The notes beneath the pieces are model-generated. The model was not told the DNA's origin, made no database searches, and saw only the letters and a list, made by a program, of their open reading frames with translations. From Emticicia aquatilis (lineage in GTDB: Bacteria; Bacteroidota; Bacteroidia; Cytophagales; Spirosomataceae): 64,000 nt of DNA. The stretch lies in assembly GCF_014644295.1 (NCBI RefSeq), contig NZ_BMKK01000008.1:1-64000 (forward strand), read 5' to 3'. The position numbers and the translations under genes were made by a program. Of the stretch, positions 1 through 64,000 are shown in pieces; position 1 is the stretch's first letter, and the number at the start of each line of letters is the position of its first letter.

Positions 1-114
1 GGACAACTCCATTTCGCCTTAATAGGGTTCAACCCTACTTCGCTCGGCACATGCAACGTCTCTACAATTGCGAAACAAATCAAAAAAATAATCAAACAAA
101 TCAATTTCAATTAC
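1..114. other. Left-edge spacer with repeat remnant
   Basis: No gene is visible. The stretch holds a short palindrome (AGGGTT c AACCCT at 24-36) and the motif TGCAACGTCTCTAC at 52-65. That motif is the reverse complement of one arm of the palindromic repeat at 53911-53945, so this is probably another, diverged copy of the same dispersed repeat in opposite orientation. No promoter box is clear before the gene starting at 115. Confidence 0.5.
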
Positions 115-3100
115 ATGAAAAAACAGCGTACAACAATCATAAAAGGGCTTTTGAAGTCAGTTTTTATGTTGTTTTTGGTCAATTCACTGTTTGCACAAAC
201 CAAAATCAATGTGTTGGTTTTTAGCAAAACGGCGGCGTTCAGGCATCAGTCTATCGAGGCAGGTAAAAAAGCCTTAGACAAAATGGCTAAAGAAAAAGGC
301 TTTGGCGTGAGTTTTACAGAAGATGCAAGCCTGTTTACGGAAGCAAATTTGAAGAAATTCAATGCCGTTATTTTCTTAAACACAACGGGCGATATTTTGA
401 ATAACGAACAACAAAATTCGTTTGAACGATACATTCAAGCAGGCGGAGGCTATGTGGGTATTCACGCCGCCACTGATACCGAGTATGATTGGCCTTGGTA
501 CAATAAATTGGCAGGTGCATGGTTTCTCGACCACCCAATGCCCAATAATGTGCAAAAAGGTAAGTTTTATGTAACCAAAAAGAACGAACTAACCGCAGGA
601 ATGCCCGACGAGTTTGAGCGTTCGGATGAGTTTTATAGCTTCAAAGATATTTCGCCAAAAATCAATGTGGTTGTAAAAATTGATGAAAAATCTTATCAAG
701 GAGGCAAAAACGGTGCTGACCACCCAATTAGTTGGTTTCAAGAATTCGAGGGCGGACGCTCATTTTATACTGCCATGGGGCATACTGACGAAACTTTCTC
801 AGAGCCACTTTTCTTGAATCATCTTTGGGCGGGTATCAAATACGCTGCGGGTGGCGAAGCACCAAAACCATTAGATTTCTCGAAGGCTCGTCCAGAAGAA
901 AATCGTTTTACAAAAGTTGTTTTAGAAGAAAAACTTGATGAGCCAGTCGAGCTAACTTTACTTGATAACGACCGAGTACTTTTCATCCAACGTAAAGGAG
1001 AAGTAAGACTTTATAACACTAAGACCAAAACCCTTAAAACGATTGCCAAACTTCCTGTGAGCCTAAAATATGTAAATAGAGAAGGAAAAGAATCGGTGGC
1101 TGAAGATGGACTTTTAGGCTTGAATAAAGACCCTAATTTCGCTCAAAATCACTGGATTTACATGTATTATTCTTCTTTAAAAGGTTCATACAACGTACTT
1201 TCAAGATTTACTATGAAAGGCGACGAGATTGATTTGAGTTCTGAAAAAGAAATGCTCAAAGTAGAAACCCAACGTGAAGAATGTTGCCACACGGGTGGCT
1301 CGATTGATTGGGATAAATCGGGAAATTTGTTTCTTTCTACGGGAGATAATACCAATCCTCACGCTTCGAATGGTTATAGCCCAAGCGATGAACGTCCGGG
1401 TAGAAGCCCGTGGGATGCTCAAAAATCTTCGGCCAATACCAACGATTTACGTGGTAAAATTCTTAGAATTAAACCGCAGCCAGATGGCACTTATACCATT
1501 CCAGAAGGAAATCTTTTCCCGAAAGGCATGGAAAAAACTCGACCAGAAATTTACACCATGGGACACCGCAACCCTTACAGAATTGCGGTTGATAAAAGAA
1601 CTGGAAAATTGTATTGGGGCGATGTAGGGCCAGATGCTTCTAAACCAGACCCGAATCGTGGTGCAGCAGGAACTTGTGAGTTTGGACAAGCCTCAGCGGC
1701 TGGAAATTATGGTTGGCCGCATTTTGTGGGCGATAACAAAGCCTATAATAAATTTGATTTTGCGACTAATACTTCTGGTGCTAAGTGGGATTATCTGAAA
1801 CCGATGAATACTTCGCCAAACAACACTGGTTTGATTCAATTACCCGAAGCAAAAGGGGCGATGATTTGGTATTCGTACGCCAACAGTCAAGAATTTCCGT
1901 TACTGGGTGCGGGCGGTTGTAATCCAATGTCAGGTCCAGTTTATTATAAAGACGACTTTGCGACAGCGAATAGAGCATTCCCGAAATATTATGATGGTAA
2001 ACACTTTATCTACGAGTGGATGCGTGGTTGGATTATGGCTGTAAGTTTTGATAAAGACGGAAATTATGCTTCGATGGAGCGTTTTATGCCAAGCTATAAA
2101 TTTAGCAATCCGATGGATATGGAGTTTGCCGATAATGGTGATTTATACATGCTCGAATACGGAAGTGGCTGGTTTACGGCCAATGATGATGCCCGCTTAA
2201 TTCGCATCGAATACAATGGCGGAAATCGTAAGCCACAAATTCAGGTGGCAGCCAACCAAATGGGCGGAGCTATTCCTTTCAACCTAAAATTAAGTGCAAA
2301 AGGCACAACTGATGCCGATGGCGATGCCTTGAAATATACTTGGAAGCTTACTTCAAAAAATGGTTTCGTGAAAGTGATTCCTACGCAAGATGCTAATCTA
2401 ACACTCACAAAGGCTGGTGTTTATAAAGCTACGCTTACAGTTGATGATGGAAAAGGCGGTCTAAATAGCCAATCAATGGAGATTACGGCAGGAAACGAAC
2501 CACCGGTATTGAGTCTTGATATGCCGAAAGCCAATAAGAGTTTTTACATTGCCAATAAATCATTCGACTACGAAATCAAGGTCAAAGATAAAGAAGATGG
2601 TGAGTTGGATAATGGTATTTCGCCTGAAAACGTAGCCGTAAATATTGATTATTTGGCCGAAGGTTTCGATAAAAATATGATTGCTATGGGGCACCGCTCG
2701 GCGGATGCAAGTGCAGCCTACGCCACTGGTAAGAAATTGATTGAAGGCAGTGACTGTATGGCTTGCCACAAAAAAGATTCAAAATCTATCGGACCAGCTT
2801 ACCAAGAAGTGGCCTTGAAATACAAAGGCGATAACAAAGCTCTTGAAACACTTACAAAGAAAATCATTTCGGGTGGAAGTGGCGTTTGGGGTGAAACTGC
2901 CATGGCGGCACACCCGCAAATTTCTACGGCTGATGCCTCTGAAATGGTAAAATATATCTTGAATATCGCCAACGAAAAACCAAAATCTTCATTGCCAGTA
3001 AAAGGTTCATTCACAACTAAAGCCCCTGCATCTGATAAAAACAAGGGTGTATATATTGTGCGTGCTGCCTACGAAGACCAAGGTGCAAATGGTTTACCAG

Positions 3101-3891
3101 CCTTGAAATCGGAGCAAAGTTTTGTGTTGAGAAATTCGAAAATCGACCCGCACGGATTCGATGAATATGTGGATATTAACAAAATGGCTTTTGGTGGAAA
3201 TAACTTGGCAATTCCTTCAAAATCAGGAGCTTACATGATTATGAAGCAAGTTGATTTGACAGGTGTTTCAGAAATCCAAGTAGGAGCAACCGCACCGAAA
3301 CCTCAACTCGGGGCCGTGGGAGGTACGATTGAAGCACGTTTAGGTAGCCCGACTGGTCCATTGCTTGGGCGTTCGGCTTTCTTGGAGCCTTCCGAAAAAA
3401 TGGATTTCACACCAAAAACAGTTTCAGTTCCTATCCAATTGCCAAATAATTTGGATGGTAAACTGCAAGATGTTTATATGCTTTTTACAAATACAAAAGC
3501 AGAATCAGGTTCGCTCATGGTTGTGATGGGTCTTGAATTTAAAATGGCTTATGAAAGCTCATTGAAAGAACCTGTGAAAGTAGAAACATCGGCCGCGAAT
3601 GATTATTTTGTAGGAAAATGGGCAACCAAAATGATTGGTACACCCGCTGGAGATGTTTCGATTGATATTGTATTTGAAAGAAACAATGGTGTGCTTTCGG
3701 GCAAAATGATTTCACAGCAAATGGGAAGTCAAGCCTTCGAAAAAGTTGAAGAAGTTGATGCCGAAAAAGTCAAAGTATTTTTCTCAGCCAATGGTATGAG
3801 CCTCAACATGGAACTCAACAAAGAAGATGCCGATAACCTAAAAGGCAAACTCATGGGTATGATTGAGGTAAAAGGAAGTAGAATAAAATAA
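115..3891 (+). CDS. Secreted ThuA / sugar dehydrogenase / PKD / cytochrome c multidomain protein
   Basis: A 1258-residue secreted protein with an N-terminal signal peptide ending near residue 28. Order of domains: ThuA-like (about 30-245), six-bladed propeller of the glucose/sorbosone dehydrogenase family (about 270-695, containing the QREECCHTGGS segment), a PKD-type domain (about 703-790), a second beta domain, a class I cytochrome c with haem motif CMACH at residues 881-885, a carbohydrate-binding-like beta sandwich (about 1010-1155), and a C-terminal beta domain from about 1160. Comparable ThuA-dehydrogenase-cytochrome fusions are common in Bacteroidota and are thought to oxidise sugars in the periplasm, passing electrons to the attached haem; the substrate is unknown. 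The C-terminal domain is repeated as the separate gene immediately downstream. ATG start is chosen because the signal peptide begins there. Confidence 0.85.
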   Translation: MKKQRTTIIKGLLKSVFMLFLVNSLFAQTKINVLVFSKTAAFRHQSIEAGKKALDKMAKEKGFGVSFTEDASLFTEANLKKFNAVIFLNTTGDILNNEQQNSFERYIQAGGGYVGIHAATDTEYDWPWYNKLAGAWFLDHPMPNNVQKGKFYVTKKNELTAGMPDEFERSDEFYSFKDISPKINVVVKIDEKSYQGGKNGADHPISWFQEFEGGRSFYTAMGHTDETFSEPLFLNHLWAGIKYAAGGEAPKPLDFSKARPEENRFTKVVLEEKLDEPVELTLLDNDRVLFIQRKGEVRLYNTKTKTLKTIAKLPVSLKYVNREGKESVAEDGLLGLNKDPNFAQNHWIYMYYSSLKGSYNVLSRFTMKGDEIDLSSEKEMLKVETQREECCHTGGSIDWDKSGNLFLSTGDNTNPHASNGYSPSDERPGRSPWDAQKSSANTNDLRGKILRIKPQPDGTYTIPEGNLFPKGMEKTRPEIYTMGHRNPYRIAVDKRTGKLYWGDVGPDASKPDPNRGAAGTCEFGQASAAGNYGWPHFVGDNKAYNKFDFATNTSGAKWDYLKPMNTSPNNTGLIQLPEAKGAMIWYSYANSQEFPLLGAGGCNPMSGPVYYKDDFATANRAFPKYYDGKHFIYEWMRGWIMAVSFDKDGNYASMERFMPSYKFSNPMDMEFADNGDLYMLEYGSGWFTANDDARLIRIEYNGGNRKPQIQVAANQMGGAIPFNLKLSAKGTTDADGDALKYTWKLTSKNGFVKVIPTQDANLTLTKAGVYKATLTVDDGKGGLNSQSMEITAGNEPPVLSLDMPKANKSFYIANKSFDYEIKVKDKEDGELDNGISPENVAVNIDYLAEGFDKNMIAMGHRSADASAAYATGKKLIEGSDCMACHKKDSKSIGPAYQEVALKYKGDNKALETLTKKIISGGSGVWGETAMAAHPQISTADASEMVKYILNIANEKPKSSLPVKGSFTTKAPASDKNKGVYIVRAAYEDQGANGLPALKSEQSFVLRNSKIDPHGFDEYVDINKMAFGGNNLAIPSKSGAYMIMKQVDLTGVSEIQVGATAPKPQLGAVGGTIEARLGSPTGPLLGRSAFLEPSEKMDFTPKTVSVPIQLPNNLDGKLQDVYMLFTNTKAESGSLMVVMGLEFKMAYESSLKEPVKVETSAANDYFVGKWATKMIGTPAGDVSIDIVFERNNGVLSGKMISQQMGSQAFEKVEEVDAEKVKVFFSANGMSLNMELNKEDADNLKGKLMGMIEVKGSRIK

Positions 3892-3919
3892 GTATAAACC
3901 TATAAATTAACTAAGTGAA

Positions 3920-4288
3920 ATGAAAAAACTAAGTGTTCTTGTCGTGCTTTTTGTATTGGGTTTGTCGTTCAATACTTTTGCTCAGACCAATTTTTTTGAA
4001 GCAAAATGGGAAATTACGGTCGCAGGTACACCAAATGGTGATGCCAAGTTTGTAACAAAACTCGAAAGAAAAGATGGAAAGTTAGGCGGAGAATTGTCGT
4101 TGCCAGCCGATGCCTCTGCTCCAAAAATTCCGATTACAAATATTGAAGAATCAGCCGATAAAATTATCATTTTCTTTTCGGCTCAAGGCTACGATGTAAA
4201 TGTTGAACTTACAAAAGTGGATGACAATAATTTGAAAGGCACATTGATGAATATGTTCGAGGCAAAAGCCATAAGGGTGAAAGAGTAA
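3920..4288 (+). CDS. Small secreted protein equal to the C-terminal domain of the preceding protein
   Basis: A 122-residue protein with a clear signal peptide (ends near NTFAQ, residue 22) followed by one beta-rich domain. It lines up with residues about 1165-1258 of the gene 28 bp upstream: both have F..KW...GTP.GD near the start, a G.LSG/GGEL strand, I/VFFSA.G in the middle, and DNLKG.LM at the end. It therefore looks like a detached paralogue of that domain. Probably co-transcribed with the upstream gene and followed by a strong terminator hairpin. Function is not known; ligand binding or accessory stabilisation of the dehydrogenase is a guess. Confidence 0.75.
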   Translation: MKKLSVLVVLFVLGLSFNTFAQTNFFEAKWEITVAGTPNGDAKFVTKLERKDGKLGGELSLPADASAPKIPITNIEESADKIIIFFSAQGYDVNVELTKVDDNNLKGTLMNMFEAKAIRVKE

Positions 4289-4330
4289 TAAAGCCCACAG
4301 TCAATAGTAAATGTTGACTGCCTGTCAGAT

Positions 4331-4374
4331 TATAAACAAAAAGAACGGTCATTCGGTCGTTCTTTTTGTTTATA
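4331..4374 (+). terminator. Rho-independent-type terminator
   Basis: A 17-bp perfect stem (4331-4347 with 4358-4374) around a 10-nt loop; the right arm contains the run TTCTTTTTG. It closes the two-gene unit 115-4288. Confidence 0.75.
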
Positions 4375-4444
4375 ACTAATTTCAAAAGGATAATAGAAAC
4401 TTTCTAAATAAGCTTGGGGTTCTTATGGAAAGAGATTACACTGA

Positions 4445-5437
4445 ATGACAAAAATACCATTATCAGTTTTAGAATTGGCTACAGTAGTAGAAGGTGGCAC
4501 TCACCAAACTGCCATAGCAAACACCGTAGAAATTGCTAAAAACGCCGAAAATTTAGGCTATAAACGTATTTGGATGGCCGAACACCACAATATGGAATAT
4601 ATTGCGAGTTCGGCAACATCGGTTTTGATTGGTCATGTAGCAGGAAAAACCAATACGATTCGAGTAGGTTCGGGCGGAATCATGCTACCCAATCATAGCC
4701 CATTAGTGATTGCCGAACAATTTGGTACTTTGGAGACAATTTATCCTAATCGCATAGATTTGGGTCTGGGCAGAGCACCAGGTTCTGACCAACTCACAGC
4801 AATGGCATTGCGTAGAAATCAAGAAACTGCCCATAATTTCCCCGAAGACGTAAGGCAGTTACAAACTTATTTTAGTGACGATAATTGCGACGCCCGAGTC
4901 AGAGCATTCCCAGGCGAAGGATTGAATATTCCGCTTTGGATATTGGGGTCAAGTACCGATAGTGCATATTTAGCTGCCGAAATGGGGCTTCCTTATGCTT
5001 TTGCTTCTCATTTTGCACCAGCACAATTTCGGACGGCTATCAAAATCTATCGCAACAATTTCAAGCCTTCAGAGGTTTTGCACAAACCTTACGTAATGGC
5101 GTGTGTAAATGTGCTTGCCGCCAACACTGATGAAGAAGCCAATGAATTATTGGCCAGTTTAATCAATTTATTTGTTGGAATCATTACCAATAAACGCAAA
5201 CCACTCAAACCTGCAGGAAAATTGCCCGAAGTTTATCAAATTCCAGAAGTCAGACAAGCCGTAAATAACATGCTTGCCTGTACATTTTACGGAAGCAAAG
5301 AAACCCTCAACAAAAATCTTTCAGCTTTTATCGAAGAAACAGAAGTTGATGAGCTAATGGTGGCGTCGCATATTTTTGATTTAGACGCCAAGCTAAAATC
5401 ATTTTCTATTTTGCGTGATGCTTTGAGCGATAATTGA
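4445..5437 (+). CDS. Luciferase-like (LLM class) flavin-dependent oxidoreductase
   Basis: A 330-residue cytoplasmic protein of the bacterial luciferase-like monooxygenase superfamily, closest in character to the YhbW type (group 1). Visible signatures are the early AEHHNM motif, [16 protein letters not shown], and [10 protein letters not shown], the usual TIM-barrel elements that hold reduced flavin. It has no signal peptide and is isolated between a terminator upstream and one downstream, so it is probably a single-gene unit. Substrate and whether FMNH2 or F420 is used cannot be read from the sequence; FMN is expected in this phylum. Confidence 0.85.
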
Positions 5438-5467
5438 TTATAAGTATTAAGAACTATTTAATTGATA

Positions 5468-5592
5468 GTATTTTACCACAGAGGTACACGAAGTACAACA
5501 CGGAGTTACACAAAGAAAAAATAGAAAAACTCTGTGAAACTCTGTAATTTTTAAACTTTAGGCAACTCCGTGGCGACCGACGCTCGGTAAAA
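5468..5592. repeat. Dispersed palindromic repeat, CACAGAG/ACGGAGTT type
   Basis: About 125 bp bounded by TTTTACC (5471-5477) and its complement GGTAAAA (5586-5592). Inside are inverted motifs: ACCACAGAG and ACGGAGTT on the left, CTCTGTG twice and AACTCCGTGG on the right. It has no coding content. This kind of intergenic element is widespread in Bacteroidota; no second copy is seen in the window. Confidence 0.6.
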
Positions 5593-5643
5593 AAATATTA
5601 TCAATTTAATTTTTACCATCACTTAGAATAAATAATTACAATC

Positions 5644-5680
5644 AAAGAGCTGGGTAGTCGTAACTCAGCTCTTTTGTTTT
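5644..5680 (+). terminator. Terminator after the luciferase-like gene
   Basis: Stem AAAGAGCTG (5644-5652) with CAGCTCTTT (5666-5674), 13-nt loop, followed by a T-rich tail. Confidence 0.6.
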
Positions 5681-5717
5681 AGACCTCTGTTTGATTTTTG
5701 TAAGTTTTGATTTGAAT

Positions 5718-5753
5718 TTTGTTTAATATACTCATGCCAAAGCAGTAATTTTG
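5718..5753 (+). promoter_or_regulatory. Putative Bacteroidota promoter for 5784
   Basis: TAATTTTG at 5746-5753 fits the TAnnTTTG -7 box and TTTG at 5718-5721 could be the -33 element. The 24-nt spacing is slightly longer than usual. The predicted leader is about 25 nt. Confidence 0.4.
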
Positions 5754-5783
5754 TAATAGAAAACAGACCTATTTTTTATTAGA

Positions 5784-6551
5784 ATGAACTACCTAAACAA
5801 AACTCCTCTTTGCCTAAAAACAGCCCTATTACTTCTTTTTTGTAATACTGCAATTTTTGCTCAAAAAGCAGATTCACTCAAAAAAACTGAACCGTTGCAT
5901 GCTTCCGCTAATATTCAAATTACGAATAATGGCGTATCGCTTTTCCCTAATTTAATGCTCGGTAAACCTGCCACGATTATCAATTTGACAGTTGGGAAAA
6001 AGCATATTTTCTTTGAACCTGAGCTTCGTTGGAGACTCAACGGAGAGCCGTGGTCATACATTTTTTGGCTGAGATACCGCTCGAAACGTACTGAACATTT
6101 TAGCTGGCACGTAGGAGCTCATCCTTCGTATGTTATTCGCCCAAGCCAAGTGACAATCAACGGAAACTTAGAAAATAGATGGGTGGCAAATAGGTTTTTG
6201 GCGGCCGAATTTGTGCCTGTTTGGCATCATTCCGCCAAGTTTTCGTTGGGTTTACATATATTAGGCTCAAAAGGCTTAGATAAAAATTATGGAGTTCAGA
6301 AAAGTACTTATGTTTCGCTCCAACCACGCTTTCCAAATATCGGAATCTCAAAAAACTATTATTTAGGCTTTTTTCCACAAGTGTTTCATCTGACTTTAGA
6401 TGATAAAAAAGGCTATTATTACAGCCACATGATAATTATCAACAAGAAAAAAATGCCCGTTTATCTCTCATCAATATTTACCTATAAATTGAATTCTACG
6501 ATTGCGGGTGATAATGTTGTTTGGAATGTTGCACTGAATGTAAAACTGTAA
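5784..6551 (+). CDS. Predicted envelope beta-barrel-like protein, paralogue of 19549-20310
   Basis: A 255-residue protein with a signal peptide (ends near IFAQ, residue 27) and a body of alternating aromatic and polar residues as in small outer-membrane barrels. No named family is recognised. It is clearly homologous to the protein at 19549-20310: both have ITNNG/FTNNG..(L/I)(F/I)P near the start, then (I/V)NL, F.FEP/FDP, and WLRYR in the same order, and both end in a WN...N strand. The gene sits 4 bp upstream of an AraC regulator, so the two are probably one transcript. The paralogue also lies next to an AraC gene, which suggests the barrel is a regulated import or surface component. Confidence 0.6.
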   Translation: MNYLNKTPLCLKTALLLLFCNTAIFAQKADSLKKTEPLHASANIQITNNGVSLFPNLMLGKPATIINLTVGKKHIFFEPELRWRLNGEPWSYIFWLRYRSKRTEHFSWHVGAHPSYVIRPSQVTINGNLENRWVANRFLAAEFVPVWHHSAKFSLGLHILGSKGLDKNYGVQKSTYVSLQPRFPNIGISKNYYLGFFPQVFHLTLDDKKGYYYSHMIIINKKKMPVYLSSIFTYKLNSTIAGDNVVWNVALNVKL

Positions 6552-6555
6552 AATT

Positions 6556-7449
6556 ATGAATAGTGGTTTCGAGTCCTTAGAAGATTTTTATAAACGCAAA
6601 TTCGATTGGATTCCCGAAAATCTGAGTAAAGACATCGGGCATGTGAATGTGTTTCGTTTGCCACATCCTGCCAACAAGCCCGTACCGTATCGCCGCCGTG
6701 ATTTTTTCAAAGTTACACTGTGCCGAGGCAACAGCCGTATTCATTATGCCGATAAAGTTTTTTCGTTTGAGAAACAAGCCCTTGTTTTCTCTAATCCTTT
6801 CATCCCATATAAGTGGGAGCATATCGAAACAGAGGTTTCTGGTTTTTATGTAATTTTCAATGCCAATTTTTTTAATCAATTCGGCAATCTGATACAGTAT
6901 GAAGTTTTTCAACCTGCGGGTACGCATGTCTTTGAATTAGACGATGCCCAGTTTGACTATTTGTGTGGAATCTTTGGGAAAATAGAAACCGAATTGAGTT
7001 CGGAGTATATTCATAAGTACGATGCTATCAGAAATCAGATTTATGAACTGATACATTTTGCCATGAAAACCCGCCCTTCAACACTCATTGAGCAGTTACC
7101 AATCAATGCTTCACAACGAATCTATTGGTTGTTTTTGGAATTACTCGAACGCCAGTTTCCGATTGACGAAAACCATACTGAAATTAAACTAAGAACCGCC
7201 TCCGATTTTGCCGACCAGCTCAATGTTCATGTCAACCATCTCAATCGGGCAGTAAAAGAAACAAGTGGCAAGACTACTTCAAATCTAATCGGTGAACGGC
7301 TTTTGCAAGAAGCCAAAATCATGCTCAAACAAAGTAAATGGAATGTTTCGGAGATAGCTTATTCGCTTGGTTTTCAGGAAGTTACACATTTTAATAATTT
7401 CTTTAAAAAACATACAGAAATGAGTCCAGTGAAGTTTAGGAAAAGTTAA
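6556..7449 (+). CDS. AraC-family transcriptional regulator
   Basis: A 297-residue regulator. The N-terminal half (about 25-160) is a cupin-like ligand-binding domain with the typical F.K..LC.G......D....F.....VFSNP pattern. The C-terminal 100 residues hold two helix-turn-helix units, ending with the second-HTH signature IAYSLGFQEVTHFNNFFKK and a final SPVKFR. It follows the envelope-protein gene by 4 bp and precedes an NTF2-like gene and an aldo/keto reductase, an arrangement often seen where AraC proteins control small redox operons. The effector is unknown. Confidence 0.9.
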   Translation: MNSGFESLEDFYKRKFDWIPENLSKDIGHVNVFRLPHPANKPVPYRRRDFFKVTLCRGNSRIHYADKVFSFEKQALVFSNPFIPYKWEHIETEVSGFYVIFNANFFNQFGNLIQYEVFQPAGTHVFELDDAQFDYLCGIFGKIETELSSEYIHKYDAIRNQIYELIHFAMKTRPSTLIEQLPINASQRIYWLFLELLERQFPIDENHTEIKLRTASDFADQLNVHVNHLNRAVKETSGKTTSNLIGERLLQEAKIMLKQSKWNVSEIAYSLGFQEVTHFNNFFKKHTEMSPVKFRKS

Positions 7450-7473
7450 AAAATCCGATGGATGCACGCAAAA

Positions 7474-7938
7474 ATGAAACGATTCATAACACTATTGCTT
7501 CCGATAATCATTTTTAATACAAGCATCCCTTATTCACAAACAAGCTTAAAAGTAAAAGGTTTAATGGAAATAGAAATTAATAAATCAGAAATTCTTGATG
7601 TAACTCGGCAACTAAAACAGTTGATGATTGATAAGAATTTAGTTGAGTTGAACAAAATTTTAGATTCACATTTTACGCTTACGCACATCACAGGATATGT
7701 GCAGTCAAAAGAAGAATGGTTCTCGGAGATTGAAAGTGAAAGAATGAAATATTATTCGTACAAAGAAGTAAAAAATACGATAAAAATTGAGGATGATAAA
7801 GCCACGTTTGTTAGTCAAAATCTGTTTGATGCTCGAATTTGGGGTTCACGAAATACTTGGCGTTTGCAGCAAATAATGCAGCTTGAAAAACGTAAAGACA
7901 AGTGGATTATCTTGAAATCGGTAGCCACTACATTTTAA
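7474..7938 (+). CDS. Secreted NTF2-like (DUF4440-type) protein
   Basis: A protein of about 154 residues with a hydrophobic signal segment (RFITLLLPIIIF) and a mature domain of the NTF2/SnoaL fold: an N-terminal helix pair, LDSHFTLTHITGYVQSKEEW, then strands with TFVSQNLFDARIWG and WRLQQIMQLEKR. I chose the ATG at 7474 because it gives a normal signal peptide (MKRF...); an ATG at 7462 is in frame. These proteins are rarely catalytically understood; location between an AraC regulator and an aldo/keto reductase suggests a shared stress or detoxification role (inference). Confidence 0.75.
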   Translation: MKRFITLLLPIIIFNTSIPYSQTSLKVKGLMEIEINKSEILDVTRQLKQLMIDKNLVELNKILDSHFTLTHITGYVQSKEEWFSEIESERMKYYSYKEVKNTIKIEDDKATFVSQNLFDARIWGSRNTWRLQQIMQLEKRKDKWIILKSVATTF

Positions 7939-7948
7939 AAATGATTAA

Positions 7949-8944
<996 letters not shown>

Positions 8945-8963
8945 TTATTTTGTGCTTACCTTT

Positions 8964-9004
8964 GCTTGTTCGATAGACTTTGGGCTGTCGAACAAGCCTT
9001 TTTA
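8964..9004 (+). terminator. Terminator after the aldo/keto reductase
   Basis: Ten-base-pair stem GCTTGTTCGA (8964-8973) with TCGAACAAGC (8988-8997), then CTTTTTACTT. It separates the reductase operon from the efflux gene starting at 9022. Confidence 0.65.
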
Positions 9005-9021
9005 CTTATACTTTCTACCGA

Positions 9022-10227
9022 ATGAATAATAATCGTTTTTTATTAATTCTTATACTTGGTTTACTTTCTGCCATCGGGCCATTTTCGATTGATACCTATT
9101 TGTCGGGTTTTCCGAGTATCGCTGCTGATTTGAAAGTTACCGTAGATGATGTATCTTACTCTTTATCAAGTTTTTTTATTGGTATTTCAGTAGGTCAACT
9201 AATTTATGGCCCTTTACTCGACCGTTTTGGGCGTAAGATACCTTTAATCGTTGGCTTGGTTATATACTTTGTAGCATCTGTAGGTTGTGCATTGGCCACT
9301 TCGATAGAAATGCTAATCGCTCTACGTTTCTTGCAAGCTTTAGGTGGTTGTGTGGGTATGGTCGCTCCACGAGCCATCGTAAGAGATAGTTTTCCTGTGC
9401 AGGAAAGTGCCAAAATCTTTTCTACACTTATTCTAATCTTAGGCGTTTCGCCTATTATTGCTCCTACGGTTGGTAGCTATATGATTACGGCTATGGGGTG
9501 GCATTCGGTATTTTGGTTGCAAGGTGGCATGGGTTTGTTATTATTTTTGGCAGTAGTTTTTTTCTTGGCCGAAAGCAAAAATCCAGATGAAAGTATTTCA
9601 CTAAAGCCCCAACATATTATACCGAGTTTCTTTAATATTTTCCGAAATCCGCAGTTTTTTACTTATGCCTTTGCGGGTTCGATGGTTTCGGGTGGGGTTT
9701 ATGCTTATTTATCAGGCTCACCGTTTGTGTTCATGAAAATGTATCACGTTACGGAGCAACAATATGGTTGGATATTTGGCTTCTTGGCGGGTGGACTGAT
9801 TTTGAGCAGTCAGCTCAACAACTTTGCTCTTAAAACATTTCGCTCCGAACAAATTGTTAGGGTTGTATTAACTACACAAACCATTATTGGCTGCGTATTG
9901 TGTATAGGAAGTGCGTTTGATTGGTTAAATCTTTACAGCATGATTATGCTGATATTCTTATTTTTATGTTGTCAAGGGTTTAGTTTTCCAAATGCCTCGG
10001 CACTCTCATTAGTACCTTTCTCGAAGGAAGCAGGAAGGGCATCTGCACTTTTAGGGGCAATTCAGATGGGAATAGGCTCATTATCTGCGGCTTTAGTTGG
10101 AGCATTGAGTGACGGAACAAGTTTGCCAATGACCGCCGTGATGGCAGCTTGTGCAGTGCTTGGATTAACTATTTTTAGAGTTGGAAGAATGATTTTGGAG
10201 AAAAATGATAAAGTTGCTTTGGGGTAG
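9022..10227 (+). CDS. Bcr/CflA-family MFS drug efflux transporter
   Basis: A protein of 401 residues with about 12 membrane segments. Segment 1 carries the Bcr/CflA signature (SAIGPFSIDTYLSGFPSIAA) and the loop between segments 2 and 3 has GPLLDRFGRK, the MFS motif A. Segment 4 contains RFLQALGGCVGMVAPRAIVRD, shown here only in part. The ATG at 9022 is chosen over an in-frame TTG at 8980 because the longer form would add a polar tail overlapping the upstream terminator. Expected to export small toxic compounds in exchange for protons across the inner membrane. Confidence 0.88.
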   Translation: MNNNRFLLILILGLLSAIGPFSIDTYLSGFPSIAADLKVTVDDVSYSLSSFFIGISVGQLIYGPLLDRFGRKIPLIVGLVIYFVASVGCALATSIEMLIALRFLQALGGCVGMVAPRAIVRDSFPVQESAKIFSTLILILGVSPIIAPTVGSYMITAMGWHSVFWLQGGMGLLLFLAVVFFLAESKNPDESISLKPQHIIPSFFNIFRNPQFFTYAFAGSMVSGGVYAYLSGSPFVFMKMYHVTEQQYGWIFGFLAGGLILSSQLNNFALKTFRSEQIVRVVLTTQTIIGCVLCIGSAFDWLNLYSMIMLIFLFLCCQGFSFPNASALSLVPFSKEAGRASALLGAIQMGIGSLSAALVGALSDGTSLPMTAVMAACAVLGLTIFRVGRMILEKNDKVALG

Positions 10228-10275
10228 AAATATAGCCGAGCGACGAAACCAATGCTCAGCTATCATTAATTCAAA

Positions 10276-10689
10276 TCAGCCTTTTCTCTTTGTTCCAACC
10301 GAATCATAAACAATTACTTTTTCCCACAGATGCGAGTAATCGGCCACAAATTTTAGATGAATCGGGTGTTTTTGATAAATTTCTTCTTCTTCGAGATTCT
10401 CAAAAAACAATAACCACGAAACTGCGTATCCTTTTTCGATAACACTTCTATTCGTACTGGCAGGAGTGCCAATATGAGCCATTTTGATTTCCGAAACCTT
10501 CGATAATGCTTCCAATCCCTCAATCAATTTAGCTTTATCGGCTTCAGAATTTGGATTTTTTAGCCAAAAATATACATGATGTACGAATAGTTCGCTTTTA
10601 ATTACTTTCTCCGAAGCAAAAGCGGTCGTAAATGCCAACGGGGCAATGGCGTTAGTTTTTAAGAATTTTCTTCTTGTTGATTTGTTCAT
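10276..10689 (-). CDS. Tat-exported Dabb (stress-responsive A/B barrel) protein
   Basis: A 137-residue protein. The N-terminus STRRKFLKTN followed by a hydrophobic stretch looks like a twin-arginine signal, which fixes the start at 10689 rather than at an upstream ATG at 10728. The mature part is a Dabb ferredoxin-like domain, with HHVYFWLKNP at the first strand and VSWLLFFENLEEEEIYQKHP later. It shares the fold, and roughly the sequence pattern, with the secreted protein at 38540-38917. Dabb proteins usually act as dimers; no function is known here. Confidence 0.75.
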   Translation of the reverse strand: MNKSTRRKFLKTNAIAPLAFTTAFASEKVIKSELFVHHVYFWLKNPNSEADKAKLIEGLEALSKVSEIKMAHIGTPASTNRSVIEKGYAVSWLLFFENLEEEEIYQKHPIHLKFVADYSHLWEKVIVYDSVGTKRKG

Positions 10690-10914
10690 TTTTTGTATTT
10701 TTAATGCTTTGTACTTGTATATTTCCATTATTTATTTTCTGAGATTCAAATTATTCTCTGACTAAAATCTTGCTGATTTTTGCTAAAAAGTTCTTCAGAT
10801 TTAAATAAAATAGATAAAAATGATTATTTGAGTGCAAAATTAGCTGAAAGTAGATACTTGTTTATTGTAAAAATCCAACATATATTGGTGCTTTTGCGGC
10901 TATCATCTATTATT

Positions 10915-11748
10915 ATGCAACGATACCTTCTACATACACCTTTTAGTATTTATCATTTCGAGGCAAAGACATGGAATCATCCCGTACATAAACATTCGTA
11001 TTTCGAGATTATTTTTATTCTGAAAGGAAGTGGCATTCATAACATCAACGGCAATACATTTGCTTATACCGAAGGCGATATATTTCTGTTAGGACCAGAG
11101 GATTTTCATAATTTTGAAATTGATACTCTAACCGAGTTTTGTTTTGTACGCTTCAATGATTCGATTCAGAAACAAATAGAAGAAAGAGACAGTCTTTGGC
11201 AGCAAGTTGTAAGTACGTTGTTATATACTTCTTCGCAGAGTCGTGGCTCGATTGTACATGACAAACAAGATAAAAAGAAATTGTTTGGATTGTTGGCAGT
11301 ATTGGAAGAAGAGTATGAGAATCAACATTCTAAATATTTTGAAAGTATTCGGACGAGTCTCATGCAGAGCATTATGATAATTCTTGCCAGAAATTTGTTT
11401 GGGCAAGCCGCTGCCAGCCCAATTTTGAAAGATTCGGTAGAAGCAATTTTGGTCTATATCAAGCAGCATATTTATCAGCCATCCAAACTCACGATTGAGC
11501 ATTTGGCCGATGTCTTTAATTATTCGCCCGATTATATCAGTATCTTTTTTAAGAAACATACGGGCGAATCGCTAAAACAATACATCACTAAATATAAAAT
11601 GAAACTCATCGAAATTCGCCTATTATACAGTCAGCTAACGATAGGAGAGATTGCCGATGAGTTTGGGTATATAGATGAAAGCCATTTTTGTAAGCAATTC
11701 AAGAAATTTACAGGCAGTACACCAACCAACTTTAGGAAAGTACTTTAG
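10915..11748 (+). CDS. AraC-family transcriptional regulator
   Basis: A regulator of about 277 residues. A cupin-type sensor domain (HKHSYFEIIFILKGSG, DIFLLGPEDFHNF) is followed by a double helix-turn-helix ending IADEFGYIDESHFCKQF and TPTNFRK. The ATG at 10915 begins the cupin domain properly; the in-frame ATG at 10780 would add 45 low-complexity residues. A possible promoter, TTG at 10865-10867 and TGCTTTTG at 10889-10896 (21-nt spacing), lies between the two ATGs and supports the shorter form. It may control the FAD monooxygenase downstream or the divergent Dabb gene. Confidence 0.88.
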   Translation: MQRYLLHTPFSIYHFEAKTWNHPVHKHSYFEIIFILKGSGIHNINGNTFAYTEGDIFLLGPEDFHNFEIDTLTEFCFVRFNDSIQKQIEERDSLWQQVVSTLLYTSSQSRGSIVHDKQDKKKLFGLLAVLEEEYENQHSKYFESIRTSLMQSIMIILARNLFGQAAASPILKDSVEAILVYIKQHIYQPSKLTIEHLADVFNYSPDYISIFFKKHTGESLKQYITKYKMKLIEIRLLYSQLTIGEIADEFGYIDESHFCKQFKKFTGSTPTNFRKVL

Positions 11749-11964
11749 CGTTAGGAAGTACATATTTTTTGATTAATCTTCCAAATAAATATCAAGTTTA
11801 TCTACAAGCGATATTGATTTTTGGCCGAAATGTATTCATCAGATTGGGTTTAGAATGAAAAATCAGATGAGGTATTGAAATGATTCCTGTAAAATATCTC
11901 TCAATTTTAAACCTTATGTCTTTCAAAAGGTTATGAAAGATACTTATCTACTCTAACAAACTCA

Positions 11965-13176
11965 ATGAATCAAAAGAAAATCCTTATTTCGGGGGCAAGT
12001 ATTGCAGGGCCGACGCTCGCTTTTTGGCTAAATCGCTTTGGTTTTGCCGCCACAATCGTTGAACGTGCTGACTCACTCCGACTTGGCGGACAGAACATTG
12101 ACATTAAAGGGGCAGCTCAAAAAATAGCCCAACTTATGGGCATCGAAGATGAAATTCGTGCAGCAGATACTGGTGAACTGGGTGTACGTTTTGTAGATGA
12201 GTATGATAATACAAAAGCCGAGCTGCCTAAAGGAGAATCAAACATTGGTACGAGCGAATTGGAGATTCTTAGAGGAGACCTTGCTCAGATATTGTATAAT
12301 CATACAAAAGAGGATGTTGAGTATATATTTGGTAATCAGATAGTTAGCTTGAATGAGTTTGAGGCAGGAGTTAGAGTGCAATTTCAGAAAGGGGAGGAGC
12401 GAGTCTTTGATTTGGTGATTTGTGCTGATGGTATTCGTTCTCGTACACGTTCTTTGATTTTTGGCGATGAACCAGTTATTCGTTTCTTAAACTTGTATGT
12501 TTCTTATTTCACAATTCCAAAAACACCTTCCGATAGCCGCTGGGCAAGATGGTATAATGCTCCCAATTCAAGAGTAGTTTTTATACGTCCTGATAATGTA
12601 GGCACTACCAGAGCATCATTTTCTTTTCTTTCAGAACCCAAAGGTTACGAAAAACTAAGTGTAGCCGAACAAAAGGCAATTTTAAAAGAAAAATTTGCTG
12701 ATGCAGGCTGGGAAGCAAGCAGAATTTTGGCTGAGTTAGATAATAATACCGATATATATTTTGATGGTATTAGTCAAGTAATTGCTCCAAGTTGGTCGAA
12801 AGGCCGTTGTGCCATGACGGGCGATGCTGCTTTTTGCCCTTCGCCTTTGAGCGGAATGGGAGCGAGTCTTTCGATGGTGGGAGCGTATATCCTTGCAGGT
12901 GAACTTTCAAGACATTCAGACCATAAAGAAGCCTTTGCTGCTTATGAAAAACTCCTTCGACCTTATGTAAATGAGATACAAAAACTTCCTCCGGGTGTAC
13001 CCCATTTAGCTCATCCGAAATCTAAGTTTGGTATCAAAATATTTAATACCGCAATCAATATTATTTCGAGCAATTTGGTTAGAGGCATTGGCAAATTATT
13101 TAGTAATAAAAACAAATTACCAACTGATGATACCATAGTTCTACCTGAATACTGGAAAGCAGCTCTGGAGGTTTAG
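11965..13176 (+). CDS. FAD-dependent monooxygenase (PHBH-fold)
   Basis: A 403-residue class A flavoprotein hydroxylase. The dinucleotide fold is LISGASIAGPTLAFWL with E at the end of the second strand (VERADSL), the DG motif is DLVICADGIRSRTR, and the GD motif is GRCAMTGDAAFCPSPLSGMG. It resembles enzymes acting on polyketide or xenobiotic substrates more than the TetX group, so an antibiotic-inactivating role is possible but not supported. No signal peptide. It stands alone, 216 bp after an AraC regulator on the same strand. Confidence 0.85.
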   Translation: MNQKKILISGASIAGPTLAFWLNRFGFAATIVERADSLRLGGQNIDIKGAAQKIAQLMGIEDEIRAADTGELGVRFVDEYDNTKAELPKGESNIGTSELEILRGDLAQILYNHTKEDVEYIFGNQIVSLNEFEAGVRVQFQKGEERVFDLVICADGIRSRTRSLIFGDEPVIRFLNLYVSYFTIPKTPSDSRWARWYNAPNSRVVFIRPDNVGTTRASFSFLSEPKGYEKLSVAEQKAILKEKFADAGWEASRILAELDNNTDIYFDGISQVIAPSWSKGRCAMTGDAAFCPSPLSGMGASLSMVGAYILAGELSRHSDHKEAFAAYEKLLRPYVNEIQKLPPGVPHLAHPKSKFGIKIFNTAINIISSNLVRGIGKLFSNKNKLPTDDTIVLPEYWKAALEV

Positions 13177-13352
13177 TAGGCTCTTTGTAGCAGAGAAGCT
13201 AAGTTAATAGTTGCTAATTCAATCCCCGATTTTCTTCGGGTAACACACACATTTTTTACTACCATTAAATAAAATACGCACAACTACTTTTTAAGTGTAA
13301 TTCTTACACGAATAAATTATGACTACATGACGGAATTATAAAATTGAATAAA

Positions 13353-13360
13353 TATATTTG
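13353..13360 (+). promoter_or_regulatory. Putative -7 box for the GMC dehydrogenase operon
   Basis: TATATTTG fits TAnnTTTG and lies 29 bp before the ATG at 13389. No clear TTG is found at the -33 position. Confidence 0.4.
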
Positions 13361-13388
13361 TTTTCTATAATATTCAACCCTATTAATA

Positions 13389-13928
13389 ATGAACAGAAGA
13401 GAGGTCATAAAAAATGTAGCCTTGATGTTGGGAGGGGCATTTTCTGCACCAACATTGATGGCGATGGATAATTGGGAAAGTTCTACAAAATCCATCAGCG
13501 GTGCAGCTTTTAGCTTAACCGAAACTCAACAAAAAATCGTTGCTGCAATTACCGAATTGATTATTCCTAAAACAGACACCGTCGGAGCAAAAGATGTTGG
13601 TGTGCCTGCATTTATTGAAATGATGTTGAAAGATTGCTATAAAGCACCTGAGCATCAGAGTTTTATGGAAGGTTTGGCTTCTATGGAGAAAGTAAAATTT
13701 CTGGACTTAAATACTGATGAAAGAAGAGGTGTACTAAAATTGCTCGAACAAGAAACTAAGAAAATTACCAGCAAAACTCCTCCATTCTGGCGATTGATAA
13801 AAGAGCTTACGCTACTGGGCTACTTCACTTCGGAAGCGGGTTTAAAGGCTTCGTTTGAATATGTACAAATTCCAGGAAAACTCGAACTCATCAAGCTAAA
13901 ACCTAACCAAAAAGCGTACGCTTACTAA
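13389..13928 (+). CDS. Gluconate 2-dehydrogenase subunit 3-family protein with Tat signal
   Basis: A 179-residue protein beginning MNRREVIKN, a short twin-arginine-type signal followed by a hydrophobic run. The body is the helical subunit 3 family: LTETQQKIVAAITELIIPKTD, then GVPAFIEMMLKD and a C-terminal FTSEAGLKASFEY. In characterised enzymes this small subunit carries the export signal and takes the flavin subunit across the membrane with it. The GMC flavoprotein is encoded 119 bp downstream. No cytochrome c subunit follows. Confidence 0.85.
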   Translation: MNRREVIKNVALMLGGAFSAPTLMAMDNWESSTKSISGAAFSLTETQQKIVAAITELIIPKTDTVGAKDVGVPAFIEMMLKDCYKAPEHQSFMEGLASMEKVKFLDLNTDERRGVLKLLEQETKKITSKTPPFWRLIKELTLLGYFTSEAGLKASFEYVQIPGKLELIKLKPNQKAYAY

Positions 13929-14018
13929 TTTACGATTTATGATTTTGGATTTACGATTTTAAAGATTAATTGTTTTTAAAAGAACTCGTAAATCGTCAAC
14001 CGAATCAATCGTAAATTT
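13929..14018. repeat. Spacer element, TTTACGATT-family iterons in inverted arms
   Basis: The left arm (13929-13960) has TTTACGATTT, GATTTTGGA and TTTACGATTTT in a row. The right arm (13987-14018) has CGTAAATCG and AATCGTAAAT, the complement. It begins directly at the stop codon of the preceding gene. This is the first of several similar elements in the window. Confidence 0.65.
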
Positions 14019-14047
14019 ATTCAACCTAAATAATTTAAAAATCAATC

Positions 14048-15763
14048 ATGAATCTGAATATAAAAGCAAATAAAAATAATACATTCGATGCCATTGTTGT
14101 TGGTTCGGGTATGTCGGGTGGATTTGCGGCGAAAGAACTAACCGAAAGAGGTCTGAAAGTTTTGATGATAGAGCGTGGCCATGAAATTAAGCATATCGAA
14201 GGCTACGATACCGCCATGAAACAACCTTGGGAAATCGAGCATCGGGGACGAACTTCCAACATTTCGGCCGAAGAACGTTGGGCAAATAGCCGTTTTTGGG
14301 GGCTTGGAAGTGAAGAAGTAGTGAATCACCTGACAAATGATAAAGAAAATCCATACATCGAAAAACGTGCTTTCGACTGGATTCGTGCTTATCATACTGG
14401 CGGAAAATCCATGCACTGGGGGCGTCAGTCGTATCGATGGGCAAAGCATGATTTCGAAGCCAATGCCAAAGAAGGTATCGGCATTGATTGGCCGATTCGC
14501 TATGAAGATTTGGAGCCGTGGTACACACACGTTGAGAAATTTGTGGGGGTATCTGGGCAAAAAGAAGGTTTAGAAATATTACCCGATGGACATTTCTTGC
14601 CAGCAATGCCTCTATTTGCCCCCGAAGCTCATTTTAAAAATAAAATGCTCGAAAGATTCAACCGTCCCGTAACGGTTGGGCGTGTGGCAAATCTTACTCA
14701 GCCACAGGATATTCATACTTCTTTGGGGCGGGCATCGTGTCAATATCGAAACAAATGCCAAAGAGGTTGCCCGTATGGTGGTTATTATAGTTCATTGTCG
14801 GGTTCAATTCCTGCCGCTATGCGAACCAATCGTTTGAGTATTTTGCATGATTCGATAGTGGCCGAAATCATCTACGATGAGCAGAAAAAACGAGCGGCTG
14901 GTGTGAAAATCATTAATCAAAACACCATGCAGACCGAAGAGTTTTTTGCTAAAATTATCTTCTTGAATGCAGGTTCTATCAATACGGCTGCTTTGATGCT
15001 CAACTCCAAATCGAATCGTTTTCAGAATGGATTCGGTAACGACAGCGACCAAGTAGGTAGAAACTTAATGGACCATCAATTAGGTTCGGGGGCTCAGGCA
15101 AGTGTTGAAGGTTTTGAAGACGATTATGTATATGGTCAACGACCGAATGCGATGTATATTCCACGATTTAGAAACTGGGGGAACGATAAGCAAACAGCGT
15201 ATCTCAGAGGTTTCGGGTATCAAGGTGGTGCAAGCCGTGAAGGTTGGGAAAGTGGAGTTACAAACGATGGTTTTGGGGCAGATTTCAAGCAAAGCCTAAC
15301 CAAACCAGGCCCGTGGTCGATTCGTATTGGTGGATTTGGCGAGATTTTACCAAATCCAAACAACAGAATTTATCTCGACCCTGAGAAAAAAGATAAATGG
15401 GGAATTCCGATGATTGTGACCGATGCCGCATTTGTTGAAAACGATTGGGCGATGCGTAAAGATATTATTGCCTCGGCCGTGGAAATGCTCGAAACGGCAG
15501 GCTTCAAAAATGTAACGCCTTACGACCGCCCAACGCACATGGGCTTGGGCATACATGATATGGGAACTGCTCGCATGGGTCGTGACCCTAAAACTTCGGT
15601 GTTGAATGCCTTTAATCAAGTACATGATTGCAAAAATGTGTTCGTAACCGACGGAGCAGCAATGACTTCGGCTTCATGTGTGAACCCATCAATTACTTAT
15701 ATGGCACTTACGGCTCGTGCAGCCGATTATGCGGTGAAGGCTTTGAAGAAAAGAGAACTGTAA
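14048..15763 (+). CDS. GMC-family flavin dehydrogenase (gluconate dehydrogenase large-subunit type)
   Basis: A 571-residue GMC oxidoreductase. The FAD site is VVGSGMSGGFAAKEL near residue 20; the C-terminal active-site region has GIHDMGTARMG and, near the end, CVNPSITYMALTARAADYA with the conserved Asn. A cysteine-rich loop (CQYRNKCQRGCPYGGY) is typical of the membrane-bound sugar dehydrogenase branch. It has no export signal of its own, fitting transport with the Tat-borne subunit 3 encoded just upstream. Probable role: periplasmic oxidation of a sugar or sugar acid, electrons to the respiratory chain; substrate unknown. Confidence 0.88.
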   Translation: MNLNIKANKNNTFDAIVVGSGMSGGFAAKELTERGLKVLMIERGHEIKHIEGYDTAMKQPWEIEHRGRTSNISAEERWANSRFWGLGSEEVVNHLTNDKENPYIEKRAFDWIRAYHTGGKSMHWGRQSYRWAKHDFEANAKEGIGIDWPIRYEDLEPWYTHVEKFVGVSGQKEGLEILPDGHFLPAMPLFAPEAHFKNKMLERFNRPVTVGRVANLTQPQDIHTSLGRASCQYRNKCQRGCPYGGYYSSLSGSIPAAMRTNRLSILHDSIVAEIIYDEQKKRAAGVKIINQNTMQTEEFFAKIIFLNAGSINTAALMLNSKSNRFQNGFGNDSDQVGRNLMDHQLGSGAQASVEGFEDDYVYGQRPNAMYIPRFRNWGNDKQTAYLRGFGYQGGASREGWESGVTNDGFGADFKQSLTKPGPWSIRIGGFGEILPNPNNRIYLDPEKKDKWGIPMIVTDAAFVENDWAMRKDIIASAVEMLETAGFKNVTPYDRPTHMGLGIHDMGTARMGRDPKTSVLNAFNQVHDCKNVFVTDGAAMTSASCVNPSITYMALTARAADYAVKALKKREL

Positions 15764-15790
15764 AGCGATAGTATAGCGATAATTAGATTG

Positions 15791-15831
15791 TAGAGACAAG
15801 GCATATCCAAAATGTGCTTTGTCTCTATTTT
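15791..15831. terminator. Terminator between convergent genes
   Basis: Stem TAGAGACAAGGCA (15791-15803) with TGCTTTGTCTCTA (15815-15827), one wobble pair, followed by a T run. It lies between the GMC gene and the convergent dioxygenase gene. Confidence 0.7.
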
Positions 15832-15837
15832 TTTCAT

Positions 15838-16575
15838 TTAGACATCTAAGACTTGTCTTCCTTTTTCGCCAATACGGTTGAGAGTTTCTTGTGTGATGTA
15901 TCTCTTTTGGTCTATCTGTTGAGGTTGGTCTTTGGTGCAGAAATAACTATGAATGCTGCGGCGGTCGTTTTCTGTAAAGTTGGTCGTTCCTCCATGCCAA
16001 ACGTGCGAATTGAATATAAAAACCGAACCCGCTGGAGCAATAATCCGAATTTCGTCAGGGTGTTTTTCGTTGGTATCTGCCATGGCTTCATCGGGTAAAA
16101 TGCTCAATTTATGCGTTTTAGGCACGATTCGAGTTGAGCCATTCAATTCGGTAAAATCATCTAAAAGCCATATACTATTGCAAACTTTATATTGACCATT
16201 GGCTACTGCATTTTTATAATCTACGTGCAGTTTTTGGTGTCCTTTCCCTGGTTTTGCTGCTCGATAATTAAGCGATGATAATTTATATCCTTTTCCTAAA
16301 ACGGCTTCAATTCCAGCCAAAACCCGTGGATGAGTATAGAAAATATCAAAAACTTCCCCTTTATTAACCAAATCAGCTAAGCGGTCGGCACCTTCTTCTT
16401 TAGGGTGGCGAATATACTTCGATTCTGCCAGTTCTGCTCCTGCATTTTCGCCTTCATCTTCTTTAATTTGATAGAGTCGTTCGTTGATTTTTTTTACTTG
16501 TTCAGTCGAAAGCAACTGGCCTAAATTCAGATACCCATTAGTATCTAAAAACTCAATTTCTTCTTTTGTAAGCAT
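15838..16575 (-). CDS. Phytanoyl-CoA dioxygenase (PhyH)-family Fe(II)/2-oxoglutarate oxygenase
   Basis: A 245-residue cytoplasmic protein with the double-stranded beta-helix of PhyH enzymes. The iron site is visible as HVD (H117, D119) and a distal His in HVWHGG (H191 or H194); the segment ending RRSIHSYF would hold the 2-oxoglutarate-binding Arg. I chose the ATG at 16575 (MLTKEEIEFL); a GTG at 16620 is in frame but lies upstream of the likely promoter at 16601-16608. The substrate cannot be predicted. Divergent from the esterase gene at 16696. Confidence 0.85.
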   Translation of the reverse strand: MLTKEEIEFLDTNGYLNLGQLLSTEQVKKINERLYQIKEDEGENAGAELAESKYIRHPKEEGADRLADLVNKGEVFDIFYTHPRVLAGIEAVLGKGYKLSSLNYRAAKPGKGHQKLHVDYKNAVANGQYKVCNSIWLLDDFTELNGSTRIVPKTHKLSILPDEAMADTNEKHPDEIRIIAPAGSVFIFNSHVWHGGTTNFTENDRRSIHSYFCTKDQPQQIDQKRYITQETLNRIGEKGRQVLDV

Positions 16576-16600
16576 AGTAATTAGAGTTGAATTGATACTA

Positions 16601-16608
16601 CAAATATA
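16601..16608 (-). promoter_or_regulatory. -7 box for the PhyH gene, deciding its start
   Basis: Read on the minus strand this is TATATTTG, a TAnnTTTG match 25 bp before the ATG at 16575. Its position rules out the GTG at 16620 as the usual start. Confidence 0.45.
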
Positions 16609-16631
16609 AAAATATTTCACAGAGAGTTTTT

Positions 16632-16639
16632 TACTTTTG
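16632..16639 (+). promoter_or_regulatory. -7 box for the esterase gene
   Basis: TACTTTTG fits TAnnTTTG and lies 56 bp before the ATG at 16696. It is 23 bp from the oppositely oriented box of the PhyH gene, so the two promoters are divergent and nearly overlapping. Confidence 0.45.
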
Positions 16640-16695
16640 AATCTTTCGGGTTAAATACTAATTTAGATGCCCAATCATTCAAACCTTAGCTATAA

Positions 16696-17892
<1,197 letters not shown>

Positions 17893-17938
17893 AATGGAGT
17901 TTAAATAGCTTATTATCAAATGTTTAAATCTATAAAAA

Positions 17939-17972
17939 TTTGCCTTTAGATTTATTTAAAAGTATATATTTG
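17939..17972 (+). promoter_or_regulatory. Good Bacteroidota promoter for the DUF1761 gene
   Basis: TTTG at 17939-17942, 22 nt, then TATATTTG at 17965-17972. Both the -33 and -7 elements and the spacing fit the Bacteroidota consensus. The predicted leader is about 70 nt. Confidence 0.6.
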
Positions 17973-18048
17973 TAAATGGAGCAGAAACCACTAAAAACGG
18001 GAGTAATCGAAAATCCAAAAGAGTAGAAACCCTAAACACTATAAATAA

Positions 18049-18474
18049 ATGGAAATTCAAATTAACTATTTGGCAATTTTAATTGCTGTAATTGCTCACT
18101 TTTTTCTTGGATTTTTGTGGTATACACCTCTTTTTGGAGATGCTTGGGCCAAAGAAATGAAGATGGACAGAAACCAAAAGCCCGACCCAAAAGTAATGAT
18201 GAAAGGTATGGCTTTTATGCTGATCGGGAATTTCTTTACTGCCTATACGCTTGCTCATAATATTCAAGCGTGGAATCATGTGGCTGGAGTTGCCGAAATG
18301 AGTGCATTTGCTCGAATTCTAAACTCAGGAATTTTTACATGGCTTGGTTTTTATGTACCGTATCATTTAGGGGCAATAGTTTGGGAAAATCGTTCATGGA
18401 AACTGTTCTTCATTAATGTAGGCTATGCCCTTGTTTCATTATTATTAGTTTCTGCCATTTTGATTTATATGTGA
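18049..18474 (+). CDS. DUF1761 membrane protein
   Basis: A 141-residue inner-membrane protein with four predicted membrane segments. It carries the DUF1761 signatures FLGFLWYTPLFGDAW after segment 1 and MAFMLIGNFFTAYTLAHNI in segment 2. No function is known for this family. It has its own promoter and shares a terminator with the convergent AraC gene. Confidence 0.85.
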   Translation: MEIQINYLAILIAVIAHFFLGFLWYTPLFGDAWAKEMKMDRNQKPDPKVMMKGMAFMLIGNFFTAYTLAHNIQAWNHVAGVAEMSAFARILNSGIFTWLGFYVPYHLGAIVWENRSWKLFFINVGYALVSLLLVSAILIYM

Positions 18475-18510
18475 TAAAAAAGCCACGAATACACTGATTC
18501 GTGGCAAAAT
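18475..18510. terminator. Terminator between convergent genes
   Basis: Stem GCCACGAAT (18482-18490) with ATTCGTGGC (18497-18505), 6-nt loop. The A run to its left becomes a T run for the minus-strand AraC gene. Confidence 0.6.
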
Positions 18511-19397
18511 CAATTCAATCCACGATATTCGTTAGGCGAGATTCCCACTTTTTGCTTGAATAACCTCGTAAAATGCTGTGGATATTTAAAGCCCAAATCG
18601 AAAGCTACTTCGCTGATTGATTTGGTGGTATCTAATATCTTTTCTTTGGCAACTTCTAACAGCCTGAGATGAATAAAATCGAGTGCCGATTTGCCCGTTT
18701 CTTTCTTGATTAAATCTCCAAAATAATTGGCCGAAAGGTGCAATTCATCAGCAAAATATGCCACCGAAGGCAGCCCTTCTGTTTTTAGTTTTTCGCTAAA
18801 TATATATTCATTGAGCAATGTTTCAAATCTCTCAATGATGCCTTGATTGACATTTTCACGGGTAATAAACTGGCGGTCGTAGAAGCGATTGCAGTATTTT
18901 AATAATAATTCGAGGTTGGCAATAATCAATTTTTTACTGTGTCGGTCAATGTTTTGGCTAATTTCGGTTGAGATGTTTTCGAAGCATTGATTCACTACAC
19001 TTCTTTCTTTTTCTGAAAGGTGCAAAGCCTCGTTGGACTGGTAACCAAAGAAAGTATATTCATGGATTTGCTTGCCCAAACTCGTTCCTGCAATAAAGTC
19101 AGGATGAAACACAAGAGCAATGCCAAAAGGCTGATGCAATTCGCCTAAGGGTTCGCTCGTAATTATCTGATTTGGACTAAAAAAAACCAGCGTGCCTTCG
19201 TCGTAGTCATAATACTGATTGCCGTATCGTAAATCTCCGCATTTGGAGTCCTTGATTATGATAGCGTAAAAATTGATAGTAAATTTTGGTCGAGGCAATG
19301 GCTCCGACTTGTTCAAATCGACAATATTGATGAGCGGATGCAGTGTTTTATTACTGAACATCTCGCTGTATTTTTTGATGGAATCGAAAACTATCAT
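18510..19397 (-). CDS. AraC-family transcriptional regulator
   Basis: A regulator of about 295 residues. The N-terminal cupin-like part (INFYAIIIKDSKCG, DEGTLVFFSPNQII) is followed by a double helix-turn-helix ending EVAFDLGFKYPQHFTRLFK and SPNEYR. I chose the ATG at 19397; an in-frame TTG at 19412 would add five residues. It is divergent from the envelope-protein gene at 19549 and probably controls it, mirroring the pair at 5784-7449. Confidence 0.88.
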   Translation of the reverse strand: MIVFDSIKKYSEMFSNKTLHPLINIVDLNKSEPLPRPKFTINFYAIIIKDSKCGDLRYGNQYYDYDEGTLVFFSPNQIITSEPLGELHQPFGIALVFHPDFIAGTSLGKQIHEYTFFGYQSNEALHLSEKERSVVNQCFENISTEISQNIDRHSKKLIIANLELLLKYCNRFYDRQFITRENVNQGIIERFETLLNEYIFSEKLKTEGLPSVAYFADELHLSANYFGDLIKKETGKSALDFIHLRLLEVAKEKILDTTKSISEVAFDLGFKYPQHFTRLFKQKVGISPNEYRGLN

Positions 19398-19504
19398 TGC
19401 TTTTTTCTTCAAAACTAAAAATAAAAATTAGTATCTAATCTGCTATCTGTAAAATTGGTAAGTAAAACCGTAAAATGTATAAAATTAATGGCATTAGTGA
19501 AAGC

Positions 19505-19512
19505 TACCTTTG
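19505..19512 (+). promoter_or_regulatory. -7 box for the envelope-protein/cyclophilin-like operon
   Basis: TACCTTTG fits TAnnTTTG and lies 37 bp before the ATG at 19549, in the intergenic region shared with the divergent AraC gene. Confidence 0.45.
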
Positions 19513-19548
19513 TGGTATATTATTTTACAATCACTTAACTTCCTTTAA

Positions 19549-20310
19549 ATGAAGCTTTTATACGTTGTTTTCTTTTCCTTAGTTTTTTCGGTTGCACTTG
19601 CACAATCGGCCGATAGCACCAAAAATATTTCTTCTTTTTCGGGGTCGGTGGGGTTTACCAATAATGGTTTTTCTATTATTCCAACGTTCTCGCTGAATCA
19701 TGCGGCTTTTGTGACTAATCTATCATTCAGAAAAAAGAGATTTAGTTTCGACCCAGATATTAGATTAGTACCAGATGCCCAAAAAGGCGGTTTGATTTGG
19801 TGGTTGCGTTACCGATTAGTTGACAACAAAAAGTTTGGTTTAAGGGTTGGTACTCACCCTGCTTTCACGCTCATCCGCCGAGATGATACCGAAAACGGAA
19901 CTACCAAAGAAATCACCGAAATGCTACGCTTTTTGGCTTTTGAAGTGGTGCCAAGTTATCAGTTCAATAATAAATTTGGCGTGAGTGCCATGTATCTACA
20001 AGGGAATGGCCTACAAAAACACGGGCCTCAGCTTACTCGTGTTTTGTTTCTGAATACAAGCATTACTAATGTTGGTTTGGGCAAAAACCTTAGTTTCAAT
20101 TTATTTCCATCCGTTTATTTTTTATACACCGATGGTTATCGAGGTGATTATCTGACGGTCACGGGAGCATTGTTCCATAAAAAACTTCCATTTAGCTTAC
20201 AGTCAACCATCAATCAAACATTTACTTCTAATGTGCCTGGCAATAAGGATTTTATGTGGAATATAACACTGAATTACAACTTTAAGAAGATTTATAAGAA
20301 AATTAACTAA
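19549..20310 (+). CDS. Predicted envelope beta-barrel-like protein, paralogue of 5784-6551
   Basis: A 253-residue protein with a signal peptide ending at SVALAQ (residue 19) and a beta-rich body. No named family is recognised. It matches the protein at 5784-6551 along its length: ADS then K near the cleavage site, GFTNNGFSIIP, FDPDIR, WWLRYR, and a final NITLNYNF strand typical of outer-membrane insertion (aromatic near the end). It is divergent from an AraC gene and 12 bp upstream of a lipoprotein with a cyclophilin-like fold. Confidence 0.6.
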   Translation: MKLLYVVFFSLVFSVALAQSADSTKNISSFSGSVGFTNNGFSIIPTFSLNHAAFVTNLSFRKKRFSFDPDIRLVPDAQKGGLIWWLRYRLVDNKKFGLRVGTHPAFTLIRRDDTENGTTKEITEMLRFLAFEVVPSYQFNNKFGVSAMYLQGNGLQKHGPQLTRVLFLNTSITNVGLGKNLSFNLFPSVYFLYTDGYRGDYLTVTGALFHKKLPFSLQSTINQTFTSNVPGNKDFMWNITLNYNFKKIYKKIN

Positions 20311-20322
20311 CTATTCAGTCAA

Positions 20323-20790
20323 ATGAAAAGAATAATCTTACTCTCATTTATTCAATTATTTGCAGGTTTAAGTATCTCATGTAAAGCTGAAAATGATGTT
20401 ATTCAGCAGCCCAATAACGAAAATAATCAAGCTATGAAAAGTAATAAAATAAACATCAAAGTAGGCAGTAAAACATTTACTGCCACACTTTTGGACAATG
20501 CTACTTCTAAAGCTTTTGTCGCTCAATTACCACTGACTATCAATATGATAGAGCTGAATAATAACGAAAAATACGCCCAATTGCCCAAAAGCGTACCCAC
20601 CAATGCCTCAGTGCCAACTCGAATTGAAGCGGGCGATTTGATGATGTATGGGTCAAGTACATTGGTGTTGTTTTACAAAGGTTTTAGTACTTCATACAGC
20701 TATACCAAAATCGGCAAAATTGATGATATTTCGGGGCTAACTACTGCATTAGGTGAGGGCGATGTGAAGGTGAGTTTTGAAGTAGATTGA
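20323..20790 (+). CDS. Cyclophilin-like-fold lipoprotein
   Basis: A 155-residue protein. The N-terminal hydrophobic segment ends LSISC, an acceptable lipobox, so it is probably a lipoprotein. From about residue 40 it has the cyclophilin-like (Cyclophil_like2) pattern: KINIKVGSKTFTATLLDN, TSKAFVAQLPLTINM, EAGDLMMYGSSTLVLFYK and ISGLTTALGEGDVKVSFE. Family members are frequent near AraC regulators and aldo/keto reductases. Prolyl isomerase activity has not been shown for this type. Confidence 0.75.
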   Translation: MKRIILLSFIQLFAGLSISCKAENDVIQQPNNENNQAMKSNKINIKVGSKTFTATLLDNATSKAFVAQLPLTINMIELNNNEKYAQLPKSVPTNASVPTRIEAGDLMMYGSSTLVLFYKGFSTSYSYTKIGKIDDISGLTTALGEGDVKVSFEVD

Positions 20791-20850
20791 ACTTGAAACA
20801 CTCAACTCTTTAACTTTATTATCTAATTGAAGCGACTAAGTTTTAAAGCA

Positions 20851-20888
20851 AAAAAGCTCGACAGAGCATAACCTTTGTCGAGCTTTTT
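20851..20888. terminator. Terminator between convergent genes
   Basis: A 13-bp stem AAAAAGCTCGACA (20851-20863) with TGTCGAGCTTTTT (20876-20888), flanked by A and T runs, usable from both sides. Confidence 0.8.
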
Positions 20889-20906
20889 TTTGTATATTTT
20901 TTAGTT

Positions 20907-21767
20907 TTAGTTAAAGCCAATTTTCTTTAAGCCTTCTTTGCTTGTTTTGATGGCTTCAAGTGGCGTCATTCCGTCAAAAACTTGGTCTTGTTCTACAATG
21001 TAGTATTTCATGCCAGAAAGTTTTGCATTTTTAAGAATTCGGCCAAAATCAATTTTTCCATTGCCAACAGGTGCAAAACGTCCTTGGTCGTCCATATCTT
21101 TTACGTGCCAAATCTTGAAACGACCTGGGTATTTTTGGAAATATGCCACAGGGTCGGCACCAGCTTTTGTTACCCAATATAAATCCATTTGAAAATTAAC
21201 ATATTTTGGGTCTAAATGTTCCAATAGATACTCTATCGGTACGATACCATCACTATTTTTTTGAAATTCAAAATCGTGGTTGTGGTACAAAAATTCTAAT
21301 CCTGCTGCTTGTGCTTTCTTTGAAATGACATCAAGAATATTAGTTAATTTTTCCATAGAGCCTTGCATGCCTAATTTTCTGGTTTTTGGGTCAAATTTGA
21401 ACATACCCATCGGTGGCACAGGAGCTATAAAATATTTGAAACCAGCCGCTTTTACATCTGCTATTAATGTATCAGCATTGTCGAGATTCATAGACCCCAT
21501 GTGAACCGAAATAGGTGTAAGCCCTAAACTTTTCGTATATGCTTTAAATTCATCGGGAGTCATTCCATAAAATTTACCTTTATTGTAATCAACTGCCTCA
21601 ATGTATTTATAACCTAAATCAGCAACAGACTTGAGCGTAGCTTTTGGGTCTTTGCCCATTTCATTTCTGACGGTGTAAAGGGTCATACCACCCCATTTCT
21701 TTTGGGCTGCAACAGTTAAACTAAAGGAAATTGAAATAAGGATGAATAAGAGGGTTTTGTTTTTCAT
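20907..21767 (-). CDS. Secreted sugar phosphate isomerase/epimerase-like TIM barrel
   Basis: A 286-residue protein with a signal peptide (ends near VAAQ, residue 21) and a xylose-isomerase-like TIM barrel: LYTVRNEMGKDPKATLKSV, GYKYIEAVDYN, EFLYHNHDFEF with metal-site residues, FQMDLYWVTKAG and FKIWHVKDMD with the late metal ligands. Exported members are common in Bacteroidota and include 3-keto-sugar related enzymes; the substrate here is unknown. It has a good promoter of its own and stands alone. Confidence 0.85.
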   Translation of the reverse strand: MKNKTLLFILISISFSLTVAAQKKWGGMTLYTVRNEMGKDPKATLKSVADLGYKYIEAVDYNKGKFYGMTPDEFKAYTKSLGLTPISVHMGSMNLDNADTLIADVKAAGFKYFIAPVPPMGMFKFDPKTRKLGMQGSMEKLTNILDVISKKAQAAGLEFLYHNHDFEFQKNSDGIVPIEYLLEHLDPKYVNFQMDLYWVTKAGADPVAYFQKYPGRFKIWHVKDMDDQGRFAPVGNGKIDFGRILKNAKLSGMKYYIVEQDQVFDGMTPLEAIKTSKEGLKKIGFN

Positions 21768-21796
21768 TGTATTTTATTAATTTTTGATTTTCCTCT

Positions 21797-21829
21797 CAAA
21801 ATTACACTTTTTCATTACTTAAATGACAA
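21797..21829 (-). promoter_or_regulatory. Good Bacteroidota promoter for the TIM-barrel gene
   Basis: On the minus strand: TTG (21829-21827), 22 nt, then TAATTTTG (21804-21797). It lies about 30 bp before the start at 21767. Confidence 0.6.
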
Positions 21830-22043
21830 TTAATATTCAAATGATAATATTTTTAATTTCAGATAAATCAAATATCCAATTTTCGTGAGGCCAGCCATTT
21901 GATAATCTCAGGGTTTCGGTGGTCGAAGAAAAGGCTGGCTTTGGTATCAAGGGTTTTAATGATTTCATTTTCTCTAATTGTAAATTATTTGAAATTCGTA
22001 AGTTTCTATTTGAAAAACATTACTTTTTACTTACATATTCATA

Positions 22044-22051
22044 TATTTTTG
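22044..22051 (+). promoter_or_regulatory. -7 box for the molybdenum hydroxylase operon
   Basis: TATTTTTG fits TAnnTTTG, 32 bp before the ATG at 22083. The -33 element is not clear. Confidence 0.4.
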
Positions 22052-22082
22052 TTAAATTTTTAATTGAAGTAAATACAACATT

Positions 22083-22538
22083 ATGGCAAAATATTCTCTA
22101 AAAATCAACGGAAAAACGCAACAAGTAGATGTTGACCCCTCAACTCCGATTCTTTGGGTCTTGCGTGACCACCTAAATATGCCCGGAACCAAATTTGGTT
22201 GCGGAATGGCTATGTGCGGTGCTTGCACTGTTCACCTCGACGGCAACGCCGTTCGTTCTTGTAGTTTACCTGTTTCGGCGGTTGGAAAATCAGCTATTAC
22301 AACCATCGAAGGTTTATCAGCAAATGGCACGCATCCTGTTCAAAAAGCGTGGCTCGAACACGATGTAGCTCAATGTGGTTATTGTCAATCTGGACAAATT
22401 ATGTCGGCTTCAGCTTTATTAAAAAGCAATCCAAATCCTACTGATGAAGAAATTGATGCGTACATGAGTGGTAATATTTGCCGTTGTGGAACTTATCTCA
22501 GAATCAAAGAAGCAATCAAAGCCGCTGCAAAAAAGTAA
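22083..22538 (+). CDS. [2Fe-2S] small subunit of a molybdenum hydroxylase (IorA type)
   Basis: A 151-residue iron-sulfur subunit of the xanthine dehydrogenase/isoquinoline 1-oxidoreductase family. The plant-type cluster is held by C40, C45, C48 and C60 and the second cluster by C98, C101, C133 and C135 ([16 protein letters not shown]). It passes electrons from the molybdenum centre of the large subunit encoded 19 bp downstream. It has no signal of its own, so it should cross the membrane bound to the Tat-signalled large subunit. Confidence 0.93.
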
Positions 22539-22557
22539 ACCCTAAAAAACTTGAAAG

Positions 22558-24804
22558 ATGAAAATTCAGAAAAATATAGATAGACGCTCATTCCTCAAAT
22601 CTTCTGCATTGGCAGGGGGCGGAATGATGCTTAGTTTCAGTTGGTTTTCGGAAGCAAAAGCTGCTGAAAAAGTAGAAGCATTAAACCTTGCCGACCAATG
22701 GTCTGAATTGGCGGCCTACATCAAAATCACGCCTGATAATGTGGTGAAAATTTTAGTGCCAAATCCCGAATTTGGTCAAAACGTAATGACCTCATTGCCG
22801 ATGATGGTGGCTGAAGAATTGGATGTAGATTGGAAAGATGTGGTAGTAGAAATGGGTACGCACGATAATGTGAAGTATGGCCCACAATTTACGGGTGGAA
22901 GTAATTCGGTGCGAATGTACTGGAAGCCACTCCGCAATGCAGGAGCAGCCGCTCGCCAAATGCTTATCGAAGCGGCCGCTCAAACATGGGGTGTTTCGGC
23001 AACAGAAATTACAACAAAAGCAGGTGTTTTGTCTCATTCGAGCGGGAAAACTGCAAAATATGGCGAAATGGCCGCCAAGGCAGCTACATTGACTGTTCCG
23101 AAAGAGGTGAGGCTGAAAGCCCCCAAAGATTTTTCGATTGTTAGAAATTCAAAGAAAAATACCGAAGGCTTGAAAGTAGTTACGGGCAAACCTCTCTTCG
23201 GAATGGATTATCGAGTAGATGGAATGTTGATAGCCATGATTCAGCATCCACCTGCGTTCGGTATGAAACTAAAGTCTTTTGATGCAACTGCTGCCAAAAA
23301 AATGCCGGGTATCAAAGATGTGTTTAGCTTCAAACTCTATGATGATGGTTTTGAACAAGCTGGTTTCGATACCCGTACTTTCAATGAAATGATTGCTATT
23401 GTGGGCAATTCTACTTGGGAAGTAATGAATGCTCGCAAGAAAATCAATGCTCAATGGGAAGCCGCTGGAGACTTAAAAGAAACAATGATGGGCAGAGGTG
23501 GAAAAACTGAGAAAATAGTACCTGGCAGATTAGAAACAACAAGCCTTCAGTTTGAGCTGATGGCTGAATATGCTAAAAAGCCAGCTCAACAATTAAGAAA
23601 AGATGGAGACCCCGAAGCTGCTTTCAAAAATGCTGCTCAGATAATTGAGCGTACTTACAATGCTCCGTTTTTGGCACATAATACCATGGAACCGATGAAC
23701 TTCTTCGCTCATGTAGAAGCAGATAAGGCATTGGTTGCGGGGCCAATACAAGCACCGGGTTGGATGGAACCAACACTCATCAAACTACTTAATTTACCTG
23801 CCGATAAAATCGAAATCCAAATGACCCGCATGGGTGGAGGTTTTGGTCGTAGAGCCTATGCCCAATATGCCTACGAAGCTGCCAGAATCTCGCAGAAGAT
23901 GAAAGCTCCCATTCATTTGATTTATACTCGTGAAGATGATATGACTTACGGAATCTATCGACCAATGTACACGGCAACTTATCGTGCGGCACTCGATGTC
24001 AACAAGAATCTGATAGGTTTTCATGTTATTGGTGGTGGAATTCCCGAAAACCCAGTTCATGCCAATCGTTTTCCAGCAGGTGCGGTAGATAATTATTTGG
24101 CCGAAGGCTGGGAGATTCCGTCAAACATCACCATTGGTGCATTTAGAGCTCCACGTTCTAATTTCAATGCCGCAGCCGAGCAGTCATTCTTGGATGAAGT
24201 TGCCGAAGCAATGGGAAAAGACCCAATCCAAATGCGTTTAGATTTATTGAAACGTGCCAAAGAGAATCCGGTTGGTAAGAATAACGATTATGATGCCAGC
24301 AGATATATTGGAGTTTTAGAGTTACTAAAAGAAAAATCAGGTTGGGGAAAACCCGAAAATGCTGGCAAAAAACGTGGAGTCGCCGCTTATTTCTGCCATG
24401 CCTCTTACGCAGGCCATGTTGTAGATATGGTTATGCGAGATGGACAACCGTACGTAGAATCAGTGACTTCTGCCGTTGATTGTGGAGTAGTAGTAAACCC
24501 AGATGCCGCCCGAAACATGGTACAAGGTGCAGTGGTTGACGGAATCGGACAGTCATTTTATGGAGCATTAACCCATAAAGATGGTGTTCCTGAGCAGAAC
24601 AATTTCCATAATTATCGCATGATTCGCCATAATGAAGCACCTAAAAAGATAGATGTTCATTTTGTAGAAAATGACATTGACCCAACTGGTCTTGGCGAAC
24701 CGCCATTCCCACCCGTTTTTGGGGCAGTGGCTAACGCTTTGTTTAAAACAACGGGTAAACGCTATTATAATCAACCGTTTATGTCGGAACAATCTAAATC
24801 ATAA
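22558..24804 (+). CDS. Molybdopterin-binding large subunit of a periplasmic molybdenum hydroxylase (IorB type)
   Basis: A 748-residue subunit with the Tat signal DRRSFLKSSALAGGG. Family motifs in order: FGQNVMTSLPMMVAEELDVDW, shown in part by its tail, then the GMDYRVDGM linker, HNTMEPMNFFAHVE, QMTRMGGGFGRRAYAQY, the GAFRAPRSNFN cofactor loop and a final GLGEPPFPPVFGA with the catalytic Glu. It would hydroxylate an N-heterocycle or oxidise an aldehyde in the periplasm. Unlike many relatives, no c-type cytochrome is fused or encoded next to it, so the electron acceptor must come from elsewhere. A terminator follows. Confidence 0.9.
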   Translation: MKIQKNIDRRSFLKSSALAGGGMMLSFSWFSEAKAAEKVEALNLADQWSELAAYIKITPDNVVKILVPNPEFGQNVMTSLPMMVAEELDVDWKDVVVEMGTHDNVKYGPQFTGGSNSVRMYWKPLRNAGAAARQMLIEAAAQTWGVSATEITTKAGVLSHSSGKTAKYGEMAAKAATLTVPKEVRLKAPKDFSIVRNSKKNTEGLKVVTGKPLFGMDYRVDGMLIAMIQHPPAFGMKLKSFDATAAKKMPGIKDVFSFKLYDDGFEQAGFDTRTFNEMIAIVGNSTWEVMNARKKINAQWEAAGDLKETMMGRGGKTEKIVPGRLETTSLQFELMAEYAKKPAQQLRKDGDPEAAFKNAAQIIERTYNAPFLAHNTMEPMNFFAHVEADKALVAGPIQAPGWMEPTLIKLLNLPADKIEIQMTRMGGGFGRRAYAQYAYEAARISQKMKAPIHLIYTREDDMTYGIYRPMYTATYRAALDVNKNLIGFHVIGGGIPENPVHANRFPAGAVDNYLAEGWEIPSNITIGAFRAPRSNFNAAAEQSFLDEVAEAMGKDPIQMRLDLLKRAKENPVGKNNDYDASRYIGVLELLKEKSGWGKPENAGKKRGVAAYFCHASYAGHVVDMVMRDGQPYVESVTSAVDCGVVVNPDAARNMVQGAVVDGIGQSFYGALTHKDGVPEQNNFHNYRMIRHNEAPKKIDVHFVENDIDPTGLGEPPFPPVFGAVANALFKTTGKRYYNQPFMSEQSKS

Positions 24805-24810
24805 GTACAA

Positions 24811-24847
24811 AAAAAATCGAGAGTCAATTTTGGCTCTCGATTTTTTT
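24811..24847. terminator. Terminator between convergent genes
   Basis: A 13-bp stem: the left arm (24811-24823) ends TCGAGAG and the right arm CTCTCGATTTTTT is at 24834-24846. It serves the large-subunit gene and the convergent membrane-protein gene. Confidence 0.8.
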
Positions 24848-24859
24848 AATATAAAATTT

Positions 24860-25252
24860 TTAATTCTTCAGCGGAAATAATCCTTGTAATTGACCGTCTC
24901 TTAGCCAAATACTTACCCAAACTAAAACACCAAAAAAGACCGCTGGCAGGCTCATACTCACAGCGTCTTTGTGAATGATGTGGGTAGCTACTGCTCCACC
25001 AAGCCAAGCGGTTAAAAGTATTGCTCCTAAAATAGTCGTTTTAGGATACGCATACAAAATGGTTGAAATAAGCAGAATAATTCCAAGAAACAAAACAGAT
25101 TCAGCAGGATAACCGAAGTCAGTTGCTCCTTTTACTGCCGTTTCAGTTTGTAAAAGATTATTGGCTGCTCCCATAAGGAACATTACAGTTAAGAGTCCTT
25201 GCAGGCCATACGAAGTGTACAAGCGACCTTTTGCAATAGGTTGATTTTCCAT
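24860..25252 (-). CDS. DoxX-like small membrane protein
   Basis: A 130-residue protein with four predicted membrane segments and charged ends. The arrangement (TSYGLQGLLTVMFLMGAANN, a GYPAESVLFLG loop, then ILGAILLTAWLGGAVATHI) fits the DoxX-like family found widely in Bacteroidota. Function is not established. It lies convergent to the molybdenum hydroxylase genes. The 253 bp to the next gene (25253-25505) hold only a putative -7 box, TACTTTTG at 25455-25462. Confidence 0.7.
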   Translation of the reverse strand: MENQPIAKGRLYTSYGLQGLLTVMFLMGAANNLLQTETAVKGATDFGYPAESVLFLGIILLISTILYAYPKTTILGAILLTAWLGGAVATHIIHKDAVSMSLPAVFFGVLVWVSIWLRDGQLQGLFPLKN

Positions 25253-25505
25253 TAGAGATTAGGTTTAGAGTTTATTTAAGAAATTTCACTATTATAAGTG
25301 AAAAATACAATGTTTTAGCTGATTATTTTAAAAGATTTTCTAAACAATCAGCTAAAACATTCAGAATAGAATTAAAATCTTTTTACAGATTCTACTTGTC
25401 CAAAAAGTATCATATTTTGGCATTATATCAATAGAAAATAGGATTTAGATTATATACTTTTGCTTAATCTTTAAGCCCTATTTCTAAAACTGTATAATCT
25501 TACAC

Positions 25506-26951
25506 ATGTCAGACCCTATTTTTATTCTACTTGTTGGCGTTGTTATCGTTGTTGGCGGTATCATTGGCTTCAAACTTCATCCTTTTTTGGCTTTATTGTT
25601 GGCGGCTTTGGCTGTGGCATTGCTTACCCCTGTTGAATTAGTTGAGCAATATTATCTATCAAAAGGAGTAACAGCCATTGATGCTTTTAAGCAAGCTCAT
25701 AAGAGTATAGGCGAGCGAATCGGAATCGAATTTGGGAATACATGTGCCAAAATAGGTATTTTGATAGCAATGGCAGCCATCATAGGTAAAGCAATGCTCG
25801 ATAGCGGTGCCGCCGAAAAAATCATTAGAGCCATGCTCAAGGTTACGGGCGAAAAAAATGCTCCCATTGGTTTTATTTTGAGTAGTTTTTTCTTGACGAT
25901 TCCTGTTTTTGTGGATACCGTTATTTTCTTGATGATGCCACTGGCCAAAGCAATGGGTATGCGATTGAAGAAAAATTATCTACTTCTGGCTCTTTCGGTA
26001 ATTGCTGGTGCCGTAATGGCCAATTCTTACGTGCCGCCTTCACCTGGCCCTCTGTACTTAGTAAGTGCCATGAACGTACCGATTGGTTTAATGATGGTTT
26101 GTGGTTCGATTCTTGGTCTTTGTACCATTACTATCGGCTATTTGATAGCAGTTTTCTTAAATAAAAAATTTGATATACCATTGCGAGACTCACCTGATGC
26201 TCGTTTGGAAGACATCAAAGCCATTGCCGAAAAAGATGATAAGGATTTACCTTCATTGGGGTGGTCATTGCTTCCTGCGGTTTTTCCGTTGGTTACTATT
26301 TGTATTCGTTCCGCTTTTGAAGCTTTCGTAAAAACCAAAGAGCCAATGACCGATTCTGCTCTAATCAATCAATTGATTGACATAGTTTTATTTTTTGGTG
26401 ATAAAAGTATTGCCTTGTTGATGGGTGCTATTTTTGCACTTTGGGTTTTGTCAAATCAAAAGAAAACAACTAAAGACAAACTGACCGCTTTTGTGCAAAC
26501 CGCTCTGATGAGTGGTGGCGGAATCATTCTAATCACAGCGGCAGGTGGTGCGTTTGGTGGAATGTTGCAGCAGACGGGCATCAGTAGTCGAATCGCCGAC
26601 CTAACAAAAGACTACCAAATGGCTCTGATTCCCTTGGCGTTTTTTATCACGATGGTTGTTCGCACGGCACAAGGTTCTGCAACAGTGGCATTGATAACCG
26701 CCTCTGGAATTTTGGCAGGAATGGCACAGAATGCCAATCTTGGGTTTCATCCAGTGTATTTGTGTTTGGCCATCGGAAGTGGGGCAAAACTTATTCCGTG
26801 GATGAATGATGCAGGTTTTTGGATTATGTGCAAAACCTCAAATCTTACCGAACAAGAAGCCCTCAAAACGATTGCTCCCATGCAAAGTTTGATGGGTTTA
26901 GCGGGTGTGATTCTGACAATGATTGCCGCTTGGATTTTTCCTATGGTATAG
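25506..26951 (+). CDS. GntP-family sugar acid:proton symporter
   Basis: A 481-residue inner-membrane permease of the gluconate:H+ symporter (GntP) family with about 12-13 membrane segments. Family features are the IGGIIGFKLHPFLALLLAAL-like first helices, SGAAEKIIRAML, a central VPPSPGPLYLVSAM loop and, late in the protein, VVRTAQGSATVALITASGI. Because galactarate and glucarate dehydratase genes follow on the same strand, uptake of hexarates is the likely role, although the family also takes up gluconate and related acids. A -7 box (TACTTTTG) is present 44 bp upstream. Confidence 0.9.
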   Translation: MSDPIFILLVGVVIVVGGIIGFKLHPFLALLLAALAVALLTPVELVEQYYLSKGVTAIDAFKQAHKSIGERIGIEFGNTCAKIGILIAMAAIIGKAMLDSGAAEKIIRAMLKVTGEKNAPIGFILSSFFLTIPVFVDTVIFLMMPLAKAMGMRLKKNYLLLALSVIAGAVMANSYVPPSPGPLYLVSAMNVPIGLMMVCGSILGLCTITIGYLIAVFLNKKFDIPLRDSPDARLEDIKAIAEKDDKDLPSLGWSLLPAVFPLVTICIRSAFEAFVKTKEPMTDSALINQLIDIVLFFGDKSIALLMGAIFALWVLSNQKKTTKDKLTAFVQTALMSGGGIILITAAGGAFGGMLQQTGISSRIADLTKDYQMALIPLAFFITMVVRTAQGSATVALITASGILAGMAQNANLGFHPVYLCLAIGSGAKLIPWMNDAGFWIMCKTSNLTEQEALKTIAPMQSLMGLAGVILTMIAAWIFPMV

Positions 26952-26958
26952 TTTGGGA

Positions 26959-27066
26959 TACTGGTTATTGGTAAATTGGGGAACTGGTTATTGGTTTTAT
27001 GATACTTATGAATCACACTCCTAATAACTAATTTACCAGTAAACCGGTCACCATTTAACCAGTAAT
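26959..27066. repeat. Spacer element, CTGGTTATTGG-family iterons in inverted arms
   Basis: The left arm (26959-26996) carries ACTGGTTATTGGT twice and AAATTGGGGA. The right arm (27020-27066) carries CTAATAACTAATTTACCAGT and ACCGGTCACC and AACCAGTAAT. The arms are imperfect complements about 25 bp apart, filling the space between the permease and garD genes. Same family as 37684-37748, 53046-53134 and the arms of 56544-57025. Confidence 0.7.
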
Positions 27067-27076
27067 AGACAATAAA

Positions 27077-28636
27077 ATGCAAAACATAGTAATAAAAACT
27101 AACCCCATTGACAATGTAGCTATCGTTGCAAATCCAACAGGTTTGAAGCGTGGTGCAATTGTGTTGGATGGAGTGGTTTTCGAAGAAGATATTCCGATGG
27201 GGCATAAAGTAGCCTTGAAATCCCTTAATGAAGGAGATGAGGTTATTCGTTACGGTCAAATCATCGGTTACGCTAATAGATTGATTGAAAAAGGAAGCTG
27301 GGTAAACGAAAGCAATATCAGTATGCCACAACCTCCAAACTTAGAGAATATTTCTTATGTTCAACCGACTGTTCCACAAGTTGAACCCTTGAAAAATTTT
27401 ACTTTTCAGGGATTTAAAAATGCAGATGGAAGCGTAGGTACTAAAAACGTTTTAGGTATCACCACAAGTGTACAATGTGTTGCAGGAATTACGAACTTCA
27501 TCGAAAATAAAATCAGAAAGGAGTTATTGCCACTTTATCCAAACGTCGATGACGTGGTAGCTTTTAACCATAGTTATGGTTGTGGAATTGCGATTGATGC
27601 TCCAGCAGCAATTATTCCGATTCGTACTATCAAACACATCGCCAAAAATCCAAATTTCGGTGGTGAAATCATGATTATTGGCTTGGGTTGTGAAAAGCTT
27701 AGACCTGAAAGGCTTTTACCAGATGATGATGGGCTTCGACTACGCTCGGCCTCAGACACGGCTACTGAGCGGAGTCGAAGTATCCTTTATTTACAAGATG
27801 AACAATTTGAGGGTTTTTATGAAATGGTGGATGGTATTATGGAAATGGCTGAAAAACATCTACAAAAACTCAATCAACGTAAACGAGAAACTTGTTCGGT
27901 AGTTGATTTGGTGGTAGGAATGCAATGCGGAGGAAGCGATGCTTTTTCGGGGCTGACGGGGAATCCTGTTGCTGGATTTGCAGCAGATTTAATTGTAAAA
28001 GGTGGAGGAACGGTGTTTTTCTCAGAAGTTACTGAAGTACGTGATGCCATACATTTGCTTGTACCTCGTTGCGAAAGTGCCGAAGTTGCTCAAAAACTTA
28101 AAGACGAAATGGCTTGGTATGATAATTATCTGAATCAAGGGCAAGCCGACCGCAGTGCCAATACAACCCCCGGTAATAAAGGAGGGGGATTGAGTAATAT
28201 TGTAGAAAAAGCACTTGGTTCGGTTGTAAAATCTGGAACGAGTCCGATTGTAGATGTGGTGTCACCGGGTGAGAAAGTACGTAAGAAAGGCTTGAATTTT
28301 GTAGCAACGCCAGCCAGTGATTTTGCTTGTGGAACGCTCCAATTGGCCGCAGGCATGAATATGCACGTATTCATCACTGGCCGAGGTACACCTTATGGCT
28401 TAAATATGGTTCCAGTCATCAAAGTAAGTTCAAATTCAAAATTGGCCAATCGCTGGCACGATTTAATAGATTTTGATGCTGGTCCAGTAGCTTTCGGCCA
28501 AAAAACTATTGAAGAAATGGGCTGGGAATTATTCCGCCTAATTCTCGAAATAGCCAGTGGAAACAAAAAAGTAGCAACTGATAAACTCGGGCTTTATAAT
28601 GATTTGGTTTTGTTTAATCCTGGGCCTTTGACGTAA
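27077..28636 (+). CDS. garD: Galactarate dehydratase
   Basis: A 519-residue UxaA/GarD-family lyase that removes water from galactarate to give 5-dehydro-4-deoxy-D-glucarate (Fe-dependent). It follows E. coli GarD closely as I remember it: N-terminal SAF domain with [15 protein letters not shown] and GHKVALKSL, then [76 protein letters not shown] and the C-terminal FNPGPLT. Total length also fits (about 520). Residues about 220-235 are encoded by a palindromic repeat (27734-27780) inserted in frame in a loop between two conserved blocks. The gene belongs to the hexarate operon. Confidence 0.93.
27734..27780. repeat. Palindromic repeat inside the garD coding sequence
   Basis: CTTCGACTACGCTC (27734-27747) pairs with GAGCGGAGTCGAAG (27767-27780, one mismatch) around a 19-nt loop. 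This GC-rich hairpin resembles a dispersed intergenic repeat found in many bacteria. Here it is read through as part of garD and encodes [16 protein letters not shown]. Confidence 0.75.
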
Positions 28637-28643
28637 TTATTCA

Positions 28644-28676
28644 AGCGACGGCATCGCTCTGAGCGATGCCGTCGCT
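28644..28676. repeat. Perfect 15-bp hairpin between garD and gudD
   Basis: AGCGACGGCATCGCT (28644-28658) and AGCGATGCCGTCGCT (28662-28676) with a 3-nt loop, followed by AAAA rather than a T run. It starts 7 bp after the garD stop. It could stabilise or separate messages; it looks like a REP-type element, not a classical terminator. Confidence 0.75.
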
Positions 28677-28692
28677 AAAACTTTTAAAACAC

Positions 28693-29988
28693 ATGAAATT
28701 TCCAAAAATCAAAGAATTCCACATTACACCCATTGCGGTAGTTGACCCTCCGTTGCTAAATGCCGCTGGGCTTCATGCACCTTATGCCTTGCGTACGGTT
28801 GTTGAATTGGTAACAGAAGATAACATCAGCGGAGTCAGCGAGATTCCGGGAAATATAGATATTGATAAAGCTCTTGAAAGAAGCCGTCCGCTCATCATTG
28901 GACAAGACCCATTTCAAATCAATAAAATAAGAGATATTCTTTTGGCCGAATTTGGCACCGAAAAACCTGCCGATAGAGGTTTTACTCCGTGGGACCAGCG
29001 TACGGTTGTGCATGTTTTTAGTTCGATTGAAGTAGCTTGTTTAGATATTATCGGTAAAATCGTCAATCGACCAGTGGTAGATTTATTGGGCGGTAAACGC
29101 CGTGATGCAGTGCCTTTTTCGGCTTATCTTTTTTATAAATACGAAGGTGCTGGCGGTGAATTGGAGTTTAGAACAGACCCAAATGCCACAGGTTGGGCGG
29201 CAGCTCGACAAGCAAGTGCTTTGAATCCCGCTGAAATTGTTGCTCAAGCCAAAGCCATGTGCAAAGAGTTTGGTTTTCAGTCGATTAAGCTCAAAGGGGG
29301 CGTGTTTGAGCCACGCCAAGAAGTAGATGCAATCTTGGCTTTACATGAAGCCTTTGGCCCCAGTGTGCCACTTCGTATCGACCCCAATGCTCTTTGGACG
29401 GTAGAAACTTCTATCAAATATGGCAAAGAGATGGAAGGCATTATTGAGTATTTAGAAGACCCTTGCCGTGGACAAGAAAACATGGCTGCCGTTCGGAAAG
29501 CCCTAAAAACACCTTTGGCAACCAATATGTGTACGACTTCATTTGGGGATATTCCGAGAAGTGTTCAGTTGGGTTCGGAAGATATTATTTTGTCTGACCA
29601 CCATTTTTGGGGTGGATTGCAGGAATCAATGAAGCTAACGAGCATCTGTGAGACTTTCGGGCGTGATTTATCCATGCACTCCAATTCTCATTTGGGTATT
29701 TCGTTGGCGGCTATGGTGCATCTGGGAGCAGCCATTCCTAATTTCAAATATGCCCTCGATACACATTATCCGTGGCAATCTGACGAAATCATTCTTGGCG
29801 GTAGAATGAAATTTGAAGATGGGGCAGTACCAGTACCGAGCGGGCCTGGTTTAGGGGTTGAATTAGATAGAGCCGCCTTGGCAAAATTGCACGAAAACTA
29901 CAAAAAATGCGGCCTAACCAAACGTAACGACGAAATAGAAATGCAAAAAGTACAACCAGATTGGAAATTTATAGCAACGAGATGGTAA
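28693..29988 (+). CDS. gudD: Glucarate dehydratase
   Basis: A 431-residue enolase-superfamily enzyme of the glucarate dehydratase subgroup, giving 5-dehydro-4-deoxy-D-glucarate from D-glucarate. Visible are the N-terminal substrate-loop LLNAAGLHAPYALRT, GGKRRDAVPFSAYLFYK, the catalytic KLKGG, RIDPNALW and EDPC metal-ligand strands, and MHSNSHLGIS with the catalytic His region. The start at 28693 (MKFPKIKEF) is chosen over an ATG at 28666 that lies inside the upstream hairpin. With garD it feeds the same intermediate to the next gene. Confidence 0.92.
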   Translation: MKFPKIKEFHITPIAVVDPPLLNAAGLHAPYALRTVVELVTEDNISGVSEIPGNIDIDKALERSRPLIIGQDPFQINKIRDILLAEFGTEKPADRGFTPWDQRTVVHVFSSIEVACLDIIGKIVNRPVVDLLGGKRRDAVPFSAYLFYKYEGAGGELEFRTDPNATGWAAARQASALNPAEIVAQAKAMCKEFGFQSIKLKGGVFEPRQEVDAILALHEAFGPSVPLRIDPNALWTVETSIKYGKEMEGIIEYLEDPCRGQENMAAVRKALKTPLATNMCTTSFGDIPRSVQLGSEDIILSDHHFWGGLQESMKLTSICETFGRDLSMHSNSHLGISLAAMVHLGAAIPNFKYALDTHYPWQSDEIILGGRMKFEDGAVPVPSGPGLGVELDRAALAKLHENYKKCGLTKRNDEIEMQKVQPDWKFIATRW

Positions 29989-30044
29989 GCTGAATGACGA
30001 TTTAACGAATGACGATGTACGAAAATTTATTTTCTTAATTAAAA

Positions 30045-30069
30045 CACCCCTTTAGGGGTTGGGGGTATG
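30045..30069. repeat. CCCCTTTAGGGG repeat merged with a start codon
   Basis: ACCCC (30046-30050), TTTA, GGGGT (30055-30059), then TGGGGGTATG running into the start codon at 30067-30069. It is a single arm of the element that occurs as two inverted arms at 51675-51772, where it also ends at a start codon. Confidence 0.75.
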
Positions 30070-30972
30070 GAACTATCAAAAATAAAATCATCGCTCGAAG
30101 ACGGGCTTCTTTCTTTTCCAATCACCGATTTTGATGAAAAAGGTGAATTCAATGCCAAAACCTTTGCCGAACGTGTAGAATGGTTCGTGAGCCATGATGT
30201 TTCATCGGTTTTTGTGGCTGGCGGAACAGGCGAGTTTTTTTCACTGACCGTTGATGAATACGAGCAAATAGTTAATATTTCGGTCAAAGTTGTGGCTGAA
30301 CGTGTCCCAGTAATTGCCAGTGCAGGAAGAAGCATCGCCGAAGCTAAAACTTTCACAAAAATTGCCGAAAAAGCCGGTATCCATGCCATTTTGCTTTTTC
30401 CGCCATATCTTACCGAATGCCCGCAAGATGGCGTATATGAATATGCCAAAGCCATCATGCAAAATACCTCACTACCAGTTATTTACTATAATCGTGGCAA
30501 TGGTGTTTTATCGGCAGAATATATCAAAAAATTGGCCGATGCTTGTCCAAATTTCATTGGATTGAAAGATGGCACAGGCAATATGCAAGATTTGAACGAT
30601 ACCATCAAAACAGTTGGTAAACGCCTTTCATACATCGGTGGAGTTCCAACTGCCGAGATTATTGCCGAGGCATATTTATCAATTGGAGTGAATACCTACT
30701 CATCGGCCGCATTCAATTTCGTGCCAGAGTTAGCCAATAAATTCTACAAAGCCCTACGTGCAGGCGATAAAGCCACTGTTGAAGAAATCACGCAGAAATT
30801 TTATATTCCTTTGGTAAGATTACGCAGCAAAAAGAATGGTTATGCCGTAAGTTTGATTAAAACAGGGGCAAAGTTAATTGGTAAAAGTGCAGGTGATGTC
30901 CGCCCTCCACTCACCATGCCAACCGAGGCTGAAGTTGAGCAACTTCGCCAAATTATTGAACAGAGTAAATAA
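30067..30972 (+). CDS. kdgD: 5-dehydro-4-deoxyglucarate dehydratase
   Basis: A 301-residue DHDPS-superfamily enzyme that dehydrates and decarboxylates 5-dehydro-4-deoxyglucarate to 2-oxoglutarate semialdehyde. Visible: LLSFPITDFDEKGEFN, FVAGGTGEFFSLT, YNRGNGVLS with the catalytic Tyr region, and GLKDGTGN with the Schiff-base Lys at residue 167. The length matches KdgD (about 300). Its ATG overlaps a palindromic repeat that supplies five G residues just upstream, acting as an accidental Shine-Dalgarno-like tract. It is the last hexarate gene; the semialdehyde dehydrogenase expected next is absent. Confidence 0.92.
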   Translation: MELSKIKSSLEDGLLSFPITDFDEKGEFNAKTFAERVEWFVSHDVSSVFVAGGTGEFFSLTVDEYEQIVNISVKVVAERVPVIASAGRSIAEAKTFTKIAEKAGIHAILLFPPYLTECPQDGVYEYAKAIMQNTSLPVIYYNRGNGVLSAEYIKKLADACPNFIGLKDGTGNMQDLNDTIKTVGKRLSYIGGVPTAEIIAEAYLSIGVNTYSSAAFNFVPELANKFYKALRAGDKATVEEITQKFYIPLVRLRSKKNGYAVSLIKTGAKLIGKSAGDVRPPLTMPTEAEVEQLRQIIEQSK

Positions 30973-31192
30973 TACCGATACAGCCTTTTATGGCAAAGAA
31001 AAGTTTATAATCGTATTTCGGAAGCATTGAATAAAACTTCCGTTCTACGATTGTTTTTTTTGTTACCTATTAATAAGTTCTTGTTTAATTTTAGGGTTAG
31101 GCGTAAAAATACAATATTCCAAAAGCTGACAATTCTCATAAATGGATATAAATTTACTGCTTTATTTTGCCAAATACCTATTATAAATATCA

Positions 31193-34100
31193 ATGCAAGT
31201 TCACCAAACCGTACTTACCCATTACCGTTTCTTTATTACTACTTTCTTATCCGTAATAATTTCGTTTCTAACTTTTGCTCAAAACGAAACGCCTGATTTA
31301 TTTATCCCTCCGACTCATGCTCGAACCTCAGCAATAAAAGCCGAAAGAGGCGAGAAAAGAGCAGCTATGATGCAGCTCAATATAAATTTAAAGACAGGAG
31401 AAAAATTACGTTTACCCTCAGAAATCAATCTGAATCTTTTTGATAATCTAAAGATTCCTGTGAAACTCGACCCAGCGAGAAAAACAACTTACAAGAATCT
31501 GGAAGTTTACCGAGGACGAAGCAACGATACAAAGTTTTCGCATCTGGCTCATTATCGAGATGTTGTCATTATTTATAATCCTGCCAGTAACAAGATTGTT
31601 ATTCAATTGAATACTTCAAAAGGGGCGTTTGAAATAAAACCACTCACTAATACTGATGACTATCGAATAACAGAATGGGCTCAGAATAATGATTTTTGCG
31701 AGAAAACTGCCTTTGAATCCAAAGATAATTTGATAGCGGCAGCTTCGGGTTGTGAAGAAAAAGATGCCTCGGGTAAGTATGTAGCCGACCTTTTTGTCGG
31801 ATATAGTTATGCCGCAGCTGCCATCGCTGGTGATATTGATGCCCACGCTCTTTCATTGGTCGAGATGGTCAATAATGGTTTATCTAATTCATTAGTAACT
31901 AATATTTATGTACGTTTGGTCGGTACTGGTATTGATTCGCATAACCCTGGTATCGTAACGAGCGTACTTTCTGATGTTTACACATGGTTTGCCGATGAAA
32001 TTGCCCTTACCGCTCCCGACTTTGTAGCGTCAATTCAAGTGCCAACAGGTGCAGTCAACGAAGCAGGTGGCTGGGCTGGTGTTGGTGGTTATTCATCAGT
32101 CAATAGTATTGATGGAGCTGCCGCAGTTTTTCGTCATGAAATTGGCCATAATATCGGAAGTAGCCACTGTACTCCCGGGATTTTGCCTTATGCCGCTGGC
32201 TATGATAATGGTAATTCGAGAACCCACATGTGCGGAAATAGCGTAAATTTTTATTCTACACCATTAGTAGTTGATAACCTCAATTTGCCACTTGGCAATG
32301 CCTCAACCGCTGACAATGCCCGTGTATGGCGAGAAAGAGCCGCTACGGTTTCATCAAAGAGAAAACATACGATTCGATACGATGCCAACGACCAAGGATG
32401 TGTAACTAATTTTGTTAATGGTACTTATCATATTCAGAATGTAAACAGCGGTAAATATATAGGTACGTCAGGGGCTTCTACTGCCAGTGGCACAAACTTA
32501 GTGTTGGCCGATAGTAGTGCAAATACCCGTTGGAATCTTTATCATTTAGGCGATAATGTTTTCAAAATCGTAATGAACCAAAATGCGTCAAGAAGCATTG
32601 ATGTGCCAGGTGGCTCTACTTCGGCAGGTACTGCACTGATTATTTGGTCGGCGGCAAATAGTTCTAATCAGCAGTTTATTTTAGAATCTTTGGGTAGTAA
32701 TAATTATAAAATAAAACCTCTGAATGGACTGTGCTTTCAAGTAGCCAATGATGGCACAACCAATGGAAACAATGTAGTACAGAATAACTGTACAACTGGA
32801 AATTCGGGTGTTTGGAAGCTAATTCCAGTAGCCAGCAATAAACTGAATGTTACGGTCAATACAACCGAAGTTGCTTGTTTTGGTACAAATACTGGTTCGG
32901 CAACTGTTTTGGCTACTGGCGGAACAGGAAATTATACTTTTTCTTGGAGTAACGGAACAACAGAGAGTACGGCAAATAACTTGTCAGCAGGTAATTACAC
33001 CGTAACCGTAAGTGATGGTGTAACTTCTATTCCGTACGCTTTTGCCGTTAAGCAGAAAGATAAATTCAGCATAAATGTCACTACTCAAATGACCACTCTT
33101 TCGCCAACGGGTAGTGCTTCGGCGACGGTTTCGGGTGGAACAGCACCTTATACATTTCAGTGGAGTGGCGGAACAGCCGTTGGGCAATCGACATCCCAGC
33201 TTTTGGCGGGAGTTTATACGCTCACAGTAACTGACCAAACGAACTGCTCGTTTCAAAAAGAATTTTATATAGCTTGCTCCGATTACAAAAAATCTTGTAA
33301 TGATGGAAATCCAAATACCATCGGAGATTATATTAACGAAAGTTGTAACTGTGTGGGTACGACAGTGGTTTGCTCGCCTACAAGAGAGAATGTGACCCTA
33401 AATAAACCCGCTACTCAGGTGAGCACCTACGGAAGTGCCGATGCCAGCCGTGCGGTCGATGGCAATAAAGATGGGAATTATGATAATGGTTCGGTGGCTC
33501 ATACCGATGCTTTGGCTGCAAATGATTGGTGGCAGGTTGATTTAGGTCAGGTCGTAAAAATATCTGATGCTGTTATTTGGAATCGCACGGATTGCTGCGA
33601 AAGCCGAATGGACAGTATTTATGTTTTTATTTCATCAAGTCCATTTTCTTCTACTAACTTGGCTACGACTTTGGCTGACCCAAACATTTGGAGAGTAAAA
33701 CTTGATGGTAGAAAAGCCCCGAATGTAGTTTTTTCGCCGAATACTGATGGTAGATATCTGCGAATTCAAAATAGTAAAGTTGGAGCTACATCGCTCAATA
33801 TTGCGGAGGTTGAGGTTTTCTCTTGCGGAGCTCCACTGACCACCGCCTTAACTGCTAATCCATTGACAGGAACTACATGGGAAGTAAAAGGTAAAATAAA
33901 AAGAATAGGCAGCACGATTTCGGAGGTTTATATAGAACACGGCAACGGTAATTTCAATAATACCGATTTAGTGACGATTTCGAATATCAATCAAAAAGAT
34001 TCAGTTCTTGTCTTTAAAAATTTTGATATTGCCGCTAATACAAATTATCAGTTTAGACTAAAAACCGTAACTCCTCAAGGTACTTATTATAGTAATTCGT

Positions 34101-34993
34101 ACAATTTTTCGGTGAATCAAAACTATTGTACGCCAACTATATCGGGAGGCTTTACTTGGTATAAAAGAGCAAGTAAAATCAAATATAAAAGCACCGAATA
34201 CAGTATCGGGAGTGTGGAATATACCGATAAATATAACACACTTTTAGACTCGCTTCAGATGAATACCACATATAGTATTGATTGTAGTACTCCCGATGCT
34301 GGTTGGACGAATCTATCTTATAATATTTACATCGACCTCAATAATGACAAACGATTTGATGGATATAATGAATTGGTTGGTAAAGCCTCGCCAGCAGGAC
34401 AAATGACAACTGTAAGTTTCAAAATTCCTGATGCCGATATTAAGGTTGGTGAGCCACTCAGAATGCGGATTCAAGGTTATGAATCTTCGGGGGCAACAAG
34501 CTGTACGGCACAGAAAGGCAATTTTATCGACTTTAAAGTAGTGATTAAAGATGCTGCTTGTAGTTTGGGTGGGCAAATTTCAACCTTATACCGTGACCAA
34601 GACGGCGACGGTTTTGGCGATGCTACCCAGAGTATTTACGGAAACTGTGCCAACAGCACAGGGTATGTAAAAAACAAAACTGACTTTAATGATACCGATG
34701 CCACTATTTACCCAAACGCTCCCGAATTATGCGATGGCAAAGACAATAACGGTAACGGACAAATTGATGAAAATGGCGTACCTGCTCTACAAAATATCTT
34801 GTTTAGTAATCAGGTATTGAGTTCGGGTACAAATCGTGCTGCCGTGAATATTCAAACCGAACAAGGCGTAAGCATTCCAACAGGAGCAAACGTCAACTTT
34901 TTCTCAGTAAAGACAATTAATTTACTGCCTGGAACAACAATTTCTTCGGGAGCAGTCTTTAGAGCCGAGATAAAGGTTGGTTGTGGGAATTAA
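31193..34993 (+). CDS. Large modular secreted metalloprotease
   Basis: A 1266-residue secreted protein with a signal peptide ending near FLTFAQ (residue 29). Domains in order: propeptide, reprolysin-like zinc protease with HEIGHNIGSSH (H315, E316, H319, H325), ricin-type beta trefoil (about 408-545), two SprB-like PKD repeats (about 548-690), an F5/8 type C carbohydrate-binding domain (about 730-880), a GEVED domain (about 975-1120), a MopE-type calcium motif (YRDQDGDGFGDA, about 1132; DGKDNNGNGQIDENG), and a 3-coathanger-like C-terminus (INLLPGTTISSGAVF). It has no obvious type IX sorting tail. Likely a surface or extracellular protease with glycan-binding modules. A terminator follows. Confidence 0.88.
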   Translation: MQVHQTVLTHYRFFITTFLSVIISFLTFAQNETPDLFIPPTHARTSAIKAERGEKRAAMMQLNINLKTGEKLRLPSEINLNLFDNLKIPVKLDPARKTTYKNLEVYRGRSNDTKFSHLAHYRDVVIIYNPASNKIVIQLNTSKGAFEIKPLTNTDDYRITEWAQNNDFCEKTAFESKDNLIAAASGCEEKDASGKYVADLFVGYSYAAAAIAGDIDAHALSLVEMVNNGLSNSLVTNIYVRLVGTGIDSHNPGIVTSVLSDVYTWFADEIALTAPDFVASIQVPTGAVNEAGGWAGVGGYSSVNSIDGAAAVFRHEIGHNIGSSHCTPGILPYAAGYDNGNSRTHMCGNSVNFYSTPLVVDNLNLPLGNASTADNARVWRERAATVSSKRKHTIRYDANDQGCVTNFVNGTYHIQNVNSGKYIGTSGASTASGTNLVLADSSANTRWNLYHLGDNVFKIVMNQNASRSIDVPGGSTSAGTALIIWSAANSSNQQFILESLGSNNYKIKPLNGLCFQVANDGTTNGNNVVQNNCTTGNSGVWKLIPVASNKLNVTVNTTEVACFGTNTGSATVLATGGTGNYTFSWSNGTTESTANNLSAGNYTVTVSDGVTSIPYAFAVKQKDKFSINVTTQMTTLSPTGSASATVSGGTAPYTFQWSGGTAVGQSTSQLLAGVYTLTVTDQTNCSFQKEFYIACSDYKKSCNDGNPNTIGDYINESCNCVGTTVVCSPTRENVTLNKPATQVSTYGSADASRAVDGNKDGNYDNGSVAHTDALAANDWWQVDLGQVVKISDAVIWNRTDCCESRMDSIYVFISSSPFSSTNLATTLADPNIWRVKLDGRKAPNVVFSPNTDGRYLRIQNSKVGATSLNIAEVEVFSCGAPLTTALTANPLTGTTWEVKGKIKRIGSTISEVYIEHGNGNFNNTDLVTISNINQKDSVLVFKNFDIAANTNYQFRLKTVTPQGTYYSNSYNFSVNQNYCTPTISGGFTWYKRASKIKYKSTEYSIGSVEYTDKYNTLLDSLQMNTTYSIDCSTPDAGWTNLSYNIYIDLNNDKRFDGYNELVGKASPAGQMTTVSFKIPDADIKVGEPLRMRIQGYESSGATSCTAQKGNFIDFKVVIKDAACSLGGQISTLYRDQDGDGFGDATQSIYGNCANSTGYVKNKTDFNDTDATIYPNAPELCDGKDNNGNGQIDENGVPALQNILFSNQVLSSGTNRAAVNIQTEQGVSIPTGANVNFFSVKTINLLPGTTISSGAVFRAEIKVGCGN

Positions 34994-35012
34994 ATAATGA
35001 ATTAGTTATACG

Positions 35013-35052
35013 AAAAATGTCGAAGATTGCTATTTCAGTCTTCGACATTTTT
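35013..35052. terminator. Terminator between convergent genes
   Basis: A 14-bp stem AAAAATGTCGAAGA (35013-35026) with TCTTCGACATTTTT (35039-35052) and a 12-nt loop, usable in both directions. Confidence 0.8.
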
Positions 35053-35054
35053 TG

Positions 35055-35723
35055 TTATTTCTTTATTACCTTCAAATCCTTAAAATAACCTTCCGTCCAG
35101 TTGCCTATCCAAAGCCCAATGTTGCCAGCCTTATCTGCTCCAAGTTTTAGGTCATTTACAATCAAAGATGGTTGTTTTGCATTGTTTACAAATAACTTAG
35201 CTTTTTGTCCTGCTACTTCTATTCGCAGCGTTATCCATTCATTTAAGCCCATATCTGCGTAAGATTCGTATTTTTCGGGGTCGGTCTTGCGTAATTTATC
35301 AAAACGGAAATCGGGGAAAGCAAAGTACTGAATACTATGGTTTCTGCGAATTTGGTCGTCGGCACGGCCATTAGTCGGGCGAATGTAAATACTCTCAAAT
35401 GTTGAGTTTTTATCACCAATTCTAAAAGCAAGGCCAATAAAACCACGGGCAAAGGCTGGAGCATTTTTCATCAATCTGCTCAAAACCTTTACTTCGATTA
35501 CTCCATTCTTAAAGTCAAGGTCTTTTATTTTCACAAACGTAGCTTCATCTGTGCCTTTTATGGTCGTATCGGCTTCTATTTTTACAACCTCTTTTCCTTC
35601 CATCTTTATAAAAGACAGATACACTTGATTGGCTTCGAGACTTTCTTTACTCATTTTAATATTCTGAGCCGATAGTCCAGAAGAAAGCAGGATGGTTACT
35701 AATAAAAGACACAGTTTTTTCAT
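35055..35723 (-). CDS. Secreted concanavalin-like (LamG/DUF1080-type) protein
   Basis: A 222-residue protein with a signal peptide ending at GLSAQ (residue 20). The mature part is a lectin-like beta sandwich: LDFKNGVIEVKVLSR, RGFIGLAFRIGD, IYIRPTNGRADDQIRRNHSIQ and the final GNIGLWIGNWTEGYFKDLKV. Related domains occur in 3-keto-disaccharide hydrolases and in sugar-binding proteins; no catalytic residue can be assigned. A -7 box (TAAG... read as TACTTTTG on the minus strand) is at 35744-35751. Confidence 0.7.
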   Translation of the reverse strand: MKKLCLLLVTILLSSGLSAQNIKMSKESLEANQVYLSFIKMEGKEVVKIEADTTIKGTDEATFVKIKDLDFKNGVIEVKVLSRLMKNAPAFARGFIGLAFRIGDKNSTFESIYIRPTNGRADDQIRRNHSIQYFAFPDFRFDKLRKTDPEKYESYADMGLNEWITLRIEVAGQKAKLFVNNAKQPSLIVNDLKLGADKAGNIGLWIGNWTEGYFKDLKVIKK

Positions 35724-35743
35724 AATATTTGATTTATAATAGA

Positions 35744-35751
35744 CAAAAGTA
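35744..35751 (-). promoter_or_regulatory. -7 box for the concanavalin-like gene
   Basis: Read on the minus strand as TACTTTTG, a TAnnTTTG match, 21 bp before the start at 35723. It is divergent from the box at 35817-35824. Confidence 0.4.
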
Positions 35752-35816
35752 ATAAATAATCGGATAGTGCATATTTGTAGTCGGTTTTTGAATAGTAATA
35801 AACATAGATTGAGTTA

Positions 35817-35824
35817 TACTTTTG
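35817..35824 (+). promoter_or_regulatory. -7 box at the head of the catabolic cluster
   Basis: TACTTTTG fits TAnnTTTG. A TTTG at 35787-35790 is 26 nt upstream, longer than the normal spacing. The ATG at 35883 is 59 bp downstream. This may be the first promoter of the region 35.9-38.9 kb. Confidence 0.45.
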
Positions 35825-35882
35825 CAAGAAATAAAACAGTAGTGAATAGTTAAAAGAAGTTTGGATTTAATAATCTAAAATT

Positions 35883-36296
35883 ATGAAAGAGATATTTGAT
35901 GCTTACGTAAAAGCGATGAACGATGGAAATATCGACGAGGTAATGACTCTGATGGCAGAAAATGTGAGCTTGATAAATTTTCGTTATCGTCCAGTTTCAC
36001 CTATTTCAAATAGTCGAGATTTATTACGAGCATATATTACTGAATCGATTATCGAACAGAATGGCCAAATATTTCCAATAGATTTCAGCGAAACAGACAA
36101 CCGAATTGAAGGAAAAGTAGAAGTTAGAAGTGATAGAATAACAAAAGCTGGTTTTGAGCGAATTATAGGATTTGAAAAGTTTACTATCGAAAATGCAAAA
36201 ATTACACAATTTGAATTTCAAATGGATTTAAGCGATGAAACCACCTGTGGTTTTTTAGAATTTGTTAAAAATCTTGAAGCTAATAGACCAAAATAA
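35883..36296 (+). CDS. NTF2/SnoaL-like protein
   Basis: A 137-residue cytoplasmic protein with the SnoaL-like fold: an initial helix FDAYVKAMNDGNIDEVMTLM, then AENVSLINFRYRPVSPI, a RDLLRAYITES helix and late strands GFERIIGFEKFTIENAKI. Members include cyclases, isomerases and dehydratases; catalytic residues are not assignable. It is separated by only 7 bp from the cupin gene and probably begins a transcript with the cupin and SDR genes. Confidence 0.75.
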   Translation: MKEIFDAYVKAMNDGNIDEVMTLMAENVSLINFRYRPVSPISNSRDLLRAYITESIIEQNGQIFPIDFSETDNRIEGKVEVRSDRITKAGFERIIGFEKFTIENAKITQFEFQMDLSDETTCGFLEFVKNLEANRPK

Positions 36297-36303
36297 TTGG
36301 AAA

Positions 36304-36792
36304 ATGATGAACGAAATTAGAAGAGTCGTAACTGGTCACACCACCGATGGGATGGCCATTTTTACTGCTGATGACTCATTTGAAACCGTTGTGATTCCAA
36401 CGGGTGATGCAGCTATGGCAACCATCTGGACAACCGCCACCGTACCTGCCGATTGTAATGACGAAACTGATGGCCGACTTCGAGACGCAGGCACAACGCT
36501 TAAAGGTGGTTCGGTCATTCGGGTGGTAGATATGCTGCCCAATGCTTCATCGCCACTGCATCGCACCAATAGTATTGATTATGGCATTGTAATTTCAGGA
36601 AAAATTGAGCTGGAGCTTGATAATCAAGTATTTAAAACAATTGAGGCAGGTGGAATAATCGTTCAAAGAGGTACAATTCATAAATGGAGAAACCCAAGTG
36701 CCGATGAAATTTGTAGGATAGTTTTCATTCTGACCGAGGCAAAACCTTACGAAGTAAATGGCGTTGCTCTGGAGGAATGTATGATACACTAA
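36304..36792 (+). CDS. Cupin-domain protein
   Basis: A protein of about 163 residues with one conserved cupin barrel: motif 1 DMLPNASSPLHRTNSIDYGIVISG and motif 2 GGIIVQRGTIHKWRNPS, both quoted only in their diagnostic parts (H in PLHRT, E absent; H in IHKW). The first motif has HRTNSIDYG, a form seen in small cupins near phenolic or aromatic degradation genes. The start at 36304 or 36307 is chosen because the earlier in-frame ATG overlaps the upstream gene. Metal-dependent isomerase or dioxygenase activity is possible but not shown. Confidence 0.8.
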   Translation: MMNEIRRVVTGHTTDGMAIFTADDSFETVVIPTGDAAMATIWTTATVPADCNDETDGRLRDAGTTLKGGSVIRVVDMLPNASSPLHRTNSIDYGIVISGKIELELDNQVFKTIEAGGIIVQRGTIHKWRNPSADEICRIVFILTEAKPYEVNGVALEECMIH

Positions 36793-36793
36793 G

Positions 36794-36902
36794 ACGATTT
36801 TGGATTTACGATTTTGGATTTACGATTTTGGATTACGGATTTAGCAGCCCAAAATCTTACTGTAAAAACTTAAATCCCAAATCCCCAATCTGAAATCCCA
36901 AA
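36794..36902. repeat. Spacer element, GATTTTGGATTTACG-family iterons in inverted arms
   Basis: The left arm (36794-36842) repeats ACGATTTTGGATTT three times. The right arm (36869-36902) repeats AAATCCCAAATC and AATCTGAAATCCC and runs into the start codon of the following SDR gene. The arms are imperfect complements with about 26 bp between them. No gene lies inside. Confidence 0.75.
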
Positions 36903-37672
36903 TGAATAATTTATTTGATTTATCTGGAAAAACCGCTCTTATCACAGGCTCAACATCGGGTATGGGTAAGGCAATTGCTTATGCGATGGGGCTACATGGT
37001 GCAAAAATTGTAGTTTCGAGCAATGATATGGCTGGAGTAATCGAAACTGTCGAGGAATTTCGTGCTGAAAAAATCGAAGCCATTGGGGTTGAGTGTGATA
37101 TGAATAGTAAAGCAGATATTGATACCCTTTACCAGCAAGCTATCGGTACTTTTGGCAAGATTGATATTTTAGTAAACTGCGTAGGAGTAGCTCCAACGGG
37201 TAGTTTTTTCGATATTAATCAAGAAAATTTTGAGAAAACTATGGGTTTGAATCTTCAAGCAGCCATTTACTTAACAAAATTGGTCATTTCGACCATGCAG
37301 GAGCAAAATGATGGGTCTATCATTTACTTGGCAAGTATTGCGGGTGTACGAGGTAATAAATATCTGGGACTTTATGGCGTTTCGAAAGCTGGTTTGATTG
37401 AATTAGCCCGAAATCTTGCGGTAGAATTTGGCCCCGATAATATCAGAGTAAATACGATTTCACCCGGTATGATAAACACACCTTTTTCGGAATCTTTAAT
37501 GAAAAACGAAGAATTCATGAAAAAACGTTTATCTCAAACTCCACTTAGAAGAGTAGGCGAAGTAGAAGAAATTGCTGGTGTAGCAGTAATGCTCGCCTCG
37601 AAAGCAGGAGGATTCATTACTGGCCAAAATATAATTGTTGATGGTGGCACTACGATTAGCGATGGGAATTAG
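36902..37672 (+). CDS. Short-chain dehydrogenase/reductase
   Basis: A 256-residue classical SDR. NAD(P) site TGSTSGMGKAIAYAM, the NCVGVAP stand-in for NNAG, catalytic Ser in LASIAGV and YGVSKAG with the Tyr/Lys pair; the C-terminus GQNIIVDGGTTI is typical. The second strand ends VVSSND, which favours neither cofactor clearly. Its position beside a second SDR, a cupin and Dabb protein suggests oxidation of a hydroxyl group in the cluster's pathway. The start codon is provided by the end of the upstream repeat. Confidence 0.92.
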   Translation: MNNLFDLSGKTALITGSTSGMGKAIAYAMGLHGAKIVVSSNDMAGVIETVEEFRAEKIEAIGVECDMNSKADIDTLYQQAIGTFGKIDILVNCVGVAPTGSFFDINQENFEKTMGLNLQAAIYLTKLVISTMQEQNDGSIIYLASIAGVRGNKYLGLYGVSKAGLIELARNLAVEFGPDNIRVNTISPGMINTPFSESLMKNEEFMKKRLSQTPLRRVGEVEEIAGVAVMLASKAGGFITGQNIIVDGGTTISDGN

Positions 37673-37683
37673 GAACTGTAGAT

Positions 37684-37748
37684 TAGTTACTGATTGATTT
37701 TTAATTCCAGTAACAAGTTTTCCAGTAACCAGTTCACAAATAACAAAT
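37684..37748. repeat. Spacer element, CTGGTTATTGG family
   Basis: TAGTTACTGATTGA on the left and CCAGTAAC, CCAGTAACCAGTT and AAATAAC on the right form short inverted arms between two SDR genes. It is a shorter relative of the element at 26959-27066. Confidence 0.55.
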
Positions 37749-37756
37749 AATCAAAC

Positions 37757-38515
37757 ATGAAAAGATTCCAAAATAAAGTAGCTATTGTAACGGGTGCAGC
37801 ATCGGGAATTGGGCGTGCAACGGCCATCAAATTTGCCGAAGAAGGAGCTAATGTTGTATTGGCAGATTTGGCTGAATTTGAGTCAGTGAAATCCGAAATC
37901 ACAAATCCGCAATCCCATATTTATTTAAAATGCAATATCGGTGAACGAGCAGACGTAGTAAATCTAATAGAAACCACCGTAAAAACCTTTGGCAGAATAG
38001 ATTATGCCGTAAATTGTGCGGGTATTGCAGGAAAAGTCTCCAAACCTGTGCATGAATACCCAGAAGAAGATTGGTTGAATCAAATTCAGATTAATCTTGT
38101 GGGCACTTGGTATTGCGTGAAATTTCAGTTGGAACAAATGATGAAACAAGGCGGTGGAAATATCGTTTGTGTTTCGTCGGCGGCAGGTTTAGTGGGGCAA
38201 CCCGAAAACTCGCCTTATGCGGCATCGAAACATGGCGTAAATGGCTTAGTGAAATCGGCAGCTATAGAATATGCCACTAAAAATATCAGAATAAACGCCA
38301 TTTGTCCAACCGCCATAGAGACGCCCATGATTATGCACGGTAGAAGAAAATTAGCCGAAAATCCCGAAGCACTACAACAAGCCATTAATTTCCAACGCAT
38401 GAAACGCATGGGGAAACCAGAAGAAGTAGCCGATGTGGCTCTTTGGCTTTGTTCCGACCAGTCGAGCTTCATCACTGGGCATTGCATGGCGGTTGATGGT
38501 GGGGCATTTGCTTAA
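37757..38515 (+). CDS. Short-chain dehydrogenase/reductase with repeat-derived segment
   Basis: A 252-residue classical SDR. NAD site VTGAASGIGRATAIKFAEEG with D at the end of the second strand (LADL), which favours NAD, then NCAGIAG, catalytic Ser in VSSAAG, YAASKHG and C-terminal CMAVDGGA. Residues 45-54 (KSEITNPQSH) are encoded by AAATCCGAAATC-type repeat sequence identical in kind to the intergenic A/C-rich arms, replacing the usual variable loop after the second strand. It forms an operon with the neighbouring SDR and Dabb genes. Confidence 0.9.
   Translation: MKRFQNKVAIVTGAASGIGRATAIKFAEEGANVVLADLAEFESVKSEITNPQSHIYLKCNIGERADVVNLIETTVKTFGRIDYAVNCAGIAGKVSKPVHEYPEEDWLNQIQINLVGTWYCVKFQLEQMMKQGGGNIVCVSSAAGLVGQPENSPYAASKHGVNGLVKSAAIEYATKNIRINAICPTAIETPMIMHGRRKLAENPEALQQAINFQRMKRMGKPEEVADVALWLCSDQSSFITGHCMAVDGGAFA
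37888..37919. repeat. AAATCCGAAATC-type repeat inside an SDR gene
   Basis: GAAATCCGAAATC, ACAAATCCG and CAATCCC follow each other in the coding sequence. They match the A/C-rich arms at 36869-36902 and 50527-50560 in sequence style and orientation. Read in frame as residues 45-54 of the SDR. Confidence 0.65.
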
Positions 38516-38539
38516 TAATATCAAACCAAAATTTAAACA

Positions 38540-38917
38540 ATGAAAAACCTCTTTTTTACAATCGTTATCTTGTTCATAGCCAATAGTTTCAATGCTAAGG
38601 CTCAAACAAAACCAACGAAGCTTTTCAAGCATATCGTTACGGTAACTTTCACCGAAAATGCTCCTCAAAACGAAATCGACGAAGTTGATAAATCATTTAA
38701 AGGTTTGGCAAAACTCAAAGTAGTGAAAGCCTACGAATGGGGAGTTGCACCCATTACCGACCGCAACAAAGAAAACAAACATACCTATGCTTTTACCTTT
38801 GCTTCACTGGATGATTTAGCAAAATATGCAGAGTCGCCCGAGCACCAAAAACACATCAAAGTAGGTGTTGCGATAACTAAAAAGGTTGAAGCTGTGCAGT
38901 ATTTTGTTGAGAAGTAA
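38540..38917 (+). CDS. Secreted Dabb (stress-responsive A/B barrel) protein
   Basis: A 125-residue protein with a signal peptide ending at NAKAQ (residue 21). The mature domain is Dabb: LFKHIVTVTFTENAPQNEID, VKAYEWGVAP and HTYAFTFASLDDLAKYAESP ending HQKHIKV. It shares the fold and similar motifs with the Tat-exported protein at 10276-10689. Export argues against a simple cytoplasmic cyclase role. Closed by a terminator hairpin. Confidence 0.82.
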   Translation: MKNLFFTIVILFIANSFNAKAQTKPTKLFKHIVTVTFTENAPQNEIDEVDKSFKGLAKLKVVKAYEWGVAPITDRNKENKHTYAFTFASLDDLAKYAESPEHQKHIKVGVAITKKVEAVQYFVEK

Positions 38918-38939
38918 TATACATGTGATAGCATTTTGT

Positions 38940-38980
38940 CACAAAACCACGATTTATATCTTTTTATTCGTGGTTTTGTG
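38940..38980 (+). terminator. Terminator after the Dabb gene
   Basis: Stem CACAAAACCACGA (38940-38952) with TCGTGGTTTTGTG (38968-38980), 15-nt loop with a T-rich right side. Confidence 0.6.
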
Positions 38981-39100
38981 GCACTTTTGTGTATAAACAA
39001 AATTCTGATTTGAAATTACTTTTAAACAAGACAGTGCAGGAGTCTTTTTATAAATGTTAGTTATATTTTTGAAATTAAAACGAAACATTCAACCTTAACG

Positions 39101-42100
39101 ATGAGAAAATACCTTTTACTAACCTCCCTTTTTATGCTGGTTTTGGGGCAATCTTTTGCCCAATTCAAACTACAAAAGCTCCAAGTCAATTATCAAACCA
39201 CTCCTTTGGGAACCGATTTGGTCAAACCTCAGTTTTCGTGGCAAATGGCTAACGCTGCTAATAGACGTGGTCAAGCTCAAGTTGCTTATCAGATAGAAGT
39301 GACCGATGAGCAAAATCGAGTAGTTTGGAACACCAAAAGAGTTGAATCTGACCTTTCTCATGCCATTCAGTATGCAGGAGAGGCTCTCAAACCAACTACT
39401 CGCTACCGCTGGAAACTAACAGTTTGGGATAATTTTAAGGCTTTTTCGGTCAATAATTCTTGGTTCGAGACGGGTTTCTTGAACACCAAAATTGATGCGT
39501 GGTCAGGTGCCAGTTGGATAGGTGGTAGCGGCGAAGATATTCCATTTTACTCGCATTATTTGTCGGTTTTCAAACTCCAATTTGATATTCAACTCGATAA
39601 AACCAGTAGTTCTACTAAAGCTTCGTTTGTATTGGGGGCAAACGATAGCCGTTTGATGAACAAAAACCTCAATTACATGGGGGTTGAGCGTAAGAAAAAT
39701 GAGAGTTATGTTGCACTCGAATTAGATATCTCTTCGCTTAATGCCGACACTTCCAGCCGTGCTAAATTAAGCATCTATCGAGTTGGCTATACTGCCGATG
39801 ATAAAGCAACTATTCCTTTCAAAACGCTATCTATTCCTCAAAATATCATTAATAACTCCAATAAATTTGATAAACATAGCATTTACACCGAATGTAATTT
39901 CGATTTATTTGAGTTTTTTGTTGATGGCTCCGATGATGCCCATAAATTAAAAGACCCCACAGCTCCTCCCGCAGGTCGTTTTGGCCCAAGAGGCGTTAAT
40001 CTAAACCCAGTAGGGAGCGGAAATAACTACATTAGTTTTCCGATGTTGGCCGATATTGGTTTCAAAACCGAAGCCAATCAAAGTGCTTATTTTTCAAATA
40101 TTCAAGTAAAAAACCTTCGTTATCCGAGTAATACTATTTTCTCCGAAAATCTATCGGCTGGGAAAAGTATTTTTAGCAATATCGGTATTGAAAATGGGGC
40201 ATACCGTGTTTCTGGTAATACGTTCATCACTACAAACCCAAGTCGAAATGCCACGCCAATGCTCCGAAATGTATTTAAAACCGAAGCAAAAGCCATCAAA
40301 AAAGCACGTTTGTATGTAACGGTAAGAGGTATTTATGAAATGTATCTGAATGGACAACGCATCAGCAACGAATATTTCAATCCTGGGCTTACGCAATACA
40401 ACAAAAACCACATGTATCAGACCTACGATATTACTTCTTCACTCAAAAACGGTCAATCCAATGCCATTGGAGCTTGGTTGAGTGAAGGTTGGTGGAGCGG
40501 AAATATTACATATAGCGGTGAAAGTTGGAATTGGTTCGGCGACCGCCAATCGCTTCTGGCAAAAATGGTGATTACTTATGCCGATGGCTCGGAACAAATC
40601 GTTACGTCGAATGATAAAGACTGGAAAATTTATACCGATGGACCAATCAGGATTGGGTCGTTTTTTCAGGGAGAAGTTTATGATGCCACCAAAGAAGATG
40701 TCATCAAAGGCTGGACAACTGCTACTTATGATGATAAATTGTGGAAAAAAGCCGTAGAAGTTCCACTCGAAGGTACAGCTGTAGTAGGCGATGTTAGATA
40801 TTCGGGAAGATATTCTGCGTCATTACCCTACAATGATTTCAAACTTGTTGGTCAAATGGGCGATAATGCCAGTATCGTGAAAACACTCAATGCCCTTAAT
40901 GTAGAGGAAGTTCGTCCGAAAGTTTTTGTTTATGATATGGGGCAAAATATGGTTGGATTTCCTCAAATCAAGATTAAAAATGGTAAAAAAGGGCAAGTTG
41001 TCAATATCCGTTATGCCGAAATTAAATACCCGAATCTGCCTGATTATAAAGGAAATGAAGGAATGGTCATGATGGAAAATATCCGAGCTGCCCTCACGCA
41101 AGACCAGTACATTTTAAAAGGTGGCGATGAAGTAATTCAGCCACGATTTACGTTTCACGGTTATCGTTATTTAGAAATTAAGGGCGTCGAGCAAGTTATT
41201 CCAGCGGCTGATGTTAAAGGCTTAGTAATCAGTTCGATAAGTGAATTGGCATCTTTCTACGAAACCAATAATGCACTCGTAAACAAACTTTGGCAAAATA
41301 TTACTTGGTCGCTTCGCAGTAATTTCCTTTCGATTCCGACCGATACGCCCGCCCGTAATGAGCGTATGGGTTGGAGTGGCGATATTTCGGTTTTTTCAAA
41401 AAGTGCCACTTACCTGACCGATGCCAATTTATTTTTGAGAAGACATCTTTTGGCCATGCGAGACATTCAACCAGAAAGTGGTCGTTTTACTGATGTTGCT
41501 CCAGTTGGTGGTGGCTTCGGTGGCACACTTTGGGGAAGTGCAGGAATTGTGGTTGCGTGGGAAACGTATCGCCAATACGGTGATATTCAGTTATTGGCCG
41601 AGCATTTCGATGCCATGAAAAAATACATCAATTACTTGGAAACCAAAGTTGACAAATCAAACGGAATTTTAAACGAAGGCCCGTTGGGAGATTGGTTGAG
41701 TCCAGAAGGGAATAAAAATGATAATACTGAGTTTTGGATGGCATATTTTGCTTACGATTTAGACATTATGAGCCAAATGGCAACAGCTTTGGGCAAAACC
41801 GAAGAGGCTAAGAGTTTGAAAAACAGAAGCGAGGAAATAAAGAAAACCTTCAACGAAATTTATGTTGATAAAGCCACTCATCGAACTATTAAATCGGGAG
41901 TAAAAACTGGATTTATGGGGCCACCAAATGCCCAAGAAGCAGCGTCAAAATCTGATAAAGGGCAATTAGTTGATACTCAAGCATCGTATGCTATTCCATT
42001 GGCTTTGGGTACTTTCAATACTGAAAACAAGGCTTTTGCTATTAAGTTTTTAAACGAAGCCATTGCTCGTAAAAATAAAGATGATGGCGGTATCGAACGC

Positions 42101-42685
42101 CCCGAAAATTCATTGATGACTGGTTTTATCGGAACAGCTTCAATTTCAGAAGCACTTTCTGAAAACGGTAGCAACTATTTAGCCTATAAACTATTGGTCA
42201 ATAAGCAATATCCATCGTGGTTATATTCGGTCGTAAATGGAGCAACTTCTATTTGGGAAAGGCTCAATTCTTACACCGTAGAAAATGGTTTTGGTGGAAA
42301 TAACTCAATGAATTCATTTAATCACTATTCGTTTGGAGCGGTGGCTTCGTGGATGTATAATTATTCGTTGGGTATTCAACGCCATCCGCAAAAGACTGGT
42401 TTCAAGGAATTTATTCTAAAACCAACCCCAGACCCAAGCGGACAAATCACATTTGCCAAAGGGTATTATGATTCGATGTATGGCAGAATCAGCAGCGAGT
42501 GGAAAAATGAAGGAGGAAAAATAACTTATAAGTTTACTGTGCCTGCCAATACATCGGCTACCTTGTATTTGCCTGCTAACAAGCAAATTACAGAATCGGG
42601 CAAAACTGTAAAAACTGATAAAACTGAAGGAGATAAAGTATTAATTACTTTAACTTCGGGAAGTTATGTTTTTGAGGTGAAGTAA
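39101..42685 (+). CDS. Secreted alpha-L-rhamnosidase (GH78)
   Basis: A 1194-residue secreted glycosidase, signal peptide ending near GQSFAQ (residue 21). Order: Ig-like N-terminal domain (about 25-125), an inserted beta sandwich, the Bac_rhamnosid_N domain (about 400-570, TVRGIYEMYLNGQRISNEYF), the (alpha/alpha)6 catalytic barrel (about 710-1075) and a C-terminal beta domain (VPANTSATLYLPAN). The catalytic motif DTPARNERMGWSGD holds D748, E754 and D761. It removes terminal L-rhamnose from glycosides such as plant flavonoid rhamnosides or from pectic or ulvan-like chains. It has its own upstream space of 183 bp and a terminator. Confidence 0.93.
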   Translation: MRKYLLLTSLFMLVLGQSFAQFKLQKLQVNYQTTPLGTDLVKPQFSWQMANAANRRGQAQVAYQIEVTDEQNRVVWNTKRVESDLSHAIQYAGEALKPTTRYRWKLTVWDNFKAFSVNNSWFETGFLNTKIDAWSGASWIGGSGEDIPFYSHYLSVFKLQFDIQLDKTSSSTKASFVLGANDSRLMNKNLNYMGVERKKNESYVALELDISSLNADTSSRAKLSIYRVGYTADDKATIPFKTLSIPQNIINNSNKFDKHSIYTECNFDLFEFFVDGSDDAHKLKDPTAPPAGRFGPRGVNLNPVGSGNNYISFPMLADIGFKTEANQSAYFSNIQVKNLRYPSNTIFSENLSAGKSIFSNIGIENGAYRVSGNTFITTNPSRNATPMLRNVFKTEAKAIKKARLYVTVRGIYEMYLNGQRISNEYFNPGLTQYNKNHMYQTYDITSSLKNGQSNAIGAWLSEGWWSGNITYSGESWNWFGDRQSLLAKMVITYADGSEQIVTSNDKDWKIYTDGPIRIGSFFQGEVYDATKEDVIKGWTTATYDDKLWKKAVEVPLEGTAVVGDVRYSGRYSASLPYNDFKLVGQMGDNASIVKTLNALNVEEVRPKVFVYDMGQNMVGFPQIKIKNGKKGQVVNIRYAEIKYPNLPDYKGNEGMVMMENIRAALTQDQYILKGGDEVIQPRFTFHGYRYLEIKGVEQVIPAADVKGLVISSISELASFYETNNALVNKLWQNITWSLRSNFLSIPTDTPARNERMGWSGDISVFSKSATYLTDANLFLRRHLLAMRDIQPESGRFTDVAPVGGGFGGTLWGSAGIVVAWETYRQYGDIQLLAEHFDAMKKYINYLETKVDKSNGILNEGPLGDWLSPEGNKNDNTEFWMAYFAYDLDIMSQMATALGKTEEAKSLKNRSEEIKKTFNEIYVDKATHRTIKSGVKTGFMGPPNAQEAASKSDKGQLVDTQASYAIPLALGTFNTENKAFAIKFLNEAIARKNKDDGGIERPENSLMTGFIGTASISEALSENGSNYLAYKLLVNKQYPSWLYSVVNGATSIWERLNSYTVENGFGGNNSMNSFNHYSFGAVASWMYNYSLGIQRHPQKTGFKEFILKPTPDPSGQITFAKGYYDSMYGRISSEWKNEGGKITYKFTVPANTSATLYLPANKQITESGKTVKTDKTEGDKVLITLTSGSYVFEVK

Positions 42686-42711
42686 GAAGTAAATAATCTT
42701 AATTATCAATT

Positions 42712-42738
42712 AAAGGCCATCTATCAAGGTGGCCTTTG
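42712..42738 (+). terminator. Terminator after the rhamnosidase gene
   Basis: Stem AAAGGCCATCT (42712-42722) with AGGTGGCCTTT (42727-42737), 4-nt loop, one wobble pair, then a T-rich tail. The rest of the 272-bp spacer to 42958 shows only a putative -7 box, TAAATTTG at 42834-42841. Confidence 0.6.
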
Positions 42739-42957
42739 TTGTTTGGTAGAATAAATGTTTTATTTAGTCGATAGATATTAGTGAATAGTGAGAAGTACAC
42801 CAAAAATTAATAAAAAAAGTGACTTTATTTATATAAATTTGGAATCTTGAATGTAAGATTTACTGATGTGAAATTTCGTAAGATAATCTCACTAACGCTT
42901 TTGAAACTTTGCGTTTAAAGTAGCATACTAAATAACCCCATTTTGACTCAACCTTTT

Positions 42958-45639
42958 ATGAAAATTATTAAAGTATTTCTGTTACTTTTCTTTTTCGGTA
43001 TCATTCAGCTTAAAGCCCAAATTCGATTACCAAAACTCATTTCTGATAATATTGTTTTGCAGCGAGACCAACCCATAAAGGTTTGGGGTTGGGCTTCTCC
43101 AAAAGAGAAAATATCGCTCACTTTCAATAAAAAAGATTACAAAACTACTACCAATGATGATGGTAAATGGGAAATTCAGCTTCCTGCACAACTCGCAGGA
43201 AGTGGTTTTGATATGCTACTGAAAGGTAAAAACGAAATCACTATTAAAAACATAGCTTTTGGCGATGTATGGCTTTGTAGTGGACAGAGCAATATGGTAA
43301 TTCCGATGGAACGAGTGAAAGAAAAATACCCCGATGATATTGCCTCGGCTAATTATCCTGATATTCGTAATTTCTTCGTGCAGACACTCACCGATTTGAA
43401 TGCTCCCAAAGATGATTTACCGCAAGGGGAGTGGAAAACGGCAAATCCGAAGGATATTCTTACGTTCGGAGCGGTTTCTTACTTTTTTGCCCGTGAAATT
43501 TATGAAAAATACAAAGTGCCAATTGGCATCATCAATAGCTCGGTTGGAGGTACTCCAATCGAAGCTTGGATAAGTGAAGGCGGCTATAAAAACTTTGCCG
43601 ATATTCAGAAAACCATTGCCAAAAATAAAGACACAGCATATATAAACTCGCTTAATCGCCGTCCTGCTGTTTCGTCAAACAAGCCAATTCTCCGAGATTT
43701 AGGAATGATTGAACACTGGGAAAGTGCTGATTATCAGCCAAAAGGTTGGCGAAATATAAATATCCCAGGTTTTTGGGAAGACCAAGGATTGAAAGATTTG
43801 AACGGCGTAGTTTGGTTTAGACGAGAGTTTGAAGTTCCGCAAAGTTGGCTTGGTAAAGCTATCAAGCTTTATATGGGACGAATTGTTGATGCCGATGAAA
43901 TGTATGTAAATGGGAAAAAAATCGGAAATATCACCTATCAATATCCTCCACGACGATACGAAATTCCTGCCGATTTATTGAAAGCAGGAAAAAATACCTT
44001 TGTTATCAGAGTAACCAATACTGCTGGCAAGGGCGGATTCGTACCCGATAAGCCTTACTTCATGACAAGCAATGGTGAGCAAATAGACCTAAAAGGCACA
44101 TGGCAATATAAAGTAGGAGAGGTGTATCAACCAACAAATGCAGGTGCTTCGGGTAATGGCGGAATTGTATTTCAAAATCAGCCAACAGCTTTATTCAATG
44201 CCATGATTGCTCCAGTTTTGCCAATGAAAATCAAAGGTTTTGTATGGTATCAAGGCGAAAGCAATGTTGGTAGTCCAGAAGCTTATGATACTTTTATGCC
44301 CGCTTTGATTAACGACTGGCGAAGCCTCTGGCATGATGCAAATTTGCCATTTTTTGTGGTACAGTTGGCGAATTTTCAAGAGGTAAACTATACACCTACC
44401 GAAAGCAATATTGCCCGACTTCGAGAAGGACAAAATCAAGCACTAAAATTGCCCAATACTGCCGTAACAGTTACGATAGATTTGGGCGAGTGGAATGATA
44501 TTCATCCACTTAACAAAAAAGATATTGGTAAACGTTTGGCTCTTTCGGCCAGAAATTTGGCTTACAACGAAAAATCAGTCGTTTTTTCGGGGCCAACACT
44601 CAAATCTCAAAGTATCGAAAACGATAAGATAATACTGAGCTTTGATAATGTAGCTGAGGGAATCACATCAAAAGACGGTGAAGATTTACGTTGGTTTGCG
44701 ATTGCTGATTACGATAAAAAATTCGTTTGGGCTAAGACTCGTATCGTTGGAAAAGACAAAATCGAATTATGGAATGAAAGCGTCAAAACACCAAAATATG
44801 TGCGATATGCGTGGCAAGATAATCCCGAAGATGTAAACTTCTATAATTCGACCAATCTTCCTGCGTCGCCATTCAGAACCGACGCCGAAAACCTTGATGA
44901 AACCAAAGCATGGAAAGGGAAAAAATGTGCCGTTGTACTGACTTACGATGATGCCCTTAATGTGCATCTGGATAATGTCATTCCTGCTTTAGATTCTTTG
45001 AGTTTGAAAGGAACTTTCTATCTGACGGCCTCATCAGATGCAGGTTCAAAACGTATCAATCATTGGCGAAAAGCCGCTTTGAATGGTCACGAACTGGGAA
45101 ATCATACACTCTATCATCCATGCGATGCGACATTACCAGGTATGAGTTGGGTAAAACCCGAATACGATTTAAGTAAATATAGTTTGAAACGAATGCAAGA
45201 TGAGGTTAGAATGTGTAATGCTTACCTAAAATCAATTGATGGCAAAGACAAACGCACTTTTGCTTTTACCTGCGGACACAAAAAGGTGATTGAAGGTGAA
45301 TTTATGCAAAGTCTTGCCAATGATTTTGTAGCAGCAAGGGCTGTTAGGTCAGAAATGCACAATTTAGAAGAGCAGAACTTATTAGATGTTGATTGTTATA
45401 GCATGGAGGGAACTACTGCTGAGCAGATGATAGCATTGGTGAAACAAGCTCAAGTTTCAGGTAAATTACTCGTTTTTTTGTTTCATGGTGTAGGAGGGGA
45501 GCATGGCCTAAATGTAGCAAAAGAAGAACACAGCAAATTGTTACATTATCTGAAAGAAAACGAAAAAGAAATTTATATAGATACTATGCTGAATGTGGCC
45601 GAGCATATCAAAGCCATCAAGACTAAAACTCAACCTTAA
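42958..45639 (+). CDS. Sialate O-acetylesterase-type esterase fused to a polysaccharide deacetylase
   Basis: An 893-residue secreted fusion with signal peptide ending LKAQ. The N-terminal two thirds is an SGNH/SIAE-type carbohydrate acetylesterase: DVWLCSGQSNM with the nucleophile S111, a GH2-like beta insert (about 250-390, VVWFRREFEVP), then GFVWYQGESNV and IHPLNKKDIGKRL with the catalytic His. Residues about 655-890 form a NodB-type deacetylase: TYDDA with D664/D665, and HELGNHTLYH with H716 and H720 as metal ligands. The start at 42958 gives a proper signal peptide; an earlier TTG at 42943 is less likely. It precedes the CE15 gene by 3 bp. Confidence 0.88.
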   Translation: MKIIKVFLLLFFFGIIQLKAQIRLPKLISDNIVLQRDQPIKVWGWASPKEKISLTFNKKDYKTTTNDDGKWEIQLPAQLAGSGFDMLLKGKNEITIKNIAFGDVWLCSGQSNMVIPMERVKEKYPDDIASANYPDIRNFFVQTLTDLNAPKDDLPQGEWKTANPKDILTFGAVSYFFAREIYEKYKVPIGIINSSVGGTPIEAWISEGGYKNFADIQKTIAKNKDTAYINSLNRRPAVSSNKPILRDLGMIEHWESADYQPKGWRNINIPGFWEDQGLKDLNGVVWFRREFEVPQSWLGKAIKLYMGRIVDADEMYVNGKKIGNITYQYPPRRYEIPADLLKAGKNTFVIRVTNTAGKGGFVPDKPYFMTSNGEQIDLKGTWQYKVGEVYQPTNAGASGNGGIVFQNQPTALFNAMIAPVLPMKIKGFVWYQGESNVGSPEAYDTFMPALINDWRSLWHDANLPFFVVQLANFQEVNYTPTESNIARLREGQNQALKLPNTAVTVTIDLGEWNDIHPLNKKDIGKRLALSARNLAYNEKSVVFSGPTLKSQSIENDKIILSFDNVAEGITSKDGEDLRWFAIADYDKKFVWAKTRIVGKDKIELWNESVKTPKYVRYAWQDNPEDVNFYNSTNLPASPFRTDAENLDETKAWKGKKCAVVLTYDDALNVHLDNVIPALDSLSLKGTFYLTASSDAGSKRINHWRKAALNGHELGNHTLYHPCDATLPGMSWVKPEYDLSKYSLKRMQDEVRMCNAYLKSIDGKDKRTFAFTCGHKKVIEGEFMQSLANDFVAARAVRSEMHNLEEQNLLDVDCYSMEGTTAEQMIALVKQAQVSGKLLVFLFHGVGGEHGLNVAKEEHSKLLHYLKENEKEIYIDTMLNVAEHIKAIKTKTQP

Positions 45640-45642
45640 ACC

Positions 45643-47013
45643 ATGAAAGCAATCAAACGTATAATTTTATTGAGTAGTATTAGCCTTTCGAGTTTTGCAC
45701 AATTTGGTCTTACTCCTGCTCAACGAGATAGCATAAATAAACTAACCAGCGAAGACTATAATAATATGGTCGAGCAGCTGGGTATTGACCGTTCACTCAT
45801 TCGTAGAGGCCCTTCGGGCAATCCAAACGATGCCAATGCCGCCAATAGTTCGGAAGAAAAAGTAAATAAATACACTTTACCAGACCCATTAATGCTAAAA
45901 AATGGTCAAAAAGTAAAGAATGTAAAAGACTGGACAGAAAAACGCCGCCCCGAGTTAGTGACAGATTTTGAAAACGAAATCTATGGCCGATTGCCACAAA
46001 ATCTACCAGCCGTAAATTGGCAAGTAATTTCTGTAAAAGATACTTTAGTGGGTAATCAAGCCATTACACAAAAAATATTAAAAGGAATTGTCGATAACTC
46101 ATCTTATCCAGCCATAAAAGTTGAAATAAATTTATTACTGGCAACTCCTGCCAAAGCTCCCAAGCCTGTACCAGTAGTAATGGAATTTGGTTTTATACGT
46201 TCGCCATTTAATGCTGGCTCAATTAAACCAATTGGTTTAGGTTCGTCGGGTGAGCCTACTTGGCAAGAGCAACTTATTTCACGGGGTTGGGGATATGCCA
46301 TTATTGAGCCAAGTAGTATTCAGGCTGATAATGGAGCTGGTCTTACGAAGGGAATCATCGGTTTGGTAAACAAAGGTGGGCGTCGAAAACCCGACGATTG
46401 GGGAGCATTACGTGCTTGGGCTTGGGGGGCAAGTCGTGCCATTGATTATTTTGAATCAGACAAAGATGTTGACGCCAAACGTTTGGCAATCGAAGGGCTT
46501 TCACGCTACGGAAAAGCTGCCCTTGTATCCATGGCATTTGAGCCTCGTTTTTCATTAGGTTTTATAGGTTCATCGGGTGCAGGTGGAGCAAAAATCCTTC
46601 GCAGAGTTTTTGGCGAACAAGTCGAAAACTTAGCATCTTCTGGCGAATATCATTGGTTTGCAGGCAATTTTATTAAATATACCAGTAAACTAACACCCAA
46701 CGACCTTCCAGTTGATGCCCACGAATTAGTGGCTTTATGTGCTCCACGACCAGTTTTTATAAGCTCAGGTTCACCCCAAGTAGAAGGCCAATGGGTAGAT
46801 GCAAAAGGAATGTTTTTGGGGGCAGCTCATGCAAGTTCTGTGTATATTTTACATGGGAAAAAAGGTTTAGGAACTATGGAGTTTCCTAAACTGGGAATGG
46901 CCTTAACCGATGGAGAAATTGCATTCCGCCAACACGCAGGTGGACATAGTACAGGCCCAAACTGGAGTACTTGGATTGGATGGGCGTGTAAATATTGGAG
47001 CGATTGTAAGTGA
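45643..47013 (+). CDS. CE15-type glucuronoyl esterase
   Basis: A 456-residue secreted alpha/beta hydrolase, signal peptide ending LSSFAQ (residue 20). It follows the CE15 family: GALRAWAWGASRAIDYFE, the nucleophile motif EGLSRYGKAALV with S287, APRPVFISSGSPQVEGQW, and the late RQHAGGHSTGPNW with the catalytic His at about 431 or 435. Such enzymes cut esters between lignin alcohols and (4-O-methyl)glucuronate of xylan. It is translationally close (3 bp) to the acetylesterase/deacetylase fusion, so both are likely one transcript aimed at decorated plant polymer. Confidence 0.87.
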   Translation: MKAIKRIILLSSISLSSFAQFGLTPAQRDSINKLTSEDYNNMVEQLGIDRSLIRRGPSGNPNDANAANSSEEKVNKYTLPDPLMLKNGQKVKNVKDWTEKRRPELVTDFENEIYGRLPQNLPAVNWQVISVKDTLVGNQAITQKILKGIVDNSSYPAIKVEINLLLATPAKAPKPVPVVMEFGFIRSPFNAGSIKPIGLGSSGEPTWQEQLISRGWGYAIIEPSSIQADNGAGLTKGIIGLVNKGGRRKPDDWGALRAWAWGASRAIDYFESDKDVDAKRLAIEGLSRYGKAALVSMAFEPRFSLGFIGSSGAGGAKILRRVFGEQVENLASSGEYHWFAGNFIKYTSKLTPNDLPVDAHELVALCAPRPVFISSGSPQVEGQWVDAKGMFLGAAHASSVYILHGKKGLGTMEFPKLGMALTDGEIAFRQHAGGHSTGPNWSTWIGWACKYWSDCK

Positions 47014-47198
47014 GTTTTTTATTTTTTAAAATATTACTATTCGTCAACACTGATATTAAATTTATTTCATAATTACAGATATTAGACCATAACTTTTTAG
47101 TAGTTTAGCGAAGTAAAAAGAGCTAAGAAAATAATGAGGTTTAATCTCAGCAATACCATCAATTAAGCTCAAATATTCAATCCTATAAAATTTAAACA

Positions 47199-48653
47199 AT
47201 GAAGAAAAAAATGAATGAATCTCGGAGAGATTTTATAAAGAAAGGAGCGATGGCGTCTTCTTTTTTTATTGTCCCGAGAAATGTACTTGGTGGAGTAGGT
47301 TTTACCTCTCCAAGTGACCAACTTAACATTGCCGCCATTGGTGCAGGAGGAAAAGGCCGAAGTGATATTAAAAATGCCTCAGTTAATGGTCGAGAACGAA
47401 TCGTGGCTCTTTGTGATGTTGACTTTTCGGGTTCTGCCAAAGAAACAGTTGCGTTATTTCCTAATGCAAAACGTTATGCCGATTACCGTGAAATGTTGGA
47501 TAAAGAAAAAGACATTGACGCCGTAACGATTTCTACCCCTGACCACGTACACGGCCCTGCGGCAGCTTTTGCAATGGAGAGAGGCAAACACGTATATGTG
47601 CAGAAACCAATGACGCATAATATTCGTGAAGCGAGATTACTCACCGAAATGGCCAGAAAATATAAAATCGTGAGCCAGATGGGTAATCAAGGGGCATCGA
47701 ATCCTTTACTGAATACCGTGAAAGGTTGGATTGATTCTGATAAACTCGGTAAAATTTCAAAAGTGCAGATATGGACAAACCGCCCAGTTTGGCCACAAGG
47801 AAATCCGATGCCAAAACCAGATGAAAGCTTAAAACCAAAGGATTTAGACTGGAATTTATGGTTGGGGCCAAGCGAATATAAGCCTTACATTCCGAACATG
47901 CACCCATTTAACTGGCGAGGTTGGTGGGATTACGGTACGGGAGCTTTAGGTGATGTGGGTTGTCACTTGATAGATATTCCATTCCGTACTTTGGGTTTAA
48001 AATACCCAACCGATGCTGAATGTAGCGTAGCTTCAGTATATTCAAAAATGTGGTCGCCTGATTACAACCCTGAGGGTTGCCCAGCATCTTCATTCATTAC
48101 GCTTCATTTTGATGCAACTGCTAAGAGCAAATCACGCATTGAAATGACATGGAGCGATGGAGGTATCCGTCCATCACACCCTGATATTATCCCTGCCAAT
48201 GAAGATATTGGCGGAACAAACAGTAGCAATGGTGTGCTTATTATCGGCGAAAAAGGTATCATTTCGACCAATATTAATGACAGTTCACCAATGATGCCAA
48301 AATTATATCTAAATGATGGTACGAAAGAATTAGGCCCAGATTTACCTAAAGATATTGAACCCGAATACGGTCACCAACGCAGATGGGTTGATGCCTGTAA
48401 GGCAGGATTTAAAAGCAAAGAGCATTTAGGTTTAACATCATCTTTTGATTATGCCGGCCCAATGACCGAAACGGTTTTAATGGGTAATTTGGCTATTAGA
48501 AGCTATATGCTGCGTAAAGAAAATAGTAAAGGACAAATGGAGTTTTTCGCTCGTAAAAAACTTCTTTGGGATGGTGAAAATATGAGAATCACTAACTTAG
48601 AAGAAGCCAACCAATTTGTTGGTAGAACCTATCGTGAAGGTTGGAAAGTATAG
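47199..48653 (+). CDS. Gfo/Idh/MocA-family oxidoreductase with Tat signal
   Basis: A 484-residue NAD(P)-dependent oxidoreductase exported through Tat (ESRRDFIKKGAMASS). Rossmann part: IAAIGAGGKGRSDIK and VALCDVDF; the EKP-like motif is seen as YVQKPMTHNIREARL; the C-terminal domain carries GDVGCHLIDIPFRTLGL. Exported members with WRGWWDYGTGALGD are abundant in Bacteroidota and Planctomycetes and act on sugars (inositols, keto-sugars, glycosidic bond cleavage by oxidation). An alternative ATG at 47211 would begin directly at the Tat motif. A strong terminator follows. Confidence 0.9.
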   Translation: MKKKMNESRRDFIKKGAMASSFFIVPRNVLGGVGFTSPSDQLNIAAIGAGGKGRSDIKNASVNGRERIVALCDVDFSGSAKETVALFPNAKRYADYREMLDKEKDIDAVTISTPDHVHGPAAAFAMERGKHVYVQKPMTHNIREARLLTEMARKYKIVSQMGNQGASNPLLNTVKGWIDSDKLGKISKVQIWTNRPVWPQGNPMPKPDESLKPKDLDWNLWLGPSEYKPYIPNMHPFNWRGWWDYGTGALGDVGCHLIDIPFRTLGLKYPTDAECSVASVYSKMWSPDYNPEGCPASSFITLHFDATAKSKSRIEMTWSDGGIRPSHPDIIPANEDIGGTNSSNGVLIIGEKGIISTNINDSSPMMPKLYLNDGTKELGPDLPKDIEPEYGHQRRWVDACKAGFKSKEHLGLTSSFDYAGPMTETVLMGNLAIRSYMLRKENSKGQMEFFARKKLLWDGENMRITNLEEANQFVGRTYREGWKV

Positions 48654-48716
48654 AAGCAATCCTTTAAAGTTTAATATTTAGTCTTAAAAAATATATTTAG
48701 GGCAATTAAATTTATG

Positions 48717-48770
48717 ACCTCAAAAAGGTGGAACATCACAATGATTGTTCGACCTTTTTGAGGTTTTTTT
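48717..48770 (+). terminator. Strong terminator after the Gfo/Idh/MocA gene
   Basis: Stem ACCTCAAAAAGGT (48717-48729) with ACCTTTTTGAGGT (48752-48764), extended by GAAC (48731-48734) with GTTC (48747-48750), then seven T residues. Confidence 0.85.
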
Positions 48771-49028
48771 ATGAACGCTTTTACGAAAAAAACGGCTTCT
48801 CCATTACAAATTACTTAGTCTCCCTTTCAAATAAATAATATTAACCAGCGATAATAATTTATCAAGGTGTATAGATATACTACAAAAAATAGTTGATATA
48901 ATTCAATACCAGTCGTTTATGGTATTTTTCATTGTATAAAATTTGATAATGAAATAATCAGCCAAAGAAATCTCTGATTCTGCATAGTATTCGCCGTAAA
49001 ATGCTAAATAATATCCTATTTATTAAAT

Positions 49029-49036
49029 TAATTTTG
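49029..49036 (+). promoter_or_regulatory. -7 box at the head of the dioxygenase operon
   Basis: TAATTTTG fits TAnnTTTG, 34 bp before the ATG at 49071. It follows a strong terminator, so it probably starts a new transcript that runs through the aromatic-pathway genes. Confidence 0.5.
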
Positions 49037-49070
49037 TAACATTAAATCTTAGATAATAACAATTTTAAAT

Positions 49071-50063
49071 ATGGCAAAGAATCCTCATTTTCTTTCTCAA
49101 ATGGCTCACGTAGAGGTATTGACTACTGACCTTAACAAATCGGTTGAATTTTTCAGAGATGTAGTTGGCATGGACGAAACTGGTCGTGAAGAATCGTCAG
49201 TTTACCTCCGAGCTTGGGGAGATTATTTTCATCATACATTAAAGCTCACACAAAGCGAAAAATCTGGACTTGGACACATCGGCTGGCGTGCGGATAGTGC
49301 CGAAGCACTTGAAGAATGTGTGGCTCATCTTGAAAACTTAGGTGCTGGTTTAGGCTGGGTAGAAGGTGATTTAGGACATGGAAAAGCTTACCGTTTTAAA
49401 TCTCCAGACGGACACACCCATGAAGTATTTTGGGATGTAGTTTGGTTGCGTGAAACTGGCGAAAGAGGTAGTATTTATGCCGACCGCTATGCAAGTAACC
49501 GTAAATTGGGTGCAAATCCACGCCGTTTCGACCACGTAACCTACATGGTTGCCAAAGGGAAATATGCCGCTGAAAAGGCATTTTGGCAAACCTTTGGTCT
49601 GAAAAACCCTGATGAGATTCGTATTAGTGATGAGATTCCACCAATTGGAGGCTTATGGACAATCGGTAACTTATCACACGATATTGCAGTATTTACCGAC
49701 CCAAATATTGACGAAAACGAAGGTGTTCTAAACCATATTTGCTGGAATGTAGATAGCCGAGAGGAGGTTTTGATAGCTCTTGATTATTTCATTGAAAAAG
49801 GTTATAAAAGTGTAATGGGTGCTCCGACTCGCCACAAAGCCGATGAAGGTTTCTTCATTTACATTACCGACCCAGGTAGTGGAGTTTTGTTTGAGTACTA
49901 TGCTTGTGCCAGATTGGTATTTGCACCAGACCACCTCGATGTTCATTACCTAAAAGATAATCCGAATGATGCGTGGGGAAGTGCCAATCCATTTGCCGAA
50001 ATGGGTAAAGGCAAAAAACTCGGCCTTTCAGAAGACGGAACAGTAAAACCAGCAGACGTTTAA
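49071..50063 (+). CDS. Extradiol-type VOC dioxygenase (catechol 2,3-dioxygenase-like)
   Basis: A 330-residue two-domain vicinal oxygen chelate protein. N-terminal domain: MAHVEVLTTDLNKSVEFFRD. The C-terminal, catalytic domain carries the iron ligands H155 (FDHVTYMV), H222 (LNHICWNV) and E275 (VLFEYYA), and a Tyr near the last ligand. This matches class I extradiol dioxygenases that open catecholic rings next to the two hydroxyls. A ring-cleavage hydrolase-like gene follows, with only a small repeat-bracketed gene between them. The aromatic substrate is not known. Confidence 0.88.
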   Translation: MAKNPHFLSQMAHVEVLTTDLNKSVEFFRDVVGMDETGREESSVYLRAWGDYFHHTLKLTQSEKSGLGHIGWRADSAEALEECVAHLENLGAGLGWVEGDLGHGKAYRFKSPDGHTHEVFWDVVWLRETGERGSIYADRYASNRKLGANPRRFDHVTYMVAKGKYAAEKAFWQTFGLKNPDEIRISDEIPPIGGLWTIGNLSHDIAVFTDPNIDENEGVLNHICWNVDSREEVLIALDYFIEKGYKSVMGAPTRHKADEGFFIYITDPGSGVLFEYYACARLVFAPDHLDVHYLKDNPNDAWGSANPFAEMGKGKKLGLSEDGTVKPADV

Positions 50064-50098
50064 TGATTTGGGATTTTTGATTTGGGATTTCGGATTTA
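50064..50098. repeat. Left arm of the repeat pair bracketing the four-helix-bundle gene 50148-50510
   Basis: G/T-rich iterons TGATTTGGGATTT, TTGATTTGGGATTT and CGGATTTA begin right after the stop codon at 50063. They are an imperfect reverse complement of 50527-50560. Confidence 0.75.
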
Positions 50099-50147
50099 TT
50101 GATAGAAACTGTTATGTTCAAATCATTAAACAAAAAACTAAATCAAA

Positions 50148-50510
50148 ATGACACAAAAAGAACTACAAGATAGATTAAAAACCTATGCAATTGAGATTGT
50201 AAAGTTTGCTGAAAAATTACCCGATTCGCTTGGTTTTCGAACAGTACGAAATCAAATTGTTAGATGTGCTCCTTCTGCAGCTGCAAATTACAGGGCGGCT
50301 TGTAGAGGTAAATCAACTAACGATTTTAAATATAAACTGGAAATCGTTGAGGAAGAATTAGACGAAACTATGTTTTGGTTAGAATTCACAGTTGGCCTTG
50401 ATGATTCAAAAAGAGATTTAGTTTCTCCGCTTTGGAAAGAAGGCAATGAATTATTATCAATCATAGTTTCAAGTATTAACTCAGTCAAAAAGAAATTAAA
50501 AAATAATTGA
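50148..50510 (+). CDS. Four-helix-bundle protein (23S rRNA intervening-sequence type)
   Basis: A 120-residue, fully helical protein of the four-helix-bundle/S23 family: LKTYAIEIVKFAEKLPDS, then VRNQIVRCAPSAAANYRAAC and the long helix LEIVEEELDETMFWLEF. In other bacteria such genes occur inside intervening sequences of 23S rRNA and as Avd partners of diversity-generating retroelements; no reverse transcriptase or rRNA gene is near. Here it sits between the dioxygenase and hydrolase genes, bracketed by inverted iteron arms at 50064-50098 and 50527-50560. It does not look like part of the pathway. A second, different family member at 56620-57003 is bracketed in the same way. Confidence 0.88.
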   Translation: MTQKELQDRLKTYAIEIVKFAEKLPDSLGFRTVRNQIVRCAPSAAANYRAACRGKSTNDFKYKLEIVEEELDETMFWLEFTVGLDDSKRDLVSPLWKEGNELLSIIVSSINSVKKKLKNN

Positions 50511-50526
50511 TTAGGATGAAGGGTAT

Positions 50527-50560
50527 AAATCCCCAATCCAAAATCCCCAATCCAAAATCA
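50527..50560. repeat. Right arm of the repeat pair bracketing the four-helix-bundle gene 50148-50510
   Basis: A/C-rich iterons AAATCCCCAATCCAAAATCC and CCAATCCAAAATCA end 2 bp before the next start codon at 50563. Their reverse complement follows the left arm closely (TGATTT, GGATT and GGGATTT units in the same order). Confidence 0.75.
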
Positions 50561-50562
50561 GT

Positions 50563-51675
50563 ATGTGGCATTATTTTCCTGGGCAGTATATGCCCTCATA
50601 TCAAGTAAATAGAGCATTGACCCAAGCCCATTATGGTGGCGGTGAATTTGCCGAAATTTTAGAGGTTGCAGGCGAAATCGACCCATCTGACCGTGAGAGT
50701 TTTAACCGTGCGTGGGTAAAAATGGGTGATAAAGTTTATGACAAAGCCGAGGCTTATGCCGCCGCAGGTCAGCGAGTATCTGCCCGTAGAACTTACCTCA
50801 GAGCGTTCAATTATCTTCGTACAAGCGAGTTTTTTATGACTTTGCATGATGAACGTAAGATTCCATATTACCTCAAATGCCGTGATGCTTTCATCAAAGC
50901 CATTGATTTGTTCGATGAGCGTCCAGTAACGGTTGATATTCCGTTTGAAGGCTCATTCCTTCCAGCCTATCTTTTCAAACCATCGGGTGTAAAAAATCCA
51001 CCAGTAGTAGTCATGTTTGGTGGCTTAGATAGTTTGGCCGAAGAACTTTATTTCGGTATTGCCCAACACCTCAACGAACGTGGCATTGCCATGATGGCCG
51101 TTGATGGCCCAGGGCAAGGAGCAGCATTAAGATTAAACCATATTCATACTCGCTACGATTATAATGTAGCTGGTTCAGCAGTTTTAGATTACATCATCGA
51201 AAATTTGGGCGAGCATGTTGATACTTCGAGAGTAGGAATCGGAGCCGTTTCTATGGGTGGGTATATGGCCGCTCGTTGTGCAGCTTTTGAGCCTCGCTTC
51301 AAAGTTTGTATGATTTTCGGAGCGGTTTGGTCTTATTATGATATTTGGAAAAACCGTCCAGATAATCACCCTTTAGCTGAAATCGTGCAGCACATCGTAG
51401 GGGCTGACAACATGACCGAGGCACGTGAACGCTTGAAAAACTTTACGTTGGAAGGCGTGGCTGAGAAAATCCAATGCCCAACCTATATTCTTCACGGGGA
51501 AGATGACCGCCAGAATTTTGTAGAAAATGCTTACAAAGTAAATGAGGCTCTCACTTGCGAACACGTGATGGAAATTGTGCCTAAAGAAGAAAGTGGTTCG
51601 GCTCACTGCTCAGTGGATGACTTCACGAAGTCATTCAATATGTACGATTGGATTGAGAAGAAGATAAAAGAATAG
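50563..51675 (+). CDS. Alpha/beta hydrolase of the C-C bond (DHPON-hydrolase/FrsA-like) type
   Basis: A 370-residue cytoplasmic hydrolase. A helical N-terminal region (about 1-125) precedes the alpha/beta core: PVVVMFGGLDSLAEE, AVDGPGQGAALR, nucleophile elbow GAVSMGGYMA with S230, acid in HGEDDR (D314 or D315) and H348 in GSAHCS. The layout with a helical N-domain matches 2,6-dihydroxypseudooxynicotine hydrolase and FrsA-like proteins, the former cutting a C-C bond beside a carbonyl. Next to an extradiol dioxygenase, a ring-cleavage-product hydrolase is the natural reading (inference). An alternative start is ATG at 50590. Confidence 0.85.
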   Translation: MWHYFPGQYMPSYQVNRALTQAHYGGGEFAEILEVAGEIDPSDRESFNRAWVKMGDKVYDKAEAYAAAGQRVSARRTYLRAFNYLRTSEFFMTLHDERKIPYYLKCRDAFIKAIDLFDERPVTVDIPFEGSFLPAYLFKPSGVKNPPVVVMFGGLDSLAEELYFGIAQHLNERGIAMMAVDGPGQGAALRLNHIHTRYDYNVAGSAVLDYIIENLGEHVDTSRVGIGAVSMGGYMAARCAAFEPRFKVCMIFGAVWSYYDIWKNRPDNHPLAEIVQHIVGADNMTEARERLKNFTLEGVAEKIQCPTYILHGEDDRQNFVENAYKVNEALTCEHVMEIVPKEESGSAHCSVDDFTKSFNMYDWIEKKIKE

Positions 51676-51772
51676 CCCCCAACCCCTAAAGGGGAGTAAG
51701 GAAATTCTGATTATAGTCAAACCAAAAGAATTAATTAAGATATAAAATTCCCCTTTAGGGGTTAGGGGTATG
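51675..51772. repeat. CCCCTTTAGGGG element in inverted arms, ending at a start codon
   Basis: The left arm (51675-51696) is GCCCCCAACCCCTAAAGGGG plus AG; the right arm (51748-51772) is TTCCCCTTTAGGGGTTAGGG followed by GTATG. The arms are near-perfect complements about 50 bp apart. The last three bases are the start codon of the following gene, as at 30045-30069. Confidence 0.8.
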
Positions 51773-53047
51773 ATACAACAAATAAAAAAAGGAATCACAT
51801 ACGCCGAGAGCAAAGAGGCGGATTTGAAAGTAAGGGCATTAGTAGAAAACATGCTCGAAAAAGTTACGCAAGAAGGCGATGCCGCTGTGCGTGAGTTTTC
51901 AGCAAATCTTGATAAATGGTCACCTGCCAGTTTCCGACTATCTGAGTCAGAAATCAAAGAAATCATTGCGGGCTTACCGCAACAAGTAATTGATGATATT
52001 AATTTCGCACAAACCCAAATCAGAAATTTTGCTCAAATTCAACGTGAATCTATTAAGGATGTTGAGGTTGAAACCCTACCAGGCGTTTTCTTGGGACATA
52101 AAAATATTCCAGTAAACTCGGTGGGCTGCTATGTTCCAGGTGGACGCTATCCAATGGTTGCATCGGCTCACATGAGCGTACTCACGGCAAAAGTAGCAGG
52201 TGTAAAGCGTGTAATTGCTTGTACACCACCCATTAATGGACAAATTCCATCCGCTACGGTAGCGGCAATGTACATGGCAGGTGCTGACGAAATTTATCTT
52301 TTGGGCGGCGTTCAGGCAATCGCTATGATGGCTATTGGTACCGAAACAGTAAAACCAGTCGATATGCTCGTTGGGCCGGGAAACGCCTACGTAGCCGAAG
52401 CCAAGCGTCAGCTTTTTGGTAAAGTTGGAATTGACCTTTTTGCTGGCCCGACCGAAACTTTGGTGATTGCCGATGATACAACCGATGTAGAAACTTGTGC
52501 CACTGATTTGCTCGGTCAAGCCGAACACGGTCCAACTTCACCAGCAGTTTTACTGACTACCAGCAAAACCATTGCCGAAGGTATCGAAGCCGAAATTCAA
52601 AGACAACTAACTGTTTTACCAACGGCCGATGTTGCCGCTGTTGCTTGGAGAGATTACGGACAAGTAATATTATGTGATACCGTTGATGAATTAATTTCGG
52701 AAGCCGACCGCATCGCCAGCGAACACGTACAGGTAATGACCAAAAATCCACGTCTTTTCTTAGAAAAAATGACCAATTTCGGTGGATTATTCTTAGGTGA
52801 TAAAACTAATGTGGCTTATGGCGATAAAGTCATAGGTACAAACCATACGCTTCCAACAAGAGAAGCAGCTCGCTACACCGGCGGACTTTGGGTAGGCAAA
52901 TTCTTAAAAACTTGCACATACCAAGAAATCAAAACCGAAGAAGCAAGCAAGCTAATTGGTGAATATTGTTCTCGTCTATGCGAAATCGAAAACTTCGCAG
53001 GTCACAAAGAACAGGCAGATTTGAGAGTTAGAAAATATAGTAAATAG
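51770..53047 (+). CDS. HisD-like NAD-dependent alcohol dehydrogenase
   Basis: A 425-residue member of the histidinol dehydrogenase family. Zinc ligands correspond to Q250 and H253 (GQAEHGP), D352 ([11 protein letters not shown]) and H412 ([11 protein letters not shown]); the catalytic pair E318-H319 is in ASEHVQV. The NAD region has [15 protein letters not shown] and [13 protein letters not shown]. No other histidine genes are present, and similar proteins (for example HpsN) oxidise non-histidine alcohols in catabolic clusters, so I infer a pathway alcohol or aldehyde as substrate. Its ATG is the last triplet of the palindromic element upstream. Confidence 0.88.
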
Positions 53048-53134
53048 TTACTGGAGAATTAGTTACTGGTTATTTGTATTTTTCATTAATATAGTAATCA
53101 ATAACCAGTTTTCTAATAACTAATCAACCAATAA
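53046..53134. repeat. Spacer element, CTGGTTATTGG-family iterons in inverted arms
   Basis: The left arm (53046-53075) has AGTTACTGGAGAATTAGTTA then CTGGTTATT. The right arm (53098-53134) has AATAACCAGTT, CTAATAACTAATCAACCAAT and AAT, ending at the next start codon. The arms are imperfect complements about 22 bp apart; no gene inside. Confidence 0.7.
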
Positions 53135-53135
53135 T

Positions 53136-53906
53136 ATGAAAACAGTTCTCGTAACAGGCGGTGCAGGAGAAATCGGCTCTGCAATTTGTAAGCAATTTGC
53201 TGAAAATGGTTTTTCAGTCATTGCAACCTATAATAGCAATTCCACAAAAGCAGAGAAATTATTGGATGAACTGAGCCAATTACCAGTAACCAATAACCAA
53301 TCTACTAATCACAGTATTTTCCACGCTCCAACTACCGATGCACAGAAAGTAAATGATTTAAAGGCATTTGTTACAGAAAAGTACGGAAAATTAGATGTAT
53401 TGGTCAATAATGCAGGAATTACGACACCCGTTCCGCACGATGATTTAGATGGCTTGACAGACGAGTGGATTGATAAAATCATGCAAACCAATTTCAGAGG
53501 TTCGTTTGCGATGGTAAGGGCAATGAGAGACTTATTAGATAAAGCGTCTTATGAAAGTAAAGAGTCATCTTTGGTAGTCAATATTTCATCTATTGCAGGA
53601 ATTTACGGCATCGGAAGTAATGTTGCGTACTGTGCTTCAAAATCTGCCATAGATTCTATGACACGCTCTTTAGCAAGGGCTTTAGCTCCAAAAATTAGGG
53701 TTGTATCTGTTTCACCAGGCTTTGTAGAAGGAGAATATACCAAAAATTTCGACCCAGCTTATTTGCAAAATCAAATGGATAATACACCATTAGGACGTTT
53801 TGCAAAAGGTATTGATGTGGCTAATGTGGTTTTTTCACTTGCCACTTCCATGACATTCTCAACTGGAAATATCATTACAGTTGATGGTGGTAGATTGTTA
53901 AAATAA
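53136..53906 (+). CDS. Short-chain dehydrogenase/reductase with repeat-derived segment
   Basis: A 256-residue classical SDR. Cofactor motif VTGGAGEIGSAICKQFAENG, then VNNAGITT, catalytic Ser in NISSIAG, YCASKSAIDS with Tyr and Lys, and a final NIITVDGGRLL. Residues 49-59 (LPVTNNQSTNH) are encoded by AACCAATAACC-type repeat sequence matching the intergenic right arms of the CTGGTTATTGG family; SDRs normally have a short loop here. A palindrome (53915-53934) follows the gene. It belongs to the same run as the HisD-like gene and may oxidise a ring-cleavage or side-chain alcohol. Confidence 0.9.
   Translation: MKTVLVTGGAGEIGSAICKQFAENGFSVIATYNSNSTKAEKLLDELSQLPVTNNQSTNHSIFHAPTTDAQKVNDLKAFVTEKYGKLDVLVNNAGITTPVPHDDLDGLTDEWIDKIMQTNFRGSFAMVRAMRDLLDKASYESKESSLVVNISSIAGIYGIGSNVAYCASKSAIDSMTRSLARALAPKIRVVSVSPGFVEGEYTKNFDPAYLQNQMDNTPLGRFAKGIDVANVVFSLATSMTFSTGNIITVDGGRLLK
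53279..53312. repeat. AACCAATAACC-type repeat inside an SDR gene
   Basis: ATTACCAGTAACCAATAACC then AATCTACTAATCAC lies within the coding sequence and is read in frame as residues 49-59. It matches the right arms at 53098-53134 and 57001-57025 in sequence and orientation. The nearest element of the same family ends 145 bp upstream, before this gene. Confidence 0.75.
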
Positions 53907-53910
53907 ACTG

Positions 53911-53945
53911 GTAGAGACGTTGCATGCAACGTCTAAGGCGAGCCC
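53911..53945. repeat. Perfect 20-bp palindrome AGACGTTGCATGCAACGTCT
   Basis: The palindrome at 53915-53934 is preceded by GTAG and followed by AAGGCGAGCC. A diverged, reverse-complement copy is at the left edge of the window (52-65). It is an intergenic dispersed repeat of a type common in Bacteroidota; without a T run it is not a terminator. Confidence 0.7.
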
Positions 53946-53982
53946 CATTTGTACAACGAATTTGATAAATTAAATATTACAG

Positions 53983-55782
53983 ATGAAAAAAGCATTCTTA
54001 TTTTTTATCGTATTGGTTCTTTTCACTGGCGAAGAACTACTTGGACAGGTAAACCTCATTCAAAATGTATCAGCTCGAAAAACCTTATCACTTGATGGTG
54101 TTTGGGATTCTCAGGTTGATATTGTTGGTGTTGGCTCTCTGGGTCGCTTTGGACTTGTTCAAGATAGAAAACCTACGAAATTTGTTTATAATGGCGACAA
54201 TCCTCGAAACACTGAGTTGGTTGAGCAAGACATGGACGTGGCCGAAAAAATAAATGTTCCGGGAGATTGGAATACCCAAAAGGAGAAACTGTTTCTCTAC
54301 GAAGGGAACTTATGGTATAGAAAAAAGTTTAGCATTGCCCCCCAACCCAACAAAAGGTACTTCATCTATTTTGGGGCGGTGAATTATGAAGCTACTGTTT
54401 ATCTAAACGGCGTTAGAATAGGCCAGCATAAAGGAGGTTTTACGCCATTTCAGTTTGAAATTACGAAAGAATTAAAAAATGGAGAAAATAAACTTCTCGT
54501 AAATGCCAATAACACCCGAGGAGACGACAATATACCCACCAAAATTGCTGACTGGTGGAACTACGGAGGTATAACAAGGTCAGTTTCATTAGTAGAAGTA
54601 TCTGAAACTTATATTTCTGATTATTTTATTCAATTAGATAAGGGAAAACTTTCTGAAATAAAGGGTTGGGTGAGAGTTTCAGGTTCACAAAAATCACAGG
54701 CTGTTAATGTCGAGATTCCAGAGTTAGGATTGAAACAAAGTGTTCAAACAGATACTTCTGGATACGCTGAACTCAATCTTTCGAGTAAGAAAATTCAGCA
54801 TTGGTCACCCGAAAATCCAAAAATGTATGAGGTAATTTTATCTTCTGCCAATGACAATGTAAAAGATAAAATAGGCTTTCGTACCATCGAAACCCGTGGA
54901 ACAGAAATTCTCCTAAATGGGAAACCGATTTTTTTAAAAGGTGCGGCCATCCATGAGGAGGCTCCATTCAGAACTGGTAGATGCTATTCAGAAGCCGATG
55001 CCCGTACTTTATTGACTTGGGCAAAAGAATTGGGCAGTAACTATGTTCGTTTGGCTCACTACCCACACAATGAAGCAATGACCCGTATGGCCGATGAAAT
55101 GGGTCTTTTGGTGTGGTCGGAAGTGCCAATTTATTGGAATGTGAAATTTGAAAAGCCAGAAGTGTATGCCAGTGCCGAAAAACAATTATTGGAAAACATC
55201 AGCCGAGATAAAAATCGAGCATCTGTCATTCTTTGGTCAGTAGCTAACGAAACCAACGAATCTGAACCGAGATTAGCTTTTTTGAAAAAACTCCTCGAAA
55301 AAACAAAAGCTGTTGACCCCACTCGTCTTACCACGGCGGCCTTACTTGCCAAAGAAGGCAAAAGTGAATTTAGCTTAGAAGACCCACTGGGCGAATTTGT
55401 TGATGTAATGGGTTGTAACGAATACATAGGTTGGTACACTCTGCCAGCCGAACTTGCTCCAACCATTAAATGGACTTCAAAATATAATAAACCCTTGATA
55501 ATGAGTGAATTTGGTGCTGAAGCCATTGCAGGTTTACACGGTAGTCCAGACGAAATTTGGACTGAAGAATATCAAAATAGAATATTCGAAAACCAAGTGA
55601 AAATGTTAAATAATATCCCTTTTTTGAGAGGAACTTCGGTTTGGGCTTTGATGGATTTTCGTTCACCATTAAGACTTTTACCAATCAAACAAGATTTCTT
55701 TAACAGAAAGGGCTTGGTTTCAGATGCGGGAATTAAGAAAATGGCCTTTTTCACCCTAAAAAATTGGTATCAAACTAAATAA
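53983..55782 (+). CDS. Secreted GH2 glycoside hydrolase (beta-glucuronidase/galactosidase-like)
   Basis: A 599-residue secreted enzyme, signal peptide ending near LLGQ (residue 22). Domains: sugar-binding jelly roll (about 30-210, LWYRKKFSI, GAVNYEATVYLNGVRIGQHK in part), Ig-like domain, and TIM barrel from about 300 (FLKGAAIHEEAPFRTGR). The acid/base is E423 in LWSVANETNE and the nucleophile E509 in IMSEFGAEA. Its compact size is close to beta-glucuronidases (about 600) rather than LacZ. With CE15 and GH78 in the region it could release glucuronate or galactose from a plant conjugate. It is 6 bp upstream of the cyclase gene. Confidence 0.9.
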   Translation: MKKAFLFFIVLVLFTGEELLGQVNLIQNVSARKTLSLDGVWDSQVDIVGVGSLGRFGLVQDRKPTKFVYNGDNPRNTELVEQDMDVAEKINVPGDWNTQKEKLFLYEGNLWYRKKFSIAPQPNKRYFIYFGAVNYEATVYLNGVRIGQHKGGFTPFQFEITKELKNGENKLLVNANNTRGDDNIPTKIADWWNYGGITRSVSLVEVSETYISDYFIQLDKGKLSEIKGWVRVSGSQKSQAVNVEIPELGLKQSVQTDTSGYAELNLSSKKIQHWSPENPKMYEVILSSANDNVKDKIGFRTIETRGTEILLNGKPIFLKGAAIHEEAPFRTGRCYSEADARTLLTWAKELGSNYVRLAHYPHNEAMTRMADEMGLLVWSEVPIYWNVKFEKPEVYASAEKQLLENISRDKNRASVILWSVANETNESEPRLAFLKKLLEKTKAVDPTRLTTAALLAKEGKSEFSLEDPLGEFVDVMGCNEYIGWYTLPAELAPTIKWTSKYNKPLIMSEFGAEAIAGLHGSPDEIWTEEYQNRIFENQVKMLNNIPFLRGTSVWALMDFRSPLRLLPIKQDFFNRKGLVSDAGIKKMAFFTLKNWYQTK

Positions 55783-55788
55783 GAAACA

Positions 55789-56547
55789 ATGAAGATAATA
55801 GACCTTTCTGTAACTATTTCAGAAAAAATAAAAGAGCCAATGGCCACCAAAATCGACTACGAAGACCATAAAAATGGTGCAAAGAAGATTGGTGCAATGC
55901 TTTTTGGTGGAATGACCGATTGTTTTGTAAATGATAATGGTCCAGCAGGCGAAACGCTGACCGTAACAAGCCATTGTGGAACCCACGTAGATGCTCCATA
56001 TCATTACTACCCAACTTGCGAAGGCAAACCTTCACGCACCATTGATGAAATGCCTTTGGAGTGGTTTTTTCAAGATGGCGTTGTGCTTGATTTTACCGAT
56101 AAACCAGATGGCTATATGTTCGAGCCTGAAGATTTAATCGAAAAACTCGCCGCTATCAATTATACCCTAAAACCGATGGACATTGTTCTGATTCGTTGTG
56201 ATGCCGATAAGCGTATTCATGATGATGATTTTGTAAAAATCCACGTTGGGGCATCAGCAAAAGCTACTCATTGGCTCATCGACCAAGGTATTAAAGTAAT
56301 GGGAACCGATGGCTGGGGTTGGGATATTCCATTGCATATTCAAGCGGCTGATTATAAGGCAAATCCAAGACCGGGAGTCATTTGGCAAGCTCATTATGTA
56401 GGTATCGAAAAAGAATACTGTCAAATAGAAAAATTGGCAAATCTTGACCTATTACCACCTTTTGGCTTTAAAGTAGCTTGTTTTCCAGCAAAAATCGAAA
56501 AAGCAAGTGCTGGCTGGACAAGAGCAGTAGCTATTTTGGAGGATTAG
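55789..56547 (+). CDS. Cyclase-family (KynB-like) metal-dependent hydrolase
   Basis: A 252-residue cytoplasmic protein of the cyclase/kynurenine formamidase family. The metal motif HCGTHVDAPYH gives H62, H66, D68 and H72 as ligands or near-ligands. Later signatures are DIVLIRCDADK, MGTDGWGWD and the final PAKIEKASAGWTRAVAI. The family opens lactones, amides and formyl groups, and members occur in many aromatic catabolic operons; a lactone or enol intermediate is a likely substrate. It follows the GH2 gene by 6 bp, so a secreted and a cytoplasmic enzyme share a transcript. Confidence 0.88.
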   Translation: MKIIDLSVTISEKIKEPMATKIDYEDHKNGAKKIGAMLFGGMTDCFVNDNGPAGETLTVTSHCGTHVDAPYHYYPTCEGKPSRTIDEMPLEWFFQDGVVLDFTDKPDGYMFEPEDLIEKLAAINYTLKPMDIVLIRCDADKRIHDDDFVKIHVGASAKATHWLIDQGIKVMGTDGWGWDIPLHIQAADYKANPRPGVIWQAHYVGIEKEYCQIEKLANLDLLPPFGFKVACFPAKIEKASAGWTRAVAILED

Positions 56548-56583
56548 TTATTGGTAACTGGTTATTGGTATTTTATTGGTAAC
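56544..56583. repeat. Left arm of the repeat pair bracketing the four-helix-bundle gene 56620-57003
   Basis: TTAGTTATTGGTAACTGGTT followed by ATTGGTATTTTATTGGTAAC, starting within the stop codon of the cyclase gene. It is the imperfect reverse complement of 57001-57025. Confidence 0.78.
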
Positions 56584-56619
56584 ATGGTAAATTGTATTCT
56601 TTTTCAATCTTAATATCGT

Positions 56620-57003
56620 ATGAAATCATTCACTGAATTAGAGGTTTACAAGGTATGTAGAAATTTAAGAAAATTAATTTCTGATTTAGTGAAGAACAGG
56701 TTTCCCGATAATGAAAAATATAAACTCTCAGACCAAATCATAAGAAGTTCGAGAAGCATAACAGCGAATATCGCAGAAGGCTTTGGAAGATACTATTACA
56801 AAGAAAATATTCAGTTTTGTAGAATGGCGAGAGGTTCTTTAAATGAAACATTGGAGCATCTAATTGTAGCTTTTGACGAAAAATATATTGATGACCAAGA
56901 ATTGTTGAAAATGAAAATCGAAATTGATTCATGTGGTAAATTACTGAATGGATATATAAATAGCCTTAAAAGTTTGCAAAAACCCAAAGAAGAAGACCAA
57001 TAA
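56620..57003 (+). CDS. Four-helix-bundle protein (23S rRNA intervening-sequence type)
   Basis: A 127-residue helical protein of the four-helix-bundle/S23 family with the usual signatures ELEVYKVCRNLRKLISDLV, LSDQIIRSSRSITANIAEGF, a GRYYYKENIQFCRMARGS helix and LNETLEHL. It differs clearly from the copy at 50148-50510, which lacks the SSRSITANIAEG segment. It lies between cyclase and ABM genes and is bracketed by inverted arms at 56544-56583 and 57001-57025; its stop codon is inside the right arm. No reverse transcriptase, template repeat or rRNA gene is near. Confidence 0.9.
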   Translation: MKSFTELEVYKVCRNLRKLISDLVKNRFPDNEKYKLSDQIIRSSRSITANIAEGFGRYYYKENIQFCRMARGSLNETLEHLIVAFDEKYIDDQELLKMKIEIDSCGKLLNGYINSLKSLQKPKEEDQ

Positions 57004-57025
57004 CAAGTAACCAATTACCAATAAC
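57001..57025. repeat. Right arm of the repeat pair bracketing the four-helix-bundle gene 56620-57003
   Basis: TAACAAGTAACCAATTACCA then ATAAC. Its reverse complement GTTATTGGTAATTGGTTACT matches the left arm at 56547-56572 with few changes. It contains the stop codon of the bracketed gene and ends 1 bp before the next ATG. Confidence 0.8.
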
Positions 57026-57026
57026 T

Positions 57027-57308
57027 ATGATTTTAGAACTTGCAAGAATAGACATTAAAGAAAGTACAAATGCCGAATTTGAGGCAGCTTTAGAAAAGGC
57101 AAAAGGCGTGATTTCACAGGCGAAAGGTTTTCAAAAAATAAGCGTGAAAAAATGTATCGAGCAAGCGAATCGCTACATTTTATTGATTGAGTGGGACACC
57201 CTCGAAGACCATACCATTGGTTTCCGAGAGTCCGAACTTTTTAAAGAGTGGCGAGCATTAATCGGCCCATTTTTCTTAGAACCACCATTGGTACAACATT
57301 ATATTTGA
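57027..57308 (+). CDS. Antibiotic biosynthesis monooxygenase (ABM)-family protein
   Basis: A 93-residue ferredoxin-like protein of the ABM family: LELARIDIKESTNAEFEAAL, VISQAKGFQKISVKKC, YILLIEWDTLEDH and FRESELFKEWR. Such dimers act as cofactor-free quinol or phenol oxygenases or as haem-degrading or accessory proteins. Next to an FAD hydroxylase and KynB-like cyclase, oxidation of a quinol-type intermediate is a reasonable guess. Confidence 0.85.
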   Translation: MILELARIDIKESTNAEFEAALEKAKGVISQAKGFQKISVKKCIEQANRYILLIEWDTLEDHTIGFRESELFKEWRALIGPFFLEPPLVQHYI

Positions 57309-57440
57309 TTGTGGATTTGGGATTTACGATTTTGGATTTAAAATCTTGTATTTACCCAAATTTTAGATAAAATATTCAATCCTTAATTAAAGAACAAATG
57401 AATGAAAAATCCGAAATCCGAAATCATATTTCCAAAATCC
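57307..57440. repeat. GATTTTGGATTTACG-family element whose right arm is coding
   Basis: The left arm (57307-57340) is G/T-rich: GTGGATTTGGGATTTACGAT then TTTGGATTTA. The right arm (57401-57440) is A/C-rich: AATGAAAAATCCGAAATCCG then AAATCATATTTCCAAAATCC. The right arm starts at the start codon region of the FAD monooxygenase and encodes its first 13 or so residues. Confidence 0.7.
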
Positions 57441-58555
57441 TTGTAGTTGGAGCTGGTATTGGCGGCCAGTCGGTTGCGATTGGTCTGAAAAAAGCTGGTT
57501 TTGAGGTAGATATCGTAGAAATTCATAAAGAATTTAATGTTTATGGCGTAGGTATTATTCAGCAAGCCAATGCCCTCAGAGCCTTAGATGCCATCGATGT
57601 TGCCGATGAAGCCATGCGTCGAGGTTCGCCTTATGGTAAAGTTAAACTATGTCTGGCTCATGGTGTTCAAATCGGCGAAGCTGGAACCCCACCGATTGGT
57701 CGTTTCCCGAGTCATAATGGTATTTCTCGTAGAATTCTGCACGATGTTTTATTTGAAGAAGCACAAAAAGTAGGATTGAAATATCGAATGGGCGTGACTG
57801 TCGAAACTATTGATAATCAGCCAGATGTAGCTAATGTAACTTTCTCTGATGGTACTTCGGGTAGCTACGACATTGTCATTGCAGCCGATGGCGTAAATTC
57901 AAAAGTACGTAAACTCATTTTTGGCGAATTTAAAACAAGTTATGTAGGTTTATCGGTTTGGCGATACGCGTTCAAGCGTCCAGCCGGCTTAGATACTGGC
58001 TATATTTTCTTCAATAAAAAGCACAAACTCGGCGTAATTCCAATGACGGCTGATTTGTGTTATATATTTGTGAACTCGGCAGAAGGCGATAACCCAATGA
58101 TTCCAGAAGACCAGTTGGTTGATAAGCTAAAAGCATATATGTCGGCTTATCCGATTCCGATGGTTCAGGAACTCATTCCACAGGTGACAGATGCCAAATT
58201 GGTTAATTATCGTACGCTCGAAACCCTCAAAATGCCTGCTCCTTGGTACAAAAACCGTGTGGTAGTGTTGGGCGATGCCGCTCATACAACCATTCCACAA
58301 CTCGGCTCGGGGGCTGCTTTGGCTATCGAAGATGCGGTGGTTTTGATTGAAGAATTGCAGAAAGAAGGTTCGGTTGAGGAAATATTCGAAAGATACATGA
58401 AGCGTCGCCACGACCGTTGTAAAATGGTGGTAGAGGTTTCGGAAACTTTGGGTGCTTGGGAACTACTCGAATACACCGACCAACCATTGCCCGAAGGTGC
58501 AAACATGGGTATGCTCATGGGCAAAACAGGCATGGCATTGACACAAGAGATATAA
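57398..58555 (+). CDS. FAD-dependent aromatic hydroxylase-like monooxygenase
   Basis: A 385-residue class A flavoprotein of the PHBH fold, similar to salicylate and 3-hydroxybenzoate hydroxylases. Motifs: ILVVGAGIGGQSVAIGLKKA with E at the end of the second strand, DG motif YDIVIAADGVNSKVRKL, and GD motif VVVLGDAAHTTIPQLGSGAA. The first residues (MNEKSEIRNHISK) come from repeat sequence; the fold itself starts at about residue 13, so the N-terminus looks extended by the repeat. It would put a hydroxyl on an aromatic ring, which fits as the step before the extradiol dioxygenase at 49071. Confidence 0.88.
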   Translation: MNEKSEIRNHISKILVVGAGIGGQSVAIGLKKAGFEVDIVEIHKEFNVYGVGIIQQANALRALDAIDVADEAMRRGSPYGKVKLCLAHGVQIGEAGTPPIGRFPSHNGISRRILHDVLFEEAQKVGLKYRMGVTVETIDNQPDVANVTFSDGTSGSYDIVIAADGVNSKVRKLIFGEFKTSYVGLSVWRYAFKRPAGLDTGYIFFNKKHKLGVIPMTADLCYIFVNSAEGDNPMIPEDQLVDKLKAYMSAYPIPMVQELIPQVTDAKLVNYRTLETLKMPAPWYKNRVVVLGDAAHTTIPQLGSGAALAIEDAVVLIEELQKEGSVEEIFERYMKRRHDRCKMVVEVSETLGAWELLEYTDQPLPEGANMGMLMGKTGMALTQEI

Positions 58556-58558
58556 TAA

Positions 58559-58620
58559 TTTACGATTGTTCATACTCCATTCGTTCATTCGTAAATCATA
58601 AATCGAATCAATCGTAAATA
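58559..58620. repeat. Spacer element, TTTACGATT family in inverted arms
   Basis: TTTACGATTGTTCATACTCC on the left; CGTAAATCATAAATCGAATC and AATCGTAAAT on the right, 15-20 bp apart, between the FAD monooxygenase and lipoprotein genes. It resembles the element at 13929-14018, which shares CGAATCAATCGTAAAT. Confidence 0.65.
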
Positions 58621-58628
58621 AAATATTT

Positions 58629-59300
58629 ATGAAATATCTGGGTCTAATTTTTATCCTTTTATTGGGGTGTAGTCAAGAGAAAAAGGACAATAATCCAGCC
58701 ACAAAAATAGCTTGGATGTTTTCCGAAAGCCTTAACAAAGCCAAAGAAAACAGCAAGGTATTTGGTAGCGATAGCCTCGAAATGGTTTCGAGTACAGAGA
58801 CCGATTTTTTTATCGAACCTGGCCAACCACCTTATAATAAGGCAAATGCCCCGCTGTTATTGATACCCGTTGATAACTCCAAACCTTTTACTTTTTCTAT
58901 CAAAGTCAGTCCAACGCACCTTGTAAAATATGATGCAGGAATGGCCTTTTTGTATGTAAATGATTCGGAATGGCTCAAATTTGCCTTTGAAGTAGATGAA
59001 AGAATGATTGGAAGAATTGTAACCGTAAAAACTAAGGAGTTTTCGGATGATAATAACCATGATGTCATTCCTGCGAAATCGGTCTATTTAAAGATTTCAT
59101 CCGATACCAAAGTGGTTGGTTTTTATTATTCGCTTGATGCCAAAACTTGGCAATTGGTGAGGGTTTTCAAAAACGAATATCCACAAAACCTTAAAATTGG
59201 CATTGGTTCTCAATCGCCCGCTGGAAAGGGAAATAAATCTATTTTCTCCGAATTTCAATTCGCCGAAACCAACGTAAAAGATTTCCGAATGGGCATTTAA
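58629..59300 (+). CDS. DUF1349-type concanavalin-like lipoprotein
   Basis: A 223-residue protein. The signal ends LLLGCSQ, a good lipobox, so it is probably anchored in a membrane. The mature domain is the DUF1349/beta-xylosidase-C2-like beta sandwich: IPVDNSKPFTFSIKVSPTHL, DAGMAFLYVNDSEWLKFAFE, VYLKISSDTKVVGFYYSLD and QLVRVFKNEYPQNLKIGIGS. These domains bind carbohydrate or accompany glycosidases; no catalysis is evident. It lies between the FAD monooxygenase and FAH genes, 24 bp before the latter. Confidence 0.8.
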   Translation: MKYLGLIFILLLGCSQEKKDNNPATKIAWMFSESLNKAKENSKVFGSDSLEMVSSTETDFFIEPGQPPYNKANAPLLLIPVDNSKPFTFSIKVSPTHLVKYDAGMAFLYVNDSEWLKFAFEVDERMIGRIVTVKTKEFSDDNNHDVIPAKSVYLKISSDTKVVGFYYSLDAKTWQLVRVFKNEYPQNLKIGIGSQSPAGKGNKSIFSEFQFAETNVKDFRMGI

Positions 59301-59324
59301 AATATTTTGTAACAAAGAATCAAA

Positions 59325-60278
59325 ATGAAACTCGTAACATTCTTAAATAAAAATCAAGAAAGCCGCATCGGTTGGCTCGTGGGCGAAAGTATAGTAGATA
59401 TGCGTTTGGCCAGTGAAAAATTGCCGACCGACATGCTCACTTTTATTGATAATCACGAAGTCTATTTCGAGATTATCAAAGCGTTGGTCGAAGTTGAGCC
59501 ACATTATAGCTTGGCAGAGGTAAAACTTTTAGCACCGTTGCCCAATCCACGTAGTTTCCGTGATTACATCGGTTTTGAGATGCACATGCAAAATGCCTCT
59601 CGCTCATTCGGACATAAAATTGGTCCTGCTTGGTACGATATGCCGATTTTTTATTTCACCAATCATCAAGCTATTTATGGTCCTGAGGATGAAATCAAAC
59701 GTCCAACCAAAGAAACCAAATTGGATATTGAACTTGAAATTGCTTGTATCATTGGTAAAAAAGGCAAAGATATTAAAGCTGCCGATGCTCGACCGTATAT
59801 TTTTGGTTATACGATTTTCAATGATTGGACAGCCCGTGCGATTCAAAAAGTAGAAATGGAGATTCCGCTTGGGCCGCACAAAGGCAAAGATTTTGCCAAT
59901 GCCATTGGCCCTTGTATCGTTACTGCCGACGAAATGGAGCAGTATAGAGTGCCATTCGATGAGAGTGTATTTCAAGAACCCATCAGCGTACCAAAGGTGG
60001 CGGGCGACAGGCTAAATCTGAAAATGACTTCTCGTATCAATGGCCAAACCGTTTGTGAAGGAAATTATAAAACATCGTACTATAACTTTGAGCAAATGAT
60101 TGAGCGAGCTTCTGAAAACAACGTAAACCTTATGCCGGGCGATATTCTTGGCTCAGGTACACTCGGTTGGGGCAGTTTAATCGAAAATAATTTTACCGTT
60201 CATCGTCCACTTGAACCGGGCGATGTGGTTGAACTCGAAATTGAAGGTATCGGAATTTTAAGAAATAAAGTAGTTTAG
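59325..60278 (+). CDS. Fumarylacetoacetate hydrolase (FAH)-family protein
   Basis: A 317-residue FAH-family enzyme. The metal site is visible as LDIELEIACIIGKKGKDI (two Glu) and FNDWTARAIQ (Asp); the KGKDFANAIGPCIVT segment and the final GDVVELEIEGIG are typical. FAH proteins hydrolyse or decarboxylate acylpyruvates and 2-oxo-dioates formed after ring cleavage. Position at the end of the run supports a late step, after dioxygenase and C-C hydrolase. It has an N-terminal domain (about 1-75) as in the longer FAH subgroup. Confidence 0.9.
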   Translation: MKLVTFLNKNQESRIGWLVGESIVDMRLASEKLPTDMLTFIDNHEVYFEIIKALVEVEPHYSLAEVKLLAPLPNPRSFRDYIGFEMHMQNASRSFGHKIGPAWYDMPIFYFTNHQAIYGPEDEIKRPTKETKLDIELEIACIIGKKGKDIKAADARPYIFGYTIFNDWTARAIQKVEMEIPLGPHKGKDFANAIGPCIVTADEMEQYRVPFDESVFQEPISVPKVAGDRLNLKMTSRINGQTVCEGNYKTSYYNFEQMIERASENNVNLMPGDILGSGTLGWGSLIENNFTVHRPLEPGDVVELEIEGIGILRNKVV

Positions 60279-60303
60279 GTTAAGAAGTTTAAAGAGTAGA
60301 ATT

Positions 60304-60412
60304 TTCCCGTTAGGGAATAAATATTGGTAATGAGGAAAATCTCAAAAGATTACTAAATCCCGTAGGGATGAAATATATTATTTTGAAGATTATTTTTCTA
60401 CCAATATCAAAT
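60304..60412. repeat. Dispersed repeat with CCCGTAGGGA motifs
   Basis: TTCCCGTTAGGGAATAAATA at about 60305 and ATCCCGTAGGGATGAAATAT at 60358 are similar, self-complementary units; ATTGGTA (60323) and its complement TACCAAT (60399) bound the element. It fills most of the spacer before the GH3 gene. Confidence 0.55.
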
Positions 60413-60447
60413 GCCCACGGCATAATATTGACCAACTAATTTCAAAA

Positions 60448-60492
60448 GCTGATAAACGTAGGGTAGATTACTTACGTTTATCAGCATTTTTG
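60448..60492 (+). terminator. Terminator-like hairpin between FAH and GH3 genes
   Basis: Stem GCTGATAAACGTA (60448-60460) with TACGTTTATCAGC (60473-60485), 12-nt loop, then ATTTTTGCG. It should end the aromatic-pathway transcript 45-50 bp before the GH3 gene. Confidence 0.75.
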
Positions 60493-60536
60493 CGTAAGAA
60501 TCAAATTGTTTTTTATATCAAATACCAATAAAAATC

Positions 60537-62810
60537 ATGAAAAAAAGTACCTTAACTACCTTACTCTTAACAGGCTTTGTGAGTGCAATCGCTCAAGAAC
60601 CAGTTTTTAAGGTTATCCAAAATAAAGGTGGGAAAACCATCGCTTATGCTCCAACTTCGGGAGTGAAAATTTTGACTATCAATGGCTTATCGTTTAAAGA
60701 CCTTAATAAAAACGGCAAACTTGATAAATACGAAGACTGGCGTTTGGCCGATGATATTCGTGCCAAAGATTTAGCATCGAAACTTACCGTTGAGCAAATT
60801 GCGGGTTTAATGTTATATTCTTCACACCAATCTGTTCCTGCTCGCCCAGGTGGATATTTTGCAGGAACTTACGGCGGAAAACCTTTCAAAGCTGGCGAAA
60901 CAGACCCAAGCGATTTGACCGACCAACAAAAGAAATTTTTGGCCGAAGATAACCTTCGCCACGTATTGATTACAACCGTTCAAACACCAGAAATAGCGGC
61001 CAAATGGAATAATAAAATGCAGGCTTACTGCGAAAGTGTAGGTTTGGGAATTCCTGCAAACAATAGCTCTGACCCACGCCACGGAACCAAAGCAAAAGCC
61101 GAATACGATGCTGCTGCGGGTGGTGAAATTTCGATGTGGCCAAGTTCGTTGGGTATGGCTGCCACTTTTGACCCAACTTTGATTGAAAAATTTGGTAAAA
61201 TAGCCGCTGCTGAATACCGTGCTTTGGGAATCACAACGGCTCTTTCGCCACAAGTAGATATTGCTACCGAACCTCGTTGGGGGCGTTTCAATGGCACATT
61301 TGGTGAAAGTCCGTGGCTTTCGGCAGCAATGGGGCAAGCCTACTGCGATGGTTTTCAGTCGAGTGTTTGGGGAGCGAAAAGTGTAAATGCGATGGTAAAA
61401 CACTGGCCAGGTGGCGGTGCTGGAGAGGCAGGACGTGATGCACACTACGCCAATGGGAAGTTTGCGGTTTATCCAGGCAATAATTTCGATGCACACTTGA
61501 TACCTTTTACACAAGGGGCATTTAAACTCAAAGGACAAACCAAAATGGCTTCGGCAATTATGCCTTATTACACCATTTCATGGAATCAAGATAAGAAAAA
61601 CCATGAAAATGTGGCCAATAATTACAACAAATACATGATTACGGACTTGCTTCGTACCAAATATGGCTACGATGGCGTAGTTTGTACTGACTGGTCGGTG
61701 GTGGCTTTACATAAAGCCATGGATTCGTTTTTAGATGGTAAAGCGTGGGGTGTAGAAAACCTTTCTTTGGTCGAACTTCACTACAAAGCATTGATGGCAG
61801 GTGTTGACCAATACGGTGGTAATAATAATATCAAGCCACTCTTGGAAGCGTATGAAATGGGCATCAAAGAACACGGTGAAGCCAAAATGAGAGCCAGAAT
61901 GGAACAATCGGCTGTGCGATTATTGAAAAATATTTTCAGAGTTGGTGTTTTCGAGAATCCATATTTGAATACCGAAGAAACAAAGGCCATTGTTGGAAAA
62001 CCTGAATTTATGAAAGCAGGTTACGAAGCACAGTTGAAATCAATTGTTATGCTTAAAAATCAAGCAAAAACATTACCGATAACTACAAAAAAGACGGTTT
62101 ATGTACCGAAAAGATTTGTAGCTGCCAGTCGTAACTTCTTGGGTATGGAAACACCTGCTTCGGAAGATTATCCAGTAAATTTGGAAATCGTGAAAAAGCA
62201 TTTTAATGTAACCGATAATGCCGAAGAAGCGGATTTTGCCTTAGTTTTCATCGAAAATCCAAAGGCTTCGATAGGTTACGACAAAGAAGATACTAAAAAT
62301 GGTGGAAACGGCTATGTACCAATCAGTTTGCAGTACAGTGATTATAAAGCCGATGATGCCCGTGAGGTGAGTATTGCAGGCGGAGATATTTTAGAGAATT
62401 TCACGAACCGTTCGTACAAAGGAAAAACAGCAAAAGTACCAAATATCACCGATATGCAATTGGTGCTAAATACAAAAGCCAAAATGAAAGGCAAACCAGT
62501 GGTGGTGGTAGTGAATACGACTAACCCAATGGTTTTCTCTGAAATTGAGCCATCTGCTTCGGCTATTTTGTTGAGTTTTGGTGTGCAAGACCAAGCCATT
62601 ATCGAAACCATTGTGGGTAAAAATGAGCCATCGGCACTTTTGCCAATGCAAATGCCAGCCAATATGAGCGTAGTAGAAAAACAAGCCGAAGACGTACCTT
62701 ATGATATGACTTGTCATAAAGATTCGGAAGGAAATGCCTATGATTTCGGCTTTGGTTTGAACTGGAAAGGTATCATCAAAGATGCAAGGGTGGCGAAGTA
62801 TAAGAAATAA
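60537..62810 (+). CDS. Secreted GH3 beta-glycosidase
   Basis: A 757-residue secreted enzyme, signal peptide ending VSAIAQ (residue 20). The GH3 N-terminal barrel runs to about 450 and holds ALSPQVDIATEPRWGRFNGT, VKHWPGGGAGEAGRD and the nucleophile D385 in GVVCTDWSVV. The C-terminal domain follows (SIVMLKNQAKTLPITTKK). Early in the mature part, DLNKNGKLDKYEDWRL is a linker common to Bacteroidota GH3 enzymes. It removes terminal beta-linked glucose or xylose; with GH78 it could strip a rutinose-like disaccharide from a phenolic (inference). It has its own transcript between two terminators. Confidence 0.92.
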   Translation: MKKSTLTTLLLTGFVSAIAQEPVFKVIQNKGGKTIAYAPTSGVKILTINGLSFKDLNKNGKLDKYEDWRLADDIRAKDLASKLTVEQIAGLMLYSSHQSVPARPGGYFAGTYGGKPFKAGETDPSDLTDQQKKFLAEDNLRHVLITTVQTPEIAAKWNNKMQAYCESVGLGIPANNSSDPRHGTKAKAEYDAAAGGEISMWPSSLGMAATFDPTLIEKFGKIAAAEYRALGITTALSPQVDIATEPRWGRFNGTFGESPWLSAAMGQAYCDGFQSSVWGAKSVNAMVKHWPGGGAGEAGRDAHYANGKFAVYPGNNFDAHLIPFTQGAFKLKGQTKMASAIMPYYTISWNQDKKNHENVANNYNKYMITDLLRTKYGYDGVVCTDWSVVALHKAMDSFLDGKAWGVENLSLVELHYKALMAGVDQYGGNNNIKPLLEAYEMGIKEHGEAKMRARMEQSAVRLLKNIFRVGVFENPYLNTEETKAIVGKPEFMKAGYEAQLKSIVMLKNQAKTLPITTKKTVYVPKRFVAASRNFLGMETPASEDYPVNLEIVKKHFNVTDNAEEADFALVFIENPKASIGYDKEDTKNGGNGYVPISLQYSDYKADDAREVSIAGGDILENFTNRSYKGKTAKVPNITDMQLVLNTKAKMKGKPVVVVVNTTNPMVFSEIEPSASAILLSFGVQDQAIIETIVGKNEPSALLPMQMPANMSVVEKQAEDVPYDMTCHKDSEGNAYDFGFGLNWKGIIKDARVAKYKK

Positions 62811-62826
62811 GTAAAAGCCATATAAC

Positions 62827-62861
62827 AAAAATGCCTTGCCCCAATAGAGCAAGGCATTTTT
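62827..62861. terminator. Terminator between convergent genes
   Basis: A 13-bp stem AAAAATGCCTTGC (62827-62839) with GCAAGGCATTTTT (62849-62861), 9-nt loop, A and T runs on either side. Confidence 0.85.
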
Positions 62862-62882
62862 GTTGTTTAGTAAATTTAATTT

Positions 62883-63314
62883 TTAGCTCGTATGGTCAGA
62901 GACAATCAACCATTTGCCGTTGATTTTTTTGAGTACGAGCGTAAAATAACCACCAACGTCGCCTTTTTCTGGGCGAGTGAGATGCCATTTCCCCAGTACC
63001 CAACAGGTAGTTTTTGAATGAAAATCGGTTTTCTGAATATCGAATTTTAACGTACCCATCGTAGCTCGGTCGGGGTAGCTTTTGTTATATCGGTCAAGTG
63101 TTGCCTTCCAGCCATAAACAACTCCCTTCGAACCAATAAACATGAGCGAGTCAGACTTCCAATAATCTTCCATAAAGGCACTGATATTTCCATCGTTCCA
63201 ATTTTTATTTTGACGTGCCAAAACGCTCAATACTTCATTGCGTTCATTGGTAGATTGAGCGACAGACTTTAGTGTAAAAAGTATAAAAAAGCATAATAAG
63301 AAGCTATTTTTCAT
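62883..63314 (-). CDS. Secreted SnoaL/DUF4440-type protein
   Basis: A 143-residue protein with signal peptide ending SVAQ (residue 20). NTF2-fold signatures: EVLSVLARQNKNWNDGNISA, FMEDYWKSDSLMFIGSKGVV, WKATLDRYNKSYPD and the final GGYFTLVLKKINGKWLIVSDHTS. A commonly exported family without a clear activity. It lies 32 bp after the DUF1572 gene on the minus strand, so both may be one transcript. Confidence 0.85.
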   Translation of the reverse strand: MKNSFLLCFFILFTLKSVAQSTNERNEVLSVLARQNKNWNDGNISAFMEDYWKSDSLMFIGSKGVVYGWKATLDRYNKSYPDRATMGTLKFDIQKTDFHSKTTCWVLGKWHLTRPEKGDVGGYFTLVLKKINGKWLIVSDHTS

Positions 63315-63346
63315 CGGTTTAGGTTTGGTTTATAGATGAGTTTTGA

Positions 63347-63913
63347 TTATTTAGTTTTTAAAAATTCGTCAACAAAGTGTTGTTTTTGTTTAGGTTTTAG
63401 AAATTTTTCGGTGTTATATTCCTTTGATTTATTTTTTGCAATTGATAACGACTTCCAATTTTCATCTTGTGCCATTTTACCAATAAAAACGATTTGCCCA
63501 ACATGATACGGATAATGTGCGAGTTGTCGATTGATTGCCTCCGAAACACTGTGCCCTTGATTTCTGATATAAATTATTTTATCTAAATCTTCGACCACTA
63601 AACTATCTAAGGCATTAAAAAGACATTGCCAACCTTCATTCCATTTATCCACTAATTCACTTCTGTCTTTAATATCATTTTCAAATTCGGCATCTCGATT
63701 TCTCCACTCTTTTTCTCCATCCGAAACCATAAAATCAGTCCATCTTGAGAGCATATTGCCCCAAAGATGTTTCACAATCATGCTGATACTATTACTTTCG
63801 GAATTATATTGCCAAAATAACTGCTCATCAGTCAATTGTTCAAATGTTTTTTCGCCAAGTAATTTATAATATTCAAATTGTTTTCTGGCACTCACAATGT
63901 AATCGCTTGTCAT
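63347..63913 (-). CDS. DUF1572 protein (DinB-like four-helix fold)
   Basis: A 188-residue cytoplasmic protein of the DUF1572 family, a branch of the DinB/YfiT-like putative metalloenzymes. The three expected His ligands appear in SMIVKHLWGNM and LAHYPYHVGQIVF. Related proteins are bacillithiol S-transferases or thiol-dependent detoxification enzymes, but this branch is uncharacterised. No function assigned. Confidence 0.88.
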   Translation of the reverse strand: MTSDYIVSARKQFEYYKLLGEKTFEQLTDEQLFWQYNSESNSISMIVKHLWGNMLSRWTDFMVSDGEKEWRNRDAEFENDIKDRSELVDKWNEGWQCLFNALDSLVVEDLDKIIYIRNQGHSVSEAINRQLAHYPYHVGQIVFIGKMAQDENWKSLSIAKNKSKEYNTEKFLKPKQKQHFVDEFLKTK

Positions 63914-63960
63914 TTTCTGTAAATTTTATCGAAAAACTATAAATTCCTTTAAATCAGATT

Positions 63961-63968
63961 TATCTTTG
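63961..63968 (+). promoter_or_regulatory. -7 box pointing out of the window
   Basis: TATCTTTG fits TAnnTTTG on the plus strand, 32 bp before the window end. It may drive a gene that begins beyond the right edge, divergent from the DUF1572 gene. Confidence 0.4.
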
Positions 63969-64000
63969 CACGAAAGCATAAATCTATTAAATTTTCGTGA

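Follow-up and report, generated by a model that had tools for sequence, protein, structure and literature searches.

A four-helix-bundle gene between inverted heptamer arrays suggests a protein family that may read its own flanking word

Does a small gene that is enclosed by two inverted arrays of a seven-letter word encode a protein that reads this very word? The question is raised by a locus in the window, i.e. the whole 64-kb stretch of DNA analysed here. The layout found at this locus recurs around relatives of the gene, which suggests own-word reading by the protein and may explain long-unexplained seven-letter repeats. Intergenic heptamer repeats of bacteria are on record but have no known partner, and the S23 or intervening-sequence (IVS) protein is without established function. 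If each protein reads its flanking repeat, both questions become testable by a single binding assay, and the subfamilies would, if this is true, represent natural protein-word pairs for deriving a recognition code.

The gene and its two arms

ORF 56620-57003 (plus strand) is intact and encodes 127 residues. In profile searches it reached 109.1 bits against PF05635 (cut-off 33.8) and 104.1 bits against TIGR02436 (cut-off 24), i.e. the "S23" or 23S rRNA intervening-sequence protein family. The predicted model of the protein (mean pLDDT 94.6) is composed of four helices, and a Foldseek search with this model returned 2gsc (TMq 0.85), then 2rld, as well as the Avd structure 4dwl (TMq 0.74, E 0.03) and the DGR ribonucleoprotein structures 8ub7, 8ube and 8ubb. 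Both 2gsc, the source organism of which is X. campestris, and 2rld comprise five chains, and five four-helix bundles are named in the title of the 2gsc paper.

The proposal, made from the letters alone, that inverted arms bracket this gene was borne out by the repeat search and the profile matches. Two inverted repeats were detected, 56543-56572 with 56993-57022 (30 nt, 83% complementary) and 56545-56569 with 57003-57027 (25 nt, 88% complementary), and the spacing between the arms amounts to 420-433 nt. The left arm (56543-56583, plus strand) is a G-rich tandem heptamer array, starting TTATTGG TAACTGG TTATTGG, the outer part of which, with an end at about 56583 beyond the computed repeat, was judged by eye. 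It holds the stop codon (56545-56547) of the upstream neighbour, a cyclase-like gene. The right arm (56993-57025, plus strand), recovered by the repeat search as the inverse C-rich array, holds the TAA (57001-57003) of the ORF itself, and the next ATG is located at 57027; the downstream neighbour is an ABM-domain gene. Thus, the sequence-only reading was right to place the stop codon of the gene within the right arm and the next start beside it, with one base between arm and ATG. Its term "iterons" is better replaced by "degenerate heptamer (or octamer) arrays".

The pattern CTGGTTATTGG occurs three times in the window, where 0.05 occurrences are expected, and yields 26 matches genome-wide against 7 for the reversed pattern. 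Many of the genome matches represent gene-less inverted intergenic pairs, and some are single arrays or fall in coding sequence. When left/right arm pairing was scored for 50 genes of the window, the two four-helix-bundle genes ranked first and second (46 and 39), followed by 57398-58555 with a score of 37.

The second four-helix-bundle gene, 50148-50510 (plus strand; PF05635 38.9 bits, TIGR02436 62.1 bits), is flanked by a GATTTNN heptamer array on the left (50065-50097, plus strand) and by an inverse GATTTNN array on the right (50528-50559, plus strand). Hence two different proteins are each found with a repeat family of their own, GATTTNN for 50148-50510 and TTATTGG for 56620-57003, congruent with what had been claimed. 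The genome holds three PF05635-family genes at the search threshold, and the third (contig C1, locus L002) is accompanied by a separate, unrelated arm family, GAATGAGT.

The TTATTGG family was also correctly said to occur elsewhere in the window without a gene. At 26961-27070 (extent by eye), the array 26961-26994 has a C-rich partner with no gene in between, and at 53046-53135 (by eye) an inverted pair with the arms 53046-53077 and 53099-53135 occupies the whole interval between a stop codon and the following ATG. Analogously, gene-less inverted pairs of the GATTT family are located at 36796-36903 and, adjoining the target locus, at 57307-57439; none of these gene-less pairs is assigned to a strand. 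The pattern GATTTNNGATTTNNGATTT gave 22 matches against 2 in the control, at nine sites of the genome. Five of the nine GATTTNN sites lie in the window around the gene-bearing copy (13934, 36796, 37889, 50065 and 57314/57407), which looks like local spread. The site at 37889 is on the minus strand, inside ORF 37757-38515. Moreover, a C-rich TTATTGG-family array occupies 53276-53301 of the coding frame 53136-53906, which means that such arrays can invade genes or form in them.

Recurrence of the layout and its tie to the protein

Relatives are present in 10 of 11 genomes of the same genus, in 110 of 120 of the same family and, with the 56620-57003 protein as query, in 181 of 296 of the phylum (own genome counted throughout). 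For 159 of the 167 loci with a family match, the others being removed by a length filter, by flank length, as identical proteins or as the duplicate L084, the left flank was compared with the inverse of the own right flank. This own-arm match falls within the top 5% of other-locus matches in 128 loci, where about 8 are expected, and within the top 1% in 71. The autocorrelation of both flanks peaks at lags 7 and 14, more weakly at 8 and 15, and is near the shuffled level at lags 3-6. At the control lags 5, 6, 9 and 10, left-flank arrays were recovered in 0, 0, 2 and 0 of the 159 loci, respectively.

Strong arm pairing was found in 121 of 202 family loci, which are partly dependent because many share sites, and in 1 of 48 other genes of the window. 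Arrays in both flanks are present in 81 of these family loci and 2 of the other genes, and counting all loci with paired arms or with an array on at least one side gives 172 and 9, respectively. Neither was detected in 30 of the 202 loci, 29 of which encode proteins of normal length (106-158 residues). Together with the own-arm matches, the pairing counts strongly support the earlier notion of a general protein-plus-repeat system; the same layout with different words recurs around many relatives in several bacterial phyla.

In total, 241 arrays were found in 160 of the 202 loci. On the inward-reading strand, G exceeds C in 209 arrays, C exceeds G in 21, and the two are equal in 11. The 168 arrays of period 7 have a median of 35 nt, with five units being commonest (55) followed by four (41), and the 73 arrays of period 8 a median of 38 nt, with four units (24) ahead of five (16); array length is broadly spread. 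Within the heptamer, two neighbouring positions are more variable, with an adjacent-unit match of 0.54 and 0.41 against 0.62 and 0.57 in the null (152 arrays), and the other five positions match at 0.84-0.89 against 0.80-0.86 in the phase-shuffled null. The resulting 5+2 pattern, a core of 5 nt and a spacer of 2 nt, stands out only modestly from its null.

The gene is co-directional with both neighbours at 139 of 198 loci and opposite to both at 10, with 4 mixed and 45 not called, so it probably depends on readthrough transcription. We also assembled 19 plasmid loci (cyanobacteria, Gemmatirosa and Azospirillum) from 34 places in 31 records and 25 places in 23 records, partly overlapping and with Riemerella records left out. 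An array is present in the left flank of 16, in the right flank of 12 and in either of 18, counts that lack a background control for these genomes, the cyanobacterial ones being heptamer-rich. In 8 of the 19, the own right flank scores higher than any of the 18 others; within this set, L275 and L291 have the same protein and L283/L284 look near-identical. At L278, L279 and L281, on cyanobacterial plasmids, the gene is located between CRISPR-associated genes (cas10/cmr3 once, cas6/cas4 twice), and at L276 of Nostoc edaphicum the unit is antisense between genes annotated as two ribonucleotide reductase subunits. Carriage by phages was rejected, as 50,697 phage records contained no match at E<=1e-5.

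Does the word follow the protein? At non-orthologous sites, the closest proteins form 20 pairs, 16 of which have like arms (several of these pairs have a locus in common and are thus not fully independent); the share is 12% of 148 pairs at the next step of protein similarity and about 1% at baseline. Once the normalised protein score drops below about half of its maximum, arms resemble each other at close to the background level. A k-mer Mantel test on the 123 loci with arrays gave r 0.096, reached by 0 of 1000 permutations. The alignment-based counterpart, across 159 loci and all identities, gave r 0.051 and was not significant (maximum of 500 permutations 0.077).

The words themselves were compared between subfamilies. 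A first 4-mer enrichment was weak, with GTTA at 7 of 13 subfamily sites against 8 of 42 (p 0.02, up to 256 words tried). For a crossed word test, 42, 29 and 129 loci were reduced by flank homology to 19 of the target subfamily, 15 of the 50148 subfamily and 42 others. At least three GTTAY were present in 8, 0 and 1 of these, respectively (p 1.9e-4 for the target subfamily against the rest, 0.004 against the 50148 subfamily), and at least three GATTT in 6 of the 15 loci of the 50148 subfamily, 1 of the 19 and 5 of the 42 (p 0.027 against the rest, 0.019 against the target subfamily). The expected word stays below threshold at 11 of 19 target-subfamily sites and 9 of 15 sites of the 50148 subfamily. 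The reversed control TTTAG is not enriched (1 of 19, 2 of 15 and 5 of 42, in the order target, 50148, others). The reversed YATTG is commoner in the target subfamily (5 of 19, 2 of 15 and 2 of 42), and its overlap with TTATTG makes it an imperfect control.

Among 14 relatives in named genomes, GTTAT-type arms are found in a Saprospiraceae MAG, a Cytophagales MAG, Flavobacteriaceae and a Calditrichota MAG titled Caldithrix abyssi, and are absent at L238, at L241 and at the two Patescibacteria loci. Part of the target subfamily thus retains the core of the word, across family borders and in one further phylum. GATTT words are found in many loci that encode relatives of the 50148 protein, and TACGAAG or GAGGTAC words in others. 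The co-variation of protein and arms that had been predicted is accordingly supported by the closest pairs, the k-mer Mantel test and the word core; the alignment-based test does not bear it out, and it fades with distance. The association among close relatives could also be joint inheritance without recognition.

Relation between the arms, and rival explanations

How the two arms relate to each other was assessed at 26 of 30 orthologous sites, each with two or more loci. The own-arm match is higher than the match with the opposite arms of another genome at 24 sites, lower at one and equal at one (p 1.5e-6); thus, the arms change in concert. Unit order was compared for the 93 loci with arrays in both arms, giving a best-register identity of 0.797 against 0.788 when shuffled within phase (combined p 0.90), with 7 of the 93 at p<=0.05 and L052, L050, L088 and L272 at p<=0.02. 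This leaves arms as mutual copies, by gene conversion or template switching, unsupported across the set. Mismatches between the arms, read as sense RNA, comprise 155 G·U against 190 A·C (p 0.067; 91 of the 159 loci, those with strong arms). Concerted arms without common unit order or G·U excess point to two arrays of one word rather than a selected RNA stem, and the most economical interpretation is a reader that recognises one and the same word in each arm and is followed by both.

An RNA hairpin would nevertheless be the familiar answer: the arms would pair in the operon transcript, RNase III would cut the stem with the gene in its loop, and the pairing would be under selection. The passages of PMC4990558 on the Coxiella burnetii 23S IVS describe this very layout, with 28-bp complementary ends, the S23 ORF in the loop and RNase III cleavage, and the excess of co-directional over opposite genes speaks for it as well. 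We consider this unlikely, as the wobble counts and the unit-order shuffles leave an RNA stem as the cause of arm complementarity unsupported, albeit a word may pair in any register, and as a stem leaves the G-rich bias of the 5' arm (209 against 21) unexplained. TRAP is known to wrap RNA bearing regularly spaced triplets, and the protein could analogously attach to the G-rich array of its own mRNA leader, controlling translation of its gene or operon, without any mobility. Congruent with such autoregulation, the array is located upstream of the start codon, often has about five units with spacer-like variable positions, and relatives of the protein have five chains. The second inverted array after the gene, the gene-less pairs and the like units at unrelated sites are however left unexplained, making this option quite improbable.

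Finally, the heptamers could be an intergenic simple-sequence expansion by slippage, with the gene as a passenger that tolerates or attracts them. Indeed, most array sites of the window are without a gene, and an excess of intergenic heptamer repeats in several groups is reported in the relevant passages of PMC4692102 and PMC4679880. Slippage is nonetheless very unlikely in our view, considering that arms pair at 121 of 202 family loci but in 1 of 48 other genes, that they change in concert at 24 of 26 sites, and that the word follows the protein subfamily.

Turnover, the proposed unit and known systems

Orthologous sites show presence, decay and absence of the gene, with a direction of change that is not readable. 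The gap between the cyclase-like and ABM orthologues holds, in genome G008, an array pair of a related word with no gene and, in G005, an unrelated repeat; in G003, where the cyclase-like orthologue is not followed by the ABM gene, no arms were seen. At the 50148 site, the arms flank a broken gene in G005; G008 there has an array pair of a different word, again without a gene, and in G003 no array is clear. At two further sites of the genus, an intact gene, a broken gene, a residual arm or nothing was observed. Neither a target-site duplication nor a nuclease or a clean insertion was detected, and the orthologous sites have diverged beyond reading an insertion point. The earlier suggestion that empty pairs are non-autonomous copies is plausible: gene-less arrays exist, also at orthologous sites, and insertion, target duplication and movement were not seen.

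Other repeats also occupy these gaps. At L197/L195, in the gaps beside the ABM gene, a GC-rich inverted repeat CCCCTAACCCCTCAAGGGG ... CTCCCCTTTAGGGGCTGGGGG fills the same gap in G005, where it seems to read in frame into the next protein, and in G008 a similar inverted repeat is located after the ABM gene. At L222, ahead of the MEFIHF gene, a CACAGAG-type inverted repeat shares the gap with an apparent TGAGTTC right-arm remnant, hinting at array nesting or replacement.

We propose, giving it about an even chance of being correct, that the locus is a small selfish unit, the protein of which reads its own heptamer at both ends while word and protein drift together; the 23S rRNA IVS elements would be the rRNA-inserted form of such a unit. 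The unit would measure about 480 bp and consist of one gene and its two ends, each end with about five heptamers of roughly a 5-nt core and a 2-nt spacer, the G-rich strand pointing inwards. One protein ring would read one array as a single G-rich strand, and the same protein would recognise both ends. About one heptamer may be read per subunit, as suggested by the approximately five heptamers per array and the five-subunit relatives. Each lineage would have its own word, with both arms following the protein. Such G-strand reading accounts better than an RNA stem for the inward polarity, for arms that change together without sharing a register, and for the association of word and protein. Gene-less arrays may be remnants, or copies served in trans, and the gene probably borrows the transcription of its co-directional neighbours. 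From like units at unrelated sites and gene-less pairs we infer that units have moved at some time, by whichever enzymes would serve them.

It is possible, although we lean against it, that this extends to the entire family. PF05635 proteins would then be phylum-spanning word-reading rings, with about five subunits on about five heptamers of the G-rich strand at both ends of the gene, in a lock-and-key relation with the word. This would explain how the heptamer repeats known from cyanobacteria, Xanthomonas and Bacteroidota arose and what they do, and the 23S rRNA IVS elements would be those that landed in rRNA.

Heptamer repeats of this kind have been described before. The passages of Rehm et al. 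2015 (PMC4692102) on Xanthomonas report GGGANTN heptamers, with positions 1-4 and 6 conserved, mostly as four units and mostly intergenic, as well as convergent inverted pairs, 70 in Xcc and 75 in Xac. GGGAATC and GGGGA(C/T)T repeats are given there for Xanthomonas and Nostoc, and the Nostoc strain of that paper has few inverted pairs. The conserved positions, convergent inverted pairs and mostly intergenic location resemble the arrays described here. In contrast, those passages treat the heptamers as G-quadruplexes without a protein partner, and "four helix" and "S23" are absent from the main text of PMC4692102. The TAACTGA repeats of Beggiatoaceae, cyanobacteria and Bacteroidetes, in the corresponding passages of PMC4679880, are alike as intergenic tandem heptamers of scattered phylogenetic spread, but differ as direct repeats that in the main strain are mostly located just before start codons; "four helix", "23S" and "S23" are absent from the main text, which has no link to the PF05635 family.

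In the open-licence PMC literature, no paper tying the PF05635 family to heptamer repeats in general was found, the nearest being the Coxiella IVS. Directly upstream of the S23 start, this element has usually three tandem GACAGAT (two in some strains) and a GACAGAA, reported in the IVS passages of PMC4990558 without a tie to the protein. Like the target unit, 23S rRNA IVS elements such as that of Coxiella measure about 430-480 nt, with an S23-family ORF between complementary ends of about 28-30 nt, and ORF 56620-57003 is likewise an S23 ORF enclosed by complementary ends. Unlike them, the target unit is located outside the 23S rRNA gene, and there are many words, partly tied to subfamilies, and many gene-less pairs within one genome. 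Using four short motifs and up to 4 mismatches, no 23S motif was detected in the loci scanned, L001 among them.

In REP/RAYT systems, many inverted non-coding pairs are served by a protein encoded inside one pair. On paper, the gene-less pairs with one gene-bearing pair are alike, and terminal inverted repeats in many copies, as in MITE and REP-RAYT elements, are indeed found. Unlike RAYT, the ORF of the unit belongs, as the only family found for it, to four-helix bundles without a known catalytic domain, and no transposase family was recovered for it.

The Avd protein of diversity-generating retroelements has the same fold as the 56620-57003 protein, judging from the predicted model. The ORF however scores 20.6 bits against an Avd equivalog cut-off of 80, and no reverse transcriptase is close by, with both PF00078 matches of the genome on contig C21 and the window on C8, a contig without such a match. 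A reverse transcriptase of the same genome is moreover not needed for the presence of the family, since G004, G005, G010 and G027 all carry it and have no PF00078 match at E<=0.001, although past movement by such an enzyme is conceivable. A likeness of PF05635 and Avd is noted in a passage of PMC10053308, and a figure legend of PMC10910872 lists a 23S rRNA IVP domain.
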